This document shows positions 1-64,000 of a stretch of 64,000 nt of DNA, piece after piece. Numbering within the stretch: position 1 is the stretch's first letter; the number at the start of each line of letters is the position of its first letter. The translations under genes and the position numbers were made by a program. The DNA lies in assembly GCF_014640615.1 (NCBI RefSeq), contig NZ_BMHH01000013.1, positions 1,820 through 65,819 on the forward strand, in the 5' to 3' direction. Below the pieces are notes generated by a model that saw only the letters and a program-made list of their open reading frames with translations, was not told the DNA's origin and did no database searches. Origin of the DNA: Paramesorhizobium endophyticum (GTDB lineage Bacteria > Pseudomonadota > Alphaproteobacteria > Rhizobiales > Rhizobiaceae).

Positions 1-401
1 AGAATCGCGCCCGGCGACATTTGCGGCGGGGTGCCGGTGCCGCCGAGAGCGCCCGGGGCCTTGTGGGGCGGTTCGCCGTGGCCGAGAATTGCTCCCGGCG
101 ACTTCTGAGGCGGGGTGCCGGTGCCGCCGAGAGCGCCCGGAGCCTTATGAGGCGGCTCGCCGTGGCCGAGGATCGCGCCCGGGGACTTCTGGGGCGGAGT
201 GCCGGTTCCGGCGATCACGCCGGGAGCTTTATGGGGCGGCTCACCATGGCCGAGGATGGCCCCTGGCGACTTCTTCGGCGGGGTGCCGGTGACTGCCGTG
301 GGGAGGCGATGGGGTGGCGTCTCCTTGGCGGCGAAGGCTGCTCCGCCGAAGCCGAGAGCCATGGTGCTCGCCAAGAGTGTCGTTAAAAGTTTGCGGTGCA
401 T
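1..401 (-). CDS. Secreted tandem-repeat protein, 3' end cut off by window edge
   Basis: This leftward reading frame is open from the start to the left edge, so the C-terminus is missing. The N-terminus MHRKLLTTLLAS followed by a hydrophobic stretch ending GGAAFA is a clear Sec signal peptide. The mature part is a 28-residue tandem repeat (84-bp period) with the core TPPQKSPGAILGHGEPPHKA, seen about three times before the edge. The repeats are rich in Pro and Gly with regular His. An upstream GGAG lies 8 bases from this ATG; the ATG one codon earlier is an alternative. The start MHRKL matches the gene that starts at 2811, so the two secreted proteins look like relatives. The function is unknown; metal binding through His is only a possibility. 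Confidence 0.75.
   Translation of the reverse strand, partial: MHRKLLTTLLASTMALGFGGAAFAAKETPPHRLPTAVTGTPPKKSPGAILGHGEPPHKAPGVIAGTGTPPQKSPGAILGHGEPPHKAPGALGGTGTPPQKSPGAILGHGEPPHKAPGALGGTGTPPQMSPGAI
27..278. repeat. 84-bp tandem repeat inside the secreted-protein gene
   Basis: Near-identical 84-bp units begin at 27, 111 and 195 and encode 28-residue protein repeats. The array probably continues past the left edge. Confidence 0.8.
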
Positions 402-486
402 CATACTTACTCCAAGATGCCCTCTCCGCTTGTCCGCGCTGATCAAGCAACGGAAGGGCGAACCTCCTGGTGAAATATGGCCTAAT

Positions 487-528
487 AATGTTATAACATT
501 TCACTATGTTATAACGTATATGTTATAC
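487..528. promoter_or_regulatory. Cluster of GTTATAAC palindromes, possible Zur/Fur-family operator
   Basis: AATGTTATAACATT at 487-500 is a perfect 14-bp palindrome. A second GTTATAAC is at 508-515 and a partial GTTATAC at 522-528. They lie about 90-120 bp upstream of the leftward gene that starts at 401. The half-site resembles the ATGTTAT/ATAACAT arms of Zur boxes, although the central spacing is shorter than the usual Zur consensus, so the regulator is uncertain. Confidence 0.45.
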
Positions 529-820
529 TTTTGTCGGCGTCGCTCGAATCGCGAACTATTGTTTCGGTTTCAAGAAGAGCGACTATTAAAATTGAATGAA
601 AACTTTAAACTATGGCGGATCATATTCTGACGGTACCGCCTGAAGTCCGTTTTGTGGCCGTCGTTGTCATGAAAACGGAAGGCCTGACAAGCTGGGGATG
701 ACGGGATGCTTTGCTCCGGCAACCACCGCATCTCTCCGTCGGCAGAAGCATATCTGTAGCTAGAGCGGCGATCGTTTTGATGAAAACAGTCGCGTATTCT
801 TCCGCGTTGAGGCAGCACTA

Positions 821-981
821 CTGTTGAGGCATGGATTCCCGTGACAAGCACAGGAATGACGGCTGCTTAGCTCTTGGCGGCCATTCCTAGACCTCTCCGC
901 CTGGCAAGAGCGGTCCTCGATAGCTGAAACATCTCCACCTCGGCATTCCTGTGCTTGTCACGGGAATCCATGCCTCAACAG
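821..981. repeat. 161-bp element with 38-bp perfect inverted repeats
   Basis: Positions 821-858 (starting CTGTTGAGGCATGGATTCCC) are exactly reverse-complementary to 944-981, with an 85-bp centre that carries no gene. The arm resembles dispersed intergenic palindromes of Hyphomicrobiales genomes. It may be a MITE or a pair of oppositely oriented repeat units. Confidence 0.7.
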
Positions 982-1218
982 CTCCGCTACAGCAACAGTG
1001 CCAAATGATATCCTAGCGTTTCCATCAAAACATGAGCGACTCTAGAGCGTTCTCGTTTTGATGGGACTGCCAAGCGTCCTGCCCTTCGAAGGGGAGCTCG
1101 AACCACGAGGGTGAAGGGCAGCCGAGGAAACATCTTCACCGTCATTCTCTACGATAAATCACATCGATAAAAAGAAGAAACAGAGCTGCCTAACCAGTGA
1201 AAATATACAGCGGAATTG

Positions 1219-1246
1219 AAACAGCCGGCCTAGAGGCCGGCTGTTT
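1219..1246. terminator. 12-bp perfect hairpin 3' of the repeat-protein gene
   Basis: AAACAGCCGGCC (1219-1230), loop TAGA, GGCCGGCTGTTT (1235-1246). The arms end in A and T runs, so it could end transcription from either side. It lies 27 bp past the stop of the leftward gene at 1273-2811. Confidence 0.7.
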
Positions 1247-1272
1247 GTGTTTTCATTTATACGCCTGAAGCG

Positions 1273-2811
1273 TCAGCCGACCTTACAGGGAACCCGGCGG
1301 TTTCCCTGCCAGCAAACGGACGGCTTGGTCTTGTTATCCTTCTTCATGCTGCGCGGGATCTCGATGCTCCGTGTGGCGACGGACCTTTCACGGTTGGCTT
1401 TCGTGATTCCGCGTTCGGCGTGCCTCAGGCCACCGATATTTGCGGGATTCGTACCGATATTGTCGACCGGCGTCGTCTCCTCGCCTTGGCGCGAATAGCC
1501 CTTGACGCGGAAGGTGCCGGCGTTCAGAGGACCTTTGCCGCGCTTACGGTCATGGTCCCGGTAGCGGAAGGTATCGGCGTTGAGAGGCGACTTGCCACGC
1601 TTCATGTTCGCATCCGCGTAGCGGAAGGTGTCCGCGTTGAGAGGCGACTTGCCACGAAGCTTCGTCGCATCCTTGACGCGGAAGGTGTCGGCGTTCAGCG
1701 GCGACTTGCCACGAAGCTGCGTCGCATCCTTGACGCGGAACGTATCCGCGTTAAGAGGTGACTTGCCACGAAGCTTCGTCGTATCCTTGACGCGGAAGGT
1801 ATCCGCATTGAGCGGGGATTTGCCGCGCGGATGCGTCGGGTTCTTAACGCGGAACGTGTGTCCGTTCAGCGGCGACCTGGCACCCTTGACATGCACTCCG
1901 TCGCCAATGCCGGCGGCTGCGATATCACCGGTCGGAACGCGGTGGCGGCCGATGACCTTGAAGCTGCCGCCGTTCAGAGGGCCAGCAGATCCGCGTATCG
2001 CCGGGGGTTCATTGCCGCTGAGGCTTTTGTCGCGCGTGAAGCCGTCGACCTTCACGCCGTCGCCGATCCCGGCGGCTGCGATGTCGCCGGTTGGGACGCG
2101 GTTGCGACCGATGACCTTGAAGCTGCCGCCGTTGAGGGGACCTGCGGAGCCTCTGATTGCGGGAGGCGTGTTGCCGCCGGTGACAGCCGTACCGCCGCCG
2201 ATCGCTGCAGCGCCGAGCTCGCCCTGTGTGACGCGCTCGCTACCCTTTACCCTGAAGCTGCCTCCGTTGAGAGGCCCTGCGGATCCGCGGATCGCCGGAG
2301 GGGTATTGCCGCTGAGGCTCTTGTCGCGGCTGAAGCCGGTGGTGCCCACGCCGCCACCGATCGCGGGGGCTGCGATGTCGCCCGTTGCGACGCGGTGGCT
2401 ACCCTTGACCCTGAAGCTGCCGCCGTTCAGAGGACCCGCAGAGCCGCGTATCGCCGGCGGCGCGGATGGTTCGGCGCTCTTGGTGCGGAAGCTCTTCCCG
2501 TTGAGGGGAGACGCCGCGCCTGATACTGCCTGCTGAGCGGGCGAAGCGTTCCTGACGCCGAAGCTCGCTCCGTTGCGCGGAGACGATGCGCGGGATGCCG
2601 CCGCTTCAGCCCGGGCGCGCCCCATGGCGCTCAGGGACCCACGATGGGAGTGGCCGCCCCCGCGGGACGCGCCGTTTCCAGTGGGAGATGCGGAATGCGA
2701 TGATTGATTGTGTGAGCCGTGGTGGCCATGGTTCTGTCTGGCCAGTGCGGTTCCACTTAGACCTATGGCAAGAGCGCTGGCGAGGATTGCAGTTACGAGT
2801 TTGCGGTGCAT
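1273..2811 (-). CDS. Large secreted tandem-repeat protein, His-rich N-terminus
   Basis: The ATG at 2811 is chosen because AAGGAGG sits 8 bases upstream and it begins a clear signal peptide (MHRKLVTAILASALAIG ... GTALA). The 512-residue protein then has a His-rich stretch (RQNHGHHGSHNQSSHS). Next come about four repeats of roughly 53 residues containing PPAIRGSAGPLNGGSF, then seven 19-residue repeats of the type SPLNADTFRVKDATKLRGK. The tail is basic and ends in CKVG. A short PLNxxxF core runs through both repeat classes. I do not recognise the family. It is probably exported to the periplasm or cell surface, and the shared start of the signal peptide links it to the gene at 1-401. Confidence 0.8.
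   Translation of the reverse strand: MHRKLVTAILASALAIGLSGTALARQNHGHHGSHNQSSHSASPTGNGASRGGGHSHRGSLSAMGRARAEAAASRASSPRNGASFGVRNASPAQQAVSGAASPLNGKSFRTKSAEPSAPPAIRGSAGPLNGGSFRVKGSHRVATGDIAAPAIGGGVGTTGFSRDKSLSGNTPPAIRGSAGPLNGGSFRVKGSERVTQGELGAAAIGGGTAVTGGNTPPAIRGSAGPLNGGSFKVIGRNRVPTGDIAAAGIGDGVKVDGFTRDKSLSGNEPPAIRGSAGPLNGGSFKVIGRHRVPTGDIAAAGIGDGVHVKGARSPLNGHTFRVKNPTHPRGKSPLNADTFRVKDTTKLRGKSPLNADTFRVKDATQLRGKSPLNADTFRVKDATKLRGKSPLNADTFRYADANMKRGKSPLNADTFRYRDHDRKRGKGPLNAGTFRVKGYSRQGEETTPVDNIGTNPANIGGLRHAERGITKANRERSVATRSIEIPRSMKKDNKTKPSVCWQGNRRVPCKVG
1477..1875. repeat. 57-bp tandem repeat array (about 7 units) inside the gene
   Basis: Units of 57 bp encode 19-residue PLN-type repeats. Consecutive copies, for example those with GCGACTTGCC at 1644 and 1701, are nearly identical in DNA, which points to recent expansion or homogenisation. 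Confidence 0.75.
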
Positions 2812-3012
2812 CACGGTAACCTCCTTGATGCGGCCCCCAGTTGAGACAACGTCCCCACGCTGGCTGCTGACCTTGGCCATTCGGCCGGGATATGGCAGCG
2901 GGATTGATAACGGTGCCGGCAAGAAGAGGTTCCAGTAGCGTTCAACTTTTTTTAATTATGTTGTGAGGATGGTTACCATCTTTGCGCGCAATTCGCCCAG
3001 ATCGGGCGCTTT

Positions 3013-4896
3013 TCAGCTCCTGTCCTGCCTGAACGAGCGGACAAGGTCGTTCGCGCGGGGCTTCTGCTTTTCCATTGCCCGGAGATTTTCTTCGCGCGCC
3101 TCGGCGTGGCGCATGCGCCAATCGGTTTCCTCCGCCAGCGTGCCTGAACGCTGGGCCGGATCGAGCGGGAGGAGGGGCGGCAGGGAGGGTTTCTGGCCGT
3201 CCTCAATGCTTGGCCGCACGCCATAATCTTTGAACTCCACTTCAGGCTCGGTGGCGCCTCCTTCGAAATGGCGCAAACGCTCGATCACACTTTCGAGCGA
3301 GACGCGCCGGTCGCCCGCACGCATCGCCTGCTGCTCGGCCTGCATGTGAGCGCCCGGCAGCTTGCCCGCAGGAATCGTCTCGAAGGTCAGGCGCATCGGC
3401 GTCGACAGCGCCTCGCCGAAGGCTATGGCCTCGCGATTGGCGATGGAGGAGAGGAAATTGGTCATGCTCTTGGCCGCGCCCGTGATCGCGCCCTTGATGA
3501 TCTGCTGGTCGCGCTCATTGCCCAGCCGCATGGCGAAGACGGTGCTGCATTGCGACAGGATCGTTGGGTCAAGCTCGCCGGGACGTTGCGTGACGACACC
3601 GAGATAGACGCCATATTTGCGCCCTTCCTTGGCGATGCGGGCGATGGCCTGGCGCGTCGGCCAGAAGCCGGCGTCGGGATCGGCGGGGATATATCGGTGC
3701 GCCTCTTCGCACACGACGAGCGTCTGGATGCGTCCGTCGCTCGACACGGCAAGGTCGAAGGCGAGGCGGCAGAGCACCGATGCCACCGCATTCACCACCT
3801 CGGACGGCAGGCCGGACAGCTGGAAGACGCAGATCGGCTTGCCATCCTGCGGCACCCGGAAGATGCGCGAGATCGTCTGGCGCATGGTGTCGCCGATGGT
3901 GGAGGCGGCGAACATGAAGCGGAAGCGCGGATCGTTGACGATGGAGTCCAGCCGCGTTTTCAGGATCTTGAGGTGTGGACGCTCGGCCTTGCCGTCGAGC
4001 TGGCCGATGCGCTCGTTGATCAACGCTTGAAGGTCCGAGATGCGGTAGGGGACGGGCGTGTCGGCGGAAATCGCGCGGCTGTCGCGCTCGCGGCGGCGCA
4101 GCAGCGTCGAGGCCTGCTGGCTCTCGGCGGCGCGGAACCGTTCGCGGGCGAGTTGGATCAGGTCGCGCAGCACATCCATTTCGCCCGCGTTGGACTCGCG
4201 GCCGCGGAACAGCACGTCGGCGAATTCTTCCAGCCGGAACATCCAGAACGGCAGGTCGAGATTGGCGCCGTCGAGCACCACGGCATGGTCCGGGAAGGCG
4301 GTGGCGAACTCGTTATGCGGGTCGAGGATCAGCACGCGCACATCGGGCCGCTCGGCGACGACCTTGCGCAAGAGCAGCGTCACAGTGCTCGACTTGCCGA
4401 CGCCGGTGGTGCCGACCACAGCGAAATGGCGCGAAAGCAGATCATCGATGGAGATGAGGGCCGGAATGTTGGCGTCCTGCGTCAGCGCGCCGATGGAAAC
4501 CGTCTTGCGCCCACTGGTGGCATAGATGGCCGAGAGGTCGGCGGCGCGGATGCGGTGGGCGATGGCCCCCATATGCGGATATTGCGAAATGCCCGACGTG
4601 AAGGAGGATTTGCCGTCCGGTGTCGAGCGGGCCTCGCCGATGAGCTCGATATGGATGTGGATGATGTTGTCTTCATCCTTCTTCCAGAGCGCGTCCGGCA
4701 TATCCACTTTGTGGATGAGGCCGACCAGCCGGTTCTCGCCGACGCGCACCGAGATTAGCTGCCCGACGGCCCAATAATCCTCCGACGCGGTGACGGAGGG
4801 GCCGGCAATCGCCGCAATGGTCGCCCGGTCGCCATCGCATTCGATGATGTAGCCCTCGGTGCGATTGCGCGCGATGACGTGCTGTTCGTTTTGCAT
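3013..4896 (-). CDS. HerA/FtsK-like DUF87 ATP-binding protein
   Basis: The 627-residue protein has an N-terminal HAS-barrel-like region, then a P-loop GTTGVGKSS (about residues 162-170) and a Walker B strand TLVVCEEAHRY typical of the HerA/COG0433 ATPases (DUF87). Family members are hexameric DNA-translocating or membrane-associated ATPases; HerA itself works with the NurA nuclease. No NurA or Sir2 partner is next to this gene, so its role is unresolved. The gene stands alone and is divergent from the ilv operon. Confidence 0.85.
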   Translation of the reverse strand: MQNEQHVIARNRTEGYIIECDGDRATIAAIAGPSVTASEDYWAVGQLISVRVGENRLVGLIHKVDMPDALWKKDEDNIIHIHIELIGEARSTPDGKSSFTSGISQYPHMGAIAHRIRAADLSAIYATSGRKTVSIGALTQDANIPALISIDDLLSRHFAVVGTTGVGKSSTVTLLLRKVVAERPDVRVLILDPHNEFATAFPDHAVVLDGANLDLPFWMFRLEEFADVLFRGRESNAGEMDVLRDLIQLARERFRAAESQQASTLLRRRERDSRAISADTPVPYRISDLQALINERIGQLDGKAERPHLKILKTRLDSIVNDPRFRFMFAASTIGDTMRQTISRIFRVPQDGKPICVFQLSGLPSEVVNAVASVLCRLAFDLAVSSDGRIQTLVVCEEAHRYIPADPDAGFWPTRQAIARIAKEGRKYGVYLGVVTQRPGELDPTILSQCSTVFAMRLGNERDQQIIKGAITGAAKSMTNFLSSIANREAIAFGEALSTPMRLTFETIPAGKLPGAHMQAEQQAMRAGDRRVSLESVIERLRHFEGGATEPEVEFKDYGVRPSIEDGQKPSLPPLLPLDPAQRSGTLAEETDWRMRHAEAREENLRAMEKQKPRANDLVRSFRQDRS

Positions 4897-4981
4897 CCGG
4901 TTTGCCCCACCCGTTCGGTCGCAGCGATGCTAGCGCTTGCGTGTTGAGAGAAAGTTAGCAGTAACGAATTCATTTTCCCGG

Positions 4982-5010
4982 TTGACACCCCCATTCCCTC
5001 GCTGTTACCG
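4982..5010 (+). promoter_or_regulatory. Probable ilvIH promoter
   Basis: TTGACA at 4982-4987 is a perfect -35 box. A weak -10 follows around 5003-5010, which would start the RNA only a few bases before the leader-peptide ATG at 5019. A leaderless leader ORF would match the trp leader of rhizobia. Confidence 0.5.
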
Positions 5011-5018
5011 TCCCGGTC

Positions 5019-5069
5019 ATGAACAAGCTCCTTATCGTAGTACGGTCGCGCGTGGGCAGGGTGGTGTAA
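5019..5069 (+). CDS. ilv leader peptide (attenuation)
   Basis: A 16-residue ORF, MNKLLIVVRSRVGRVV, has 9 of its 16 residues as Leu, Ile or Val. It lies just downstream of the promoter and 32 bp before an intrinsic terminator that precedes ilvI. This is the classic layout of transcription attenuation. When charged branched-chain tRNAs are scarce the ribosome stalls on these codons and should prevent terminator formation. The ORF has no Shine-Dalgarno and may be leaderless. Confidence 0.8.
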   Translation: MNKLLIVVRSRVGRVV

Positions 5070-5101
5070 CCATCCGGCGACAGCCTCCCATGCGCGACAC
5101 C

Positions 5102-5126
5102 AAAGGCTCCCTCGGGGGCCTTTTTT
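5102..5126 (+). terminator. Attenuator terminator before ilvI
   Basis: The stem AAAGGCTCC (5102-5110) pairs with 5115-5123 across the loop CTCG and is followed by a run of T. It is the terminator half of the leader-peptide attenuator. Confidence 0.8.
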
Positions 5127-5205
5127 ATTGCCCAAAATCCAGCTAAACGAAACTTTATTGCTCGACGCATCTCTCAAACGAAACGGAACGGTACGGGAAG
5201 AGAAA

Positions 5206-7014
5206 ATGGACACGGCAGCAACAACCGAAACGGACACGCCTCATTCGGCGAAACGCGAGATGACCGGCGCAGAGATGGTCATTCAGGCGCTTATCGACCA
5301 GGGCGTCGAGCATATTTTTGGCTATCCCGGCGGTGCCGTGCTGCCGATCTATGACGAGATCTTCCAGCAGGACAAGGTTCAGCACATCCTTGTGCGCCAT
5401 GAGCAGGGCGCGGGCCATGCGGCGGAGGGCTATGCCCGCTCCACCGGCAAGGTCGGCGTCATGTTGGTGACGTCAGGACCGGGGGCGACCAATGCCGTCA
5501 CGCCATTGCAGGACGCGCTGATGGATTCGATTCCCCTCGTCTGCATTTCCGGGCAGGTTCCGACGACGCTGATCGGCTCCGATGCGTTCCAGGAGGCCGA
5601 TACTGTCGGCATCACGCGCCCCTGCACCAAGCACAACTGGCTGGTCAAGGACGTCAACGATCTCTCCCGTATTCTGCATGAGGCCTTCCATGTGGCCAGC
5701 ACCGGGCGTCCCGGTCCTGTCCTCATCGATATTCCGAAGGATATTCAGTTCGCCAAGGGCATCTATACGCCGCCGGAACCCAAGCCCCGCACGAGCTATC
5801 GTCCCACCATCGAGGGAGACCGGAACGCCATCGCACAAGCGGTCGAGCTGCTGGCCTCGGCGCGGCGTCCGGTCCTCTATACGGGCGGCGGCGTTGTCAA
5901 TTCCGGTCCGGAGGCCTGCCGGTTGCTGCGCGAGTTCGTGGAACTGACTGACTTCCCGATCACCTCGACGCTGATGGGTCTTGGGGCTTATCCCGCGTCG
6001 GGCAAGAACTGGCTGGGGATGCTCGGAATGCACGGCACTTATGAAGCCAACATGACCATGCATGATTGCGATGTCATGCTGTGCATCGGCGCGCGCTTCG
6101 ACGACCGCATCACCGGGCGGCTCGATGCCTTCTCGCCGAACTCCAAGAAGATCCACATCGATATCGATCCCTCCTCGATCAACAAGACCGTCCGCGTCGA
6201 TGTGCCTGTCATCGGCGATGTCGGCCATGTCCTGGAGGATATGGTGCGGCTGTGGCGCGCCTCGGACAAGCGTCCCAATCGCCACGCCATCGACCTGTGG
6301 TGGGGGCAGATCGACAAATGGCGGGCGCGCAAATCGCTGTCCTATACGCAGCATCGCGACATCATCATGCCGCAATATGCGATCCAGCGGCTCTATGAGC
6401 TGACGAAGGGGCGCGAGACCTACATCACCACGGAAGTGGGCCAGCATCAGATGTGGGCGGCGCAGTTCTTCGGCTTCGAAGCGCCCAATCGCTGGATGAC
6501 CTCGGGCGGTCTCGGCACGATGGGCTACGGCCTGCCGGCGGCCATCGGCGCGCAGATCGCGCATCCCGATGCGCTCGTCATCGACATCGCGGGCGACGCC
6601 TCGGTGCAGATGAACATCCAGGAGATGGCGACCGCGATCCAGCACGAAGCGCCGGTCAAGATCTTCATTCTCAACAACCAATATATGGGCATGGTGCGGC
6701 AGTGGCAGCAGCTGCTCCACGGCAACCGCCTGTCGCATTCCTACACCGAGGCGATGCCCGATTTCGTCCTGTTGGCGCAAGCCTATGGCGCGCATGGCAT
6801 ACGCTGCGAGAAGCCGGGCGATCTCGACGACGCTATCCAGGAGATGATCGACGTGAAAAAGCCCGTCATCTTCGACTGCCGCGTCGCCAACCTCGCCAAT
6901 TGCTTCCCGATGATCCCTTCGGGCAAGGCGCATAACGAGATGCTGCTGCCGGATGAGGCAACGGACGACGTGGTTGCGAATGCGATCGACGCCAAGGGGC
7001 GGGAACTGGTGTAA
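5206..7014 (+). CDS. ilvI: Acetolactate synthase large (catalytic) subunit
   Basis: The enzyme condenses two pyruvates, or pyruvate with 2-oxobutyrate, using thiamine diphosphate; it is the first common step of Val, Leu and Ile synthesis (EC 2.2.1.6). The 602 residues have normal family length. The N-terminal ThDP domain has the catalytic Glu in VRHEQGAGHA (about E66). The C-terminal domain has the metal-ThDP motif GDASVQMN followed by a downstream NN. The ATG at 5206 is chosen over upstream TTG and ATG codons because the family N-terminus starts here and a GGGAAG site precedes it. It is regulated by the attenuator at 5019-5126. Its regulatory subunit ilvH is 515 bp downstream. Confidence 0.95.
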   Translation: MDTAATTETDTPHSAKREMTGAEMVIQALIDQGVEHIFGYPGGAVLPIYDEIFQQDKVQHILVRHEQGAGHAAEGYARSTGKVGVMLVTSGPGATNAVTPLQDALMDSIPLVCISGQVPTTLIGSDAFQEADTVGITRPCTKHNWLVKDVNDLSRILHEAFHVASTGRPGPVLIDIPKDIQFAKGIYTPPEPKPRTSYRPTIEGDRNAIAQAVELLASARRPVLYTGGGVVNSGPEACRLLREFVELTDFPITSTLMGLGAYPASGKNWLGMLGMHGTYEANMTMHDCDVMLCIGARFDDRITGRLDAFSPNSKKIHIDIDPSSINKTVRVDVPVIGDVGHVLEDMVRLWRASDKRPNRHAIDLWWGQIDKWRARKSLSYTQHRDIIMPQYAIQRLYELTKGRETYITTEVGQHQMWAAQFFGFEAPNRWMTSGGLGTMGYGLPAAIGAQIAHPDALVIDIAGDASVQMNIQEMATAIQHEAPVKIFILNNQYMGMVRQWQQLLHGNRLSHSYTEAMPDFVLLAQAYGAHGIRCEKPGDLDDAIQEMIDVKKPVIFDCRVANLANCFPMIPSGKAHNEMLLPDEATDDVVANAIDAKGRELV

Positions 7015-7037
7015 TATATGCGGAGAAGTCGCGGAAT

Positions 7038-7094
7038 GCCCCTCACCCTTACCCTCTCCCCGTAATTCACGGGGAGAGGGTAAGGGTGAGGGGC
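7038..7094. repeat. 26-bp perfect palindrome between ilvI and the DUF559 gene
   Basis: GCCCCTCACCCTTACCCTCT and the following bases to 7063 pair perfectly with 7069-7094 across the loop AATTC. This resembles a palindrome widely dispersed in alphaproteobacterial intergenic DNA. In RNA it would form a very stable hairpin inside the ilvI-ilvH transcript. Confidence 0.8.
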
Positions 7095-7125
7095 TATCCG
7101 CAAGGCATGCGATAGGGGGTAATCC

Positions 7126-7533
7126 ATGCGCGGTCCAAAAGAGATCGCCACTGGGCGGGCACGTTCATTGCGAAAGCAAGATAATGATGCTGAACGCAAG
7201 TTGTGGCGGGAACTCAAGGACCGGCGGCTCAACGGCTATAAATTTGTTCGGCAATTTCCGATCGGTCCCTATTACGCCGATTTCGTTTGCCGGGACAGCA
7301 GGCTGGTCGTGAAAGTCGACGGTAGCCAGCATGCGCAGAGTGAGCATGACCGCAGACGAGACGCCTACATGAAGAAGGAAGGATACGCAGTTATCCGGTT
7401 CTGGAATGTGGACGTTCTAAACAATAGCAATGACGTTCCCGAAACCATCGTGGCCGCACTTGATGGACGTTTGCACGAAGAAATAGCGGCGAGTGACTTG
7501 ATTTTTACAGGATATTCCAGAGGCAAACCATGA
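7126..7533 (+). CDS. DUF559 (Vsr/endonuclease-fold) protein
   Basis: The 135-residue protein has the DUF559 pattern: a basic N-terminus, LWRELKDRRLNGYKFVRQFP, then YADFVCRDSRLVVKVDGSQH, a D-R repeat region, and GYAVIRFWNVDVL. This is a restriction-endonuclease-like fold. Most members I recall have Glu in the strand reading VIEVDG or VELDG; here it is Lys (VVKVDG), so catalysis may be altered. Its stop overlaps the ilvH start in ATGA, so it is co-translated with ilvH. Confidence 0.8.
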   Translation: MRGPKEIATGRARSLRKQDNDAERKLWRELKDRRLNGYKFVRQFPIGPYYADFVCRDSRLVVKVDGSQHAQSEHDRRRDAYMKKEGYAVIRFWNVDVLNNSNDVPETIVAALDGRLHEEIAASDLIFTGYSRGKP

Positions 7534-8102
7534 ACGCACAGAACCTAGCATCCGGATCGGCCTATTTCATCGCCAGCGAGACGGAGAAACCGGAGACGCA
7601 CACGCTTGCCGTGCTGGTCGACAATGAGCCAGGCGTCCTTGCTCGGGTGATCGGGCTTTTCTCGGGGCGGGGCTATAACATCGAGAGCCTTACCGTTTCC
7701 GAGACAGAGCACGAGAAGCACCTTTCGCGCATCACCATCGTGACGCGCGGCACGCCGCATGTGCTTGACCAGATTCGTCACCAGCTCGAACGGATCGTGC
7801 CCGTCCACCGGGTGATCGACCTTTCGTTGCGCGCGGCGGAATTGGGCCATGACCGGCCCATCGAGCGTGAGCTGGCGCTTATCAAGGTGACGGGCACCGG
7901 CGAGGAGCGTGGCGAGGTGTTGCGCCTTGCGGAAGCCTTCGGCGCCAAGGTGGTCGATGCCACCACAGCGCATTTCATCCTGGAGATCACAGGCAAGAGC
8001 GCGAAGATCGACCAGTTCATCTCGATCATGAAGCCGCTCGGCCTCATCGAAATCTGTCGCACCGGTATCGCCGCAATGAATCGCGGGCCAGAGGGGATGT
8101 AG
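7530..8102 (+). CDS. ilvH: Acetolactate synthase small (regulatory) subunit
   Basis: The 190-residue protein has an N-terminal ACT domain starting HTLAVLVDNEPGVLARVIGL and a C-terminal ALS-regulatory domain (about residues 85-165). Both are typical of IlvH/IlvN, which binds valine and gives feedback control of IlvI. The ATG overlaps the DUF559 stop. The separation from ilvI by an inserted gene and a palindrome is unusual. Confidence 0.95.
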   Translation: MNAQNLASGSAYFIASETEKPETHTLAVLVDNEPGVLARVIGLFSGRGYNIESLTVSETEHEKHLSRITIVTRGTPHVLDQIRHQLERIVPVHRVIDLSLRAAELGHDRPIERELALIKVTGTGEERGEVLRLAEAFGAKVVDATTAHFILEITGKSAKIDQFISIMKPLGLIEICRTGIAAMNRGPEGM

Positions 8103-8123
8103 CAGCTTGAAGTTTACGGCTCT

Positions 8124-8151
8124 CGGCGTATATACTTCTGGATATACGCCG
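8124..8151. promoter_or_regulatory. Palindromic operator of the toxin-antitoxin operon
   Basis: CGGCGTATAT (8124-8133) and ATATACGCCG (8142-8151) are perfect 10-bp arms with an 8-bp spacer. They lie 12 bp before the antitoxin ATG. MazE-type antitoxins bind such sites for autoregulation. Confidence 0.7.
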
Positions 8152-8162
8152 GAGAACCCGTC

Positions 8163-8465
8163 ATGACTGAGCTTCGCATCGCCAAATGGGGCAACAGTGC
8201 CGCTATTCGCCTGCCAAAGGCAGTGCTGGACGAGCTTGACCTGAAGCTCGGTCAAACGGTTGAGGTTACAGTTGAAGATGGTAAAGCCGTGATCGAACCG
8301 GCAAAGTCAACGAAGCCGAAAAAGATCACGATGGAGTGGATCATTTCGGAGATGGATCGGCTTGGCCCTGAAAATGCGCCGGAGACGGTGGATTGGGGGC
8401 CAGATCGCGGCGATGAAATCATTGACGATGAATATTCGCGGGGCGAGATAAAAGAACCGCGATGA
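8163..8465 (+). CDS. AbrB/MazE-family antitoxin
   Basis: The 100-residue protein has the SpoVT/AbrB swapped-hairpin start (LRIAKWGNSAAIRLPKAVLD), which binds DNA. An acidic C-terminal tail would cap the toxin. The stop overlaps the toxin start in ATGA, and the palindrome at 8124-8151 is its likely operator. Confidence 0.88.
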   Translation: MTELRIAKWGNSAAIRLPKAVLDELDLKLGQTVEVTVEDGKAVIEPAKSTKPKKITMEWIISEMDRLGPENAPETVDWGPDRGDEIIDDEYSRGEIKEPR

Positions 8466-8794
8466 TTTTTGAGGCGGGGGATATTGTCTGGCTCGAACTC
8501 GATCCGGTCTTGGGAACGGAACAGGGTGGCAGGCGTCCGGCAATTGTGCTGACTGACCGGGATTTCAACTCCCGGAACAAGCGCTCTGTCATCTGTCCTA
8601 TTACACGTAATGTCACGCCCTGGCCGACGAAGGTCATTTTGCCGCCCGGTATGAAGACCGTCGGGGCGGTGCTCACCGATCAGATTCGAACCGTATCGCG
8701 CGACCATCGCGTTTTTCGCTTCATCGAGCGCGCGCCCGATGACGTGCTCGAAGAGGTCAAAGCCATTCTGGGGGCTCTGTTGCATATCGGTTGA
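8462..8794 (+). CDS. MazF/PemK-family toxin (mRNA endoribonuclease)
   Basis: The 110-residue protein starts with GDIVWLELDPVLGTEQGGRR, the MazF/PemK signature. It has RPAIVLTD, the CPIT strand, and a conserved LTDQIRTVSRD segment with the Arg expected in the active site. It is translationally coupled to the antitoxin. Full length suggests the pair is functional. Confidence 0.9.
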   Translation: MIFEAGDIVWLELDPVLGTEQGGRRPAIVLTDRDFNSRNKRSVICPITRNVTPWPTKVILPPGMKTVGAVLTDQIRTVSRDHRVFRFIERAPDDVLEEVKAILGALLHIG

Positions 8795-8840
8795 CGTACA
8801 ACCCCCCTGCGATTTTCACGAGATAACAAGTGGGACACAC

Positions 8841-9803
8841 ATGCCGAACCTCCCGACCTATGAAGATGTGCTCGCCGCGTCCAGCCGCATCGAGGGACAT
8901 GCGCACCGCACGCCGGTGATGCGATCGCGCACTCTCGACGAGAAGCTCGGCGCGGAGATTTTTCTGAAGTGCGAGAATTTCCAGCGCATCGGTGCGTTCA
9001 AATTCCGCGGCGCTTATAATGCGCTTTCGCGCTTCGACGAGCGGCAGAAAAAAGCGGGCGTGCTGGCGTTTTCATCCGGCAATCATGCGCAGGCCATCGC
9101 GCTGGCCGGGCGGGAACTTGGCATTTCCGCCACCATCGTCATGCCGCAGGATGCGCCCGCGGCCAAGATGGCGGCGACGCGCGGCTATGGCGCGACCGTC
9201 ATTACCTATGACCGCTATACAGAGGATCGCGACGAGATTGCCGGTCGGCTGGCGCAGGAGCAGGGGCTTACGCTGATCCCACCCTATGATCATCCCGATA
9301 TCATCGCGGGACAGGGAACGGCGGCGAAGGAGCTATTCGAAGAAGTCGGCGAACTCGACGCGCTGTTCGTCTGCCTCGGCGGCGGCGGACTGCTCGCGGG
9401 CAGCGCGTTGGCAGCAAAGGCGCTCTCGCCCGGCTGCACGATCTATGGCGTCGAGCCGGAAGCGGGCAATGACGGACAGCAATCCTTCCGCTCGGGCGAA
9501 ATCGTGCGCATTGCGACGCCCAAGACCATCGCCGATGGCGCACAGACTCCGGCATTGGGGCATCTGACCTTCCCCATCATCCGCGAGCATGTGGAAGATA
9601 TTCTGACGGTGTCCGACGCGGCGCTGGTGGAGGCCATGCGCTTCTTCGCCTCGCGCATGAAGATGATGGTGGAGCCCACCGGCTGCCTCGGCTTCGCCGG
9701 CGCACAGCAGATCGCCGACCGGCTCAAGGGCCGGCGCATGGGGGTGATCGTCAGCGGGGGAAATGTGGATCTGGGGCGCTTTTGCGAGTTGGTGGGGGAG
9801 TAG
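8841..9803 (+). CDS. Threonine/serine dehydratase (PLP, short form)
   Basis: The fold-type II PLP enzyme deaminates Thr to 2-oxobutyrate, or Ser to pyruvate (EC 4.3.1.19 family). The PLP Lys lies in FKFRGAYNAL, the cofactor-phosphate loop in the Gly-rich LGGGGLLAG, and the substrate loop in SSGNHAQ. At 320 residues it lacks the C-terminal ACT domains of biosynthetic IlvA, so it resembles TdcB or serine racemase. The ATG at 8841 is chosen as the family N-terminus. Its place next to ilvIH suggests supply of 2-oxobutyrate, but that is inference. Confidence 0.88.
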   Translation: MPNLPTYEDVLAASSRIEGHAHRTPVMRSRTLDEKLGAEIFLKCENFQRIGAFKFRGAYNALSRFDERQKKAGVLAFSSGNHAQAIALAGRELGISATIVMPQDAPAAKMAATRGYGATVITYDRYTEDRDEIAGRLAQEQGLTLIPPYDHPDIIAGQGTAAKELFEEVGELDALFVCLGGGGLLAGSALAAKALSPGCTIYGVEPEAGNDGQQSFRSGEIVRIATPKTIADGAQTPALGHLTFPIIREHVEDILTVSDAALVEAMRFFASRMKMMVEPTGCLGFAGAQQIADRLKGRRMGVIVSGGNVDLGRFCELVGE

Positions 9804-9864
9804 TATCACCTCCCAGACACGATTGCTCTTGCTCTTCGGCCCTGAATCCTGCCATTGACCATCC

Positions 9865-10992
9865 ATGCAATTTTCACCCCAACAGGAAGCGGCGCTGAAG
9901 GCCGTTGCGCAGTGGCTGAAGGAAGGGCGCAAGCCGATCTTTCGGCTGTTCGGCTATGCCGGTACGGGCAAGACGACGCTTGCGCGCCATTTCGCCGAGC
10001 ATGTGGACGGCGATGTGCAGTTCGCGGCCTTCACCGGCAAGGCGGCGCAGGTGCTGCGCTCCAAGGGCGCGAGCAATGCGCGCACATTGCACTCTCTTAT
10101 ATACCGTCCGAAGGGCGAAGAGGCGGTGGAGGACGAGACCACCGGCAAGACCAGCATTTCGCCGACCTTTTCGCTCAACCGGCAGAGCCCTGTCGCCAAG
10201 GCCAAGCTCATCGTCGTCGACGAATGCTCGATGGTGGACGAGCAGCTCGGTCGTGACCTGATGACGTTCGGCACGCCGATTTTGGTATTAGGCGATCCCG
10301 GCCAGTTGCCGCCGATCTCGGGCGGCGGGTTCTTCACCGAGCATGAGCCTGATTTTCTGCTGACCGAAATCCACCGCCAGGCGCGCGACAATCCTATCAT
10401 CCGGCTGGCGCTCGACGTGCGCGAGGGGCGTGAGTTCGAGCATGGCGACTATGGTACGGCGCGCGTGATTTCCAAGGGCGACGTGACGCAGGAACTGGTG
10501 CTGGCCGCGGACCAAGTACTGGTCGGCACCAACCGGACAAGGCGGCGCTATAATCAGCGGTTGCGGGAGCTAAAAGGCTTCACCGCCGATTATCCGCAAG
10601 CGGGCGACAAGCTCGTCTGCCTGCGCAACGACCCAGCCAAGGGCCTGCTCAACGGCTCGCTCTGGAAGGTGATGACCGCCTCACGCGAGACGGTGAAGCC
10701 GGGGATCAACCTGCTGGTCTCGCCCGAGGACGAAGAGCCGGGCAGGGGAGTCGCCAAGATCAAGCTCCTGAAGGCTCAGTTCGAGGACCCGGACACGGAA
10801 ATCCCCTGGCAGACGAAGAAGCGCTTCGACGATTTCGACTATGGCTATGCGCTCACCGTCCACAAGGCGCAGGGTTCGCAATGGAACGATATCGTGCTGT
10901 TCGATGAAAGCTTCGCCTTCCGGGATACGCGCGATCGCTGGCTTTATACGGCGATTACACGGGCGGCGGAGAGGCTGACGATTGTGAGGTAG
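9865..10992 (+). CDS. RecD-like DNA helicase (AAA ATPase)
   Basis: The 375-residue SF1B-type helicase has Walker A GYAGTGKTTLA (about residues 31-41), Walker B IVVDECSMVD, a motif III region LVLGDPGQLPP, and a C-terminal UvrD_C_2 segment YGYALTVHKAQGSQW. It resembles the short RecD/TraA-like helicases of phages and rhizobia. Its cellular role is not clear from the neighbours. Confidence 0.85.
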   Translation: MQFSPQQEAALKAVAQWLKEGRKPIFRLFGYAGTGKTTLARHFAEHVDGDVQFAAFTGKAAQVLRSKGASNARTLHSLIYRPKGEEAVEDETTGKTSISPTFSLNRQSPVAKAKLIVVDECSMVDEQLGRDLMTFGTPILVLGDPGQLPPISGGGFFTEHEPDFLLTEIHRQARDNPIIRLALDVREGREFEHGDYGTARVISKGDVTQELVLAADQVLVGTNRTRRRYNQRLRELKGFTADYPQAGDKLVCLRNDPAKGLLNGSLWKVMTASRETVKPGINLLVSPEDEEPGRGVAKIKLLKAQFEDPDTEIPWQTKKRFDDFDYGYALTVHKAQGSQWNDIVLFDESFAFRDTRDRWLYTAITRAAERLTIVR

Positions 10993-11007
10993 GCGCAAGT
11001 GCCAAGC

Positions 11008-11054
11008 GTCCTCGTCCTTCGAGGCTCGCTTTGCGAGCACCTCAGGATGAGGAC
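11008..11054. repeat. Dispersed imperfect palindrome
   Basis: GTCCTCGTCCTTCGAGG (11008-11024) is almost reverse-complementary to the stretch ending at 11054, around the core CTCGCTTTGCGAG. A related, degenerate copy spans about 11089-11135. Such units are frequent in Hyphomicrobiales intergenic DNA. Confidence 0.6.
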
Positions 11055-11159
11055 TACTGCAGCGCGCCGACCTCATTCACCCTCATGGTGAGGTGCGATT
11101 GGACCCTGAGGTGCGAGCGTAGCGAGCCGCGAACCATTGCCGTGAAGGGGCGTTTTCGC

Positions 11160-11564
11160 CTATTCGCTCACCTCTTCCGCCCCGATCCATTTCCATGCAT
11201 CCGGCTCTTCCTCCGCGGTGAATGTCTTCATTTCGATGGACAGGAACGGCTTCACCATGCTGGCGCTCAGGCTGATCCACGCCGGACCGCCGACGATTGC
11301 ATAGCGGCGGATGTGCTTCAGCGAGCGGGCTTGCATGGCGAAGGTCGTGTCCTTGAACGTCGCGGCCCAATCAAAGCCCTCGAATCCGTCGAGCCGCAGC
11401 AGCAGGTCGATCTTGTCATGCTGCTCGAACGCCGCTTCAAGCAGGCCGTAGAGATTCTCGATGTCGGCACCCGAAAGATGCCCCTCCACGGCAAAGGCGA
11501 AGGCGTCTTCCCGGTTGGTCGGGATGCGTCGGACGACGGGGATAGTGGTCTCTGGCCTCATCAT
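11160..11564 (-). CDS. SpoIIAA/STAS-like protein
   Basis: The 134-residue protein matches the SpoIIAA-like family (PF11964). Its features are FAFAVEGHLSGADIENLY near the N-terminus, KIDLLLRLDGFEGFDW in the middle, and the C-terminal AEEEPDAWKWI. These are cytoplasmic proteins of largely unknown role with a STAS-type fold. It is a single gene with AAGGA just upstream. Confidence 0.8.
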   Translation of the reverse strand: MMRPETTIPVVRRIPTNREDAFAFAVEGHLSGADIENLYGLLEAAFEQHDKIDLLLRLDGFEGFDWAATFKDTTFAMQARSLKHIRRYAIVGGPAWISLSASMVKPFLSIEMKTFTAEEEPDAWKWIGAEEVSE

Positions 11565-11652
11565 CTTTTCCTTAACCTAAGGAACTTTTCCATGCTAACC
11601 CTACAACAGCATTTCCTATAACGCTACATCAGCACCTTCGTTGGGGAGCAGT

Positions 11653-12399
11653 ATGACTGCAAAGCTTTCCGTCAATCTTAACGCCGTGGCCATGCTGCGC
11701 AACCGGCGCGATTTGCCCTGGCCCAGCGTCACCGGCCTCGGACGGATCGCGCTGGGTGCCGGCGCGAGCGGCCTGACCGTGCATCCGCGTCCAGACCAGC
11801 GTCATATCCGCTTCGCCGATCTCGGCGATATCAGGGCGCTGATCGACGATGAGTTTCCCGGCGCGGAGTTCAATATCGAGGGATTCCCTACGGAGCATTT
11901 TCTCGAACTCGTCGAGAAACACGAGCCGGAGCAGGTGACGCTGGTGCCTGACGATCCGATGCAAGCGACCTCCGATCATGGCTGGGATTTCGAAACCAAG
12001 GTGGATTTCCTGACGCCGATCGTGGCGAGGCTGAAGGCGCGGGCGATGCGCGTTTCGCTTTTCGCCGATCCCGATCCGAAGGGACTGAAGGCGGCGAAAG
12101 CCACGGGGGCTGACCGGATCGAGCTTTATACCGGTCCTTATGGCGGAACCCATTCCTCACCCAAGGCGGCGGAAGAAGAATTGCGCAAGCTCGGGAAGGT
12201 CGCCGACGTAGCGCTTGCGCTGGGATTCGAAATCAATGCCGGTCATGATCTGACGGTCGCCAACATTCCGCCGTTAGTCCGGCGCATTCCGGCACTGTCC
12301 GAAGTTTCCATCGGCCATGGCTTAACCGCCGATGCGCTGGAGCATGGAATGGCCGGCGCGGTGCGGCGCTTTTTGAAAGCATTGGAGCCAATTCCCTAA
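11653..12399 (+). CDS. pdxJ: Pyridoxine 5'-phosphate synthase
   Basis: PdxJ condenses deoxyxylulose 5-phosphate with 3-amino-2-oxopropyl phosphate to pyridoxine 5'-phosphate, the last ring-forming step of DXP-dependent vitamin B6 synthesis. The 248-residue TIM barrel shows [15 protein letters not shown], the HPRPDQRHI motif, [18 protein letters not shown] and SIGHGL, all typical of the family. The ATG at 11653 follows GGGGAG; the TTG at 11641 is less likely. Confidence 0.95.
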
Positions 12400-12652
12400 G
12401 CGTCCGGAAACCATGAACAATTTCAAAATCTTAGGAGATTACGTGAAATCATGCGGTCCAATGGTAATCTCGGATTTAATCGTTGCTGACGTTCTCAGAC
12501 ATTCGCTCTACGCATAACGGCATTGCAAGCCTTGCATTATCCGCATTTGTTTTTGCGGCACGATATGGATATCCCGTCCGCCCACGTGCCTTCAGAACAT
12601 ATCGGGGAATACGGGGACGCAACGAGAGACCTGAGGCAGTGAGGTGTCATTA

Positions 12653-14587
12653 ATGAATAGCGCGCAGAACGGTGATCTGCCTGAATCTGGTCCAGCCGGT
12701 TCCGACAGCGGAATCGAGCTCACCGGGCACGAAAACGACAGTTTCCGCGTTCTGCTTCTAGGCGCACTCGGTGTCGTCTATGGAGATATCGGCACCAGCC
12801 CGATTTATGCGTTTCGCGAAGGGCTTCATGCGGCGACGAGCGACGGTACGCTGGCGCGGATGGAAATCCTCGGCGTCATCTCGCTCATTTTCTGGGCGCT
12901 GACCCTCATCGTCACCATCAAATATGTCCTTTTCGTGCTGCGCGCCGATAATAACGGCGAGGGCGGCATTCTTTCGCTGATGGCGCTTGTCCGCTCGAGC
13001 TTTCGCAAACGCCCGAGTTTCGTGCTCGGCATCGGCATATGCGGCGCATCGCTGTTCTTCGGCGATGCGGTCATCACGCCTGCGATTTCGGTGCTTTCCG
13101 CGGTGGAAGGGCTGGAGATCGTCACGCCGGAATTGACCCCCTTCGTGGTACCCATCACCGTGGTCATCCTGGTGACGCTCTTTTCCGTGCAACGCCTTGG
13201 AACAGCCAGGGTTTCGGCGGTCTTCGGACCGATCACGGCGCTGTGGTTCCTTGCGATCGGTCTTGTCGGCCTCTGGCATATTTTCGACTCGCCTTCGATC
13301 CTCGTCGCCATCAATCCGTACTATGCCATTGCTTTTCTGGCGGAGAACCCGGCCACATCCTTCGTGACGATCGGTACGATCTTCCTGGCGGTGACCGGCG
13401 CTGAGGCGCTTTATGCCGATCTCGGCCATTTTGGGCGGAAGCCGATCGTCACGGCTTGGCTCTGGATCGTGTTTCCCGCCCTGCTTCTCAATTATTTCGG
13501 GCAGGGCGCTTTCATACTGGCGCACGGACAGGCGGCGTCGAATCCGTTCTTCCAGATGATACCGAGTTGGGGCCTGCTGCCGATGGTCATCCTCGCCACG
13601 ATGGCGACCGTCATCGCCAGCCAGGCGGTGATAACAGGCGCCTATTCGCTGGCGCGGCAGGCGGTGCAGCTCAACCTGCTGCCACGCCTCGAAATCCAGC
13701 ACACCTCGGAAAAGCTGCTTGGCCAGATTTATATTCCGCGCGTGAACCTCGTTCTCGGCATCACGGTCATCATGCTGGTGCTCGGCTTCGAGAGCTCATC
13801 CCGGCTCGCCGCAGCCTATGGCATTGCCGTCACGGGCAATATGATCGTGACGAGCTCGCTGCTGTTCATCGTCATGGTGCGCATCTGGAAGTGGCGTATG
13901 CCCTGGGCGGCGCTGCTGACGGCGGGCTTCCTCATCATCGACCTCGTGTTCTTCGGCGCCAATATCGTCAAGCTGCATGAGGGCGGCTGGGTTTCCATCC
14001 TGATGGCGGCCGTGATCATGGTGATCATGATGACGTGGATACGCGGCAGCAAGCAGCTTTTCCACAAAACCCGCAAGAGCGAGGTGGAACTCGACCTGGT
14101 TCTGGAACAACTGGCGAAGAAGCCGCCGGTTATCGTTCCGGGCACCGCTGTGTTCCTGACCGGGGACCCCAAGAGCGCGCCGACGGCGCTGATGCACAGC
14201 CTGAAGCACTACAAGGTGCTGCATGAGAACAACGTGATCCTGACTGTGGTCACCGCGCCGACTCCGCGCGTCTCGTCGGCGGACCGCGCCCGCGTCTCGC
14301 AATATAACGAGCGCTTCATGCAGGTGACGCTGACCTTCGGCTATATGGAGCAACCCAACATTCCGCGCGCGCTCGCCATCTGCCGCAAGCTGGGCTGGAA
14401 GTTCGATATCATGAAGACGTCTTTCTTCCTGTCGCGGCGCTCGCTGAAAGCGTCACCCCATTCGGGCATGCCGCTCTGGCAGGACAAGCTCTTTATCCTG
14501 CTGGCACGCACCGCCGCCGACGCCACGGAATATTTCCAGATTCCCACCGGGCGTGTGGTTGAGGTGGGTACGCAGGTGAATGTGTGA
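12653..14587 (+). CDS. kup: Potassium uptake protein Kup
   Basis: The 644-residue integral membrane K+/H+ symporter begins its transport domain with [20 protein letters not shown], the Kup signature, and has about 12 hydrophobic segments up to residue 450. A C-terminal cytoplasmic domain ([12 protein letters not shown] onwards) follows. The ATG at 12653, with GAGG 8 bases upstream, is preferred to the GTG at 12644. The 250 bp upstream show no clear regulatory motif. Confidence 0.95.
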
Positions 14588-14647
14588 GGGGGCTGGCCCC
14601 TCGCGCTTGAGTTAATTTCGCTTTCTCTTATCCGTGGCGCTGAAATA

Positions 14648-14716
14648 GCGCAGTCCCGCCGTCATCCGTGGTCCTCGGGTTAAACCCGAGGACCACGGAT
14701 GACGGCGGGACTGCGC
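14648..14716. repeat. 34-bp perfect palindrome after kup
   Basis: Positions 14648-14681 (GCGCAGTCCCGCCGTCATCC...) are the exact reverse complement of 14683-14716, leaving one central base. This is far longer than an intrinsic terminator needs. It resembles rhizobial dispersed palindromes and would also end or protect the kup transcript. Confidence 0.85.
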
Positions 14717-14804
14717 CTCTTTTCTCAACAGACTGCGCCACCGGCCACTTAAAATCCCGTATGAATCCCCTTGCATCCTCCGTTTGCTTTCGACATATTG
14801 CCGA

Positions 14805-14819
14805 ACCGTAACGTACGGT
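14805..14819. promoter_or_regulatory. Probable operator of the TetR regulator
   Basis: ACCGTA (14805-14810) and TACGGT (14814-14819) form a perfect dyad with a 3-bp spacer, 30 bp before the GTG start of the TetR gene. The position fits autorepression. Confidence 0.55.
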
Positions 14820-14849
14820 ACGGCTGGCGGGCCGCGGAGGAGAGTAGGC

Positions 14850-16608
<1,759 letters not shown>

Positions 16609-16610
16609 AA

Positions 16611-16638
16611 AGTAGTGAGTAGTGAGTAGTGAGTAGTG
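16611..16638. repeat. Four AGTAGTG tandem repeats after ilvC
   Basis: Four perfect copies of the 7-bp unit AGTAGTG start 2 bp after the ilvC stop. The next bases, AGTGAGATAGTG, are complementary to CACTATCTCACT near 16693, so a hairpin could form. Confidence 0.7.
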
Positions 16639-16704
16639 AGATAGTGGGGCTCGACGGAATATTCTCTATTGCCGAGCGCCTCTAAATAAAATTCACTATC
16701 TCAC

Positions 16705-17061
16705 TTACCCACCAAAAGGTGATGAACACTCGCGCCGCGTACCGGCGAAGGGCTGGTAGCTGTTGTCGTTCGTTCTGTAGGAATCATAGTGGTTCCGGCA
16801 CCACTGGATGTGGTTGACGCTCGGCGAATTGCTGCCGGAGCGGATATTCGGAGCGATGTTCCGGTTATCGCGCGGCGCACTGTTTCGATAGCGGGGGACA
16901 CTGGAACTCCGGGTCATGCTGTTCATCACCTGCGGGGTGGCAGGGCGCAAGGGGCGCAAACCCGACTCCTGGCGGATCTCGATAGCCGATGCGGCAGGTA
17001 GCGCGAGCATCAGGCAAGCTGCGGCCAGAAGCGTCGTCCGCAATGTTCCGGGTAAAGTCAT
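16705..17061 (-). CDS. BA14K-family secreted protein
   Basis: A signal peptide (MTLPGTLRTTLLAAACLMLA...ASA) precedes a Pro/Arg/Asn-rich linker. The C-terminal domain, HIQWCRNHYDSYRTNDNSYQ ... GTRRECSSPF, is the BA14K pattern of two Cys framing aromatic residues. BA14K is a Brucella immunoreactive, lectin-like protein family restricted largely to Hyphomicrobiales. The ATG at 17061 is preferred because AAGGATAG lies upstream; an ATG at 17079 is also in frame. Confidence 0.8.
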   Translation of the reverse strand: MTLPGTLRTTLLAAACLMLALPAASAIEIRQESGLRPLRPATPQVMNSMTRSSSVPRYRNSAPRDNRNIAPNIRSGSNSPSVNHIQWCRNHYDSYRTNDNSYQPFAGTRRECSSPFGG

Positions 17062-17156
17062 TTTTTCTATCCTTTTCATTTATATATAGGGCTCGAGCCC
17101 GCGCGCGCAATTTGTTAGCGGCGTGATTTCCAGGGGTCATGCTTTCAAGGATCACC

Positions 17157-17879
17157 ATGCACGACATCCCCCAGAATACGGTTATCACCATTGACGGCGT
17201 GGATGTGCGCGTGGTCCCGGGTGAACTCGATTACGCGCTCTCCAACAAGACGGCGATTGCGGAGAACTGGCAGCAGGAGATTGCGGCTAATCCCTCTCTC
17301 TTCAACGGCGCGCTCTATCTTGCGCCCGAGGCGCGGCTTGAAGACGGCATTCTTCGCGCCGATTTCGTCCGCACGCTTTATGAGACGCTGCTTTACTGGC
17401 GCTACGATCCGCTGAAAACCCGTCCCTGGCATATTTTCGGCATCGGCGTGGTGGTTTCCGCCGATAATCGCCTGATCGCCGGGCGCATGGCCGCGCGGAC
17501 GGCCGGAGGAGGGCGCATCTATTTTCCCGCCGGGTCCATCGACGATGACGATGTTGCCGAGGGCAGGGTGGATTATGAGGGCAATGCGTGGCGGGAAGTC
17601 CAGGAGGAAACCGGCCTCGATCTATCCCAAGCTGCGGCGGAGAAGAAAATCCATCTGGTGACCGCCAATCGCAGCATCGCCCTTTTCCGCCGCTACTATT
17701 TTCCGCAGAATGCGGCGGTGCTTGTCGAGCGGATCAGGCAATATCTTAAAGCCGATAACGATCCGGAACTGGATGCGGTCATGGAAATAAGCGGGCCGGG
17801 GCAGATGGGCGAGGCGACGCCGAGCTATGTTCGCGCTTTCGCGGATTGGCATTTCAATGAAGCGGGAGGAGGCCGATAA
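17157..17879 (+). CDS. NUDIX hydrolase
   Basis: The NUDIX box is clear, with a Gly about 25 residues before REVQEETGL in the C-terminal half; an insertion (DDDDVAEGRVDYEGNA) lengthens the spacing. The N-terminal 100 residues do not match a domain I know. The protein probably hydrolyses a nucleoside-diphosphate derivative. The ATG at 17157 follows AAGGA. The stop overlaps the next start (TAATG), so it is coupled to the PhzF gene. Confidence 0.8.
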   Translation: MHDIPQNTVITIDGVDVRVVPGELDYALSNKTAIAENWQQEIAANPSLFNGALYLAPEARLEDGILRADFVRTLYETLLYWRYDPLKTRPWHIFGIGVVVSADNRLIAGRMAARTAGGGRIYFPAGSIDDDDVAEGRVDYEGNAWREVQEETGLDLSQAAAEKKIHLVTANRSIALFRRYYFPQNAAVLVERIRQYLKADNDPELDAVMEISGPGQMGEATPSYVRAFADWHFNEAGGGR

Positions 17880-18784
17880 TGGCACGGTTCTATGAAATCT
17901 TCGACGTATTCACCGGCGATGCGCTGAGCGGCAATCCGCTGGCGATCGTGCATGACGCGGAAGGTCTCGATGAGAAGCGGATGCAGGCCATCGCGCGCGA
18001 GTTCAATCTCTCCGAGACGGTCTTTGTCCTGCCGCCCGAAAACCCCCTCCATACGGCGGCGATCCGCATCTTCACGCCGGATCATGAACTGCCTTTCGCC
18101 GGGCATCCGACGGTGGGGACAGCCATCGCGCTGGCGATGCGGCGGGCGGATGACGAAACGGATGTTTTGATCGCGCTCGAAGAGACAATAGGCGTCGTGC
18201 GCTGCGGGGTGCGACTCGCTGATGATGGCGCATTTGCCGAGTTCGATCTGCCGCGCCTGCCCGAGCGGCTGGAAATCGCCGTGGAGAAGGAGTCGGTCGC
18301 AGCGGCGCTGGGTCTCGGCACACATGAGATCGGCTTCGAGAATCACGTCGTGAGCGCGTGGAGCGGCGGTGTACCCTACCTACTCGTACCGGTGCATAAT
18401 CTGATCACAGCGGCCAAGATCACGCTGGATAGGGCTTTCGCGCAGGAGAGCTTGCCAGCGGTCAACGGGCGCTCCCTGTCGATCTATGCCTATTGCCGCG
18501 AGACCAGGCTTTTCGACAGCGCGTTTCATGCGCGCATGTTCGACACGGCGGGCAATATTTTCGAGGATCCGGCGACGGGATCGGCGGTCGCGGCCTTCTG
18601 TGGGGCGGTGCATCATTTCGACAGGCCGCTGGAGGGCGTCACCCGGCTCTGGATCGAGCAGGGGATGGAGATGGGCCGCCCCTCGCGCATCCGGCTGGAA
18701 ATCGATGTGGAGAATCAGGATCTTGCCGGCGCACGCATCGGCGGAGCGGCGGTGAAAATGGCGGAGGGGACGCTTTTTATTTGA
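17879..18784 (+). CDS. PhzF-family isomerase/epimerase
   Basis: The 301-residue protein starts [20 protein letters not shown] and has [10 protein letters not shown] and [13 protein letters not shown], the two conserved segments of the PhzF/DapF fold. The catalytic Glu is expected in NLSETVFV. Most PhzF-like proteins outside phenazine clusters have unknown substrates. It is coupled to the NUDIX gene upstream. Confidence 0.88.
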
Positions 18785-18929
18785 ATATGATAAAATGCTG
18801 CCCGCATCGGTAGAAGTTTTGGCGGCTTTCGAATTTTCTTTCAAAAATCCGCATTTGGAGGCTGGACAGGTGCCGGGAGTGCCGTTATAGAACCGCTCAC
18901 TTCCGGCGGCACCGCTGCCAGCCGAAAGA

Positions 18930-19005
<76 letters not shown>

Positions 19006-19073
19006 ATTAAACCAATGACTTAGTTGATTTCCCGGCGTTGGTGGTTTCCAGTAAATTGGAAACGGTTTCCAAT

Positions 19074-20285
19074 TCACGTTCCGTTCTTGTTCCTAAAAGC
19101 AGCTGGCTCAATATCCTTCCAGCGCTCTTCCATAAGCTTCATAGCGTCCCGCGCCAAGCTCCGGAGCGACACCTCCCTCCCGTAATGTTGCACCATCTGC
19201 GGCGACATATTGCAGATAGCCCCCACCTGATTTTCAGTGCATCCTATTTCCAATAGATTGATGACGGCGTTCTTCCTCAGCCCGTGGAAAACGATCCGAT
19301 TTTCCCGGAAAGGCTTGAATGGCTCCTCATTCATGAGTCTCTGCCATTCGGTACGAAATCCATCAGCCGTCTTGTAAAATTTTGCACGGCCTGCCTCATG
19401 CAGCATGACGCTGTCATTGTTTGGCGCTGAATCGATCCATTTCCGGTATGCCGAATGAATTGGTATCCAGACGGTCTTTTTTGTCTTTTGGGCTTTGACC
19501 GCTATCACGCTTTCTCCAGCCTTTGGCTTTACCATCGCAATGACATCGCCCTGGCGTTGCCCGGTAAAGAATGCAGACATGGCAATACGCTGCATATGAA
19601 TCGGTGCATGTTCGAATAGGATCTCGAAAGCCCAATTGGGCCAAGGCGTCCACGGCTCGCCCCCCGGTATTTTCTCGGTGTGCTCGACCGGATTTATTTT
19701 GCAGAAACCGCGAGGGACGCCCCACGACATCAGGCGAGACAGGAACGCCCGGAATTGATTTGCTGTAGCCGGCGTGTCTCCAAGAGCGTCTATGGCCTCT
19801 TGGGCATCAACCGTGGTCAAATCCACGGGAAGCATATCTCCCCAACTCTCAATGATGAGCTTACCGGACGATGTGTATCCTCGCCGCGTCGATTTCGATA
19901 GGCTCGCCCATACCGGGTTTGAATCGTGCTGAAACGCCTCCACGAGCGCCTTGAAGTCTTTCACGCCCTCGCGCCCACGCTTGATAAGTGCCTCCATCGC
20001 CTTCTCGGCTTGAGGCCAAAACTCCTTATCCTTCAGGTCTGGGAGGCGTTTCCCATCCAAAATGAAGCCTTTGGCATCCTTCTCCAAGGCTTCGCAAATC
20101 GCCAGCCGCTTGGAGAAGTCACGCTCAAGCGGCTCCGGGAGGGAGATGGAAGGCCATGCGTCTTTCGTGTTTCGAAAGCGCGTGTAGAATGTATAGACGG
20201 TTTGAGATCCGTTTTTGCGGCGTTTCGTGACTCTGTGGACGTGCTTAGGCAGCTCCACGGTTCCGCTTTTCCCTAACCTTTTCAC
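19074..20285 (-). CDS. Phage integrase (tyrosine recombinase)
   Basis: It catalyses attP/attB recombination at the neighbouring tRNA-Lys gene. The C-terminal catalytic domain shows the Arg in FFTGQRQGD, the H-x-x-R box in VFHGLRKNAV and the nucleophile Tyr in MVQHYGREVS. The central SAM-like domain is around WASLSKSTRRGY. A GTG at 20285 with GGGAG 9 bases upstream is preferred; an in-frame ATG at 20330 has no ribosome site. Either start overlaps the excisionase-like gene. Confidence 0.93.
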   Translation of the reverse strand: MKRLGKSGTVELPKHVHRVTKRRKNGSQTVYTFYTRFRNTKDAWPSISLPEPLERDFSKRLAICEALEKDAKGFILDGKRLPDLKDKEFWPQAEKAMEALIKRGREGVKDFKALVEAFQHDSNPVWASLSKSTRRGYTSSGKLIIESWGDMLPVDLTTVDAQEAIDALGDTPATANQFRAFLSRLMSWGVPRGFCKINPVEHTEKIPGGEPWTPWPNWAFEILFEHAPIHMQRIAMSAFFTGQRQGDVIAMVKPKAGESVIAVKAQKTKKTVWIPIHSAYRKWIDSAPNNDSVMLHEAGRAKFYKTADGFRTEWQRLMNEEPFKPFRENRIVFHGLRKNAVINLLEIGCTENQVGAICNMSPQMVQHYGREVSLRSLARDAMKLMEERWKDIEPAAFRNKNGT

Positions 20286-20529
20286 GGAATGCAGCTCCCA
20301 TACCTGATGAGCGCTCGGATGATCCGACATTTATCGATCGGTCCAGATCATCTCGATACCAAAACTTTCGGCGCGTCGTGTCAATTACCCGTGGTTGGGG
20401 GTATTGGGTGCCAACGCGCTCCAAGAAATCCTCTACGTGCCGTTCGCCGCAATACGCTGCGGCCATATCGGCCAGCATTCGCGGGGGCCAACTGCCGTAG
20501 GGGATGACGGCGGGACGACGGGTGCTCAT
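20245..20529 (-). CDS. Excisionase-like small HTH protein
   Basis: The 94-residue protein has a central MLADMAAAYCGERHVEDFLE segment and IDTTRRKFWYRDDLDRSI, resembling the winged-HTH/AlpA-type proteins found beside phage integrases. It immediately precedes and overlaps the integrase gene. The position, more than the sequence, supports an excisionase role. Confidence 0.6.
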   Translation of the reverse strand: MSTRRPAVIPYGSWPPRMLADMAAAYCGERHVEDFLERVGTQYPQPRVIDTTRRKFWYRDDLDRSINVGSSERSSGMGAAFREKVREKRNRGAA

Positions 20530-20792
20530 CCTCTCTCCCCCTCTCGCAGTGCTTGGCGTCCGGCTGGGCGTAAATGTTCCGGCCTGAATTCATCGGTAAT
20601 GTAGCCGTCATGAAGAAGGGTGATGCTCGGGAACAGCGTGTCGGAAGCATATACCCGGCGAAGCTCTATACCGATAATGACGCCTTCGAAGCGATCATAC
20701 TCATCCGTAGCCTCACACACCACCTCATCGCCTATTCGAAAACGGTTGAGGTCCGGAATATCGATTATCTTGTTTTCTAGTGTCAGCTTCAT
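20526..20792 (-). CDS. Hypothetical phage protein (88 aa)
   Basis: It overlaps both neighbours by 4 bp (ATGA). It contains a beta-rich segment FRIGDEVVCEATDEYDRFEG and ends with a basic tail. I do not recognise a family. Confidence 0.6.
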   Translation of the reverse strand: MKLTLENKIIDIPDLNRFRIGDEVVCEATDEYDRFEGVIIGIELRRVYASDTLFPSITLLHDGYITDEFRPEHLRPAGRQALREGERG

Positions 20793-21022
20793 TCCGCGCC
20801 TCCTGCCAGTGCTTGGCGACCGGCTGGCGTAATTGATGTGTGGTAGCTCCTTTGCGGTTGCCCTGCCGCATTGATGGATATGGTTTCTTGCCGTGTAGCA
20901 TATCCGAGGTTCACAAGAGCGGAGAGGACGGCGATTGGCCTATCACGCAGTTCGTATGCGGCATCCGCGTCCAGCATTTTCAAGGCGCGAATAATTTCTC
21001 TCGTGTGGTGAGGCGTATTCAT
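20789..21022 (-). CDS. Hypothetical phage protein (77 aa)
   Basis: The protein has a winged-helix-like pattern (IAVLSALVNLGYATRQE ... TPAGRQAL). It ends GGAE because its last codons are the ribosome site of the next gene, a junction repeated at three consecutive genes. A DNA-binding role is possible. Confidence 0.6.
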   Translation of the reverse strand: MNTPHHTREIIRALKMLDADAAYELRDRPIAVLSALVNLGYATRQETISINAAGQPQRSYHTSITPAGRQALAGGAE

Positions 21023-21288
21023 TCCGCGCCTCCTTTCGCCGGAGTGCCGCCTGCTTCGTCAATCTGCCAGACCTTCATAGTGATGTAGGATGTCATGTTG
21101 TTCAGCCGGATAACGCCGCGTCGTTCCAGCCTCCGGCAAGCCGTGAGGACGTGGCTTGTTTTCAAGCCTTTCCACTTCGTTCTGTGGTCCATGGCGAGGT
21201 GGTTGCGGATGACGTACGTCGGGTATGTGCCTCCGCGTCTGAGCGTAGCGAGTATGTCTGCGTCAATTTCTGCGGCGTTAACCTTCAT
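21019..21288 (-). CDS. Winged-helix-like phage protein (89 aa)
   Basis: ADILATLRRGGTYPTYVIRN, followed by a basic helix and HVLTACRRLERRGVIRL, looks like a PadR/MarR-type wing. It ends GGAE in the same recycled ribosome-site junction. It may be a small regulator, with modest certainty. Confidence 0.6.
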   Translation of the reverse strand: MKVNAAEIDADILATLRRGGTYPTYVIRNHLAMDHRTKWKGLKTSHVLTACRRLERRGVIRLNNMTSYITMKVWQIDEAGGTPAKGGAE

Positions 21289-21539
21289 TCCGCGCCTCCT
21301 AGCGGGCTGGCGGCGAGCATTGCGCGCAGGATACCGGTGTATCCTTGACCTCCAGAAGCTTTGAATGCTTCGGCAGCATCTATCATCGCCTCGTTCGGCT
21401 CATCCAGCGCGGCGCGGATTTCGGAGAGGATTTCTTCTGCATATTCTCGATGCCATTTCTCTGGCTGCACAAAGCACCCTCCACTTTTCCGACAAATGAT
21501 CATCGCCACGCGCTCTACGAGATCGTCAGGCGTTGTCAT
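21285..21539 (-). CDS. Hypothetical phage protein (84 aa)
   Basis: MTTPDDLVERVAMIICRKSG, with W-H-REYAEEIL, resembles the many small phage proteins of this architecture whose function is unknown. The start at 21539 is chosen because an ATG with the typical MTTPDD beginning lies close to the upstream stop. It ends GGAE. Confidence 0.6.
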   Translation of the reverse strand: MTTPDDLVERVAMIICRKSGGCFVQPEKWHREYAEEILSEIRAALDEPNEAMIDAAEAFKASGGQGYTGILRAMLAASPLGGAE

Positions 21540-21939
21540 GGCTGGCCTCCGCTGGCTCGACATATTCGGCGTTGCGGGTACGCGTGAACGCCCACGGAAC
21601 GAACCGGAGATTGTGCGCCTCCTGCCATTCGTCGCAGGCTTTGCGGAGACGCGCGGAAAGGTCGCTGGCCTGGTCGCCGGTCACGCCGAACAGCGGATCG
21701 CTGCCTTCGGGATCGCATAGATCGTAGGCGCGCTCTTCGGCTTCTTCCAAGATGCTGGTCGCACCGATGTAATCAGCGAGCCTGATTTCGTCCTTTACGG
21801 CTTCGACTAGGTGGATGCCCATATCGTCGCCGTATTGGCCTCGGGCTTCTTCAATCGCTTCCTCACGCGTATCGCACGGGCCAACGTCGAATATTCCATC
21901 GTTGTCGCCTACGTACCATTTCCAGTCTTTATCAGTCAT
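21526..21939 (-). CDS. Hypothetical acidic phage protein (137 aa)
   Basis: It begins MTDKDWKWYVGDNDGIFDVG, with an N-terminal region resembling small phage proteins that carry a W-Y-V-G motif. The middle is acidic. Start at 21939. The function is unknown. Confidence 0.6.
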   Translation of the reverse strand: MTDKDWKWYVGDNDGIFDVGPCDTREEAIEEARGQYGDDMGIHLVEAVKDEIRLADYIGATSILEEAEERAYDLCDPEGSDPLFGVTGDQASDLSARLRKACDEWQEAHNLRFVPWAFTRTRNAEYVEPAEASHDNA

Positions 21940-22282
21940 GGCTGGCCTCTTTTGCCTTGAGGATTGCGATGCATAGGGCGATGGGGATATTTGCGCCCGT
22001 GGTATCCATCGGTGCGTGTAAACCAATCCTCGCCCACGGCCTCGTTTGCGGCGTCTGCCCCCATCCGATAAGCACTGGCTGTTGGGGCAGCAGCAGTCCC
22101 AACAGCGCTATAGCTGCGTCGATGTCGGCAGTGAAAGCCGGGAATGTAGCCTCCGATGGGATGATGCCGTCTGGACGCCGGTATAGATTTGGATAGCCGG
22201 TCACCTCGGTTACCAGGCGGTCAAGCTCGTAGTTCGGTCCGGTCGCCGCCTGTAGGCGCTCTATGAGTGTAGCGGGGGTCAT
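21932..22282 (-). CDS. Hypothetical phage protein (116 aa)
   Basis: It starts MTPATLIERLQAATGPNYEL, a beginning common in small uncharacterised phage proteins of Hyphomicrobiales. A conserved-looking stretch FTADIDAAIALLGLLLP follows. It overlaps its neighbours at both ends. Confidence 0.6.
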   Translation of the reverse strand: MTPATLIERLQAATGPNYELDRLVTEVTGYPNLYRRPDGIIPSEATFPAFTADIDAAIALLGLLLPQQPVLIGWGQTPQTRPWARIGLHAPMDTTGANIPIALCIAILKAKEASHD

Positions 22283-22491
22283 GGGCGCTCACCTTCCGCG
22301 TCGAGGTAGCGAATTTCCCAAGTCGGGTGGAACCGTGAAGGGTGCTTGTTGCCATCCAACTGAATGTTGAGGTAGTTAGAAGCGCTTAGGATCGTGCCGT
22401 ATTTCGGCGTTTTGCCGCCCGTGTATTCGATGCGACCGCCGCGCTTTGCCGGGACGCCGTAATATTTCCTGACCCACTCCATGCTCATCAC
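22279..22491 (-). CDS. Hypothetical phage protein (70 aa)
   Basis: The protein MEWVRKYYGVPAKRGGRIEY ... SRFHPTWEIRYLD has a beta-rich, SH3-like look and is a recurrent small phage protein. Function unknown. Start codons at 22491 and 22488 are both possible. Confidence 0.65.
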   Translation of the reverse strand: MMSMEWVRKYYGVPAKRGGRIEYTGGKTPKYGTILSASNYLNIQLDGNKHPSRFHPTWEIRYLDAEGERP

Positions 22492-22778
22492 TCGCCCTCT
22501 TTCTGCGCGAGGACGGCGGGAACGGCGCGAATCTTGAAGAAATCATCTGCTGCGACCGTTGCGCTACCTAGGGCGGTTGCCAAAACCGTTATTTGATCCT
22601 GCGCTGATTTGCCTGAATATTGGCTCACAAGGTGCGCCGCCGCCGTCAAAAGCATCATTATACCATCTGACGGGTCCGCACCGGCTCTCTCACAGATCGC
22701 GCGTGTCGCCGCCTCTATGGCCAGAACACGATTCCTCGGATCGCTCGGCACTTTTCCTTTGATCTCGATGCGCATCAC
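22488..22778 (-). CDS. Hypothetical phage protein (96 aa)
   Basis: A mostly helical protein (RVLAIEAATRAICERAGADP ... LLTAAAHLVSQYSG) with no recognisable motif. ATGA overlaps link it to both neighbours. Confidence 0.6.
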   Translation of the reverse strand: MMRIEIKGKVPSDPRNRVLAIEAATRAICERAGADPSDGIMMLLTAAAHLVSQYSGKSAQDQITVLATALGSATVAADDFFKIRAVPAVLAQKEGE

Positions 22779-24202
22779 CGCTCCCCTCCCTTGGCGTTTG
22801 TGTTGAGGATGGCGCGGGCGCGGCGAAAATCTCCGACCGTAACAACTGGCTCTAAGTCGCTACCCCATAGTATGGGGTGGTCATCATGTACGCGCAGCGT
22901 GGGGAGACCGTGGACACCATCTGCTGTGCGGTATCGCGTAAAAGGCTCCACCGCCTCACGCAACCGCTCTGCATAACCGGTCCACCAGTCCAGACCTTTC
23001 TGTAACCGCTCGATCTCGGCGCGCGCTGCGGCCAACTCATCAGCTTTGCTTGCTGGGTGGGGTGAGAGGGCCGATGGAGCGGCAGGGAGAGGCATCCAAT
23101 GGGTTGGGGCGTGATAATTTATCTCGCTGATTGGATCGTCTGGCCAACCGCCGACCATTGTATTAGCCCACCACCAATCGCCACCCTCATAGTTATCAGG
23201 GTCGAAGTATGCCTCTCCAACAATGAAATCATCTTTATCTTTCGTCGGTACGGCTATGATGACCCGTGTTTTATCCTTCGGCCCGGTCTCTATGGGTTGC
23301 CACCCATCCGCCACTACAGGCGCTGGCGCTTCACCAGACCGATCATGCTCAATGGCCTCGTCCTCGCTCATGGTGCGCCAGTCGGGCCACTTGCGCGCAA
23401 AGTTCTTTCGTTGTTTCGCCAGCAGGCGAGGCATTAAATCTTTTGCGCTGCCACCGTGCCGCCAGAACCCGTCCATCGCCAAGATCACGACATCGATCCA
23501 TTCGGATAGATCGGTCGGCTCGGTCTCTATCTCGATTAACTCCTTCCGAATATGGTCGATGACACCGGCAGTCCGTGTGCCGGGGCCGAATGTGTTGCGT
23601 GACCATTCGATCTGCCGCGCGTAATAGTCCTCTATGCGTTCTACAGGCGCTGGCGCTTGGGCGATGGCGGAGAGGGTTGAAAGCCACCAATCGGCCTCGC
23701 TGTATCGTCCGTTTGCGGATGCTTGTTGCAAGAGCGGGCTTATATCGGCTGGCAAGGATAGCTCGCCATGCTCATCAAGGTAGTCTTCGATGGAAGGCAG
23801 GGCGCGCTGCGTCACATTCCAATATGCCTTCTGGGCCTCGGCCTTGAAGAGCAGTTCGGTCACAATACCGACCTGCACCGGCCCGCTCGGCTGCGGGGCC
23901 GGGTGGGTGTAGAGGGGCGTTACGGTGAACCCTTGATCTTGCCAGATTTCAGCTATTAGCTTCATGGCCGTGAATTTCCGAGTATACTCCCCACCCTCCA
24001 TTTGTTCAGCACGCCACGCCACCGCCTCGTCATGGGCGAGCGCCGACCCACCTTCCCAGATGGATAGAATATCGGGGTGATACTTGATGACGGATAGCCG
24101 CTCGCTGTCTGTCAGCTTGGCGCTGGCATTCGCGGGCTCTTCCCGCCACGCCCATAGGGCGGCAAACTCTGCCGCGCGTTGGTATTTGTCACTTACCGGC
24201 AT
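22775..24202 (-). CDS. Multidomain protein: MazZ-type dATP/dGTP pyrophosphohydrolase plus DUF551
   Basis: The 475-residue protein is a mosaic. The middle contains the DUF550/MazG-like domain: IEWSRNTFGPGTR, then DHIRKELIEIE and WIDVVILAMDGFWRHG, ending KNFARKWPDWR. The E-E and E-x-x-D helices give the metal site of dNTP pyrophosphohydrolases that remove dATP and dGTP. A DUF551 domain follows (DGWQPIETGPKDKTRVIIAV ... HWMPLPAAP). The N-terminus and a C-terminal coiled segment are unassigned. MazZ homologues support 2-aminoadenine genomes in some phages, but no PurZ is present here, so general purine-pool control is more likely. Confidence 0.8.
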   Translation of the reverse strand: MPVSDKYQRAAEFAALWAWREEPANASAKLTDSERLSVIKYHPDILSIWEGGSALAHDEAVAWRAEQMEGGEYTRKFTAMKLIAEIWQDQGFTVTPLYTHPAPQPSGPVQVGIVTELLFKAEAQKAYWNVTQRALPSIEDYLDEHGELSLPADISPLLQQASANGRYSEADWWLSTLSAIAQAPAPVERIEDYYARQIEWSRNTFGPGTRTAGVIDHIRKELIEIETEPTDLSEWIDVVILAMDGFWRHGGSAKDLMPRLLAKQRKNFARKWPDWRTMSEDEAIEHDRSGEAPAPVVADGWQPIETGPKDKTRVIIAVPTKDKDDFIVGEAYFDPDNYEGGDWWWANTMVGGWPDDPISEINYHAPTHWMPLPAAPSALSPHPASKADELAAARAEIERLQKGLDWWTGYAERLREAVEPFTRYRTADGVHGLPTLRVHDDHPILWGSDLEPVVTVGDFRRARAILNTNAKGGER

Positions 24203-24213
24203 CGCGGGCCTCC

Positions 24214-24447
24214 TTATCCTGAAACCGAATGCACATTTGAGGGGAAACGAATTGAGCCAAGCTCTGCGTCGTGCTCGTATATAGAGACGGGGAGGTCTAC
24301 AGTCGCGTCGAAGTCAACCTCATTCGTCTTGTCGTAAATAGACACATCAGGATCGCCGATGGTGAAAAATCCAAGGCGTTCAGAGGGGCATTCGTCCAAG
24401 ACTTTTTGCAGTTTTTTAACCCAAGCTTTTTCTTCTTTAGTGAGCAT
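24214..24447 (-). CDS. Hypothetical phage protein (77 aa)
   Basis: It starts MLTKEEKAWVKKLQKVLDEC, with an acidic C-terminus holding a possible beta strand pair. The ATG at 24447 is preferred because it overlaps the previous stop closely. Function unknown. Confidence 0.6.
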   Translation of the reverse strand: MLTKEEKAWVKKLQKVLDECPSERLGFFTIGDPDVSIYDKTNEVDFDATVDLPVSIYEHDAELGSIRFPSNVHSVSG

Positions 24448-25501
24448 CGCCACCCTCCCATTTCTTGCGGGCATCGCGGGCGGCGCGTTCAGCCTCGTCA
24501 TGAGCTTTCGCAAATGACTGTGGTATCGGGCGGCGATTTAGCCAATCAATAGTGCTCCACTCACCTGACCAATCCGGCTCGCGCAACCATTCGTAAACTT
24601 TTGATGCATCCTCGCGCAGAGCGGCGAAATCGGCCTTCAAGGCTCGGATATTTTCGTGGATTGATCCGGCATCACCGTCAAAAAGATCGGCATAGGATTG
24701 CTGCGCGGCCTCAAGTTCCAGTATCTGCGCCCGAAGCTCCATGATGTGCTCAAACCTATCGCTGGCTATAATCCCTAGCTGTTCGCACTGCCTGTCGAGG
24801 CTCTCCTTATCGGCACGCAGCGCCGCTATCTCCGCATCCTGCTCCCTCACGCGGGCTTCGGCGGTTTCGGCGCATAATTTTCTGTCATAAGAAACGACGG
24901 CTTCGCCGTAATATTCGTCAGCCTTCCGCTCAAGCTCCTTAATCCGCGCTGCCTGCTCCGCCGTTGCTCGCTCGATCTCCTGCTTTAGCCGCTTGGTCGT
25001 GTATCGCGGCTTGCCTTCGTCATCGCCCATGAGGTTGGCGTTGACCTGCTTGAGAGCGGCAATCTCAGCATCTCGCGCCGCTATCTCGCGCTCGGCGTCG
25101 GCGGTGGGCGTTAGGGTGCGGACGCGGCGTTCATACAGTTCATCGGCGCTTACCATGCTCCGTTCGCTCGCGCGGCATCGCTCCCACTTTCCCCAATCGC
25201 CCCATGGCTCATCAGGACTGGACCGTAGCCGAGTAGACATTTCGCGCGCCACCGTCTCCAGCCCCTTGTCGGAGGGCGCGGGGTTATCGGCAACCGGCGT
25301 TGATTTCAGCGCGCGGATGGCTTCGGCATATACAAGGCCAACTTTGTTGCCTGGGTTGGTGCGCGGCAGAAGAACCTCGCACTCAACGCCGCAAAGCATG
25401 TTTTCATCAATAAGTCTCGCCGCTTCTTCCAGGGCCTGTTCGCGGATCGCGGCAACCGGCGTTGATGTGGGGGCGGCGAGCGGGCAATTCTGATCAGCCA
25501 T
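24437..25501 (-). CDS. Coiled-coil phage protein (354 aa)
   Basis: A long coiled coil (about residues 130-280) dominates. The C-terminal motif YEWLREPDWSGEWSTIDWLN also occurs, diverged, in the gene at 26060-26431, so a shared module is used twice in this operon. The ATG at 25501 begins MADQNCPLAAPT. The function is unknown; it resembles the eaa/Ead-type mosaic early proteins of temperate phages. Confidence 0.65.
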   Translation of the reverse strand: MADQNCPLAAPTSTPVAAIREQALEEAARLIDENMLCGVECEVLLPRTNPGNKVGLVYAEAIRALKSTPVADNPAPSDKGLETVAREMSTRLRSSPDEPWGDWGKWERCRASERSMVSADELYERRVRTLTPTADAEREIAARDAEIAALKQVNANLMGDDEGKPRYTTKRLKQEIERATAEQAARIKELERKADEYYGEAVVSYDRKLCAETAEARVREQDAEIAALRADKESLDRQCEQLGIIASDRFEHIMELRAQILELEAAQQSYADLFDGDAGSIHENIRALKADFAALREDASKVYEWLREPDWSGEWSTIDWLNRRPIPQSFAKAHDEAERAARDARKKWEGGDAH

Positions 25502-25799
25502 AGTGATACCCTCCCTTTTTGTCCGCGATTGGTTGGAGCGGCCAATAGAATTTGACACCGCAAATCTTCATCGTGCCGCACGGCTTGCCGTCGAACTCGA
25601 CAAAGTTCGATGCGGACACGACTGATGGGTCAATCACGTACTGGGGCGATGTGAGCCGCATGTCGTGTATAATCGCGAAAGCATCTTGCTTATCTGAAAG
25701 AAGGATGGCTGCTGGAGGCTTCATGTTGTGCCGCTGGAACGCAACGATCATCTTCCGCGTGGCGTCAACCACATCCTCAAATCGGTTATGCTCCTGCAT
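25494..25799 (-). CDS. Hypothetical phage protein (101 aa)
   Basis: Starts MQEHNRFEDVVDATRKMIVA and ends with Lys/Gly/Tyr residues. No family is recognised. It overlaps the next gene by 8 bp. Confidence 0.6.
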   Translation of the reverse strand: MQEHNRFEDVVDATRKMIVAFQRHNMKPPAAILLSDKQDAFAIIHDMRLTSPQYVIDPSVVSASNFVEFDGKPCGTMKICGVKFYWPLQPIADKKGGYHYG

Positions 25800-26070
25800 C
25801 GTCGCCTCCTGCACGTTCTTGAATTTCAAGCGCCTCCGCTTCGATGTCTCTATAAAGGCGGTGGAGCGCGGCTAGGCGGTTGGCGTGGATTTCCTTATCT
25901 CGCCTCAACTGATCGGGGTTGCCGATGTAATCACGGCCATCTGGGTGCATTTTCCGAAGCGCACTCATCGCTGCCTCAATAGAGGTCATCGCTGCAAGGC
26001 GCATTTCGACAAGTGCGCTCGCGGTGGTGCCGCTGAAATTAAGGACGGGCTTCATTCGTTCAAGCAGCAT
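25786..26070 (-). CDS. Hypothetical helical phage protein (94 aa)
   Basis: Starts MLLERMKPVLNFSGTTASAL; mostly helical with RRDKEIHANRLAALHRLY. No family is recognised. Confidence 0.55.
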   Translation of the reverse strand: MLLERMKPVLNFSGTTASALVEMRLAAMTSIEAAMSALRKMHPDGRDYIGNPDQLRRDKEIHANRLAALHRLYRDIEAEALEIQERAGGDDAGA

Positions 26071-26431
26071 CGTCGCCTCCATAGGTGAGGATGGCGGCGC
26101 GTTTGGTCATTTCGCGGACGGCCAACCTGTACCAGTTTGCGTCATCAGGGCCTGTCGCGTTACCGGATAACGTGTCTGATCCATAAATCCGGATGCCATC
26201 CAGCGTGTTGATCAACTCCTTCACGCGCTCGGCCAGCCTGTCCCGCTCGGCTTGGAGAGATCGGAGCGCGGTGGCGGCTTGTAACAGCGGCCCACATGGT
26301 CGAGAGTTCATCCACCTAACATGATCTGTGGCATTAAATACCTCAGCCCAATCCGGCTCACGTATCCACTCATACGCAGCTTCCATCTTCTTAATCAGGT
26401 CCGCCACTTCTGGCGCTGTAGGAGTGCTCAT
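26060..26431 (-). CDS. Phage protein with a repeated WIREPDW module (123 aa)
   Basis: YEWIREPDWAEVFNATDHVR followed by WMNSRP is the diverged counterpart of the C-terminal module of the gene at 24437-25501. A coiled segment (LRSLQAERDRLAERVKELIN) follows. Function unknown. Confidence 0.6.
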   Translation of the reverse strand: MSTPTAPEVADLIKKMEAAYEWIREPDWAEVFNATDHVRWMNSRPCGPLLQAATALRSLQAERDRLAERVKELINTLDGIRIYGSDTLSGNATGPDDANWYRLAVREMTKRAAILTYGGDDAA

Positions 26432-26700
26432 GCTGGCTGTCCTTCCTTGGCGGAATAGGTGAGGATGGCGGCGGCGACATCTTCGCAGGCGACCTCATAG
26501 CCATGGCTGTGGTCGCTATCGGCTCCGAGCTTCCGCGCTATATCCGCCGCGCGCTGGTCACGAGCCATGAGGGCGCGGGCGATTGATCCTTCAAGAATAT
26601 CGCACCCGAGTGAGCCGGGCCGCAGATGGCATTCTGCGATCTTTCGCGCCTCCCGCATTATCTCCTCGGGGATTGCCGTGTCGGGGTTATGCTTTGGCAT
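26428..26700 (-). CDS. Hypothetical phage protein (90 aa)
   Basis: The segment IMREARKIAECHLRPG is of a type seen in several small phage proteins. It is translationally coupled by ATGA. Function unknown. Confidence 0.6.
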   Translation of the reverse strand: MPKHNPDTAIPEEIMREARKIAECHLRPGSLGCDILEGSIARALMARDQRAADIARKLGADSDHSHGYEVACEDVAAAILTYSAKEGQPA

Positions 26701-27148
26701 TTGGGCCTCCATTGGTGGAGAGGGGCGCGCTCCGAACGGTTGCGCGCCGCTGGAAGTCGGAAAAGGACAGGTCGTGGCATGCGTCAGAAACCCGGAGGTA
26801 ATAGGCGTAACGGGCGGCTGATCGGGATTTCGCCGGGGCGATGCTAGAAAAGCCTTCGAACTCCACGATGTATGGCTTGTGCGGATCGACCTCTTTCAGG
26901 TGCGCCGCGAGCGCTTCCCGGCCTTCATGGGTAACGGAATAAAAAGCCATGTCATCGCTGCGCCCTGATCGCCTCCAAAAAGGTGAGGCGTCGAATTGTT
27001 TCGCTAGATCACCATCAGCTTCGGTGGCGAAATGATTGCGGTAGGATTTCTCAAGCGGGAACAGAGGGCGTCCAAGCGCATGGTCTATTAGGTCCATCGC
27101 CTTGTCTTTCAGATAGCGGTTGACTTTGGGGTTTTCTGACTCGCTCAT
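26687..27148 (-). CDS. Hypothetical phage protein (153 aa)
   Basis: The C-terminal half has IVEFEGFSSIAPAKSRSAAR and YYLRVSDACHDLSFSDF, a conserved-looking segment I cannot assign. The N-terminal part has the type of a short YSVTHEGREALAAHL wing (winged-helix-like). Confidence 0.6.
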   Translation of the reverse strand: MSESENPKVNRYLKDKAMDLIDHALGRPLFPLEKSYRNHFATEADGDLAKQFDASPFWRRSGRSDDMAFYSVTHEGREALAAHLKEVDPHKPYIVEFEGFSSIAPAKSRSAARYAYYLRVSDACHDLSFSDFQRRATVRSAPLSTNGGPNAKA

Positions 27149-27151
27149 GGC

Positions 27152-27361
27152 TTACGCCCTCTCTGCTGGCATGACGGGAGGGGTGGCGTATAGACGGAGG
27201 CACGAAAGGTCCTTCTCGCGGCGTTCGGCCCACTGCCTGTCCTTGGTAAAATCTACGCCGTCAAAGGGGTGTTCAGCGTTGTACCCTTCCGCCGATGCGG
27301 AAAAGCCAAGCTTGTATGCCTGTTCAAGCGCGGCCTTCATGGCCTGTTCGGATATGGTCAT
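27152..27361 (-). CDS. Hypothetical phage protein (69 aa)
   Basis: MTISEQAMKAALEQAYKLGF begins this small protein; it contains EHPFDGVDFTKDRQWAERRE. It is the small DUF-type protein often found in rhizobial prophages. Function unknown. Confidence 0.6.
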   Translation of the reverse strand: MTISEQAMKAALEQAYKLGFSASAEGYNAEHPFDGVDFTKDRQWAERREKDLSCLRLYATPPVMPAERA

Positions 27362-27759
27362 GGCCTCGAGCCTCCAATCACTTCACCCGTGCTACGGTCC
27401 ACAACCTCGCCGGTGATGAGCTTTTTAAAACGGGAATTGCGGGAGCCGGGCATTGTCGGCTCTTTGCCGATGCCAAGGTGCTTTTTTCGGACATTGGCGA
27501 TTTTGGATTTTACCGTCATCTCGGATGCGGTCTTTTTCCGGTGAGCGTCTCGCAACGCCGGGTAAAAGTTGCTTTCACGGTGTTCGCCACCAAGAATGAG
27601 CGCCAGACGATGGTCCAAATCCCATTCGTCGCTAGGCTGGATTTTCTTCCCGGTCAGGTGACATATGCCGTTCTCGCGGTCGAATACGCGTTGCCGGACG
27701 CGCGCAGGCACCTTTTGATCGTCGTTCTTTCCAATCCATTCGGGAGTTTCGCGGGCCAT
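27358..27759 (-). CDS. HNH endonuclease
   Basis: The 133-residue protein has CHLTGKKIQPSDEWDLDHRL, then an Asn in ESNFYPALRDAHRKK, which is the HNH beta-beta-alpha-metal site. It has one Cys before the motif and no paired zinc knuckle. The start at 27759 gives MARETPEWIGKNDDQ and touches the next gene. Possible roles are packaging, recombination or a free-standing homing-type nuclease; its early-operon position does not favour packaging. Confidence 0.8.
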   Translation of the reverse strand: MARETPEWIGKNDDQKVPARVRQRVFDRENGICHLTGKKIQPSDEWDLDHRLALILGGEHRESNFYPALRDAHRKKTASEMTVKSKIANVRKKHLGIGKEPTMPGSRNSRFKKLITGEVVDRSTGEVIGGSRP

Positions 27760-27962
27760 TATTTTACCTCCCGGTAAATGATCACGCGCTCGACCTTGAT
27801 AAGAGAAAGAATGGCGTCGCTGGGCTTCTTCCTGCCTTTCAATACTTCGGACACGAAAGCTGAAGAAACGCCGCATTCCCGCGCGATGTCCGACTGCTTT
27901 CGGTTGTAGGTGACAAGGGCGCGGAGGCGATCAATAACTTCGTTCTCTGGTATCCCGGTCAT
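27759..27962 (-). CDS. XRE-type HTH protein (67 aa)
   Basis: The helix-turn-helix RKQSDIARECGVSSAFVSEV followed by KGRKKP is a clear Cro/C1-type DNA-binding motif. Small size and position inside the recombination operon suggest a CII- or Cro-like accessory regulator. Confidence 0.75.
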   Translation of the reverse strand: MTGIPENEVIDRLRALVTYNRKQSDIARECGVSSAFVSEVLKGRKKPSDAILSLIKVERVIIYREVK

Positions 27963-29080
27963 GGCTTCATCCTCCGCGCATCGAGGTAGGACTTCGCTTT
28001 CGCGGGCTCGATGTCGCCCTTGATCACTCCGTCAGCCGTCTCGAAGGCCACCTTGAGAAATTCCAGGTCGTTCGGCATTTCGCTTTTCCAGGCGTTCTTG
28101 GCCTGTTCAAGAATGCCGCGGCGATCCTGTGGCTTATGGGATGAACCCGCGATCTCAAGCAGCTTCGCGGCGCATTCTTCGCGCAACGACATGGCAACGG
28201 CATCGAGATAATCAAGAGTTTCAGAGGGAGGCTCCAGCTGTTCCGTGGTTACCGCGCCGGGGTTCTCGCCTCCCTCTGCCGCCGCATCATCTGCGGATTG
28301 GGGGAGGGTGGAGACAGGGGATTCTCCACCCTCAACGCTGCCGGTGGAGGATTGGCCGGCAGGCGTGTCTTGTTCGGTGAATTCTTGAGTGCTGGCGAGC
28401 GTTTCCGTTTCCCGCGTCACGAAGTCCTGATTAAAGCCCTCGTTCGCCTGCGGTTCGCTCTGGCGCTGCTGGAGGCGCTGCATGAGGGAGGGTGTCACGT
28501 CCTTGGCATTGTCCGGGCCCTGGAACTGTTCGGCTTCGTCGCGGTCGTAAACACCTAACAGAACTTCCGGGCAGTGACGGCGCGCCCAAGAGCGAGCGGA
28601 GAAATATCCAAGCTGCTGCTGCGGATCGGACTTCCAGAGCGGGGAGTTCTTGACGGGTATCTGTCCGATAGGCGGGGAGGTGTAAGTGCATTCCTCGCCA
28701 TCGAGTACGCCGGTTACGGTACAGGTCATATCGGCACCAGTCCCTTCGAACCGATATTTCAGCCGCCCCTTAATGCCGGAACGGGTATTGACGACCGCGG
28801 CGATAAGTTGGGCTTCATAGGCAATCGTCCCGTTCACGGAATATGACTTGGAGGCGACGGCGAAGGGTGACATTTGCCATTCAAGGGCCTGCATAGCCAC
28901 GGCCATACAGGCCCCGGCGTTTCCACGAAGATGCTTGGGCAGCGCAATATCGGCCTTGCACATCACCTCGGCAAAGCGAACGACTTCACCCAGGTTCTGC
29001 GGTGCAATGCTCGATCCGTTGGCACCAGACGTGACGGTCACGCTGTTGATGGAGGTTTCACGCGGGGCGATCTGGTTCAT
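27959..29080 (-). CDS. RecT-family single-strand annealing protein
   Basis: RecT-type proteins anneal complementary strands after resection by a partner exonuclease. The core (about residues 30-210) has KHLRGNAGACMAVAMQALEW, then SVNGTIAYEAQLIAAVVN and GYFSARSWARRHCPEVLLGV, typical of RecT. A disordered acidic linker and a C-terminal helical tail follow. The ATG at 29080 (MNQIAPRETS) is chosen. A RecE-like nuclease gene lies immediately upstream. Confidence 0.88.
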   Translation of the reverse strand: MNQIAPRETSINSVTVTSGANGSSIAPQNLGEVVRFAEVMCKADIALPKHLRGNAGACMAVAMQALEWQMSPFAVASKSYSVNGTIAYEAQLIAAVVNTRSGIKGRLKYRFEGTGADMTCTVTGVLDGEECTYTSPPIGQIPVKNSPLWKSDPQQQLGYFSARSWARRHCPEVLLGVYDRDEAEQFQGPDNAKDVTPSLMQRLQQRQSEPQANEGFNQDFVTRETETLASTQEFTEQDTPAGQSSTGSVEGGESPVSTLPQSADDAAAEGGENPGAVTTEQLEPPSETLDYLDAVAMSLREECAAKLLEIAGSSHKPQDRRGILEQAKNAWKSEMPNDLEFLKVAFETADGVIKGDIEPAKAKSYLDARRMKP

Positions 29081-29292
29081 TTCGATGCCTCTGGATTGAG
29101 ATTGAGGTGGGAGGGGAGTGCGATGAAGAACCGGCCCCGGCTCGTCTCCATCTTGATCTGACTGATGCTCCAGTTCTGAAGCCATCCGGCGTTCTGGGGT
29201 TTATGCCCGTTGAAGACAACATCGCCGGCGAGGATAAAATCGATAACGATCCGAGGGTCGGTTATTCGACCCCCTCTGGTCCATTTTGCCAT
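29077..29292 (-). CDS. Small protein between RecE- and RecT-like genes (71 aa)
   Basis: MAKWTRGGRITDPRIVIDFI, then GDVVFNGHKPQNAGWLQNWS. It touches the exonuclease stop and start on either side, so it is probably made together with the recombination pair. Function unknown. Confidence 0.65.
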   Translation of the reverse strand: MAKWTRGGRITDPRIVIDFILAGDVVFNGHKPQNAGWLQNWSISQIKMETSRGRFFIALPSHLNLNPEASK

Positions 29293-30299
29293 CACGCCGC
29301 CTCCGCATTTAGCTGCGTGTCGATCCGCGTCCGGGCCCAAGATGGCATTTCGACAAATGAGATGTGCTGGTCATGGCCGTCGTAACCAGGCCATTCATTG
29401 CGCTTCAGGCATTCGGAGAGGATGTTGAGGCCGCGCATGGCTTGGCGCTCTCCAAGCTCGATATCCGCATCTTTCAGGGTGACGACGCGCACATCGTAGG
29501 GTGCCGATTTTTCAACAAAAACGAACGTGAACGAGGTGAAGGCGTCCTGCCCGAGAACATCCCGCACGACCATGCGCGTGAAGGCTGCCTGGATGTGATA
29601 GCCATGGGAGAAAATCGCTTTGGATAGGCTATCGTCATCGACCGAGGCAGCGGTTTTCAGATCCACGAAATCGCCGCTGTGATTCGGGATCACATCCGGG
29701 CGGGATTTCAGCCAAATTCCGTTGCGCTGGGTGAATATGGACCGCTCGATCCGTCCATTCAAAATACCAAGGCGGATGGCTTCTTTGCGCGAAAGCGATT
29801 CCGCAATCTTCTTGATGTGGCCGATTTCGGTTTCGGTGATGACCGTTTTGCCGGCGGCAGCCTGCTTCGCCAGCCATTCCTTGCACGCGTTCGCATTGGC
29901 GTTCCACGGCTTCCAGACGCCCTTGTCATCCTCGTACTTGGCCGGGCGAAGGGAATACCGCTCTGCAAAGCCATCCTCGCCCAACAGCAGCATGTGAGCG
30001 GCTTTGCCGAAATCGAGCGCCTTGGAGCCTTCCGGTTCCTCAGCATTCGGATTGTAGGGGCTGGCATACCAATATTCGAGCGGTCGCCGCAGGATGGTGC
30101 GGAGGCTTGAGGATGAAATGGAGAAGCCATCGAACAGGCCGATCTCCCGGTGATACGTCTCGATTGGGACGCCGGCATACACGCCCGGTCGCATGATTTT
30201 TTCGCCGATCCAGACGTGTTCTTTCGCCAATCCCTTGACGATGCGGTTTACGATACTGCCGACAGGCTGCATGGAATCGGTGTCGATGATCTTGCTCAT
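29292..30299 (-). CDS. RecE-like PD-(D/E)XK exonuclease
   Basis: The 335-residue protein has YHREIGLFDGFSISSSSLRT near the N-terminus, an Asp in SRPDVIPN, the core DFVDLKTAAS (D and the D-x-K motif), and HIQAAFTRMV with the conserved Gln, which together make the RecB/RecE nuclease fold. It would resect ends for the RecT-like protein encoded downstream. Confidence 0.85.
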   Translation of the reverse strand: MSKIIDTDSMQPVGSIVNRIVKGLAKEHVWIGEKIMRPGVYAGVPIETYHREIGLFDGFSISSSSLRTILRRPLEYWYASPYNPNAEEPEGSKALDFGKAAHMLLLGEDGFAERYSLRPAKYEDDKGVWKPWNANANACKEWLAKQAAAGKTVITETEIGHIKKIAESLSRKEAIRLGILNGRIERSIFTQRNGIWLKSRPDVIPNHSGDFVDLKTAASVDDDSLSKAIFSHGYHIQAAFTRMVVRDVLGQDAFTSFTFVFVEKSAPYDVRVVTLKDADIELGERQAMRGLNILSECLKRNEWPGYDGHDQHISFVEMPSWARTRIDTQLNAEAA

Positions 30300-30469
30300 G
30301 CTTCTGTCCTCCGCTCTGCAATTCGATGGTATTCAGCTTTGAGTGTCTGCTTGGTGCGTTCGTCCGGCTCGCTTGCGATGAGTTCGGCCAGACGCTGGAG
30401 CGCGTCGTTCCGCGGGAGCCTGGCGATGCAGGCGAGTTCGACGGCAAGGTTCATCTGGTCTTGGATCAT
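30296..30469 (-). CDS. Small phage protein (57 aa)
   Basis: MIQDQMNLAVELACIARLPR begins this short helical ORF, which is coupled by ATGA overlaps to the RecE-like gene after it and the XRE gene before it. The double overlap supports it. Function unknown. Confidence 0.7.
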   Translation of the reverse strand: MIQDQMNLAVELACIARLPRNDALQRLAELIASEPDERTKQTLKAEYHRIAERRTEA

Positions 30470-31140
30470 GGCCGCGCCTCGTCGGCGGGGAGGCCAGAAG
30501 ACGAGATAATTTCGAGCGGGTGCGGCATATACTCGACAGGATCGACCGGGCTTTCGCCCTCAATGTCCCACCAATATCCGCCCTTGTGATCCGTCCAGAC
30601 GGACTCATAAACCCGGCCATCTTCATCTCGGACCCAATAATGATCAGAGTTCCGGATGGTCATTTCCTTATCGGCGTCGTATGCCATCGTATGCTCGAAG
30701 GTGATGGTCGTGTCGGCTTCGGCAATCGGCCTCCAGAATTGAGAAAGACCGGCGTTCGGCGCAGGTAGTTCCGCCAGAGATCCAATTAGGCTCGCAAGAT
30801 GTTTGAGAATGCCTGCGTCTTGGATTTTATCGATCATCTCGCCGTAACGGAGCGCTTCGGGCGAAATGGCGGAGATGGTCCTGATTTGCCCGTCGCTGCC
30901 TATCCCGGCGAAGAAATCGGGAATGCCGCATTTCAGAACAGCGGCGAACTGCACCATTCGACTGGCCGCTATCCGGTTCGTGCCCTTCTCGTACTTCTGG
31001 ATTTGCTGGAAGGTGATACCGACCGACTCGCCAAGCTTCTCTTGGGAGATGCCCCGCACATTGCGGATACGGCGAAGGTTGACGCCTACAGCCTGATCAA
31101 TCGCGTCCTCATCGATCTCGATCTGCGGTGAGTTGGTCAT
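30466..31140 (-). CDS. XRE-family regulator with C-terminal extension (224 aa)
   Basis: The HTH VRGISQEKLGESVGITFQQI followed by QKYEKGTNRI is a canonical Cro/C1 domain near residues 25-60. The C-terminal part (ITFEHTMAYDADKEMTIRNS onward) is not recognised. The ATG at 31140 is chosen because an overlap with the previous stop and MTNSPQIE fit. It may regulate this operon or act as a helper of the switch repressor. Confidence 0.8.
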   Translation of the reverse strand: MTNSPQIEIDEDAIDQAVGVNLRRIRNVRGISQEKLGESVGITFQQIQKYEKGTNRIAASRMVQFAAVLKCGIPDFFAGIGSDGQIRTISAISPEALRYGEMIDKIQDAGILKHLASLIGSLAELPAPNAGLSQFWRPIAEADTTITFEHTMAYDADKEMTIRNSDHYWVRDEDGRVYESVWTDHKGGYWWDIEGESPVDPVEYMPHPLEIISSSGLPADEARP

Positions 31141-31496
31141 GGCTGACGGCCCTCCGCTTCGGCGATGGCTGCGCGGATCGTGCGCAGCGTGTTCCAGCAT
31201 TCGTTGTCTGGATGCTGTCCGGTGCACAATTCCTCGACGCCAAGTTCTGAGGCCTTCAACGCTTCAAGCAGATCGGGCGCGGCGGCGATCACGCGGGCGT
31301 TAGCAATCTGCTCTTCCCCATCAGGCCAGTGCCAATCTCCGTCGATGACGCGCGGCGCATGGATGTAAACCCATGATTGCCCCAGACCATCTTCTGTAGG
31401 CTGGCGCGTGACTTGATGGATCGTACAAACTTCATAGCCGCGCGTTTCTGTGCCGATTTCCCACGGCCCCGGCGTATGCTTCGCTACCTCGCTCAT
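31137..31496 (-). CDS. Recurrent phage protein (119 aa)
   Basis: The protein begins SEVAKHTPGPWEIGTETRGY and has ANARVIAAAPDLLEALKASE; this combination is very frequent in small phage proteins of alphaproteobacteria. Function unknown. Confidence 0.75.
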   Translation of the reverse strand: MSEVAKHTPGPWEIGTETRGYEVCTIHQVTRQPTEDGLGQSWVYIHAPRVIDGDWHWPDGEEQIANARVIAAAPDLLEALKASELGVEELCTGQHPDNECWNTLRTIRAAIAEAEGRQP

Positions 31497-31582
31497 GAAA
31501 GCGCTCCAATGCAGAGTGAAAAAATGAAAACGAACGTGGCGGCAGAGATGAGGGAGGCGATATCTTGAAGAAGGTCACGCAT
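31493..31582 (-). CDS. 29-residue membrane peptide
   Basis: MRDLLQDIASLISAATFVFI continues as one hydrophobic helix ending GALS. It is coupled by ATGA to the next gene and by TGATG to the previous one. Continuity in a tightly packed operon argues that it is translated. Function unknown. Confidence 0.55.
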   Translation of the reverse strand: MRDLLQDIASLISAATFVFIFSLCIGALS

Positions 31583-31824
31583 CAGGCGGCTTCCTTCTGG
31601 GGGCGCCATGAGCGAGCGCATTCATTGAACAGGCAACGCCGCCGCCATTCCTCCGCGATCATCTCGTCACGGATTTCCGCAATTTGCTCGTCGGTGAACC
31701 ACGACAGACCGTTTCGGCGAGCGAGCGTGGCAATCGCGTCTTCGAGTTCGCTTTGACCCAAACAATTCTGCCGGGCGTCAGACCGCTTGATCTGGGCTTC
31801 GTAGCGGGCGCGGGTGTTCATCAC
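31582..31824 (-). CDS. Hypothetical phage protein (80 aa)
   Basis: The segment LARRNGLSWFTDEQIAEIRD and a Cys-Trp-rich tail are visible. No family is recognised. It overlaps both neighbours. Confidence 0.6.
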   Translation of the reverse strand: MMNTRARYEAQIKRSDARQNCLGQSELEDAIATLARRNGLSWFTDEQIAEIRDEMIAEEWRRRCLFNECARSWRPQKEAA

Positions 31825-32156
31825 ATCGCCTCCCCGGACGCATAGGAAACATAGGCAGGTGAGGGGGTGATGTAGCCTCCCTCATGCTCGAGGGCTTCCG
31901 TCAGCAGATCGTCGTCGGCGTCGGCCAGATCGCATATTTCCGCCCCGATCAGCTTCATGAGTGGAGTGGCGGTATCCGAGAACAGCGAGACGTACTGGCT
32001 CGGCTCGCCGGACTTCGAAACGTCCACCAGAACGTCATTAGCCACGATGAAAGGCTCGCCGTTCTCCCATTCAAGGTCGAGATCGATATCGCAGTTTACT
32101 TCCTGCCAAATACGACCGTCAGGCATTTTCAGGCTGGCTGTGTAGGAGGTTTTCAT
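31821..32156 (-). CDS. Hypothetical phage protein (111 aa)
   Basis: MKTSYTASLKMPDGRIWQEV and an acidic, beta-rich body. The ATG at 32156 is chosen; it begins 62 bp after the previous gene, so this is the first small internal break in the leftward operon. Function unknown. Confidence 0.65.
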   Translation of the reverse strand: MKTSYTASLKMPDGRIWQEVNCDIDLDLEWENGEPFIVANDVLVDVSKSGEPSQYVSLFSDTATPLMKLIGAEICDLADADDDLLTEALEHEGGYITPSPAYVSYASGEAM

Positions 32157-32217
32157 GTTCGTGTTCCTCGCTAAAGACTTCGGGAAACCGCCCCGTGAGG
32201 CGGAAACCGGAGGGCTT

Positions 32218-32553
32218 TCAGGCAAACACCGCCTCCATGATTTTCTTGAATTCGTAGCGGTTGGCTGACAGGTTTTTGGCTGCCTGCGCGACCATGGCCT
32301 CAGCCAGCATGTCGCTGACCTTGGACGCACCCTTGATGGCAGCTTCAAGGATGGCGCTCTTCTCGCCGGAGAGGTACGTGCGGACTTCCGGGATGATCTC
32401 CGTTTTCATGAAGTCTGCGACAACTTCACCGATCTGATCACGCATCGTCCAAGAATGGTTGGTGAGCAGCCCTTCAATGAGTCTCTGGCGGACTTGAGCC
32501 TGAATGTCGGCTGCGTTTTCGGCCAAGAATTGCTTGAGGTCTTCTTCGGTCAT
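32218..32553 (-). CDS. Helical phage protein (111 aa)
   Basis: Begins MTEEDLKQFLAENAADIQAQ and is predicted to be helical throughout. The C-terminus is FKKIMEAVFA. Function unknown. Confidence 0.65.
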   Translation of the reverse strand: MTEEDLKQFLAENAADIQAQVRQRLIEGLLTNHSWTMRDQIGEVVADFMKTEIIPEVRTYLSGEKSAILEAAIKGASKVSDMLAEAMVAQAAKNLSANRYEFKKIMEAVFA

Positions 32554-32617
32554 TTCATTTTCCTCTGTTGCTAAAACCATCTGGAACGCGGCGCGGACGC
32601 CGCTGACCGGAGGGGGT

Positions 32618-32935
32618 TCATCCAAAATGCTTGTCTTCGAGAGCCTGGCGGGCGAGGCTGTAATCCTCGGGGCGCGCCATGACTTTCGCGATGCAGGAGA
32701 TCGAATATTCCGCCTCGCGCTTTTGCCTTTCCACGGCGCTCATCTTGTTATTCGGGTTGAAGAAGACTTCCGGCTTAAGGCCGTCCTTGGGAAGACGACC
32801 GAGAACATTGGCTTTGACCGCTGCCCGAAGCTCCGCGCGGACCTGAGATGGAACCTTGCCGCGAATAACCCGAGAACCTTGGCAAAGGATTTGCTCAACG
32901 TTGGGGCCAAACTCTGCGGTGTACATGCTGCTCAT
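32618..32935 (-). CDS. First gene of the leftward early operon (105 aa)
   Basis: The protein MSSMYTAEFGPNVEQILCQG ... is basic in the middle and unassigned. It is the first gene after the leftward promoter at about 33009-33040, where lambda N-like or anti-repressor genes often sit. I see no RNA-binding motif to confirm that. Confidence 0.7.
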   Translation of the reverse strand: MSSMYTAEFGPNVEQILCQGSRVIRGKVPSQVRAELRAAVKANVLGRLPKDGLKPEVFFNPNNKMSAVERQKREAEYSISCIAKVMARPEDYSLARQALEDKHFG

Positions 32936-33008
32936 CTCGTCTCTCCCATCTGTTGGCGCGGGCAGATCGGCGTTTCGCTTCTTCGTGCCGCGGTGGGTAT
33001 GAGAGGTA

Positions 33009-33060
33009 TAATATGCGCATACGTATAACAGTCAAGTGAAAAAATGCGCGAACGTATAAA
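33009..33060 (-). promoter_or_regulatory. Leftward early promoter with two operators
   Basis: On the minus strand TTGACT is followed after 16 bp by TATTAT. The spacer is occupied by a 20-bp operator, TAATATGCGCATACGTATAA on the plus strand (33009-33028). A second site, GCGCGAACGTATAA, is at 33046-33059. The same sequence is found at the rightward promoter (35016-35035), which is strong evidence for a shared repressor. Confidence 0.75.
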
Positions 33061-33088
33061 GTTTCTTGCGTTGGCGTATATCGGCGCG

Positions 33089-33126
33089 TAAAAGAAAAGC
33101 CCCGGAGCGGTGATGCTGCCGGGGCC
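33089..33126 (-). terminator. Leftward intrinsic terminator
   Basis: On the minus strand GCCCCGG pairs with CCGGGGC (33119-33125 with 33099-33105) and is followed by CTTTTCTTTT. It would end the leftward transcript that includes the gene at 33616-33903, just before the leftward early promoter. Confidence 0.75.
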
Positions 33127-33600
33127 GAATGCGGTCTCAAGTCAAATCGGTTGTAGCAAAACAAGGATGGTTACGCAACCGAAACGACCGCTCCGGCGCG
33201 CAGAGAATCGCAAAATGTTGGGTCTGCTCGGAGGTTCCCGCCAACAAATTGTGTTTTGAGCGCTAAAGCAGCGGTCTTTCTCGGGATTGGCCCGCAGCAC
33301 CGATCACCCGGCGCATGAATTCCGAAGCGGTTCCTCATCCCAGGCTGATGAGGCGGTTCCAGCGGGGTAGACGCCGCTCGACTGGTTTGGATGCGACTTG
33401 AGAGATTGAACTGCCGAAAAACCCTCATGCATGGGGACGGCGTGGCCCACCGGTGAAACGGGCAGGCAGGGATACTGGAGCTTCATAGCATCCCGGCGTG
33501 GCGCCATAAGCCAAGCCGAAAAGGGCGGAACCCCTCCGTATGAGGGTAAACGTCTTGATAGCCCGTAGTGTGCCTAGAATCAGGAAAGAGCCAAAAGCGT
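33127..33600. other. Non-coding stretch with hairpins, possible leftward RNA
   Basis: No convincing gene is present. Two short leftward frames (33171-33428 and 33304-33507) overlap in different frames and resemble no family I know; the second has fair codon bias. Perfect hairpins occur, such as CCTCATC...GATGAGG near 33335-33355 and CCCTC...GAGGG near 33533-33547. The interval ends at a leftward terminator, so it may be a long 3' UTR or an RNA gene. Confidence 0.45.
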
Positions 33601-33615
33601 CAGGAGGAAGTCGCG

Positions 33616-33903
33616 TTACTCGCGCACAGCACGCTTTCGCCCGCGCGCCAGGATTTCAATGGCCGCTACGGTGTTTGCTGTGAACAGCTCCAGCTCGTCA
33701 TCCGTCAATGATGCAAGTGCGGGCCTCAATGCATCCGCGATTCTGTCAGCGGAATCGCCTTGCGCCTTGCTCCACAGCCAATCATTAATTTGCCTGTTAA
33801 CGCTTTTTTCACCTCGCGCATCATCGATGATAGCCATCAGTTCAGGCGACAAGCGCAGCCTGAATTCTTTCGGTTTTGGCTTTGGATTCCGCAGCTTAGG
33901 CAT
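33616..33903 (-). CDS. Ribbon-helix-helix-type DNA-binding protein (95 aa)
   Basis: KEFRLRLSPELMAIIDDARG, then SVNRQINDWLWS, has the beta-strand plus two helices of Arc/MetJ-type proteins. The C-terminus DDELELFTANTVAAIEILAR is helical. Its position in the immunity region suggests an Arc-like regulator. Confidence 0.7.
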   Translation of the reverse strand: MPKLRNPKPKPKEFRLRLSPELMAIIDDARGEKSVNRQINDWLWSKAQGDSADRIADALRPALASLTDDELELFTANTVAAIEILARGRKRAVRE

Positions 33904-34005
33904 AGGCGGAGTTATGCCAGAAAGGCATTTCTCCCGAAATGGTCACACTTTGCCGCAAAGTGGGTCCATTTTAATGCTATGAGCGGCCGGCCCAAGGAAT
34001 TGTGA

Positions 34006-34413
34006 ATGGTACCCTGTGCCCACGGCGATGATAGAGATCGGCAAATCCGATGCATTCTTGTTCGGATGATATTGGATATCCGCGCCCTGTTCGTCGCACG
34101 GAAACGCCCCACCGAAGAAACGCTGGTCCAATTAGCCATCCAGCTCGGGGAATACGAAGACAAGCCAGTCAACGCTTCCGAAATATCCCACATCATCAAA
34201 ATCCCCAGGACATCAGTTATCCGGCACGTCGATGCGCTTGTGGCCCAAGGGAGGGTGCGCGTTGAGAAGGATGGTCGCCGAATGATTATCAGGCCTCCAG
34301 AAATAGATTTCCCCGAAACAAAACTATTTTACCGGGAAGCAGAAAGAACAGTTGCGCGCGTATGTAGCGAACTGTCCAAAATGGACACTTTAGCGGCTAG
34401 ACATAAAGAATGA
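34006..34413 (+). CDS. MarR-like winged-helix regulator (135 aa)
   Basis: PVNASEISHIIKIPRTSVIR followed by HVDALVAQGRVRVEKDGRRM is a winged HTH with wing. AAGGAA lies 7 bases before the ATG at 34006. It is divergent from the ribbon-helix-helix gene. It may tune the lysis-lysogeny switch; similar proteins occur in immunity regions of rhizobial phages. Confidence 0.7.
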   Translation: MVPCAHGDDRDRQIRCILVRMILDIRALFVARKRPTEETLVQLAIQLGEYEDKPVNASEISHIIKIPRTSVIRHVDALVAQGRVRVEKDGRRMIIRPPEIDFPETKLFYREAERTVARVCSELSKMDTLAARHKE

Positions 34414-34479
34414 CGCTAGGTAACGTTTTCGCATTGCCTCAATCAAAGGTAGCGGCGGGGAGCGAAGGGGGGCGGGGCG

Positions 34480-34713
34480 GTGGGGACGAAAATAGATGCG
34501 AAACGGGGGCCTGAGGTCGATCAGGCGCACAGGGAAGTAATAAGCGTTTACAAGGAAATGGAAGAGATGGTGGGCTTGTTCGGGTCGTTAACACCGCAGG
34601 CTCAAATCGCCATCATTGATCAGATGCGTCGCCTTCAAGTTCTCGAAGCCGCCGCGCCATCTCCAAAAGAGCTTCCCGACTTTTCTTCGAAAGCTTCGGA
34701 AAAACCTCGATAA
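34480..34713 (+). CDS. Small ORF convergent with the repressor (77 aa)
   Basis: GTG start after GGGGCGG. The protein has the helical segment HREVISVYKEMEEMVGLFGS and then LTPQAQIAIIDQMRRLQVLE. It overlaps the 3' end of the repressor gene by 101 bp on the opposite strand, so it may be spurious or an antisense control element. Confidence 0.4.
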   Translation: MGTKIDAKRGPEVDQAHREVISVYKEMEEMVGLFGSLTPQAQIAIIDQMRRLQVLEAAAPSPKELPDFSSKASEKPR

Positions 34714-34948
34714 GTTCGTCTTCGAGAGACGTTGGATCGGAGCTTCTTGTTTTGTTGTTATCTTTGCTCACGGTTGCGACTGAATTATAAAGATCGACAA
34801 TTGCGTCGCGGCGGTGGCCTTCTGGCTCCGATCCCTTAAACCAACGACTAACTGTCGCTTGAGAGGTTCCAAGGCGCTCGGCAAGCTGGACCTGGGTCCA
34901 GCCAGTTTCTTTCAGAATGGCTCGAAGATAGAAATCGATCTTTCTCAT
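34613..34948 (-). CDS. CI-like XRE repressor (111 aa)
   Basis: The HTH WTQVQLAERLGTSQATVSRW with FKGSEPEG lies at residues 16-40, the place and form of phage repressors. It has no LexA/CI autoprotease domain, so induction would need a different signal. It is divergent from the Cro-like gene, and operators lie between the two. Confidence 0.82.
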   Translation of the reverse strand: MRKIDFYLRAILKETGWTQVQLAERLGTSQATVSRWFKGSEPEGHRRDAIVDLYNSVATVSKDNNKTRSSDPTSLEDELIEVFPKLSKKSREALLEMARRLRELEGDASDQ

Positions 34949-34987
34949 GCAAGCAGCCTAGACACAGACCGTCACAAAAGAAAAATA

Positions 34988-35035
34988 CGAGCACGTATAA
35001 TTTTTGCTTGAATTTAATACGTATGCGCATATTAT
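34988..35035 (+). promoter_or_regulatory. Rightward early promoter with operators
   Basis: TTGAAT (35008-35013), a 16-bp spacer, and TATTAT (35030-35035) form a promoter whose spacer carries TAATACGTATGCGCATATTA (35016-35035). This is the same operator as at the leftward promoter. A second half-type site, GAGCACGTATAA, lies at 34989-35000. The expected start of RNA near 35042 is at the Cro ATG, implying a leaderless message. Confidence 0.75.
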
Positions 35036-35042
35036 GCGCGAT

Positions 35043-35279
35043 ATGAATGCACTTAAGAACATCCGCAAGAACGTTTTCAAGGTCACGCAGCAGGAATTTT
35101 CGGCTGTGGCAGGAGTGACGCAGGCCACAGTTTCCCGTTGGGAACGCGGCGTGGCTCCGTCCTTGGACGAGATGAAGGCAATTCGTGATGCGGCTGTCAA
35201 AAGGGGCATCAATTGGGATGACAGTCTTTTCTTCGACGCCCCCGCAGAAGTTTGCATCGGTGATGCGGGAGCGGCGTAA
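35043..35279 (+). CDS. Cro-like regulator, probably leaderless
   Basis: MNALKNIRKNVFKVTQQEFS and then AGVTQATVSRWERGVAPSLD give a Cro/C1-type HTH. The ATG at 35043 is 8 bases after the -10 box and no Shine-Dalgarno is present, so translation most likely begins at the very 5' end of the mRNA. Upstream in-frame ATGs at 35034 and earlier lie inside the promoter. Confidence 0.8.
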   Translation: MNALKNIRKNVFKVTQQEFSAVAGVTQATVSRWERGVAPSLDEMKAIRDAAVKRGINWDDSLFFDAPAEVCIGDAGAA

Positions 35280-35312
35280 CCATTCCCTCCATGAACATTC
35301 GAGGATTGAGCC

Positions 35313-35561
35313 ATGAACAACGGACCGCCTCTGTTTTACGCCCTTGAGAGCCTCCCCGAACTGATCGGGGAAAGGCAGTTCAAAATGCTATGCGAAGCTC
35401 TGGATATTGACGAGAAGATATTCCTCTTCAAGGAATACAAGCAGTTAGGATATTCCAGAGAAGAGTATTTCGCACGCTATATTCAGAGCAGAGCAAACAG
35501 CACATTAGAGCGGCGCAAGCGCATCAACTCTGTGCCATCTGCTTTTGAGGGAATGCTTTAG
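35313..35561 (+). CDS. Early rightward phage protein (82 aa)
   Basis: MNNGPPLFYALESLPELIGE and a helical body with RSRANSTLERRKRIN. It follows cro by 33 bp and overlaps a convergent gene by 38 bp at its end. Function unknown; a CII- or N-type position. Confidence 0.6.
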   Translation: MNNGPPLFYALESLPELIGERQFKMLCEALDIDEKIFLFKEYKQLGYSREEYFARYIQSRANSTLERRKRINSVPSAFEGML

Positions 35562-35835
35562 TTATGGTCTCCCTCGTCTGCTCATTGAGCCATTTGGAAT
35601 GGTACAGGACCGTGCGCAACAAATCGGTAACGATGATGTTGTGCGCCATGTCTGACGCCTCCCCAACAGTGCGTTCAATGCGCGGATATGCCTTGGCGTC
35701 GTCAGAGAGAGGGACGCTGACGGATGACGTGAAATATCCGATTTGGCGGAAACGGATAGAGAAGTCTACTTCCCAAGCGTTTCCACTGTCATTTCTGGTT
35801 ACATTCCTGACCGTTATTTCTGGTTCCAAGGCCAT
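35524..35835 (-). CDS. Leftward accessory phage protein (103 aa)
   Basis: MALEPEITVRNVTRNDSGNA, then YFTSSVSVPLSDDAKAYPRI. AAGGAG lies 9 bases before the ATG. It points against the early rightward operon and overlaps its neighbour, as expected of a moron. Function unknown. Confidence 0.6.
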   Translation of the reverse strand: MALEPEITVRNVTRNDSGNAWEVDFSIRFRQIGYFTSSVSVPLSDDAKAYPRIERTVGEASDMAHNIIVTDLLRTVLYHSKWLNEQTRETITKAFPQKQMAQS

Positions 35836-36103
35836 TCTTATCGGCTCCTTCGCGGACTGTGTGTTTCGATTCTCGCAAAATCATCATGCTGCTTCCGCGA
35901 AGAGCCGTCCATTTCGAATTCCTACCGTGCCCCAAGCCCCCGCCCAAGCGGTAGGAAAGCCCGATGCGAGCCCCCATCGCATCGGGCGCCAGATCAACCA
36001 TGCCCCGCACCTTCCAGGCGCTCCCGGCGGAGAGCGCGGCATACCAAGCTCGGAACCCGGCAGCGAAAAAAGCGATGGGCTCGTCATTCCCATCGTCGGG
36101 CAT
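35789..36103 (-). CDS. Leftward accessory ORF (104 aa)
   Basis: MPDDGNDEPIAFFAAGFRAW and WKVRGMVDLAPDAMGARIGL give a GC-rich, codon-biased reading. It overlaps the next leftward start by 47 bp. The start is uncertain (a longer frame begins at 36235 but crosses two hairpins). No family is recognised. Confidence 0.4.
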   Translation of the reverse strand: MPDDGNDEPIAFFAAGFRAWYAALSAGSAWKVRGMVDLAPDAMGARIGLSYRLGGGLGHGRNSKWTALRGSSMMILRESKHTVREGADKNGLGTRNNGQECNQK

Positions 36104-36204
36104 GGGCGCGAAAGCGCTGTCACAAAGACGGGATGCAATTCCGAGCGATCCGCCAACCAATTCTGTTTCTCCGCCGCGGCTGCTCCCCTCGCGGCGGATG
36201 AGAG

Positions 36205-36277
36205 GGCCGGGACGGCAATGCGTCGTCCCGGCCACCCCCTGAGCAAGGCGGTGGATGTGCGCGGTAAGCCTTGCTCA
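36205..36277. other. Two adjacent 10-bp perfect hairpins
   Basis: GGCCGGGACG (36205-36214) pairs with CGTCCCGGCC (36224-36233), and TGAGCAAGGC (36240-36249) with GCCTTGCTCA (36268-36277). No T tract follows either, so they may be RNA control elements or a transcription barrier between opposing genes. Confidence 0.65.
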
Positions 36278-36290
36278 AACGTCATTGTTT

Positions 36291-36491
36291 TCACCTCTTC
36301 CAACCGACTGGCGGGATGTACCCACGCGCCGTCTCGAAGGGGTCATCGTCATTCGCGGGCCGCTGGCGTTTCTCTGCGCCTTTGGCTCGACGGATTAACT
36401 CCCGCTGCCGCGAAGCAAATTCCAGTGTCAGCGGAAGTTCCAGTTGCTCCGGCGATACAGGTTCCATGCGTTTCGTCGGGGCTTTCTTCAT
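36291..36491 (-). CDS. Small leftward phage protein (66 aa)
   Basis: MKKAPTKRMEPVSPEQLELP ... ETARGYIPPVGWKR. A basic, mostly unstructured protein; the C-terminal motif looks like a conserved binding peptide. It is divergent from the gene at 36573. Function unknown. Confidence 0.5.
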   Translation of the reverse strand: MKKAPTKRMEPVSPEQLELPLTLEFASRQRELIRRAKGAEKRQRPANDDDPFETARGYIPPVGWKR

Positions 36492-36572
36492 CTCAACCAT
36501 CCTTCACCGCTTTCGAACCGACCGAAGGTGGCTCGCTCTACAGGGACAAATGTAGAGCGAAGGATTTTCTCA

Positions 36573-36980
36573 ATGTCGGAAAAACAGGGGCGCCAGACGG
36601 AAATCTCACGGCGCGAGACGGAAATGTACCGAGTCAACGTCATCCAGTCTGAAATGGCGAATGCCGTCCGCTTCATAGGCGGGGAAGGCAGCGCAAAAGA
36701 CCAAATCACCAGGGCAGCGCGTGCGGCTGGACTGCCCATCACGGTGGTTGAGCGTCTTCGTTGGAAGAAGATCAAGCGCGTTCCAGCCGATATCGCGGAT
36801 GCGATCCGAGAAGCGGTGGAGCGGCACAAAATCGAGGAGCAAAACCGTGCCAAGCACGAGCAATTCATCCTCAGCAAGCGCCTGGAGGTCCTTGAGGCGC
36901 AATTGCTGGAACTCAATCCTGATCGCTACGGGCCGGAAATTGATGCGCTTAGGCGGCAAGTTGACCGGCTACGGGGCTGA
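36573..36980 (+). CDS. Phage protein with helical C-terminus (135 aa)
   Basis: The central DQITRAARAAGLPITVVERL followed by RWKKIKRVPADIADAIREAV resembles an HTH protein for which alphaproteobacterial phages have many copies. A coiled coil follows (EEQNRAKHEQFILSKRLEVL). The ATG at 36573 is chosen (MSEKQGRQTE). Possible DNA-binding regulator. Confidence 0.65.
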   Translation: MSEKQGRQTEISRRETEMYRVNVIQSEMANAVRFIGGEGSAKDQITRAARAAGLPITVVERLRWKKIKRVPADIADAIREAVERHKIEEQNRAKHEQFILSKRLEVLEAQLLELNPDRYGPEIDALRRQVDRLRG

Positions 36981-37010
36981 AATCATCTTTTACGTGGAAC
37001 GGAGAGGGTA

Positions 37011-37529
37011 ATGGCAGAAGCAGGACATAATTCTGAACTTACGCCCGATCAACGCATAGCGCTGCGGATGGATATCCTTAAGCAGCTTCTCAGCGTCGAA
37101 GAGGACATGAAACCGCTACGTGATCTCAAGAAGAAGATCAGGGCCGAGGCGAAGGGCTATGGCTTTAAGCTATCGGAAATCGACACGGGCATGCGCCTTA
37201 TGACGATGGAAGATCAATCGATATTCGTCGCTGAGATCGAGCAGCTTATCGAGATCGCGCAGGCCTTCAATGCGCTTCCGCCGGGCGAGCAGGGCAATTT
37301 GTTTCCGGATCGGCGCCCCGCCGATGAGAGAGCCTTTGCCGCTGGCAAGCAGGCCGGTCTTGAGGGCAAAAATTGCGAGGCTCCCGCCGGATACGATGCT
37401 CCAAAATGGACGGACGGCTGGCACGAAGGGCAGCGCATCATGCGCGATGAGCTTCAGGTCGCCATGGAGAAGCGGAACACCGCATTGGCCGACAACGATC
37501 CCGGCTTCCCAGATGAGGAGGCTGCTTGA
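37011..37529 (+). CDS. GapR/RMF-like phage protein (172 aa)
   Basis: The N-terminal part, with KKIRAEAKGYGFKLSEIDTG, recalls GapR/DUF2312, a nucleoid protein that tracks overtwisted DNA. The C-terminal part, AFAAGKQAGLEGKNCEAPAG plus WTDGWHEGQ, matches the pattern of ribosome modulation factor (RMF). If both hold, it is a two-domain phage protein that could touch host DNA and ribosomes. The stop and next start overlap (TGATG). Confidence 0.65.
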   Translation: MAEAGHNSELTPDQRIALRMDILKQLLSVEEDMKPLRDLKKKIRAEAKGYGFKLSEIDTGMRLMTMEDQSIFVAEIEQLIEIAQAFNALPPGEQGNLFPDRRPADERAFAAGKQAGLEGKNCEAPAGYDAPKWTDGWHEGQRIMRDELQVAMEKRNTALADNDPGFPDEEAA

Positions 37530-38113
37530 TGACCGTCGCTTATTCATGTCGTCATACAGAATCCAATCCCCGGTACCAGGCGGCAGTTCGCGAGCAACAG
37601 CGGCGCGAGCGTGAGCGCCGTGAGGCGGAAGCCGCTAAACTATTGCCGGCGCCTGTCGTCATCCAATCATCTCCCAAAGCCATCCATGAAGCCCAGAGCG
37701 AAGCCGTGGAGCGGTCCACGGCGCGCTGGGGCATATCTACCCCGGTCGATACCGTTCCGGCAATCATTGCCCGCGTGGCCCACCAGCACGGCTTTACCTA
37801 TGACGATATCATTGAGCAGTCGCGGGTGAGAAAGCTGGTCGCCGCACGGTTCGAAGCCATGGCGGCGGTGCGGACGGCCAAGCCTCTCATGTCTGTCCCG
37901 GAAATCGCCAAGTGGTTCAAACGGGATCACACGACGGTCATCAGTGCGCTCCAGAAGATGGGCTTCAAGGTGTGCGGAGCGGAGCGCCCGGTATATGACC
38001 GGGACACGATCATCCGAATGCGCGACTTTGGCTGGACAACTGCCGAAATCTCCATGCGGTTCCGCTGTTCGGAACGCACCGTTCGCAAGCTTCTCAGGGA
38101 GGGCGCGCGATGA
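37529..38113 (+). CDS. DnaA domain IV-like DNA-binding protein (194 aa)
   Basis: MSVPEIAKWFKRDHTTVISA is the DnaA C-terminal DHTTV box-binding motif. Further on, FGWTTAEISMRFRCSERTVR is a second, resolvase-type HTH. It lacks the AAA+ domain of DnaA. With DnaB encoded at 42139 it probably belongs to replication initiation, binding phage DnaA-like boxes, or acts as a decoy; this is inference. Confidence 0.75.
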   Translation: MTVAYSCRHTESNPRYQAAVREQQRRERERREAEAAKLLPAPVVIQSSPKAIHEAQSEAVERSTARWGISTPVDTVPAIIARVAHQHGFTYDDIIEQSRVRKLVAARFEAMAAVRTAKPLMSVPEIAKWFKRDHTTVISALQKMGFKVCGAERPVYDRDTIIRMRDFGWTTAEISMRFRCSERTVRKLLREGAR

Positions 38114-38472
38114 GTGCTTTTACGGCGCAGAACGATCTTTTCGATAAGGCCCCGGCGAGACGGGCACTTTTCGGAGACAAGAAGAAAAAAGCCGAACCAG
38201 CACAACACATTATCGAGTTTCCCGGCGGTGCGGTTGAGGTTTCAAGGCTCGATGACGGCAGCTATTGGGCTCACATCATCATTAATCGAAGACAGGCGCT
38301 CGCGGACTTGGCCCCCGGCATGGGGTCGGCCTTCGGTAAGGTAATAGATAGCCGCGTGGATTGGGATGAACGCAGACTTGAAGCGATCCCCAGCCTTCCC
38401 GACGCCGCCAACCTTACCCAGATCGCCGTCCGGATCATTCCTGAGGGCGAGAAGTTCGGGGGCGCTCAATGA
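38110..38472 (+). CDS. Hypothetical phage protein (120 aa)
   Basis: MSAFTAQNDLFDKAPARRAL, then EFPGGAVEVSRLDDGSYWAH. Starts with ATGA overlap. Function unknown. Confidence 0.65.
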   Translation: MSAFTAQNDLFDKAPARRALFGDKKKKAEPAQHIIEFPGGAVEVSRLDDGSYWAHIIINRRQALADLAPGMGSAFGKVIDSRVDWDERRLEAIPSLPDAANLTQIAVRIIPEGEKFGGAQ

Positions 38473-38576
38473 TCGACGGACCCACGCGCGCAATCAACAT
38501 CATCACTGTGTTTTTCGTTTATCTCGCCGTCGCGTTGTTCGTCGCCGCGCCGGTACTGGAATGGGTGAGGGGATAG
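38469..38576 (+). CDS. 35-residue membrane peptide
   Basis: MIDGPTRAINIITVFFVYLA continues through one hydrophobic helix to ...EWVRG. It is coupled by ATGA to the gene before and followed 3 bp later by the methylase gene. It is very likely translated. Function unknown. Confidence 0.6.
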   Translation: MIDGPTRAINIITVFFVYLAVALFVAAPVLEWVRG

Positions 38577-38579
38577 GGG

Positions 38580-39344
38580 ATGGCGCAAAACACCTCACAC
38601 GCTGTCATGGCCCAGCGGGCAGAGCCGCACGATAGCCTTGATGATTTCCCGACCCAGCCGTGGGCGACACGAGCCTTATGCGAACATGTAATCTTCCGAA
38701 TTGGCAAGCCAGAGTGGAACTCATCGTGCCCAGACACAGTGCTCTACAGGAACGCGCATCGGACGGATGATATTGTCTGCCGGAATGGAGCTATCGTCCC
38801 ACCGCATTTCCCAATTAATGGGCTCACTGCTTGGGAGCCATGCTGCAATCGCGGCCATATGTCTGAACCTCTCAAAGAGTACTTCGGATTTGTCCATACC
38901 TCAGACATTTATGACTATAGGGCGGAATATGCGGGCCAGGACCGCGTTGTTGATTTCCTTTGGCCCGGATCTGAACCCGCCGACATGGAATTCAATGGCA
39001 TCGATTGGATAATTGCCAATCCTCCATTCCGGCTCGCCGAACAATTTATCACGAAGGCTTTGCAGATCGCATCAGTCGGCGTGGCGATGATCGTCCGCAC
39101 GTCTTTCCTTGAAGGTGTTGGAAGGTACGAAAACCTGTTCAGCCAGACGCCCCCAAATGTCGTCGCCCAATTCAGCGAACGTGTTCCCATGGTCAAAGGA
39201 CGCCTAACGGAAACAGGATCAACTGCGACGGCCTATTGCTGGTTGATTTGGCAGCAGAACGCTTCCGGCGTGAAATTGGTCTGGGTCCCGCCATGTCGAA
39301 AACGATTAGAGCGTGCGAGCGATTACTTGGAGGCAGCCGAATGA
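38580..39344 (+). CDS. Adenine-specific DNA methyltransferase-like protein
   Basis: The 254-residue protein contains the N6-adenine motif NPPF in IDWIIANPPFRLAEQFI. A motif I-like segment is AWEPCCNRGHMSEPL, where the usual CG(x)G Gly is replaced by CNRG. YGFVHTSDIYDY-like residues follow. Phages use such enzymes against host restriction. The altered SAM loop may weaken activity. Confidence 0.75.
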   Translation: MAQNTSHAVMAQRAEPHDSLDDFPTQPWATRALCEHVIFRIGKPEWNSSCPDTVLYRNAHRTDDIVCRNGAIVPPHFPINGLTAWEPCCNRGHMSEPLKEYFGFVHTSDIYDYRAEYAGQDRVVDFLWPGSEPADMEFNGIDWIIANPPFRLAEQFITKALQIASVGVAMIVRTSFLEGVGRYENLFSQTPPNVVAQFSERVPMVKGRLTETGSTATAYCWLIWQQNASGVKLVWVPPCRKRLERASDYLEAAE

Positions 39345-39631
39345 CCCCGCGCCAGCAAGCCAAATCAATCACCCAATCGCTGGAAAACCCGCTGGACCGG
39401 GCGCTTGTCGATTACTTCGAGGAACGACTTGGAAAATGGATAGAGAGGCGCACAGCAATGCGGGCTTGTGGCTTTGATAGTCCCGATGACCAGCCAGTCG
39501 GTGCGTATGTCCAATTCCAGTGCTCGTTGCTCCGCGCCAACAGGGCGTTGCTTCCGCACGGATTGCGCATCTGCCAATCTCAGGACGGCGAGCAGATATA
39601 CAGCATGGGGAGGGCGGACGGATGCCGGTAA
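39341..39631 (+). CDS. Hypothetical phage protein (96 aa)
   Basis: MTPRQQAKSITQSLENPLDR with WIERRTAMRACGFD. ATGA overlap with the methylase-like gene; it overlaps the resolvase gene by 10 bp. Function unknown. Confidence 0.6.
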   Translation: MTPRQQAKSITQSLENPLDRALVDYFEERLGKWIERRTAMRACGFDSPDDQPVGAYVQFQCSLLRANRALLPHGLRICQSQDGEQIYSMGRADGCR

Positions 39632-40203
39632 TCCTAGGGCTAGACATAGCAACAGTCACCGGATTTGCCCTGTACGATACCGAGGCGTCGCTTTCCTCCA
39701 TCAAAACGGGGCTGATCAAGGCCGACGGCATTGACGCCGAGCAAAAGGCCGCGTCCATCGCACTGCAAATGGTCAAGCTGATCGCCTCTACCAAGGGCGC
39801 CGACGGCCAGATCGGGATAGATTTCATCGGCATCGAGCAGCCCATGCGCAATGTCGTGTCGTTCAAAAAGACCAAGCAGACGCTCGCCGGGCCGGTCGAG
39901 GAACAGACGATCAATCCGAACGCCTTACAACTCTCCAGCCTTTCCGGCGCCGTGGTCGGGATCATCGCCGCCTATCGGTTGCCTTGGGTGACGATCCCGT
40001 CCTCAACCTGGCGGAAGCATTTTTTGAGCATGGGCCGCGCCGCCGGATACGACCGGGCCGCATGGAAGCGCGCCGCCGTTGAACGCTGCCGGGCGCTTCG
40101 TATCACGGTCAAGAATGCCGATGCGGCCGAAGCCGTCGGGATCGCGATGGCAACAGAAGCCAGTCAGGCATTTCGGATGATGAAGACGGGGAGGGCGGCG
40201 TAA
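39622..40203 (+). CDS. RuvC-like Holliday junction resolvase
   Basis: The 193-residue protein starts PVILGLDIATVTGFALYD, the first Asp-bearing strand of the RuvC/RNase H fold. A second acidic strand is IDFIGIEQPM, and NADAAEAVGIAMA carries the C-terminal Asp-x-x-Asp-like pair. It probably resolves recombination junctions and branched DNA before packaging. Confidence 0.8.
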   Translation: MPVILGLDIATVTGFALYDTEASLSSIKTGLIKADGIDAEQKAASIALQMVKLIASTKGADGQIGIDFIGIEQPMRNVVSFKKTKQTLAGPVEEQTINPNALQLSSLSGAVVGIIAAYRLPWVTIPSSTWRKHFLSMGRAAGYDRAAWKRAAVERCRALRITVKNADAAEAVGIAMATEASQAFRMMKTGRAA

Positions 40204-40205
40204 TG

Positions 40206-40949
40206 TTACTTTCTAGTGTTCTCGCCGTCTGCGACTTGGCTGGTACTTGGTGCAGCCATGTTCAGAGTGCCAAATGGATCGACGTCCTCATTCCAGTCCC
40301 CTTCGTCAGTGAACAACAGGGGGCCGTCCTCCAAGACGCCGGCCTTGCTGACAAAGAGCTTGGCTCTTTGGACGGTCTTGCCAAATGTTTCATAGCGGAT
40401 GGTAATGCCGAAGCATATTCGCGCTTCGGTCTTGAATATGGCGGTGACCATATCATGGCTGAGGCGCAACTGAAGGCTCCCGCTAAACGGCTGATCTGGT
40501 ACTACAAGTCCCACTGGATGTTTTGCATGAAAATGCGTAGCGCGGGGCGAATCGCTAGGCAGTCCAACCCAGAGTGCGGTTCCGACAATGAGTTTTCTTG
40601 CCGGCGTTTGCCCGAAATTTCTAATCGAGTAGTCTACCGAGTGCTCAAAAGCACTCTTCGTATCGGTCAATTCGACCGACTCCTCTGCAACATAGGCTCG
40701 CAACTGCGCTTCGCTCGAATGGCGCATATGCTGGAGCGTGGCCCAAAGCACGTAAATTGTCACAGCCGCACCTGCTGCGGCCGCCCATCCGCTGAGGGCG
40801 CCTATCCATTCTCGCACGCATGTTGTTTCGATCCCTGCGCACCAAGTTGTCCTAACCAGCGCAAAATCCAACAGCCAGAGCGCTACGAATGCGCCTATTC
40901 CTGCCGCTGCAATGCAAACGACAATTATACTGTCATTGCCTTTGAACAT
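40206..40949 (-). CDS. Two-TM membrane protein on the opposite strand (moron)
   Basis: Two hydrophobic segments (SIIVVCIAAAGIGAFVALWL and WAAAAGAAVTIYVLWATL) precede a soluble C-terminal domain of about 160 residues with a beta-rich look. It faces against the whole early operon, between the resolvase and the methyltransferase. Such cassette-like genes often serve the lysogen, for example superinfection exclusion; I see no diagnostic motif. Confidence 0.7.
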   Translation of the reverse strand: MFKGNDSIIVVCIAAAGIGAFVALWLLDFALVRTTWCAGIETTCVREWIGALSGWAAAAGAAVTIYVLWATLQHMRHSSEAQLRAYVAEESVELTDTKSAFEHSVDYSIRNFGQTPARKLIVGTALWVGLPSDSPRATHFHAKHPVGLVVPDQPFSGSLQLRLSHDMVTAIFKTEARICFGITIRYETFGKTVQRAKLFVSKAGVLEDGPLLFTDEGDWNEDVDPFGTLNMAAPSTSQVADGENTRK

Positions 40950-41014
40950 GTTGACCGCCCCCGCTCAATAAACGGCGTCGATAGCACAGGGCCTGCAACT
41001 TTGGCGAGGGCCCT

Positions 41015-42142
41015 ATGAATGTGGCTCTACGTCCCGAACACCTCAACATCCTATCCCTCTGCACCGGAGGCGCTGGCCTCGATCTCGGCGTCGAGCTGGC
41101 AATTCCCAGCGCTCGAACAGTCTGTATGGTGGAGAGGGAAGCCTTCGCCGTCGCGCACCTGGTGTCAGCGATGGAACAAGGTCTCATGGCTCCGGCACCT
41201 ATATGGAGCAATGCCCGAACCTTCGAGGGCCGACGCTGGCGTGGAACAGTGGACGGCCTCATTGGCGGCATCCCGTGCCAGCCGCACAGCCTCGCCGGAC
41301 GTAAGGGCGGCCAGCACGATGAACGCGACCTATGGACAGATGCGCGGCGCATCGTCGTCCAGTCGCGCCCGTGGTTCGTCCTTATCGAGAACGTCACCGG
41401 CATGCTCTCGCCGGGGGATGACGAAATCGCTGGAGCCGAACGGGTTTGGCGAGACCTACGCAAGTTGGGTTTTGCGGTTGAGGGCGGACTGTTCACTGCG
41501 GCGGAAGTCGGCGCGAGCCATGAGCGGGAGCGCATCTTCATCCTCGGCGTGGCCGACGCCGGCGACCCGCGACCACAAAGGCGCGAACAGTTCCAACCAC
41601 TTGGAGAACGGAACGGGAAGGAAGCATCTCGATCAGTTGCCAAACTTTGTGGAGCACCTTTGGTATACGCCCAATGTCCCGAATGGAGGGCGGACGCTTG
41701 CGGAGGATACCAGCCCGACTGGGATCACATCGAACGGAACCAAGCGGCAAGTGGGGCTGGAGAACCAAGCCCGATGGTGGGCGACACCTACCTCATCGGA
41801 GAATGCCAATCGGACGACGCAGATAGCGCCATCCCACGGCAAGACGCATGGTTTGGTATTGGCGGGACAAGCGTCGGACTTTTCCCGCCAGGCCCAAGCG
41901 ACAGTGAGAACTGGCAATCCATCCTTGAAAGAGCGCCGGAGCTTGAACCCGCTTTTCGTCGAGTGGCTGATGGGCTGGCCTCCCGGCTGGACATTGGGCG
42001 TGTGGACCGACTTCGCATGCTCGGGAACGGAGTTGTGCCACTTCAAGCGGCGTATGCGGTCCGTGTTCTTGCAATACGGCTTGCCGCCCGAGGCTGCACC
42101 GGCGCAGCTAGCCTTGTTCGGATGATGGAGGACCACTCTTGA
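41015..42142 (+). CDS. C5-cytosine DNA methyltransferase
   Basis: The 375-residue enzyme has motif I CTGGAGLDLG (16-25), the catalytic Pro-Cys in GIPCQPHS (C88), ENV (125-127), and RERIFILG, and near the C-terminus DRLRMLGNGVVPLQAAYA (motifs IX-X). It methylates C5 of cytosine, for protection against host restriction. From position 41547 on, the +1 frame over the same DNA also encodes a methyltransferase-like C-terminus (see the next entry). The gene ends by TTGA overlap with dnaB. Confidence 0.88.
   Translation: MNVALRPEHLNILSLCTGGAGLDLGVELAIPSARTVCMVEREAFAVAHLVSAMEQGLMAPAPIWSNARTFEGRRWRGTVDGLIGGIPCQPHSLAGRKGGQHDERDLWTDARRIVVQSRPWFVLIENVTGMLSPGDDEIAGAERVWRDLRKLGFAVEGGLFTAAEVGASHERERIFILGVADAGDPRPQRREQFQPLGERNGKEASRSVAKLCGAPLVYAQCPEWRADACGGYQPDWDHIERNQAASGAGEPSPMVGDTYLIGECQSDDADSAIPRQDAWFGIGGTSVGLFPPGPSDSENWQSILERAPELEPAFRRVADGLASRLDIGRVDRLRMLGNGVVPLQAAYAVRVLAIRLAARGCTGAASLVRMMEDHS
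41547..42125 (+). CDS. Overprinted +1 frame with methyltransferase C-terminal signature
   Basis: The +1 frame (open from 41019 to 42125) reads AWPTPATRDHKGANSSNHLE at 41547 and SLNPLFVEWLMGWPPGWT at about 41940-41995, and ends QLALFG. Those are characteristic of another family of phage cytosine methyltransferase C-terminal regions. Skipping one G at 41546 would join frame-1 RERIFIL directly to this frame. It may be made by frameshifting, by internal start, or be an ancestral frame kept without use. No start codon or ribosome site in this frame is obvious. Confidence 0.55.
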   Translation, partial: AWPTPATRDHKGANSSNHLENGTGRKHLDQLPNFVEHLWYTPNVPNGGRTLAEDTSPTGITSNGTKRQVGLENQARWWATPTSSENANRTTQIAPSHGKTHGLVLAGQASDFSRQAQATVRTGNPSLKERRSLNPLFVEWLMGWPPGWTLGVWTDFACSGTELCHFKRRMRSVFLQYGLPPEAAPAQLALFG

Positions 42143-43575
42143 ACGCTCACGCAACAGACATTCGACCATCTCTCCCCGACGCCATTGAAGCCGAACAGGC
42201 GCTTTTGGGTGCCATCCTCATCGACAACGCCGCGTATTGGCGTGTCGCCGCCTTTCTCAAGCCCCAGCATTTCAGCGAGAGAATCCATTCGCTGATCTAT
42301 GAGACGGCGGCCACGATGATTTCCGAGGGTAGGGCGGTCAATCCGGTCACGATCAAGCAATATCTTCCGACTGACCAACCCATCGGTGACATGTCGATCG
42401 CCCAATACGTGGTGCGGCTGGCGACCAATGCGGTGGGCTCGTTCAGCATATATGATTTTGGCCGGGCCGTTCTTGAGATCTGGGCACGGCGGGCGCTTGT
42501 CTCGCTCGCCCAAGACCTGGAATCGCTGGCGCGCAACATGCCGGTCGATATGACACCGGAAAAGATCATCTCCTTGACGGCGGATCGGCTGACACAGATC
42601 GCCCAAGAGGGCAACGAGCGCGCCGGATCGCTCAAGTATGGCGTCCTGCTTCCCAAGGCTGTCGATCGCGCCGCAAAGGCGAGCACGGACAAGCAGGCGC
42701 TTATCCCATGGTTCCTCCCGGAAATCAGTCAAGTCGCCGGCGACATCCGCCGCGGCAACCTCATCGGGTTCATGAGTGATAGCGGGGGCGGCAAAACCTC
42801 GTTCTCCCTCCAGCAATGCCGACACGCCGCGCTTGAGGGTTTCAAATCGGCATTCTTCTCAATCGAGATCACAGATGAGGAAGCAGCGCTTCAGGCCGCG
42901 GCACAGGCGAGCCGGATCAGCCTCGGGCGCTTGGATGGCTGGACCCTCAACACAAAGGAGCAACAGAGCATCGAGGCGGAAATGCTCCGGTCGATGAACA
43001 TGCCGTTCGATATCGTTCCGTTCGCCGAATGCACGTTGTCCGATGTGCGGATCAAAATCGAGGCAATGAAAAAATCCGTCGGGTTGGATCTGGTTGTCAT
43101 CGACCACGCGAAGATGATCAATCTGCCCGGTAAGCCAAACGAGATGTTCGCGGAACGGATCAACGGGCTTTATCGCGGACTTAAGGCCATCGCCAAATCG
43201 TTGGACGTGGCAATCGTCATCCTGATCCAGCGCAATGAAGAGTGGAAGGCGCGGATGAAAGCCGGCGGCTCGCCGCGCCCGACCATTGGGGACGCCTATG
43301 GCGGTTCCGGCGTCCGGCAGAGCCTCGATGTGTGGTTCTCGCTCTATCGGCCCGAACCAATCCTGAAAGAGGCGATTCCAAACGAACGGAACGATACGCG
43401 GCGGGACGAGCTTTGCCGCAAGTACGAGGAAAGCAGGGGCAGGGCGTGGCTGATCAACCATAAGCGCCGGCGCGGCGAGCCAAGCCAGCAACGTGAGATC
43501 AAGTTCGAGGCAGAATACACGCTGTTCTCGTCACAGGCGGCGGACATGCCGGCGGCGTTTGAGGGGTTCTTCTGA
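42139..43575 (+). CDS. DnaB-like replicative helicase
   Basis: The 478-residue protein has the DnaB N-terminal domain (PDAIEAEQALLGAILIDNAA) and a RecA-like C-terminal domain with P-loop SDSGGGKTS (about 213-221), DLVVIDHAKM (Walker B-like), and IQRNEEWKAR. It starts with TTG at 42139, 8 bases after GGAGG; the codon overlaps the methyltransferase stop (TTGA). It unwinds phage DNA at the fork. Confidence 0.92.
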   Translation: MNAHATDIRPSLPDAIEAEQALLGAILIDNAAYWRVAAFLKPQHFSERIHSLIYETAATMISEGRAVNPVTIKQYLPTDQPIGDMSIAQYVVRLATNAVGSFSIYDFGRAVLEIWARRALVSLAQDLESLARNMPVDMTPEKIISLTADRLTQIAQEGNERAGSLKYGVLLPKAVDRAAKASTDKQALIPWFLPEISQVAGDIRRGNLIGFMSDSGGGKTSFSLQQCRHAALEGFKSAFFSIEITDEEAALQAAAQASRISLGRLDGWTLNTKEQQSIEAEMLRSMNMPFDIVPFAECTLSDVRIKIEAMKKSVGLDLVVIDHAKMINLPGKPNEMFAERINGLYRGLKAIAKSLDVAIVILIQRNEEWKARMKAGGSPRPTIGDAYGGSGVRQSLDVWFSLYRPEPILKEAIPNERNDTRRDELCRKYEESRGRAWLINHKRRRGEPSQQREIKFEAEYTLFSSQAADMPAAFEGFF

Positions 43576-43874
43576 TGAATTGCTACAGTGGTTACACCCG
43601 CGAGGTGCCGGGCGGATATTGGGCGATGTTGCGCTTTGCTCGGGACGGCAAACCCAAGCCGGTTATGGCCGACGGCGGCAAGCCTTTGGTTTATGGGACA
43701 GAGCTTGAAGCACAAAAGGCCGTCACGCGGCATCTCTTGGACTATTTCAATGGGGATTTCCGCCGGGACGGCGTGACCATCTCTCCGGCAATGTCGGCGG
43801 CTGATGCGCTGTTCCCGACACTATATCGCAAAGGGAGAGCAATCCCGGTGGAACGGAGGGCGTCGGCGAAATGA
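43575..43874 (+). CDS. Hypothetical phage protein (99 aa)
   Basis: MNCYSGYTREVPGGYWAMLR with TGATG overlap. Function unknown; it stays with the replication genes. Confidence 0.65.
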   Translation: MNCYSGYTREVPGGYWAMLRFARDGKPKPVMADGGKPLVYGTELEAQKAVTRHLLDYFNGDFRRDGVTISPAMSAADALFPTLYRKGRAIPVERRASAK

Positions 43875-44362
43875 AAAAATACCCCAACCTTTATCTCGAC
43901 CTCGATGGCGTGATGGCAAACTTCGACGCCCATTTCCCGGCCACATTCGGCCTGGATCATCGAGGCATGGCAGACGATAACATGTGGGCGACCATTAATT
44001 CGCATCCATCCTATTTCCGGGACATGCCGATATTCGATGGAGCCAAGGCATTTTACGATCGCATTTCATGGCTGGATCCGATCATCCTCACGGCATGCCC
44101 GAAATCGAATTATCAGCACGTGGCGCGCCAGAAGCGGGAATGGGTGAGAGAACACCTTTCGTCATCGTGCCACATCCTCCCGGTCATGGGCGGCCGCAAC
44201 AAGCCGCTATTCATGCATTCGCGGGGCGATATCCTCGTTGATGACTTCGAGCGCAACATCAAGGCGTGGCGGGAAGAGGGTGGCTTCGGCATCCTTCATA
44301 CCGACTTTGCCAAGTCGCGGGACGAAATCGAGCGTGAAATTAGGAGGAGTGCGGCGGCATGA
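43871..44362 (+). CDS. 5'-deoxynucleotidase-like HAD phosphatase
   Basis: The HAD nucleophile motif is LYLDLDGVMANFD, motif II is in ILTACPKS, and motif III/IV is ILVDDFERNI. It is like the NT5C (5'(3')-deoxyribonucleotidase) family, which removes phosphate from dNMPs. A phage nucleotide-metabolism gene coupled by ATGA overlap. Confidence 0.82.
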   Translation: MKKYPNLYLDLDGVMANFDAHFPATFGLDHRGMADDNMWATINSHPSYFRDMPIFDGAKAFYDRISWLDPIILTACPKSNYQHVARQKREWVREHLSSSCHILPVMGGRNKPLFMHSRGDILVDDFERNIKAWREEGGFGILHTDFAKSRDEIEREIRRSAAA

Positions 44363-44562
44363 TGCTCTTCTGTTACGAGCGAGAGCCCAACGGCCAATGG
44401 ACGCCAGTTGTTTACCGCACCAACTTTGGCGAGCCGAAGCTTTGGCCTGCCGACCGCGAGCGCACCGAACTGGTGGAAGTGCCGGAAGAATTCATCGGAG
44501 CGGACGGCGAGCCAAAATTCGGGGCGCTCAAGGGGCGGTTCGCGCCGCCAGCGGAGGGATGA
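44359..44562 (+). CDS. Hypothetical phage protein (67 aa)
   Basis: MLFCYEREPNGQWTPVVYRT ... KFGALKGRFAPP; coupled to both neighbours. Function unknown. Confidence 0.65.
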   Translation: MMLFCYEREPNGQWTPVVYRTNFGEPKLWPADRERTELVEVPEEFIGADGEPKFGALKGRFAPPAEG

Positions 44563-45005
44563 TGATCGATCCCCGCGTAAAAGCCATCTGCGAGGAATAT
44601 GGGGTCAAGATCATCGATCCGCGCCGCTATCCCGAGATCGGGGAGACGCGGGCCGCCGCGACCATGGAGCGCATTCTGCGAAATTTCGGGGATGAGCATT
44701 TCCGCCTTGTTATGTCCACCTTGGCCGAGACCGCGAATAATAAGCCGCTTCTCGATGAGTACGGGTTCTGGATGGCCTCAGACCTCATCCATGCTTGCCG
44801 GGGCATTATCGACAAGGACGCGTCGGCTTGGCTCGAATTATGGGACGCTCTCCCGCTGGGGCAGCTTCAATATATCGCCCAAGACCTTTCGGGCATCACC
44901 CCGCAACGACATGCCCTCAGCGGGATGGTATACGAGCGTATATTCCGCCGGTTCGGCCCGAACGCCGCCCAGCTTGATCTATTAGACGACAGGAGAACAG
45001 CATGA
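44562..45005 (+). CDS. Hypothetical phage protein (147 aa)
   Basis: MIDPRVKAICEEYGVKIIDP, then LRNFGDEHFRLVMSTLAETA and ELWDALPLGQLQYIAQDLSG. It is a recurring alphaproteobacterial prophage protein type of unknown role. The ATG at 44562 follows GGAGGG; one ATG earlier is also in frame. Confidence 0.7.
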   Translation: MIDPRVKAICEEYGVKIIDPRRYPEIGETRAAATMERILRNFGDEHFRLVMSTLAETANNKPLLDEYGFWMASDLIHACRGIIDKDASAWLELWDALPLGQLQYIAQDLSGITPQRHALSGMVYERIFRRFGPNAAQLDLLDDRRTA

Positions 45006-45631
45006 CGCCCCTTGGTATCTCCGAACTGTTTATCCGCGCCGCAGAGGTGGACCATCGCTTGCCGGACACGGCCAGCCCAAAGACGTTAAAAGCTCAGAAC
45101 CTCCCATATGTCCACGATCAGGCCGACCAGAACGGATGGGGAGAGGAGCGATACCAGGAGGAGCGGGAATCGTTCTTTCGCAGCCGCCTTTCCCATGAGC
45201 AGGTTTCGGAGTGGGAGCTTTGCAACACTCTCATCCTTTTCATAGAGGACGAGACGCGCCGTCGGTGCCTGTGGCATTGGGCGATAGCGCAGGCTGGAGG
45301 GAAGCCCTTCTCGGTCTGGTGCCGGGCTGAAGGCTTTCACGTCGAAACCGGTAGACGGCGGAAAAATCGGGCCATCTTAGAACTTTATGCCGCTCTTGTT
45401 CGCAACGGCTTGATAAATAACGAAAATACCTATTTCGAGATGTTGCGTGTTGGGCCTGAAAACGGGCATATTCACGTCAACATCGGAGACGACGCGCCCA
45501 ACAAACAGCCGGTCACATGGAGGGATGATTTTGCCCTCGTAGATGATGAGACCATTCGGGATTTGGATTGGGCCGAAGCGAGGAATAAGCGCCGCCGCCA
45601 GAAATATGCGGCACGGAAAAAGGCGGCATAG
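45002..45631 (+). CDS. DUF6362-like protein, possible late regulator
   Basis: A basic protein with AAEVDHRLPDTASPKTLKAQ, then DETRRRCLWHWAIAQAGGKP and WCRAEGFHVETGRRRKNRAI, matching the DUF6362 pattern. It ends the early rightward operon right before a large non-coding region and the late genes, the place of Q-type late regulators. The role is inference. Confidence 0.6.
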   Translation: MTPLGISELFIRAAEVDHRLPDTASPKTLKAQNLPYVHDQADQNGWGEERYQEERESFFRSRLSHEQVSEWELCNTLILFIEDETRRRCLWHWAIAQAGGKPFSVWCRAEGFHVETGRRRKNRAILELYAALVRNGLINNENTYFEMLRVGPENGHIHVNIGDDAPNKQPVTWRDDFALVDDETIRDLDWAEARNKRRRQKYAARKKAA

Positions 45632-45639
45632 AAATCCAA

Positions 45640-46690
45640 GAGGGGCCTTTGCCGCAAGGTGGTAAGGGCATGAGGGCATCGGGACCAGAGCGCTGGTGCT
45701 CCCTGATGCACAATCCGGTCAACGTTGCAGTGGGTAATGACCATTGACGGTCCGGCGGGAATAAACTCCGCACCAGCTACCGGCCCCACCCCGCGGACCT
45801 GGGCATGTCACAAAAAGGCCCCTCGATTTCGCAAGGCAAGAATACCAGGGGAAGCCGCTGCGCCCCGACCTTAAGAAGCGCTGGATACGCAACCAGTGCC
45901 AGCGGCCAAGTCGGGAGGGTAGCCCGGCACAAATTCGAGGCATTGCCTCAACGGAATGCGAGGCGGCGGAACCGTATGGATCTGCATAGGTTGTCTTCCA
46001 CCGGCAGCCGTCCCGCCCGCACCAAATGCGAAGCGGCGTCCTAGTGATGCTGCGTGAAAGGACGGACCCGGGACTGGCCCCGCAGAGCCAAGCCGTATCC
46101 GCTTCGCACGAAATGAGAGGCGCGGTTCCAAGGGATTGGGGTTTCCTGATCGCGAGGTAACGTTGCAACGCCGTGCCTCGCACATCTGTCATCGCTTTCG
46201 GGATCGGTACTATCAGGCACCCGAAAGGCGCTGGCAACTAAAGAATGCCCGGTCTTCCACACCGGGCATTCAATGAATGCGAGGTGTGGTGTAAACGGAG
46301 TAGGGGAGGCTTGTATGCTTCCTCGGTGTCGGGTCAAACCGACCGCCTCGCATGTAGCTGACGGCCAGCTTATAGCCGCAGTTGGAGAACGGGTCTGGAA
46401 AAGTCCTTGTAGCCAGACGGCTCGAAAGAGCGCCGACTAGGGCAGATATAACCCCCCGAGCGAAAGAACGTTGGGCGGGATGGGCAATACGGCTCATCCC
46501 GCCAGCGAGTTCGGCGGAAGAAATCAGGACGGCGGCGCTGAAAGCAGAAGCGCGGTGACTGTCCCGGCGGACCTGTGCACGGGTGCCAGACCGACGAGCC
46601 ATTGGCTCGCTGACAAAATATCGGTTAAACCGCCAGCCGGGATAGCGTCCGGCCCGTCTTGAGCAACTCTTTCAAAAAATGCAAGAGTTC
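45640..46690 (+). ncRNA. Candidate large structured phage RNA (about 1 kb)
   Basis: No convincing protein is encoded on either strand. GAGGGGCCTTT (45640-45650) and AAAGGCCCCTC (45814-45824) form an 11-bp long-range helix enclosing smaller stems (45676-45709). Further perfect stems are 46243-46253/46261-46271 (11 bp, GAATGCCCGGT), 46277-46284/46346-46353, 46474-46482/46495-46503 (9 bp), 46595-46600/46604-46609, and 46665-46671/46683-46689. A GAAA tetraloop hairpin is at 46420-46431. Size, setting and density resemble ornate phage RNAs such as GOLLD or ROOL, but family membership cannot be shown here. Confidence 0.6.
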
Positions 46691-46698
46691 AGCCTCGC

Positions 46699-46884
46699 TT
46701 ATTTCGGCCAAGGAGCGATCCCCCTAATCAGCGCGGCACATGCCAGCGCGATATAGAGCGGGATTTCCGCAGCGCCGTCTTCATAGCGTTGGGGCATGTT
46801 TCTGGAGAGGCCCAAGGCTTCCGCCGCCTGCACACGGTTGAAGCCCATCCGCTCGCGCCATGCAGTAAAGTCTTCCGGTTTCAT
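46699..46884 (-). CDS. Small HTH regulator (61 aa)
   Basis: DFTAWRERMGFNRVQAAEAL followed by GLSRNMPQRYEDG is a short XRE-like HTH. It is transcribed leftward, convergent with the RNA candidate. A palindrome (46911-46926) stands just upstream, so it is likely autoregulatory and may control the late cluster. Confidence 0.7.
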   Translation of the reverse strand: MKPEDFTAWRERMGFNRVQAAEALGLSRNMPQRYEDGAAEIPLYIALACAALIRGIAPWPK

Positions 46885-46910
46885 CTCGTTTTCCCGTCTC
46901 AACGCATAGG

Positions 46911-46926
46911 CAATATGCACATATTG
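46911..46926. promoter_or_regulatory. Palindromic operator in the divergent gap
   Basis: CAATATG (46911-46917), spacer CA, CATATTG (46920-46926). It lies between the small HTH gene and the rightward gene at 47046, so it is the likely site of that regulator. Confidence 0.55.
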
Positions 46927-47045
46927 ATGCGTTTTCGCGAGAGATAAATCCCATGTTTGTGCATTTTATTTGCGGCTGCCTTCGGGCGGCATAAATTTCT
47001 GCACGTCAAGATATTCAACGACATCAACGAGCAATGGAGAGTTCC

Positions 47046-47363
47046 ATGAAGCGCAGATCATTTCTCGCGATGCTAGGCTTTGCGCCTGTAGTGGCTGCTG
47101 TGCCGGCTGTTGCAGCCCGCGACATGTCTGCTAGCGGCGTATTTCGAATGAGCGTTCCGGTTTCGACGCCGGGCTTGGAGAGCGCCAACATCGGCACCCT
47201 GACGTTTTCGGATATCCCGATGATGGTCAGTCCAGACGGCAAGCTTTGCATGACGGTAGCGCGTCTCCGCGACGAAGTAGTCGAGGGCGCAGACGACGTT
47301 CGCCGCAAGTACATGGATGCCATTGAGGCCGCTACGCTCCCAAGCGTGGAAGCATCCGCATGA
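47046..47363 (+). CDS. Exported phage protein with Tat-type signal (105 aa)
   Basis: MKRRSFLAMLGFAPVVAAVP is a twin-arginine-type signal (RRSFL) ending AVAARD. The remainder, SPDGKLCMTVARLRDEVVEG, is unassigned. Translated with the next gene (ATGA). An exported product in a prophage suggests a lysogenic-conversion role. Confidence 0.65.
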   Translation: MKRRSFLAMLGFAPVVAAVPAVAARDMSASGVFRMSVPVSTPGLESANIGTLTFSDIPMMVSPDGKLCMTVARLRDEVVEGADDVRRKYMDAIEAATLPSVEASA

Positions 47364-47554
47364 ACGCGAACCTGATCGCCATGTCGGCAATGCTTGCCTT
47401 CATCTCATCGGCTATTTCAAATGCCCAGCTGTACGATCTGACCGGCGACGGGTGGTATCTCGTCACCTTGATCATCACTCTCATTGGCGCTGTTGCGACT
47501 GCGGCAGCGTTAGCGATCCCAAGCTTTGGGCGAACACGTAATCCAAAGTGCTGA
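47360..47554 (+). CDS. Two-TM membrane protein (64 aa)
   Basis: Two hydrophobic helices (LIAMSAMLAFISSAI and YLVTLIITLIGAVATAAALA) with a short basic tail. Coupled to the exported-protein gene. Function unknown; holin-like features are not specific. Confidence 0.65.
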   Translation: MNANLIAMSAMLAFISSAISNAQLYDLTGDGWYLVTLIITLIGAVATAAALAIPSFGRTRNPKC

Positions 47555-47570
47555 CCGAAGGATGATGACG

Positions 47571-47783
47571 ATGGAAATCAAAGCAAGTGACATTCCATTC
47601 AAGGGTGACGTGTTCATCGACGTGGGCGCGGCACCTTCGCAGGCACACATTCTCAACCCGTTCTCCGGCGAATGGGAAGAGTTCGCCAGCCTGCATCACG
47701 CCTATGCGGCGCTGTTCAAGGCCGCTGCCCAACGCATTGAGCTACTGTCCGTCGAGTTGGCGCGCCTAGAGGCAGTCGCATGA
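47571..47783 (+). CDS. Hypothetical phage protein (70 aa)
   Basis: MEIKASDIPFKGDVFIDVGA; GAAGGA lies 8 bases before the ATG at 47571. It ends with a helix (AAAQRIELLSVELARLEAVA). Function unknown. Confidence 0.6.
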   Translation: MEIKASDIPFKGDVFIDVGAAPSQAHILNPFSGEWEEFASLHHAYAALFKAAAQRIELLSVELARLEAVA

Positions 47784-48115
47784 TCAAAGAGATTCTCGCC
47801 TTCCTTGGCGTTGCCCTGACCCTTGTGAGGCCCACTGCTATTATTGCCGCGCTCGACGGATTGGCTTTATCCGCTTGGGTTATCGTCAGGTATCGCGGTA
47901 CGAAGCTTCTCGCTGTTTGTGCATTCGTCGCCGCGATATGCATCGCATCCATGGGGCAAGCCGCCGTACCGCGTCCAGACCGGCCAATGGTGCTTTCAGC
48001 CGAACAGCCGATTGCGATCCAGCCAGCGCCGACCAAAGTCAAAACCAAGCGGTGCTATTCGCAGGTCTATCGGTTCGGGGATGATGTGCTGACTGTGGTG
48101 AGGTGTGAGGGCTAG
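47780..48115 (+). CDS. Membrane-anchored phage protein (111 aa)
   Basis: Hydrophobic N-terminal segments up to about residue 60 (FLGVALTLVRPTAIIAALDG and LLAVCAFVAAICIASMG) precede a short soluble part with CYSQVYRFGDDVLTVVRC. Its end overlaps the convergent antitoxin-like gene by 4 bp. Function unknown. Confidence 0.65.
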   Translation: MIKEILAFLGVALTLVRPTAIIAALDGLALSAWVIVRYRGTKLLAVCAFVAAICIASMGQAAVPRPDRPMVLSAEQPIAIQPAPTKVKTKRCYSQVYRFGDDVLTVVRCEG

Positions 48116-48336
48116 CGGCCGGCGATCTTGCGAAGCTCATCGTTGATGCGGCTTTGCCAACCGGGGCCGCCAGATTTAAAGAACTCGATGACCTCTGGAT
48201 CAATCCGCAGGGTTATCAACTGCTTCGCATTGCCGTTTGCCCGGCGCTTTTTGGAAACGTCAACGGCCCCTGCTTCCGAGGGGGTAGGTAAAATCGACAC
48301 CCGTTCTGGCTCTTTTGCTGCAATCCTGATGGCCAT
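48112..48336 (-). CDS. BrnA-like antitoxin without a toxin
   Basis: QLITLRIDPEVIEFFKSGGP followed by GWQSRINDELRKIAG is the BrnA/ribbon-helix-helix motif. A BrnT toxin gene should lie beside it, but none is present, so it is an orphan, perhaps a phage regulator or an anti-toxin decoy. GTAACTACA repeats lie upstream. Confidence 0.7.
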   Translation of the reverse strand: MAIRIAAKEPERVSILPTPSEAGAVDVSKKRRANGNAKQLITLRIDPEVIEFFKSGGPGWQSRINDELRKIAGR

Positions 48337-48352
48337 GGTCCCTCGCATTTGC

Positions 48353-48394
48353 GTAACTACACAAGTTTAGCACAATGCAAGATGTGTAACTACA
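48353..48394. promoter_or_regulatory. GTAACTACA direct repeats, probable operator
   Basis: GTAACTACA occurs at 48353-48361 and 48386-48394, 33 bp (three helical turns) apart, between the divergent BrnA-like and terS genes. Such spacing suits cooperative binding by a ribbon-helix-helix protein. Confidence 0.45.
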
Positions 48395-48415
48395 TAAATC
48401 CACAGGTAAACGCGA

Positions 48416-48853
48416 ATGCCACTGAGTGACAAGCAGCAGCGCTTCGTCGCTGAATACCTGATCGACCTCAACGCGACACAGGCAGCAATCCGGGCCGGAT
48501 ACAGCGAAAAGACAGCAAACCAGCAAGGCCCGAGATTGTTGGTGAATGCTGGTATTGCCGCTGCGATAGCGGAGGGGGCCGCGAAACGCATCAGGAAAGC
48601 CGAAGTGACGGCGCAGGAAGTGCTTGACGGCCTTTACCATGAAGCGACCCGTGAAGGTGAAGGAAGCTCCCACGGGGCTCGTGTGTCGGCATGGGGGCTA
48701 TTGGGGAAATACCACAAATTGTTTGTTGATCGGATCGAGGCTGATGTCTCGGGCGACATAACGGTGACGGATGCCCGATCAAAGCTTCAATCTCTCCTAT
48801 CTCGCCAAGCAGTCGCCAAGCCAACAGGCGGCGATACTGGCGGGGCTGAGTGA
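48416..48853 (+). CDS. Terminase small subunit
   Basis: The 145-residue protein begins PLSDKQQRFVAEYLIDLNAT followed by QAAIRAGYSEKTANQQGPRL, the DNA-binding HTH of the Terminase_2 family. It recognises pac/cos DNA and recruits TerL. It overlaps terL by 83 bp. Confidence 0.92.
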   Translation: MPLSDKQQRFVAEYLIDLNATQAAIRAGYSEKTANQQGPRLLVNAGIAAAIAEGAAKRIRKAEVTAQEVLDGLYHEATREGEGSSHGARVSAWGLLGKYHKLFVDRIEADVSGDITVTDARSKLQSLLSRQAVAKPTGGDTGGAE

Positions 48854-50123
48854 CGAGGATTGCCGGGCGCTCCTGCATGACTGGAGGTTCCTAGCCAGGC
48901 CGCAGCAGGTCGCCCCAGAAGGGGATTGGCAGACGTGGCTTATCCTCGCCGGTCGAGGTTTCGGAAAAACCAGAACCGGGGCTGAGTGGGTTCGCGAGCA
49001 GGTAAAGGCTGGGGCTTCCCGCATAGGGCTTATCGCCCCCACCGCTTCGGATGCCCGTGACGTTATGGTCGAGGGTGAGAGCGGTGTTCTCTCGGTCTGC
49101 TGGGCTGGCGACAGGACGATAACCGGCGAAATGCTCGGGCGACCGCGCTATGAGCCATCCAAACGCCGCCTGACCTGGGCGAATGGCGCCATCGCAACAT
49201 TGTTCTCGGCAGAAGAGCCGGAACGCCTTCGCGGCCCGCAGCACGATGCCTTGTGGTGCGATGAGTTGGCCGCATGGAAATATTTGCGTGAAACATGGGA
49301 CATGGCGATGTTCGGTCTCCGACTGGGCGACCGTCCGCGCACCTGCATCACGACGACGCCCAAGCCTCTCAAGCTCATCCGAGAGATCATGAAGGATGAG
49401 AAGACCCTGATGACGCGGGGCTCCACATACGACAATGCGGGGAACCTTGCGCCGAACTTCCTGCAAACGATCCGGGACAAATACGAAGGCACTCGCCTCG
49501 GGCGGCAAGAGTTGCACGCTGAATTCCTTGAAGAAGCTGAAGGGGCGCTTTGGTCTCGCGCTCAGATTGATGAGATCAGGCATCGCGGCGAAGTCCCGGA
49601 AATGCTCCGCGTGGTGGTGGCGATCGATCCCGCCGTGTCCGAGACGGAAGAAAGTGCCGAAACCGGCATCGTGGTGGCGGGGCTTGGTGTCGATAAGCGC
49701 TGCTATGTGTTCGAGGACGCCTCCAAACGGCGTTCACCCGGCGCGTGGGCCAAGAAGGCCGTCGCGCTCTACGATCAATACAAAGCAGACCGGATTGTTG
49801 CTGAAGGCAATCAAGGCGGCAATCTCGTCACCCACGCTATCCATACGGAGCGGGCTAACGCACCGGTCAAGATAGTTCATGCCAGGGTTGGAAAGCGGGC
49901 GAGGGCCGAGCCGGTGGCCGCGCTGTATGAGCAAGGCAAGGTTAGCCACGTCGGCGATATGCCGGACCTTGAAGATCAGATGGTCATTTGGGAGCCGCTG
50001 TCCGGCTTGGCTTCGCCTGACCGTCTCGACGCTCTCGTATGGGCTGTGACTGAATTAATGCTCGGCCGGCAAGAGAACTTCTCCGGCATCGGCGCCCCCG
50101 TCGCCATCCCAATCAACAGTTAG
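48771..50123 (+). CDS. Terminase large subunit
   Basis: ATPase domain: Walker A LILAGRGFGKTRTG (about 57-70), Walker B HDALWCDELAAW. Nuclease domain: VVAIDPAVSET and, near the end, DRLDALVWAVTELM with the last acidic residues. It cuts and pumps DNA into the prohead. 450 residues is normal for this family. Confidence 0.95.
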   Translation: MPDQSFNLSYLAKQSPSQQAAILAGLSDEDCRALLHDWRFLARPQQVAPEGDWQTWLILAGRGFGKTRTGAEWVREQVKAGASRIGLIAPTASDARDVMVEGESGVLSVCWAGDRTITGEMLGRPRYEPSKRRLTWANGAIATLFSAEEPERLRGPQHDALWCDELAAWKYLRETWDMAMFGLRLGDRPRTCITTTPKPLKLIREIMKDEKTLMTRGSTYDNAGNLAPNFLQTIRDKYEGTRLGRQELHAEFLEEAEGALWSRAQIDEIRHRGEVPEMLRVVVAIDPAVSETEESAETGIVVAGLGVDKRCYVFEDASKRRSPGAWAKKAVALYDQYKADRIVAEGNQGGNLVTHAIHTERANAPVKIVHARVGKRARAEPVAALYEQGKVSHVGDMPDLEDQMVIWEPLSGLASPDRLDALVWAVTELMLGRQENFSGIGAPVAIPINS

Positions 50124-50133
50124 GCTATGACAC

Positions 50134-51513
50134 ATGCCCAAGTCTCCATTGTCGAGCCTGTTCAGTCTGATCGGGTTCGAGAACAAGCCGAAGGTCAGCC
50201 CTTACCAAGAGGCTGGTGTAAGCGGCACGGCTGTCTATGGCGGCTTTGTCCAGAATGTCGAACGCAACCCAGCCGTCGCCGGTTATCGCCGGTACGAGAC
50301 GTTCTCCGACATCATGGTCAACACGTCCATCGTGGCGGCCGGTATGAGGTATTTCCTCGGGCTTGCGACGGAACCGAAATGGACACTCGACCCAGCGGCG
50401 GATTTGCCGGATGGGCAGTCGTCGGATGAGGCAAAGCGCGCTGCTGAGTTTGTCGAAGCGGTCCGCCACGACATCGGCACATCCTGGCACCGCATCATCC
50501 GGCGATCGGGCATGTATCGCTTCTACGGCTATGCTATTCAGGAATGGCAGGCGTCCAAGCGCGAAGATGGACTGATAGGTATCAGCAACATCGAGGCGAG
50601 GCCGCAGCACACCATCTGGCAATGGGATATCGATCCGGTCAACGGGCAGGTGAAGGGCGTTGTGCAGCGCTCGCCGCAGACCGGGGAGCTATTCTACATC
50701 CCGCGCTGGAAGATGATCTATCTGGTGGACGACACGCTATCCGACAGCCCTGAAGGGCTTGGGTTGCTGCGTCAGGTCGCGGAGCCGGCGGAACGCCTCA
50801 AGGAATATCTGAAAATCGAAGGCATCGGCTTTGACCGTGATCTTCGCGGAACTCCCATAGGCCGGGCGCCGATCGCAGAGCTTGAGGATATCAAGCGCGC
50901 CAATCCGCAAGATGAAAAGCTCGGACAGAATATTGACGCGGCAATTGCAGCGATGCGCAGCTTCGTCCAAACGCAGGCGAAGGACGTAAACACCGGCCTT
51001 TTGCTTGACAGCACACCGTTCAAGAACATCCAAGCGGACGGCCATTCATGGTCAAGCTCCCTCCGTTGGGGATTGGAACTGCTGCAAGGCAATTCGACCG
51101 GCATCGAGCATCTTGGCGCCTCCATCGAGCGGACGAATTTCGAGATTGCCCGCGTCCTTGGCGTGGAAACATTGATGATCGGGCAGAGCTCGGGCAGCCG
51201 AGCACTCAGCGAGGACAAGAGCCGCAACCTGTACATTCAGGTGAACGGGATGCTTGCCGATATGGCCGAGGTGTTCAATCGCGACATGATCGGATCACTC
51301 TGGACGCTCAACGGCTTCGATAACCGTCTGAAGCCAAGGTTCCGGCCCGCGGAAGTGTCCTTTATCTCGGTTGAACAGGTCGCCGCAACGCTCCGTGACA
51401 TGGCGACCGCCGGTCACGTCCTGGCGGCGGATGATCCAGCCATCGATTTCGTCCGCGAACTCTTGGGCGCGCCGCCTGCACCTGAACCTGATCCATCCCT
51501 TATGGGAATGTAG
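50134..51513 (+). CDS. Phage portal protein
   Basis: The 459-residue protein has ERNPAVAGYRRYETFSDIMV, IPRWKMIYLVDD, and a long helical crown ending FNRDMIGSLWTLNG, resembling DUF935/phage Mu-type portals. It forms the dodecameric ring through which DNA passes. It starts 10 bp after terL. Confidence 0.9.
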   Translation: MPKSPLSSLFSLIGFENKPKVSPYQEAGVSGTAVYGGFVQNVERNPAVAGYRRYETFSDIMVNTSIVAAGMRYFLGLATEPKWTLDPAADLPDGQSSDEAKRAAEFVEAVRHDIGTSWHRIIRRSGMYRFYGYAIQEWQASKREDGLIGISNIEARPQHTIWQWDIDPVNGQVKGVVQRSPQTGELFYIPRWKMIYLVDDTLSDSPEGLGLLRQVAEPAERLKEYLKIEGIGFDRDLRGTPIGRAPIAELEDIKRANPQDEKLGQNIDAAIAAMRSFVQTQAKDVNTGLLLDSTPFKNIQADGHSWSSSLRWGLELLQGNSTGIEHLGASIERTNFEIARVLGVETLMIGQSSGSRALSEDKSRNLYIQVNGMLADMAEVFNRDMIGSLWTLNGFDNRLKPRFRPAEVSFISVEQVAATLRDMATAGHVLAADDPAIDFVRELLGAPPAPEPDPSLMGM

Positions 51514-51522
51514 GAGACCATC

Positions 51523-52383
51523 ATGGTTGACGAAACCTACCTCATCGAGGCCTTCCACCCGAACCAAGCAAAAAAACTACCGGACGCGCAGAAGAACCGT
51601 GTCGGAGTGACGATTGCCGAACTGGCAGGGACAATACCTCCTCCGCCTGCTCCCACCTGGGACGAAGTTCAGGATAAGCCGGTTTTCGGCACGGCGGCAG
51701 AAGCTGACCTTGTCGATTTAGTTCAACTTGGCGGACAGGCGCAAGACGCGGCGCTTGAGTTCGGGACCACTAATGCACAGCCAGTGCATATCAAGACCAA
51801 CGGCGGAACGCGCGTTGCCATTTCCGATACAGATGTCGCTGTATCAACGTCCGTTACCGGCGTTGGCTATATGGGTATATCTGGGCCAACCCATTATCCT
51901 GGCATCCCCGGTGGATTGGGAGCTTACCTTGTCGGCGGCAACGGTAATGCCGGATTGACGATTGCGAACCCGAATCGAACGACTGGCAATCAACGTTTCG
52001 ATATCGAATTGACCGCTGCTGGCGCTGCTTTCGTTTGGCGCAATGAACAGAGCGGCGTTGGTGCTGGTGCCATTACCTTAGTCGGCGGTGCTGTTGGTGG
52101 CACAGCCTCTATTCAATTCTTTGGCACAGATACAGCAAATCCAGCTCTGGAAATTAATGGAACGGGACAAGTTACGGCTTCCGGCTCTTATGTTCCTGGT
52201 AGCGATACGGCTCTCGCTACCAAGAAATACGTCGATGACCAAGGCGCAGCGCAACGCACGGCGATTGATGCCCTATCACTGGTAGCAACGGCAGATGCCA
52301 CCGATTTGCCCACGGCCATTGCGCTTGCCAACGCGAATAAGGTGGCCATCAACGCCATCATCGACGCATTGAAAGCCACATAA
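51523..52383 (+). CDS. Head- or tail-fibre-like protein (286 aa)
   Basis: Proline-rich linker (TIPPPPAPTWDEVQDKPVFG), a repetitive beta-rich middle (AQPVHIKTNGGTRVAISDTD; QRFDIELTAAGAAFVWRNEQ) and a C-terminal trimerisation-like tail (TADATDLPTAIALANANKVA). The 3' half is less GC-rich than its neighbours, which suggests separate acquisition. Between the portal and connector genes it is probably a head fibre or other capsid appendage. Confidence 0.6.
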   Translation: MVDETYLIEAFHPNQAKKLPDAQKNRVGVTIAELAGTIPPPPAPTWDEVQDKPVFGTAAEADLVDLVQLGGQAQDAALEFGTTNAQPVHIKTNGGTRVAISDTDVAVSTSVTGVGYMGISGPTHYPGIPGGLGAYLVGGNGNAGLTIANPNRTTGNQRFDIELTAAGAAFVWRNEQSGVGAGAITLVGGAVGGTASIQFFGTDTANPALEINGTGQVTASGSYVPGSDTALATKKYVDDQGAAQRTAIDALSLVATADATDLPTAIALANANKVAINAIIDALKAT

Positions 52384-52386
52384 CAG

Positions 52387-52956
52387 ATGGCTTTCTCATA
52401 TCCTCAAGTCACGATCAGCAGCACGGTCTATCCGGCTTACGTCAATGTTGCTGACGCTGATGCCTTTCTCAACGGGTCGGTGAATGCCGCAGCCTGGATA
52501 GCGCTGAGTGGGGACGACAAGGGCCGGGCTATTGTCACGGCTGTTCGTCTCATTGACGCGCAGGACTGGAAAGGCGCGAAGACAGACCCCGACAACGCCT
52601 TGGCTTGGCCGCGCACATGTCAGGCCGATCAGACGACACTTCCCGCCGCGCTGGTCAACGTCACGATCCAGCTTGCCTTTGCCATAACCCAGAACCCGGA
52701 GCTTGCCGGCGGCGCGTCGAGCGGGCAGGGCGGTACGAAACGCCTCAAGGCAGGGTCGGTTGAGATCGAATACTTCAACACCGGGATACTGCCCAGCCAA
52801 TCGAACGCTTCGGCGCTGTGGGGCATCCTCGCGCCATTGGCGGGGTGTCTTGCATCATCGGGCGCGGGTACGTCGCTGGTGGGTGCATTCGCAAGCGGGA
52901 CGACACGACAGTCGCCGTTCTCGGACCCGGATTATTCCTTGACGCGGGGCATATGA
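52387..52956 (+). CDS. DnaT-like/head-tail connector protein (189 aa)
   Basis: NVADADAFLNGSVNAAAWIA, then AIVTAVRLIDAQDWKGAKTD, and TWPRT/QC-type residues fit the putative DnaT-like domain found in head-to-tail connector proteins of siphoviruses. It has a beta-rich C-terminus. It probably joins the head. Confidence 0.7.
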   Translation: MAFSYPQVTISSTVYPAYVNVADADAFLNGSVNAAAWIALSGDDKGRAIVTAVRLIDAQDWKGAKTDPDNALAWPRTCQADQTTLPAALVNVTIQLAFAITQNPELAGGASSGQGGTKRLKAGSVEIEYFNTGILPSQSNASALWGILAPLAGCLASSGAGTSLVGAFASGTTRQSPFSDPDYSLTRGI

Positions 52957-53129
52957 TCCTCGTCCCAGATCGTCGCCAGGATCGCCACACCACGCCAAAA
53001 TGAAATCGGCTGCACGCCTTGGACACGAGACGCCTTGATCAGCGCCTCGTTGCTGGTGAACAGCCATGTCGATGGATCGTCGGGAAGCTGTGTACCGTCG
53101 CGAGGATCGAATGCTCTCAACCTTTTCAT
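52932..53129 (-). CDS. Antisense small ORF wedged between head genes (65 aa)
   Basis: MKRLRAFDPRDGTQLPDDPS, then FTSNEALIKASRVQGVQPIS and WRGVAILATIWDEDHM read like a normal protein. It overlaps the connector gene by 25 bp and the MuF gene by 19 bp, on the opposite strand. Its counterpart in related phages is unknown to me. Confidence 0.5.
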   Translation of the reverse strand: MKRLRAFDPRDGTQLPDDPSTWLFTSNEALIKASRVQGVQPISFWRGVAILATIWDEDHMPRVKE

Positions 53130-54730
53130 CGCTTATCAATTACAGCACTCCGATAGCCTTCGCAAAGGAGAAAAACGAAGATTACGAGCGTGTCGAGCGG
53201 CTTGTATCCAAGCTTGAGGCAAACGTCCGCGCCGCGTTTTTGCGCTTTGTCCAAACTGTACAGAACAACGAGGCAATGCGTGAAATAGCGGACCTCCTTG
53301 GCCGCGGCGATGTCGAAGCGGCTTTGTCCGTGGTTGATCGCCACATCGCCCGGATGGCTCCGGTCCTATCCACCGTGTTCGACGCGGCGGCACGAGACGA
53401 AGTGAAATCCCTCGCGGACCAAGTGAAGAGTTGGGCACCATCGACGGGGATTTCCTTCGATCCCACCAATGAGCGCGCCGCGGCACTGATGCGGCAGAAC
53501 CAGCTTCAATTCGTTCGCGAAATGCAGGACAGCCAGCGCCAGTCAATCCGGCAGGCGCTCACGCAAGGCCTTGTGGATGGTTCCGGGCCTCGCGACGTGG
53601 CTTCGAACTTCCGAAATGCCATCGGCTTGACGGTCCAGCAGGAAGAAGCGGTTCGGAACTACCGGCGATTGCTCGAAAGCGGCAGCAGGGAGGCGCTGGA
53701 CCGCGATCTAAGGGACCGCCGCTATGATCGCACCGTTGCGCGCGCCGACCGCGCTGGCGAGCCGCTGAGTGCCGATCAGGTCGAACGAATGGTTGATCGT
53801 TACCGGCGAAATGCGATCAAGTCCCGCGCCGAGACGATTGCAATCACCGAGACGGGCAATGCGGTCAGCGCCGCCCGGCAGGAGGCGTTCAACCAGATCA
53901 CGGATGAGGTCCAGATCGCAGACGATCAGATCGAGCGGGAATGGAAAACCCATCGTGACGGGCGAGAGCGGCCAAGCCATCGCAACATGCAGGTGAGGAC
54001 AGTTCAAGGGCGCGAGGCGAAGTTTGTCACCGGCGCTGGCGTCTCGATGATGCGGCCACACGATCCGAGCGGGCCTTCGAGCGAGGTAATTCGGTGCAGA
54101 TGCGTCCAGATAATGAGGATCAAGAAGCCGGAACCGAAGCCGCAGGGCGCGCCGGTGGATGCTGTGAGCCTCGACAATGCGTCAAAGGCGTCCGTCCTGA
54201 ATAAGGGGAGGTCAGACGGGCTTGAGCACCTAGCTGGCTATAACCGACGCACCGGGGAAATGCTGGGCGAGATCGACGGTCACGCTAATAATCGTGTCAA
54301 CTTTACGCCTGAGTTGGCCTACAGGCTTAGCGATAAGGGCAGTGAATATGTGCTGCACCACAATCACCCGAGCAGTTCATCGCTCAGCGGGCAGGATTTG
54401 TTGATGCTCCAGCGCTTCCCGGCGCTTCATACCGTCTGGGCGCATGGGCATGACGGCAGTTCATATGCGGCTTGGGAGCCGAAGCGCCTTACCGATAAGA
54501 CCATCCAACGCGTTGCCGATCGTGTCCGGCGCGCATTGCAGGAGCAAGTCAACGCGCGCGAAATCTCGCCGGTCGACGCCGCCGCGGTCCATGCCCATAT
54601 CATCAACATGGCGCTTGAGCGACTTGGGCGCATAAAATACACCGCTGAATTGCGGGGCGGCAGCGCGGATGCTTATGGTAGGGTGAGCAAATTGGTCAAT
54701 TTGCTCCTTGCGGAGGGTACAAAGCGATGA
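53111..54730 (+). CDS. MuF-family head protein with JAMM-like C-terminal domain
   Basis: The N-terminal and middle parts are like SPP1 gp7/Mu F minor head proteins: ETIAITETGNAVSAARQEAF and WKTHRDGRERPSHRNMQ. The C-terminal 150 residues contain EYVLHHNHPSSSSLSGQDLL, a HxHP...S-x-x-D metal motif like that of JAB/JAMM peptidases, then LHTVWAHGHDGSSYA. MuF proteins often carry toxin or effector domains delivered with the DNA. The ATG at 53111 is preferred to the upstream in-frame codons. The 539 residues are longer than a plain MuF protein because of this domain. Confidence 0.85.
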   Translation: MLSTFSSLINYSTPIAFAKEKNEDYERVERLVSKLEANVRAAFLRFVQTVQNNEAMREIADLLGRGDVEAALSVVDRHIARMAPVLSTVFDAAARDEVKSLADQVKSWAPSTGISFDPTNERAAALMRQNQLQFVREMQDSQRQSIRQALTQGLVDGSGPRDVASNFRNAIGLTVQQEEAVRNYRRLLESGSREALDRDLRDRRYDRTVARADRAGEPLSADQVERMVDRYRRNAIKSRAETIAITETGNAVSAARQEAFNQITDEVQIADDQIEREWKTHRDGRERPSHRNMQVRTVQGREAKFVTGAGVSMMRPHDPSGPSSEVIRCRCVQIMRIKKPEPKPQGAPVDAVSLDNASKASVLNKGRSDGLEHLAGYNRRTGEMLGEIDGHANNRVNFTPELAYRLSDKGSEYVLHHNHPSSSSLSGQDLLMLQRFPALHTVWAHGHDGSSYAAWEPKRLTDKTIQRVADRVRRALQEQVNAREISPVDAAAVHAHIINMALERLGRIKYTAELRGGSADAYGRVSKLVNLLLAEGTKR

Positions 54731-54897
54731 AGTATGGATCATTCATAGACCCGCCATCTCCATTCTCACCACTGGAGGAATGGGAGGCTTTCGCCGCCGA
54801 TCTTCGGAGCGTCGGCACCAAGGACCCGGACGTAAAGCGTGAGCTTGACCGGGCCGAGAAGATGATTGCCGAGATGAAGGCTCAACGGGCGTCATAG
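54727..54897 (+). CDS. Small phage protein after muF (56 aa)
   Basis: MKYGSFIDPPSPFSPLEEWE, then a helical C-terminus (DRAEKMIAEMKAQRAS). ATGA overlap with muF; followed by a terminator. It could be a partner or immunity-type protein for the MuF tail domain, but that is only positional. Confidence 0.75.
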   Translation: MKYGSFIDPPSPFSPLEEWEAFAADLRSVGTKDPDVKRELDRAEKMIAEMKAQRAS

Positions 54898-54924
54898 CCC
54901 AATAGTGCAAATTTACCCCAAATG

Positions 54925-54950
54925 GGCGGTTCTTCGGAGCCGCCTTTTTT
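54925..54950 (+). terminator. Intrinsic terminator with UUCG loop
   Basis: GGCGGTTC (54925-54932), loop TTCG, GAGCCGCC (54937-54944), then TTTTTT. A textbook terminator after the MuF operon segment. Confidence 0.88.
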
Positions 54951-54977
54951 ATTGGCGAAATCCGAGAGGAGAACAGT

Positions 54978-55379
54978 GTGAGCGGACGCCCCCCATTCGT
55001 TGATCAGACCATTCTCTACAACCCTGCTGAGGGTTCTACGAAGGGGAACTGCACCGAGGCGGCTGTCGCCAGCATCCTTGGCCTTCGGCTTGAGAACGTT
55101 CCGGACTTTCGTGCTGATGGCGACGATGCAGTCACATTCTGGGATGCCTTCCATGAGTTCTTTCGAGAGCGCGGCTATGAGGCGATCCGCATGGGCGGAA
55201 ACTTCTGCCCCGAGGTCATGTATCTCGCCTTGGGCATCTCACCGCGCGGCGCGCACCACATGGTGGTGATGCAGGACGGCAAGCTTCTGCACGATCCGCA
55301 CCCATCGAAGGCCGGCATCGGCGATCCCGATCACACATGGCTGATCGTACCAATCGATCCAGCAGTGAGGCACGCATGA
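54978..55379 (+). CDS. Papain-like cysteine-peptidase-fold protein (133 aa)
   Basis: STKGNCTEAAVASILGL supplies a candidate catalytic Cys near residue 25, and GAHHMVVMQDGKLLHDPHPS a His in the second half, the order expected for papain/C39-like folds. GTG start at 54978 after GAGGAG. It may process head proteins or the cell wall, but target and activity are unproven. Confidence 0.6.
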   Translation: MSGRPPFVDQTILYNPAEGSTKGNCTEAAVASILGLRLENVPDFRADGDDAVTFWDAFHEFFRERGYEAIRMGGNFCPEVMYLALGISPRGAHHMVVMQDGKLLHDPHPSKAGIGDPDHTWLIVPIDPAVRHA

Positions 55380-55831
55380 GCGAACCTAGCGCCAGCGCCG
55401 TCCACGTCGATGGCACCGAATGGAAGAAGCCGAAGAAGGCCGACACCACCAAATTCGCAGCAGGCCGCGCGCTGGAGCCGCTTGACGACGAGCGCTCGAA
55501 AACACCGTTCACCTATGAGGGCAACGTCCTTGGAGCGCTACGGGAAGATCAGGTGCCGCGCTTTTTCGGCGCGCTGACCGATCCCGACAAGCTACCAAAA
55601 CAGTCTGTGCCCTTGGCAGAACTCGTGGCGATGCAAAACCGCGTCGATACCGGGAAAGTCAAAGCCATCGCAGAGAGCGGCGTCGAGGGCGGCAAGCTGC
55701 CCGTCGTCGTCAAGATCAACGGCCGGCTGTTCATTGCCGACGGCCACCACAGGCTCACGGCTGCATGGCTCAACGGCGATGAAGCAGCCGAGGTTCGCTT
55801 CAAAGACCTCGAACGGAGACGAATGTCATGA
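55376..55831 (+). CDS. ParB/Sulfiredoxin-like domain protein (151 aa)
   Basis: LPVVVKINGRLFIADGHHRL followed by TAAWLNGDEAAEVRF is the ParB-like nuclease fold core with the DGHHR box. Phage members may bind or cleave DNA or hydrolyse NTP; here it sits among head genes, coupled to the upstream peptidase-like gene. Function not determined. Confidence 0.78.
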   Translation: MSEPSASAVHVDGTEWKKPKKADTTKFAAGRALEPLDDERSKTPFTYEGNVLGALREDQVPRFFGALTDPDKLPKQSVPLAELVAMQNRVDTGKVKAIAESGVEGGKLPVVVKINGRLFIADGHHRLTAAWLNGDEAAEVRFKDLERRRMS

Positions 55832-56229
55832 AAGGCGAATTTGCGACCGACGCCCAGGTATTCAAGGTCGATGAGGGTTTGGGCCTCGTCTTCGGATGGG
55901 CGATTGTCTGCAAGGTAGACGGCAAGGAATATTACGACACTCAGGGCGATTTTATCCCGGAAGACGCCATGCTCAAGGCCGCCGCCGACTTCATGGCGAA
56001 TAGCCGAATGGCGAAGGAGATGCATGAGGGCGGCGAGAAGGGTTCCGTCCTCTTCGCGTGGCCGATGACCGCGGATATCGCCAAAGCCATGGGCATTGAG
56101 AGCAAGCAAACCGGGCTCATGATCGCGATGAAGCCGAGCAGCCCGGAAATGCTTGCCAAGTTCAAATCAGGCGAGTTCACCGGCTTTTCTATAGGCGGTC
56201 GCCGCATCAAAGATAGAGAGGTCGCGTGA
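55828..56229 (+). CDS. XkdF-like prohead serine protease
   Basis: LVFGWAIVCKVDGKEYYDTQ, then EMHEGGEKGSVLFAWPMT with a candidate catalytic His, and TGFSIGGRR with the Ser. This is the XkdF (PF14550) family, which cleaves scaffold and capsid precursors. It is coupled by TGATG to the scaffold gene. Confidence 0.82.
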   Translation: MKGEFATDAQVFKVDEGLGLVFGWAIVCKVDGKEYYDTQGDFIPEDAMLKAAADFMANSRMAKEMHEGGEKGSVLFAWPMTADIAKAMGIESKQTGLMIAMKPSSPEMLAKFKSGEFTGFSIGGRRIKDREVA

Positions 56230-57308
56230 TGACGAAGCGGGTCATGGAAGATTTCTCCATCTCTGAAATCAGCGCCGTTGACCGCCCAGCCCAGAAGGGC
56301 GCGCGGATGACCATCATGAAACGGGATGACGGCGAGCCATATTGGAAGCGCTCATTTACCGCAGAACAGCGCGAGCAGGCCGCATCGAGCGGCGCGGCGA
56401 TGCCTGACGGCTCATTTCCTATCATCAGTGCTGGCGACCTCAAGAACGCCATTCACGCCACCGGCAGGGCAGATAGCCCCGAGGCGGCAAAGAAACACAT
56501 CATCAGTCGGGCCAAGGCGCTCGGCCATACCGATTTGCTCCCCGACGGTTGGGTGAGCAAGAGCGCCGGCGACGGCAAAAACCCCGACCATGGAGAAAAC
56601 CACATGGACCCGAAAGAACTGGAAAAGAAGATCGCCGACGCGGTGGCCGCCGCAACTGCCGATCTGTCAAAGAAGCTCGAAACCTCTGAGGCCATCATCA
56701 AAATGTCCAAGGAAGAGCGCGAGCACCTGGACGCAATGAAGGATGACGAAGCCAAGAAGGAATTCATGGCCATGTCGCCCGAGGACCGCAAGAAGAAGGT
56801 CAGCAAAGCCGCCGAAAGTGACGAAGTGCTGAAGGTGGATGGCAATGAAATCCGCAAGTCAGCGGTTGGCGATGCCACCTTCGCCGTGCTGAAATCCCAG
56901 CAGGCGGCAATCGCCAAGCAGGCCGATGATCTGAAGAAGGCCAAGGATGAGACGGAATTCGAGCGGCTCAAGAAGCGCGCCACTGACGAATTCGGCCATC
57001 TTCCGGGCACGCCAGAAGCCAAGGCCAGCATTCTAAAGGCTATGGGCAGCATGGATGAGGGCGTACGCAAGAACCTCGACCATCTTCTCAAGACCGCCGA
57101 AAAGATCGCCTCCAGCGCTTTTGTCATGAAGGGTTCTCTCGACGGCACGACGCACGACGCGGAATCGCCCGAAGGCAAGCTCGACAAGCGCGCCAAGGAA
57201 ATCCAGAAGGCCGACAGCGTCTCCTACGCCAAGGCCTACGACAAGGCCGCGACGGAGAACCCGGCGCTCTACGACGAGATCAGCAAGCGAGCCGCTGCCG
57301 CGCAGTAA
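56229..57308 (+). CDS. Head scaffold-like protein with DUF6582-type region
   Basis: The 359-residue, highly charged protein has an N-terminal SEISAVDRPAQKGARMTIMK that continues the XkdF protease type and a central GDLKNAIHATGRADSPEAAK plus SRAKALGHTDLLPDGW (DUF6582-like). A long helical C-terminal half rich in Lys, Glu and Ala follows, typical of scaffolds. It probably guides capsid assembly and is cleaved by the neighbouring protease. Confidence 0.78.
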   Translation: MTKRVMEDFSISEISAVDRPAQKGARMTIMKRDDGEPYWKRSFTAEQREQAASSGAAMPDGSFPIISAGDLKNAIHATGRADSPEAAKKHIISRAKALGHTDLLPDGWVSKSAGDGKNPDHGENHMDPKELEKKIADAVAAATADLSKKLETSEAIIKMSKEEREHLDAMKDDEAKKEFMAMSPEDRKKKVSKAAESDEVLKVDGNEIRKSAVGDATFAVLKSQQAAIAKQADDLKKAKDETEFERLKKRATDEFGHLPGTPEAKASILKAMGSMDEGVRKNLDHLLKTAEKIASSAFVMKGSLDGTTHDAESPEGKLDKRAKEIQKADSVSYAKAYDKAATENPALYDEISKRAAAAQ

Positions 57309-57373
57309 GCGGCGTCTTCCTATTCAACCTTTCCCCGCCGAGAGGCGGCATGTCCCTTAGATGGAGATTTTTC

Positions 57374-57724
57374 ATGTCCTACTTCGAGAGGAAGCGGACG
57401 ATCACGCTGCTTGCCGGTGCCGATCTGTCTGCAAGCCAGTATCTGTTCGGCGTCGTTGGCGCTGCTGGCGTAACAGTCGCCGCCGCCGGCGCTGTTGCTG
57501 ATGGCGTGATCGATAGCAACCCAACCGCCGGTCAGGCTTTCCCGTTTGCAATCGGCGATGTCGTTGAAATCAAGCTGGGAGCGACGCTCGCGGCTGGCGC
57601 CACCGTCGCCTCCGACGCCACGGGGCAGGCTGTCACGGCTGCCGCCGGCGCCCAGCTTGGCAAGCTGCTGGAAGGCGGCGTGGCGGGCGATATCGTCCCG
57701 ATGCTTTGGCAGAAGGTCGCGTAA
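57374..57724 (+). CDS. DUF2190-type capsid decoration protein (116 aa)
   Basis: MSYFERKRTITLLAGADLSA, then AGVTVAAAGAVADGVIDSNP; the Ala/Gly/Val-rich beta composition matches capsid cement proteins (DUF2190). It precedes the major capsid gene. The ATG at 57374 is chosen. Confidence 0.8.
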   Translation: MSYFERKRTITLLAGADLSASQYLFGVVGAAGVTVAAAGAVADGVIDSNPTAGQAFPFAIGDVVEIKLGATLAAGATVASDATGQAVTAAAGAQLGKLLEGGVAGDIVPMLWQKVA

Positions 57725-57750
57725 CCAATCCCAACAATTTGAGCATGCAG

Positions 57751-57772
57751 AACCGCCTCCGGGCGGTTTTTT
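57751..57772 (+). terminator. Intrinsic terminator before the capsid gene
   Basis: AACCGCC (57751-57757), loop TCCG, GGCGGTT (57762-57768), then TTTT. It separates decoration and capsid messages, perhaps allowing different amounts. Confidence 0.85.
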
Positions 57773-57830
57773 GATGCCCTGAAACAAGCGCCGTCGCGAG
57801 ACGCCGTGGCCCCTTAGAAGGAACTTTTCA

Positions 57831-58847
57831 ATGCCATCTCCTACGCTGTCTAACGTCCACGTCAACGCGCCGCTGACCAACATGTCGGTGGCGTATGTGC
57901 AGGACCAGTCACACTTTATCGCCGATAAGGTGTTCCCGAACATCCCCGTCACCAAGCAGTCGGACCGGTACTATGTCTACAGCCGCGCCGACTTCAACCG
58001 GGATGAGATGCAGGAACGCGCGCCCGGTACGGAATCCGCCGGCGGGGGCTACAACCTCGACAACACGCCGACCTATTACGCGCCGGTCAACGCCTATCAC
58101 AAGGATATCGATGACCAGATCCGCGAGAATTCGGATTCGGTCCTTGGGCCCGACCGTGACGCCACGATCTTCGTCACTCAGAAGGCACTCATCCGCCGGG
58201 AACGTCTCTGGGCAATGAAGTATTTCCAGACCGGTGTATGGGCAACCCAGGCTACGGGTGTCGCTTCCGCACCCGCCGCCGGTCAGTTCATTCAGTGGAG
58301 CGATGCCGGTTCGACGCCTATCGAGGACATCCGCGCCGCAAAGCGCAGGGTTCTTGAATTGACGGGCTTCGAGCCGAACAAGATCACGCTTGGCAAAGCC
58401 GTCTATGATGCGCTGGTGGATCACCCGGATATCGTTGACCGCGTGAAATACGGTCAGACGCCCGGTAAGCCCGCCCAGGCGAATGCCAGCACATTGGCGC
58501 AGCTTTTCGAGCTGGATGAAGTGCTCGTGTCCAAGGCTGTCTTCAATGCTGGCGCCAAGGGTGCCGACTATGCGGACTCCGCGACGAGGGAAAAGAGCCA
58601 GTTCATTTCCGGCCCGAATGCGCTGCTCGCCTACGTCACCCCGACGCCGAGCATCATGCAGCCGACCGCTGGCTATACCTTCTCTTGGTCCAACTGGTTC
58701 GGCGCCACCGGCATGGGCTTCCGCATCAAGAAGTTCCGCATCGAGCGGCTGGAATCGGACCGCGTGGAAATCCAAATGGCATTTGACCAGAAGGTCGTGG
58801 GCGCGGACCTTGGCTATTTCTTCTCGAATGCGGTCGCCACGAGCTAA
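57831..58847 (+). CDS. Major capsid protein
   Basis: The 338-residue protein resembles the phage major capsid protein E/HK97-like group: YVQDQSHFIADKVFPNIPVT, FVTQKALIRRERLWAMKYFQ, and the C-terminal FDQKVVGADLGYFFSNAVAT. It forms the head shell. GAAGGAACTTTTCA precedes the ATG. Confidence 0.9.
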   Translation: MPSPTLSNVHVNAPLTNMSVAYVQDQSHFIADKVFPNIPVTKQSDRYYVYSRADFNRDEMQERAPGTESAGGGYNLDNTPTYYAPVNAYHKDIDDQIRENSDSVLGPDRDATIFVTQKALIRRERLWAMKYFQTGVWATQATGVASAPAAGQFIQWSDAGSTPIEDIRAAKRRVLELTGFEPNKITLGKAVYDALVDHPDIVDRVKYGQTPGKPAQANASTLAQLFELDEVLVSKAVFNAGAKGADYADSATREKSQFISGPNALLAYVTPTPSIMQPTAGYTFSWSNWFGATGMGFRIKKFRIERLESDRVEIQMAFDQKVVGADLGYFFSNAVATS

Positions 58848-58936
58848 TCAGGCCCAAATCTGAGGACGGCGCACCTCTTAAGCAATAGCACGCGCCGACT
58901 GACTTCCATTCCCCATCATATCGAGGATGAAACACA

Positions 58937-59395
58937 ATGGCCCGAGCGACTTGGCGGCATTCATTCGAGCGAGACCGCGACTTCGTAGTGTTCCGCCGTC
59001 CCTTGAAAATCTGCGGCGAAGAATTCGCGCCAGGAACACCATTCGACAAGACGCTCGTGCCGACAAGAAAGCTCCGGCAGCTGTTCGAAGGCCATCGCAT
59101 CAAATTTGCCGATGTGGATAAGCCCGGTCATGGCGAACGCTCAATGCTGGAGCCGCGTTTGGTGCAGCCAATGGCGGTCCCCGCCGCCGAGCCGGTTAAT
59201 ATGCCGCCAGTGCACGCCGGAACCGTCACGGAAAACCAGCCGGTCGATATCCCTTCCAATTGGCGCGATCTGACCTGGCAGGAGCGCCGTAGCATTGCCT
59301 CGAAGATCAGTGACTTCCCAATCAAAAACGGCGGCGATGCTGACGCGGCGATTGAATTGGAACTGGAGCGCCGCGAAGGGCAGGGCGACCAATGA
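58937..59395 (+). CDS. Head-tail joining region protein (152 aa)
   Basis: MARATWRHSFERDRDFVVFR; FVVFRRPLKICGEEFAPGTP; the C-terminus has VDIPSNWRDLTWQERRSIAS. Not assigned; it lies where connector/stopper proteins are encoded. It overlaps the next gene by 4 bp. Confidence 0.65.
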   Translation: MARATWRHSFERDRDFVVFRRPLKICGEEFAPGTPFDKTLVPTRKLRQLFEGHRIKFADVDKPGHGERSMLEPRLVQPMAVPAAEPVNMPPVHAGTVTENQPVDIPSNWRDLTWQERRSIASKISDFPIKNGGDADAAIELELERREGQGDQ

Positions 59396-59775
59396 GTGGT
59401 CCGCTTCTCACCGGGCAAATCGCCAAGGCGATATATGCTGGCTTCAAGGGCAAGCTTCTGACCGGCCAGCTTCGCCAACAATCTGCCGGTGGGCTGGATG
59501 AATACGGCGATCCGACCCCCGGAACCGTCACGCTCTCTCCCATGCAGGGCTTCACCGACGAATACGACGACGCCTATCGTGCTCGAGCTGGCATTCCAGA
59601 GACTGACCTAATCGTGAACATCTTCGCTCAGAGCCTTCCGGCTGGCATTCGGCCGGGGAAGGACGACAAAGCCCAATTCCTTGGGCAGTGGTATCAGATC
59701 AGGGCAGTCAAGACCGATCCGGCGACGGCGTTGTGGACATGCCAAGCGTTCCGCATCGAGGCACCTGCACCATGA
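59392..59775 (+). CDS. Head closure-like protein (127 aa)
   Basis: LLTGQLRQQSAGGLDEYGDP, then IPETDLIVNIFAQSLPAGIR and WYQIRAVKTDPATALWTCQA match the pattern of small beta-barrel head-closure/stopper proteins. ATGA overlaps. Confidence 0.65.
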   Translation: MSGPLLTGQIAKAIYAGFKGKLLTGQLRQQSAGGLDEYGDPTPGTVTLSPMQGFTDEYDDAYRARAGIPETDLIVNIFAQSLPAGIRPGKDDKAQFLGQWYQIRAVKTDPATALWTCQAFRIEAPAP

Positions 59776-60176
59776 CCGTTGAATGGGATGGCGACAGCAT
59801 CCTTGAGAAAATCCGCAAGGCCGCCATGCGCGGCGTCGTGACTGGCACGGAAGGCATCCTCGAAGAGGGCGCGTCACTGATCATGGATGGCGAAAAGACG
59901 GGGCGTATCTATCGCCGGCGCAGCGTCAAGCATCAGGCTTCAGCGCCCGGCCAAGCGCCCGCGACTGACACCGGTCGCCTCGTTCAATCCGGGCGAACCG
60001 AATACGACACACAGGAACTCAGCGGTACGGTGAATTGGTCCACGGCCTATGCCGAGGCGCTTGAACACGGGAGCGAGAACATGGAGCCGCGTCCATACGC
60101 TCGCCCGGCACTTGCCAATCGCAAGGATGCGATCGAAGCGGCGGTTGAGGACGAGATCAAGGCGGTGCTTCGATGA
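59772..60176 (+). CDS. HK97 gp10-like tail-completion protein (134 aa)
   Basis: TDTGRLVQSGRTEYDTQELS, with WSTAYAEALEHGSENMEPRP and YARPALANRKDAIEAAVEDE, is the family signature of gp10-like neck proteins. The ATG at 59772 overlaps the previous stop. Confidence 0.82.
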   Translation: MTVEWDGDSILEKIRKAAMRGVVTGTEGILEEGASLIMDGEKTGRIYRRRSVKHQASAPGQAPATDTGRLVQSGRTEYDTQELSGTVNWSTAYAEALEHGSENMEPRPYARPALANRKDAIEAAVEDEIKAVLR

Positions 60177-60610
60177 ACGCGCCTGTCCTGAATGTGCTGT
60201 CGGGCCTCTATGCCGCCGTTGTCGCCGTTCCCGCAATCACCTCAAAGCTTGGATCGTTCAACGGCTCACCATCGGTTCACACGCGCCGACCAGTGCCATC
60301 CGGGGCGACATACCCGATGATTACCATAGGTCCTGTCATCGCGCGGAGCGATGAGGACGGGATCAACGATTTCAAGCCTGTCGTCGTGCTCGACATCAAT
60401 GTCTATGGCCCGCAGCCGGACAGCTATCGAAACGTCGAACAAGTCGCCGACCTCGTTTATTCGCTGTTTCACCGGCAGGCGCGCAGCTTCACAGTTCCGA
60501 ATTATCAGGTGTGGATGGTCACATGTTCCGGCCCGTCACCCGCCCCCGTCGATGATGAGAGCCGCGTCGGTCGTCGCGTGACGCTTACGATCCGCCTTCG
60601 CGCACAATAG
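60173..60610 (+). CDS. DUF3168 tail-terminator protein (145 aa)
   Basis: ITSKLGSFNGSPSVHTRRPV, VLDINVYGPQPDSYRNVEQV, then a C-terminal RRVTLTIRLRAQ strand match DUF3168, which caps the tail tube. ATGA overlap. Confidence 0.82.
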   Translation: MNAPVLNVLSGLYAAVVAVPAITSKLGSFNGSPSVHTRRPVPSGATYPMITIGPVIARSDEDGINDFKPVVVLDINVYGPQPDSYRNVEQVADLVYSLFHRQARSFTVPNYQVWMVTCSGPSPAPVDDESRVGRRVTLTIRLRAQ

Positions 60611-60716
60611 CAGTTTCGGCCCGGTTGCCCGCCGGGTCGCATCCAGAAACGCCGCTTGGGCAGCGGTGCTTGGCCCGCAGTGATTGCGCGCCAGTCCCTC
60701 AGATGGAGCGCCTATC

Positions 60717-61208
60717 ATGGCTGACCTATATCCTATCGCCGGCAAGAAGATTTATATCGGCGGCGTCATGGCATCACAGGCGGCAGATTTCACTGCTGCT
60801 GATTTTTCATCCCAGACATGGACCCTTATCGACGGATGGGAAACCATGGGCCCGGTTGGCGACGCCGTCGCCCTCATCACGACGCCCCTTATCAACCGCG
60901 GACGCGACGTGAAGCTCAAGGGCACTGCAAACGCGCCCTCGATGCAGAACAATTTCGCTGTTCTCCCTGGTGATCCGGGGCAGACTGCACTCATTGCAGC
61001 CGGTCAACCCAGCAACAAGAACAATTATGCCTTCAAGATCGAAGGCGACGATGCTCCGGTGGGCGGCACGCCATCTCAGCGCCTGTTTATCGGACTGGTG
61101 ATGGGTACGCCCGAGCAAGGCGGTACGGCTAACACCGCCGATTTGATGCAGGGCACAATCGAAATCAATTCCAACATCGTGAAGGTAGCAGCGGCGGATG
61201 GGCCATAG
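60717..61208 (+). CDS. Major tail tube protein (163 aa)
   Basis: ADLYPIAGKKIYIGGVMASQ, then ETMGPVGDAVALITTPLINR, is a tail-tube pattern (beta-sandwich that stacks as hexamers). Start at 60717. It follows the tail terminator by about 100 bp. Confidence 0.82.
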   Translation: MADLYPIAGKKIYIGGVMASQAADFTAADFSSQTWTLIDGWETMGPVGDAVALITTPLINRGRDVKLKGTANAPSMQNNFAVLPGDPGQTALIAAGQPSNKNNYAFKIEGDDAPVGGTPSQRLFIGLVMGTPEQGGTANTADLMQGTIEINSNIVKVAAADGP

Positions 61209-61248
61209 TCCGCCAACCCCATCGCGCCATTCATTCAAGGAGAACTAA

Positions 61249-61686
61249 ATGGAAATCCAATCCCTCAAGCGCGATTCCGCAGCGGCAAACGCCGGGCAAT
61301 GGGTCGATGACATCCCCGGCATGGGTGATATGCGGCTTCGTGTTCGCGGATTATCGAGTTCAACCGTTATAGCGCTTCGTTCCCGCAAAGAACGCAAGGT
61401 TCCGCGTGATCAGCGCGAGCGCGATGGTTCGATCAAGCCAGCCGTCGCATTGGTCATTTTCGGTGAAGTGTTGCATGAAGCCGTTCTTCTTGAGTGGGAC
61501 GGCCTCACAAATGGCGGCGTAGCGCTTCCCTACGACGCCGAGCTTGCCAAGGAATGGCTGACGAACCCGGATTTCGCGCCATTCGCTGATGCCGTGACTT
61601 ATGCCGCACAGATCGTTGATCGCGGGACATCCCAGGCGCAAGGCGAACTGGAAAAAAACTCCAAGAGGTCGCCCGCTGGCAAATAG
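61249..61686 (+). CDS. Tail assembly chaperone, G-type product (145 aa)
   Basis: MGDMRLRVRGLSSSTVIALR, with PYDAELAKEWLTNPDFAPFA. This is the first of the pair of tail-assembly chaperones, made by normal translation to the stop at 61684-61686. It guides polymerisation of tail tube around the tape measure. Confidence 0.8.
   Translation: MEIQSLKRDSAAANAGQWVDDIPGMGDMRLRVRGLSSSTVIALRSRKERKVPRDQRERDGSIKPAVALVIFGEVLHEAVLLEWDGLTNGGVALPYDAELAKEWLTNPDFAPFADAVTYAAQIVDRGTSQAQGELEKNSKRSPAGK
61653..61659 (+). promoter_or_regulatory. -1 ribosomal frameshift site AAAAAAC
   Basis: The heptamer A-AAA-AAC is in the correct frame (GAA-AAA-AAC) 27 bases before the stop of the chaperone gene. A -1 shift opens a frame to 62069. 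This is the usual G/GT arrangement of long-tailed phages. Confidence 0.8.
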
Positions 61687-62069
61687 AGTGGGGCGACCGC
61701 GCCGAAAGCCTGATTGAAAGGCACGAAGAACGCGGCGAGACCATTCCCGAAAACCTCTATTGCCCGCCAATATTGGCCGGGTACGAGGAATGGATTTCAG
61801 CCTTCTGGGAACTATCGACCGAAAGGCAGATTGGTTTCGCAGCGGGACCGATACCCGGCTCCGCGATCAGCCGGCGCTGCGAAGAGATGGGCATTGTCGA
61901 TCTGGACGAGATAGCCTCATTTCGCGGCGCGATCCGGGCAATGGATCGGGTCATTCTCGCGGACTTGAGCGACAGCCATCAATCTTCTGGCGGCATAAGA
62001 TCGAAGCCGCATGTGTCGAGCAGGCCGATGACGTTCGATCTGTTCGACGCAATGTTCGAGCAGAAATGA
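61659..62069 (+). CDS. T-type extension of the tail chaperone (frameshift product)
   Basis: Reading in the -1 frame from 61659 gives LQEVARWQIEWGDRAESLIE ... RPMTFDLFDAMFEQ. No independent start with a ribosome site is visible. Joined with the upstream 137 codons it makes a 273-residue fusion, analogous to lambda gpGT, which binds the tape-measure protein. Confidence 0.75.
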   Translation, partial: LQEVARWQIEWGDRAESLIERHEERGETIPENLYCPPILAGYEEWISAFWELSTERQIGFAAGPIPGSAISRRCEEMGIVDLDEIASFRGAIRAMDRVILADLSDSHQSSGGIRSKPHVSSRPMTFDLFDAMFEQK

Positions 62070-62082
62070 AAAGGGATGAGAG

Positions 62083-62250
62083 ATGGATGAGAAAAAGAAG
62101 GCGGCGATCCGTAGGGAGATCGCCGCTGGAGGTGAGCGCACTTCCAGGGGGTACGTGGACGCGATCACCGACGCCACAGGCCCGAAAAGTAGGCTGTCAT
62201 CTATGGTGAGCGGGCTGACCGAAGATACAGCCTTATTTCTGAATGGTTGA
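62083..62250 (+). CDS. Small phage protein (55 aa)
   Basis: MDEKKKAAIRREIAAGGERT, then VDAITDATGPKSRLSSMVSG. AAGGGA lies 8 bases upstream. A helical, basic protein between the chaperones and the accessory membrane genes. Function unknown. Confidence 0.65.
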   Translation: MDEKKKAAIRREIAAGGERTSRGYVDAITDATGPKSRLSSMVSGLTEDTALFLNG

Positions 62251-62296
62251 ATCGATGGCAAAATAGTTTGGCGTGATGCCTATGTGCGGCCGGTAC

Positions 62297-62866
62297 TCAG
62301 TTGCTGCGATTGAGTCTGTCCAAAATACGCTCGTATGCTCGAAGCATGCCTAGAACTTCGTTAAGGGCTTCTCCGAGGGAGTGGTCACCCTTGTTTAAGC
62401 TGTTCAATTTTTCAGCAGTATTTCGTTGCTCGGATAAAATCTCAACGCCTATCTGATGGGCGCGCTCTGGTGTGTGCTGGAGGATTCCCAACACGGAACT
62501 CTGGATAAACCGAGCATCAGCGAAAAGGGCATCCGAAAGCTGGGAGAATTCCTCGAATTGCTGGCGATCCAGCAAAAGGGGCGAATTCCCAAACCGGTAT
62601 ATTTGGGACGATGCGGGGATGGCTCCAATTTCATTCCTCCCGATTAGCTTAAGGAACCTTTCAGTTCGTCGGATTGTATCGCGAATATGATCAATCAGCG
62701 AATCCTCCAACAGGCTGCGCCGAGCCGCTTGGCGAGCAATTTTATTGGCCTGGAATGCTGCGGCAGCCTGCCCAATCGTCCCAATAGCGGCGACGGCTGC
62801 GATCACCAAACTCACGATGATAGCTGGGTCTGGATCAATTTGACCTGTCTGCTCGTTTTCTGACAT
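62297..62866 (-). CDS. Single-TM accessory protein (189 aa)
   Basis: PAIIVSLVIAAVAAIGTIGQ is a TM helix near residue 25. The rest is helical and soluble, with HIRDTIRRTERFLKLIGRNE. It faces against the late operon and lies between chaperone and the expected tape-measure gene; a moron. Start at 62866 (MSENEQTGQ); earlier ATGs are also in frame. Confidence 0.65.
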   Translation of the reverse strand: MSENEQTGQIDPDPAIIVSLVIAAVAAIGTIGQAAAAFQANKIARQAARRSLLEDSLIDHIRDTIRRTERFLKLIGRNEIGAIPASSQIYRFGNSPLLLDRQQFEEFSQLSDALFADARFIQSSVLGILQHTPERAHQIGVEILSEQRNTAEKLNSLNKGDHSLGEALNEVLGMLRAYERILDRLNRSN

Positions 62867-62888
62867 GCCCCCTCCGAAAGAATTCTCC

Positions 62889-63044
62889 ATGGATTTAACC
62901 GTCGCCCTCAGTGTCTCTGTCGCCGTAATTTCAGTAGTCAACTACTTTGTGATGCGCCGCGTACTAAAGCGCTCCCGAATGTGGGAGGACCTCGCGAAAA
63001 AGCTCATTGATGAAAAGCTTGATCTGCTCCACCGGGGGCAATGA
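62889..63044 (+). CDS. 51-residue membrane protein
   Basis: MDLTVALSVSVAVISVVNYF then a basic helix (VMRRVLKRSRMWEDL). One TM helix. Its start is 23 bp from the divergent start of the gene at 62866. Function unknown. Confidence 0.6.
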   Translation: MDLTVALSVSVAVISVVNYFVMRRVLKRSRMWEDLAKKLIDEKLDLLHRGQ

Positions 63045-63070
63045 AACCGAGTCGCAACCGGGAGTCGAGA

Positions 63071-63095
63071 TAAAGAAAACCCCGCCGAAGCGGGG
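63071..63095 (-). terminator. Leftward intrinsic terminator
   Basis: On the minus strand CCCCGC, loop TTCG, GCGGGG (63080-63095) is followed by TTTTCTTTA. It ends the leftward pair 63130-63847. Confidence 0.85.
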
Positions 63096-63129
63096 CTTGG
63101 AGGTCAATAGGAGAAGCGGGAGGTGGCGG

Positions 63130-63627
63130 TTAGGCGTGGGCTAGCCGCCCATTGTGGTTTTCCTGGTGCATCACGTTGGCTTTGTGAGAGGTCTCGCGCA
63201 CCGCATTCGGGATGTTTTGCTGAGCTATCGTCACACGAACCAACGAACCAACGAACGGGGAGTTCGCGGTAACGGCAGTAAACCAAAGGTAATTCAGATT
63301 GAAATGCTCGTTCTTCAAATGATCGCTGAGAGGAGAAAGTGAAGCTTTGGGTCTCCGCGAAGGTTTTGACTTCTTTTTAAGGAACTCCAAGAAGAGAAAT
63401 GCCGCACGCGGATTATTTATGGTCGACGCCATATCGTCTATAAATTCGATATCTCCCTTCGAGAGATCGTCTCTCTGCAACAGGTTATTTGCTTCCACGT
63501 AAAAAGCCCTTGCTGCGTCCACGTACTGCTCATGGCTGGAATGGTGAATTTTCAGCAGCCATAGACCGAAACGAAGCAGGGCGTAGCTTACGGCAATCAG
63601 CAGAATTGCCGAAACCCATTCAAGCAT
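63130..63627 (-). CDS. Membrane-anchored accessory protein (165 aa)
   Basis: MLEWVSAILLIAVSYALLRF GLWLL is an N-terminal TM helix; the rest is a soluble, charged domain. Paired with the gene at 63620-63847 in a short leftward operon that ends at the terminator. Function unknown; cassette-like. Confidence 0.65.
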   Translation of the reverse strand: MLEWVSAILLIAVSYALLRFGLWLLKIHHSSHEQYVDAARAFYVEANNLLQRDDLSKGDIEFIDDMASTINNPRAAFLFLEFLKKKSKPSRRPKASLSPLSDHLKNEHFNLNYLWFTAVTANSPFVGSLVRVTIAQQNIPNAVRETSHKANVMHQENHNGRLAHA

Positions 63628-63847
63628 TGTCCTTCTCCTTCTCTTTCAAGGCCAGCAACTTGGCCTTAAGCTTTGCCTCTTTCTCAAGAAGCTCCACATC
63701 GTCCCGGCGCCTCTGGGAGAGCGCGTTCGATATGGCTGTTATATAGGCTGGCCCATAATGCAGCAGAAGGACGAAAATGGCAAACAGGGCAATGAGCCAT
63801 GGATTATTGCCGATGGCTGTCAGTACCGCCTCAATCGCCTTGTCCAT
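63620..63847 (-). CDS. Small TM protein with coiled-coil tail (75 aa)
   Basis: PWLIALFAIFVLLLHYGPAY is a single TM helix, followed by a Lys/Glu coiled coil (EKEAKLKAKLLALKEKEK). The layout recalls holin- or Rz-like spanin helpers, but no lysis enzyme is adjacent. It overlaps the next leftward gene by 8 bp. Confidence 0.65.
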   Translation of the reverse strand: MDKAIEAVLTAIGNNPWLIALFAIFVLLLHYGPAYITAISNALSQRRRDDVELLEKEAKLKAKLLALKEKEKDNA

Positions 63848-63939
63848 GAACGTTGTCCGCCGTGTCCCCGAATTTGCGAACCATAACCAGATTCAGCGCG
63901 GCGGCAACAGTTTTGCGCAGATGGTCAATCGCCCTTTAG

Positions 63940-63978
63940 GTAGCCCATCGGTCTGCCAGTCGCGGCAGGGCGGGCTAC
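63940..63978. other. Two-step hairpin near the right edge
   Basis: GTAGCCC (63940-63946) pairs with GGGCTAC (63972-63978), and inside it CTGCC (63953-63957) with GGCAG (63964-63968). No T tract. It lies upstream of the leftward accessory genes and could be part of a regulatory leader. Confidence 0.5.
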
Positions 63979-64000
63979 TTGCCGTGAGGCATTAACCAAA

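What the first reader, a model, noticed from the sequence alone, without database searches (positions are those of the whole stretch)
45632..46698. One-kilobase gene-free block dense with perfect hairpins: candidate large structured phage RNA
Between the last early gene (stop at 45631) and a small HTH gene there is 1.06 kb in a prophage that otherwise wastes almost no DNA. No frame reads like a protein. An 11-bp long-range helix (45640-45650 with 45814-45824) closes a 185-base domain containing nested stems. Downstream are perfect stems of 11 bp (46243/46271), 8 bp (46277/46353), 9 bp (46474/46503), 6 bp (46595/46609) and 7 bp (46665/46689), plus a GAAA tetraloop hairpin. Size, phage setting and hairpin density are those of ornate phage RNAs (GOLLD, ROOL). 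It may belong to one of these or be a new class.
Basis: partly seen in the sequence, partly recalled or inferred. Interest (0 to 1): 0.85.

Follow-up and report, generated by a model that had tools for sequence, protein, structure and literature searches.

The report
Modular structured RNA of bacterial viruses
A gene-free kilobase in a rhizobial prophage encodes folded RNA assembled from swappable pieces, and its last piece belongs to an RNA family, apparently undescribed, found in viruses of several groups of bacteria, in rhizobial phages often beside transfer-RNA genes.

Summary
The block 45632-46698 encodes structured RNA; it is neither a protein gene nor chance hairpins alone. It is a chain of domains that recur in other rhizobial phages in other orders. 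Three have covariation support: A (pseudoknot, 45841-45929), D (46354-46444) and F (46524-46662). F is strongest: of 78 loci chosen only by its 3' hairpin, 73 have a closing helix of at least 7 bp, in dozens of different sequences. F is an RNA class without an Rfam match in phages of alpha-, beta- and gammaproteobacteria and a cyanophage. Arrays lie beside same-strand tRNAs (30 of 98 loci, 0 opposite); three loci hold tRNA-shaped domains with the anticodon arm replaced and one a circularly permuted tRNA-like fold. GOLLD and ROOL do not match; the likeness to them (prophage, tRNA island, embedded pseudo-tRNA) is of kind. Best guess: a stable lytic-phase RNA scaffold; function is inferred.

The parts
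45640..45824 (+).
   Evidence: Perfect arms; no relative found in the fetched loci; slices here fold no better than shuffles
45841..45929 (+). Domain A: pseudoknot S1 45848-45851/45863-45866, S2 45854-45860/45900-45906, plus 3' hairpin
   Evidence: 47 copies in the set; two S2 pairs with 8 and 9 both-sided changes in 29 sequences; 17 cells against 5.0 shuffled, though the number of such pairs (2) is not above shuffles
45935..45952 (+). Hairpin B, GAGGC/GCCTC followed by AACGG
   Evidence: Recurs before the C domains in relatives by fuzzy pattern; too short for a profile search
45955..46353 (+). Series of hairpin domains with shared ends (C type: about 45955-46023, 46025-46109, 46110-46184, 46275-46353; also 46187-46236 and 46243-46271); outer strands 45956-45966/46343-46353 could also pair over 376 nt
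   Evidence: Inverted repeats and folds; relatives found only for 46123-46173 and 46185-46274, in one locus (L040)
46354..46444 (+). Domain D: GCTG/CAGC and CGGC/GCCG pseudoknot, then a long helix with a GAAA hairpin
   Evidence: 99.1% of cells paired in 13 distinct sequences against at most 48.2% when slid; 4 pairs with both-sided change; the pseudoknot helices themselves hardly vary. 10 of 394 family genomes, own included
46446..46519 (+). Domain E: long hairpin GGCGGGATGGGC/GCTCATCCCGCC
   Evidence: Two other loci, G305 (L031) and L088, each following domain A there
46524..46662 (+). Domain F: P1 46524-46532/46654-46662, P2 46535-46539/46549-46553, P3 46636-46641/46648-46653, variable arm between P2 and P3
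   Evidence: The window copy is one of the 18 sequences the model R3 was built from
46665..46689 (+). 3' hairpin; relatives have an intrinsic terminator at about this point, the window has no plus-strand one here
   Evidence: terminators by eye in L044, L012, L013, L032; window scan

Best explanation
The block encodes composite noncoding RNA of the prophage, read on the plus strand between the replication genes and the terminase genes. SHOWN: it is a chain of separate folded domains, several of which occur in other phages in other combinations; A, D and F keep helices through compensatory changes; F is a widespread phage RNA class without an Rfam match; arrays lie beside same-strand tRNAs and some relatives carry tRNA-shaped domains. 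INFERRED: the RNA is made in quantity in lytic growth as a stable particle or scaffold, broadly like GOLLD and ROOL. F is the constant platform, P1 abutting P3, with two conserved loops that probably bind a common partner. The other domains, tRNA mimics included, are exchangeable cargo, swapped by recombination at the shared ends of their closing stems. Such a build suits capture or decoy of host tRNA-binding or RNA-cutting factors. Rough odds: real conserved structured RNA 0.97; one large RNA rather than several processed ones 0.55; sequestration or decoy role 0.35.
For: Modules in other orders: G305 joins window 45841-45950 to 46445-46534; module maps. Covariation: A, D, F. F in 66 of 67 viral loci outside the training set and in named phages Orimi01, PotUPM1, Persinger, vB_PaeS-D14H. 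Same-strand tRNA within 1 kb in 30 of 98 oriented loci, 0 opposite. tRNA-like grafts. Terminator within 300 nt of F in 8 of 15 rhizobial-type loci against 2 of 39 control stretches. [quoted passage not shown]
Against: No expression data. The 5' domain and most C-type hairpins have no relatives found, and the 5' half does not fold better than shuffles. No plus-strand terminator follows the window copy, so it may be decaying. In the wider F class terminators are less common, 8 of 67 against 2 of 62 and 5 of 254 controls, and same-strand tRNAs within 1 kb were found in 7 of 60 loci with one opposite-strand case, L188 (distances read). For A the number of pairs with both-sided change does not exceed shuffles (2 against 2.1). 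F often stands without A or D, so the array is not an obligate unit.
Confidence: 0.55

Rival explanations
1. A polycistronic array of independent small RNAs and tRNAs: each domain is cut out, as tRNAs are, and works alone.
For: Modules occur apart (A alone beside tRNA-Met, F alone in Pseudomonas phages); 14 of 47 A copies lie within 12 nt of tRNA-Met(CAU); full tRNAs with CCA sit between modules; ar35, a listed sRNA, stands just before module B in L013.
Against: Some domains are nested: a tRNA body inside a helix, variable arms inside the F closing helix. Shared order ending in F and terminator in several relatives.
Confidence: 0.33
2. A cis-acting element: a structured 3' end of the early operon that steers transcription or decay, such as an antitermination or processing site before the late genes.
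For: Position after the replication genes and before terminase in the window; the array starts right after the stop codon in L031, L038 and L049.
Against: F is found in both orientations to its neighbours and near repressor or integrase genes in Pseudomonas phages; large size and tRNA content.
Confidence: 0.12
3. A divergent GOLLD or ROOL RNA that the Rfam models miss.
For: Same setting as described for them: prophage, tRNA island, pseudo-tRNA inside (passages).
Against: No match at E up to 5 in the block; GOLLD model 0 of 10 genomes and records, control silent; the F core is shared by unlike phages without any Rfam match.
Confidence: 0.04
4. A DNA-level element (packaging or recombination hairpins), not RNA.
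For: Covarying pairs of F are mostly Watson-Crick; position near terminase.
Against: Strand agreement with tRNAs (30 same, 0 opposite) and with terminators; G-U pairs in D; tRNA-like domains.
Confidence: 0.04

Closest known systems
GOLLD RNA (Rfam RF02032)
   Same: Prophage setting, near tRNAs including tRNA-Met, embedded tRNA or pseudo-tRNA, conserved 3' part and variable 5' part, large size (passages of PMC12286853 and PMC6582537)
   Different: No covariance-model match; built from modules that also occur apart; F core is 100-240 nt and common in phages without the rest
ROOL RNA
   Same: Phage and prophage RNA near tRNA islands, elaborate predicted structure with pseudoknots (passages)
   Different: No Rfam match
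Alphaproteobacterial sRNA ar35 (Rfam RF02346)
   Same: In one relative, L013, ar35 scores 118.7 bits and ends 4 nt before the module B hairpin
   Different: Not matched in the window block; the other modules have no Rfam match
Phage tRNA arrays
   Same: Full tRNAs sit between modules in several relatives
   Different: No tRNA in the window block; the modules are not tRNAs, and the grafted tRNA bodies lack a normal anticodon arm

Membership tests
GOLLD | Match to the RF02032 covariance model | tested here: not met
   No match in the block at E up to 5; 0 of 10 genomes and records (control genomes silent)
GOLLD | Prophage, near tRNAs, with tRNA or pseudo-tRNA inside | tested here: inconclusive
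   Met by relatives; the window block is in a prophage but has no tRNA in or beside it
GOLLD | Forms a multimeric RNA cage; rises at lysis | not testable with these tools
   Needs cryo-EM and RNA-seq; published for GOLLD (passages)
ROOL | Match to the Rfam model | tested here: not met
   All Rfam families scanned, no match
F class (defined here) | Closing helix P1 abutting P3, P2 with a GAAAGCAG-type loop, P3 with a (G/A)TAGCG loop | tested here: met
   Window copy has all three; match 1.3e-23, but it is one of the 18 training sequences
tRNA array | tRNA genes in the block | tested here: not met
   Only tRNA-Lys at 18930 in the window

The most novel reading that the evidence does not exclude
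Phages of Proteobacteria build large noncoding RNAs from a shared cassette set: a constant F platform plus exchangeable domains that include tRNA mimics with a replaced anticodon arm and a circularly permuted tRNA. Short shared ends of the closing stems serve as recombination points. These RNAs are fast-evolving decoys or cages in the contest with host tRNA- and RNA-targeting defences.
Probability: 0.25. Interest if true: 0.95.

Novelty: new variant of a known kind. Interest (0 to 1): 0.82.

Why it matters
Large structured phage RNAs are few and their functions are open; GOLLD and ROOL form cages of unknown purpose (passages). This adds a class that reaches isolated phages, among them Pseudomonas phages Persinger and PotUPM1, with a small core of about 100-240 nt that can be made and probed in vitro. 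Its modular build and tRNA-like domains give a handle on what such RNAs do. The covariation of F looks strong enough for a database entry, and one copy lies under a hypothetical-protein annotation (Orimi01).

Tried and rejected
Protein-coding reading: six ORFs wholly inside the block, no Pfam match and two chance-level PHROG matches. Among sequences of at least 80 nt, 8 of 18 in A3 and 21 of 73 in A4 have stops in all six frames, with lengths in all classes modulo 3; in A1 and A2 no sequence has stops in all six frames, and one minus frame of D is open in 14 of 14, so those two short alignments do not decide.

GOLLD and ROOL: no match in the Rfam scans. The separate GOLLD search had a silent positive control and my attempt at a better control failed.

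RNAalifold did not find the long pseudoknot helix S2 of A, so it was counted with pairs given by hand. My first D structure was one column off and was corrected. In S2 of A two pairs covary, four depart only by unpaired cells and one never varies.

One of six A-model hits in the order, G456/L129 (E 4e-4), lies in sequence that reads by eye like a protein gene and is probably false. Of 40 genome contigs with the F 3' pattern 10 have an F match below E 0.001; many of the rest are partial matches to the pattern itself and probably chance. phi297, AUS531phi and vB_PstS-pAN do not reach significance with R3 (E 0.44, 0.25, 0.47), although phi297 shows P1 and P2 by eye. I first recalled SRP RNA, HDV-like and other ribozymes as likenesses of F or A; none came from a call.

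Selection effects: A3 sequences were chosen partly for having P1 paired, so P1 counts are biased. avoid that by choosing on P3 alone, but there the best of 20 shuffles of single loci often reached 7-10 bp, so the evidence is the sum over loci; 6 of the 55 listed best helices are not followed by a P2-like hairpin (my reading of the list). A4 is fitted to its model. Loci are not independent: near-identical contigs remain in the counts. The 80 stretches may be a cap.

Flanking genes were called by longest ORF only; of 120 downstream and 118 upstream proteins listed I scanned 91 and 82.

Literature: ten answered searches listed no title that describes A, D or F; I saw listings and, for five papers, passages. 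Only open-licence papers are held; Weinberg 2017 was not held.

Full report
SETTING. A prophage lies beside tRNA-Lys(CTT) 18930-19005 with an integrase at 19074-20330. It has a DnaB-like helicase gene (42139-43575), a gene of unknown function ending at 45631 (phrog_37864), then the block, a small regulator gene (46699-46920, minus, phrog_14076) and terminase small and large subunit genes (48416, 48771).

THE BLOCK ITSELF. Folding energy exceeds dinucleotide shuffles for 46032-46331 (z -3.05) and 46332-46631 (z -4.39) but not for the 5' part. Six ORFs wholly inside give no Pfam match and two chance-level PHROG matches. No Rfam family reaches its threshold; up to E 5 the only listing is a CRISPR repeat family at 17 bits, below its cut-off of 38.

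RELATIVES COME IN PIECES. With the whole block as query, 43 of 394 family genomes match at E<=0.01, own included; the other 42 match over parts, many of them under 50 bases. In G305 window 45841-45950 is followed directly by 46445-46534. Pattern scans of viral contigs gave 17, 17, 32 and 19 stretches for four modules. Laid out, a common order is tRNA or A, then B, one or more C domains, D, optional domains (H, E, tRNA-like), F, terminator, with parts missing or swapped in most loci. Among the 20 larger loci the gene at 45002-45631 has a homologue upstream of the module in five (L031, L032, L038, L044, L049), and a C-terminal match in a sixth (L043).

COVARIATION. A, 29 sequences: 95.3% of cells pair against at most 48.7% when partners are slid; 17 cells with both-sided change against 5.0 shuffled, all in two pairs of S2, so the number of such pairs (2) does not exceed shuffles. 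D, 13 distinct sequences: 99.1% against 48.2%; 4 pairs with both-sided change against 1.5 shuffled. F, 18 sequences: 95.8% against 45.2%; 5 pairs against 1.4 (P1 biased by selection). F, 69 distinct rows fitted to the model: 97.5% against 44.9%; 15 of 20 pairs, 230 cells against 52 shuffled and at most 55 slid.

F IS A WIDE CLASS. A pattern for P3 alone gave 80 stretches in viral contigs, perhaps a cap, and 40 in 257 Gb of genome contigs. Of the 67 newly fetched viral loci 66 have an F match at E<=0.001; part of each score is the P3 pattern itself, which alone gives up to about 22 bits. Of 40 genome loci 10 are below 0.001: Pusillimonas minor, Sneathiella glossodoripedis, Microvirga tunisiensis and MAGs labelled Hyphomicrobiales, Rhodobacteraceae, Alphaproteobacteria, Paracidovorax wautersii, Verrucomicrobiia and, weakly, Mycobacterium and Patescibacteria; MAG labels may be binning errors. 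In 78 loci chosen by P3 alone the bases after P3 find a contiguous helix of 7 bp or more upstream in 73 and 8 or more in 62; the mean best in shuffled sequence is 5.4; 55 distinct helix pairs are listed, 49 of them followed by a P2-like hairpin by my reading. Named phages with R3 matches: Ochrobactrum phage POI1126 (7e-25) and Synechococcus phage Ssp-JY40 (8e-19), both in the training set; outside it Pseudomonas phages Orimi01 (4e-14), PotUPM1 (7e-11), Persinger (7e-10) and vB_PaeS-D14H (1e-8); three further Pseudomonas phages tested were not significant. Genome surveys, own genome counted: R1 (domain A) 6 of 397 in the order, one probably false; R2 (D) 10 of 394 in the family; R3 (F) 3 of 385 in the class. 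The class is thus rare per bacterial genome.

tRNA LINKS. In 98 oriented loci with a module 30 have a same-strand tRNA call within 1 kb and none an opposite-strand one; the calls include degenerate ones that ARAGORN marks tRNA-???. Of 47 A copies 17 have tRNA-Met(CAU) within 250 nt and 14 within 12 nt. Among 60 loci of the wider F set 7 have a same-strand tRNA within 1 kb of F (L153, L156, L159, L164, L173, L202, L241) and one an opposite-strand one (L188) (with F positions). POI1126, a mitomycin-induced, plaque-forming phage (passages of PMC5492332), reads tRNA-Met, B, two C domains, F, tRNA-Gln, terminator. In L012, L068 and L077 the same tRNA body sits in a helix formed by its lengthened acceptor stem, with three different hairpins where the anticodon arm should be; in L116 a tRNA-like cloverleaf is permuted, its acceptor stem capped by a loop and its anticodon-side stem joined to the flanks. 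These are predicted folds of natural sequence. A pseudo-tRNA inside a mycobacterial GOLLD gene is reported (PMC6582537, passages).

TERMINATORS AND CONTEXT. A terminator-like hairpin lies within 300 nt of F in 8 of 15 rhizobial-type loci against 2 of 39 control stretches, and within 190 nt in 8 of 67 R3 matches against 2 of 62 reverse-strand and 5 of 254 random controls. The window copy has none on the plus strand up to 48231. Of 91 downstream and 82 upstream proteins scanned (of 120 and 118 listed), PHROG matches include terminase large subunit and endolysin downstream and DNA primase, helicase and repressor upstream, each in few members. L159 has F, three tRNAs and an RtcB RNA ligase gene in a row.

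WHAT IT MOST LIKELY IS. A composite structured RNA with F as its conserved core. That the domains are RNA folds follows from covariation and from strand agreement with tRNAs and terminators. That they form one large molecule, are abundant at lysis, or act as decoy or scaffold is inference from likeness to GOLLD and ROOL (PMC12286853, passages; a similar likeness was drawn for phage K lncRNAs in PMC9241854, passage).

LIMITS. No expression data. The 5' domain, four of six middle pieces (45955-46023, 46025-46109, 46243-46271, 46275-46353) and the F variable arm of the window have no relatives among the loci fetched. Loci share ancestry, so counts are not independent events. The pseudoknot helices of D and S1 of A hardly vary and so are untested by covariation.

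Noticed in passing
L013 1358-1501: Rfam sRNA ar35 (118.7 bits) ends 4 nt before the module B hairpin of a phage array, so this listed rhizobial sRNA may itself be a phage cassette.
   Followed up: partly
L159 2104-3950: F domain followed by tRNA-Pro, tRNA-Gln, tRNA-Arg and an RtcB RNA ligase gene.
   Followed up: partly
L116 758-852: A natural sequence that folds as a circularly permuted tRNA-like cloverleaf joined through its anticodon-side stem.
   Followed up: partly
L260 2492-2729 (Pseudomonas phage Orimi01): The F RNA lies under a CDS annotated as hypothetical protein, Orimi01_00061.
   Followed up: no
L158, L209: Two F copies in one locus, all at E below 1e-6; weaker second copies in L198 and L207.
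   Followed up: no
L126, about 1425-1590 on the minus strand: Domain A follows tRNA-Met(CAU) directly in a genome of another family of the order.
   Followed up: no
L145 5008-5213: Domain A followed by D, 50 nt apart, on a Rhizobium sp. T136 plasmid.
   Followed up: no
window 5015-5137: Rfam sRNA Atu_C8, 102 bits.
   Followed up: no
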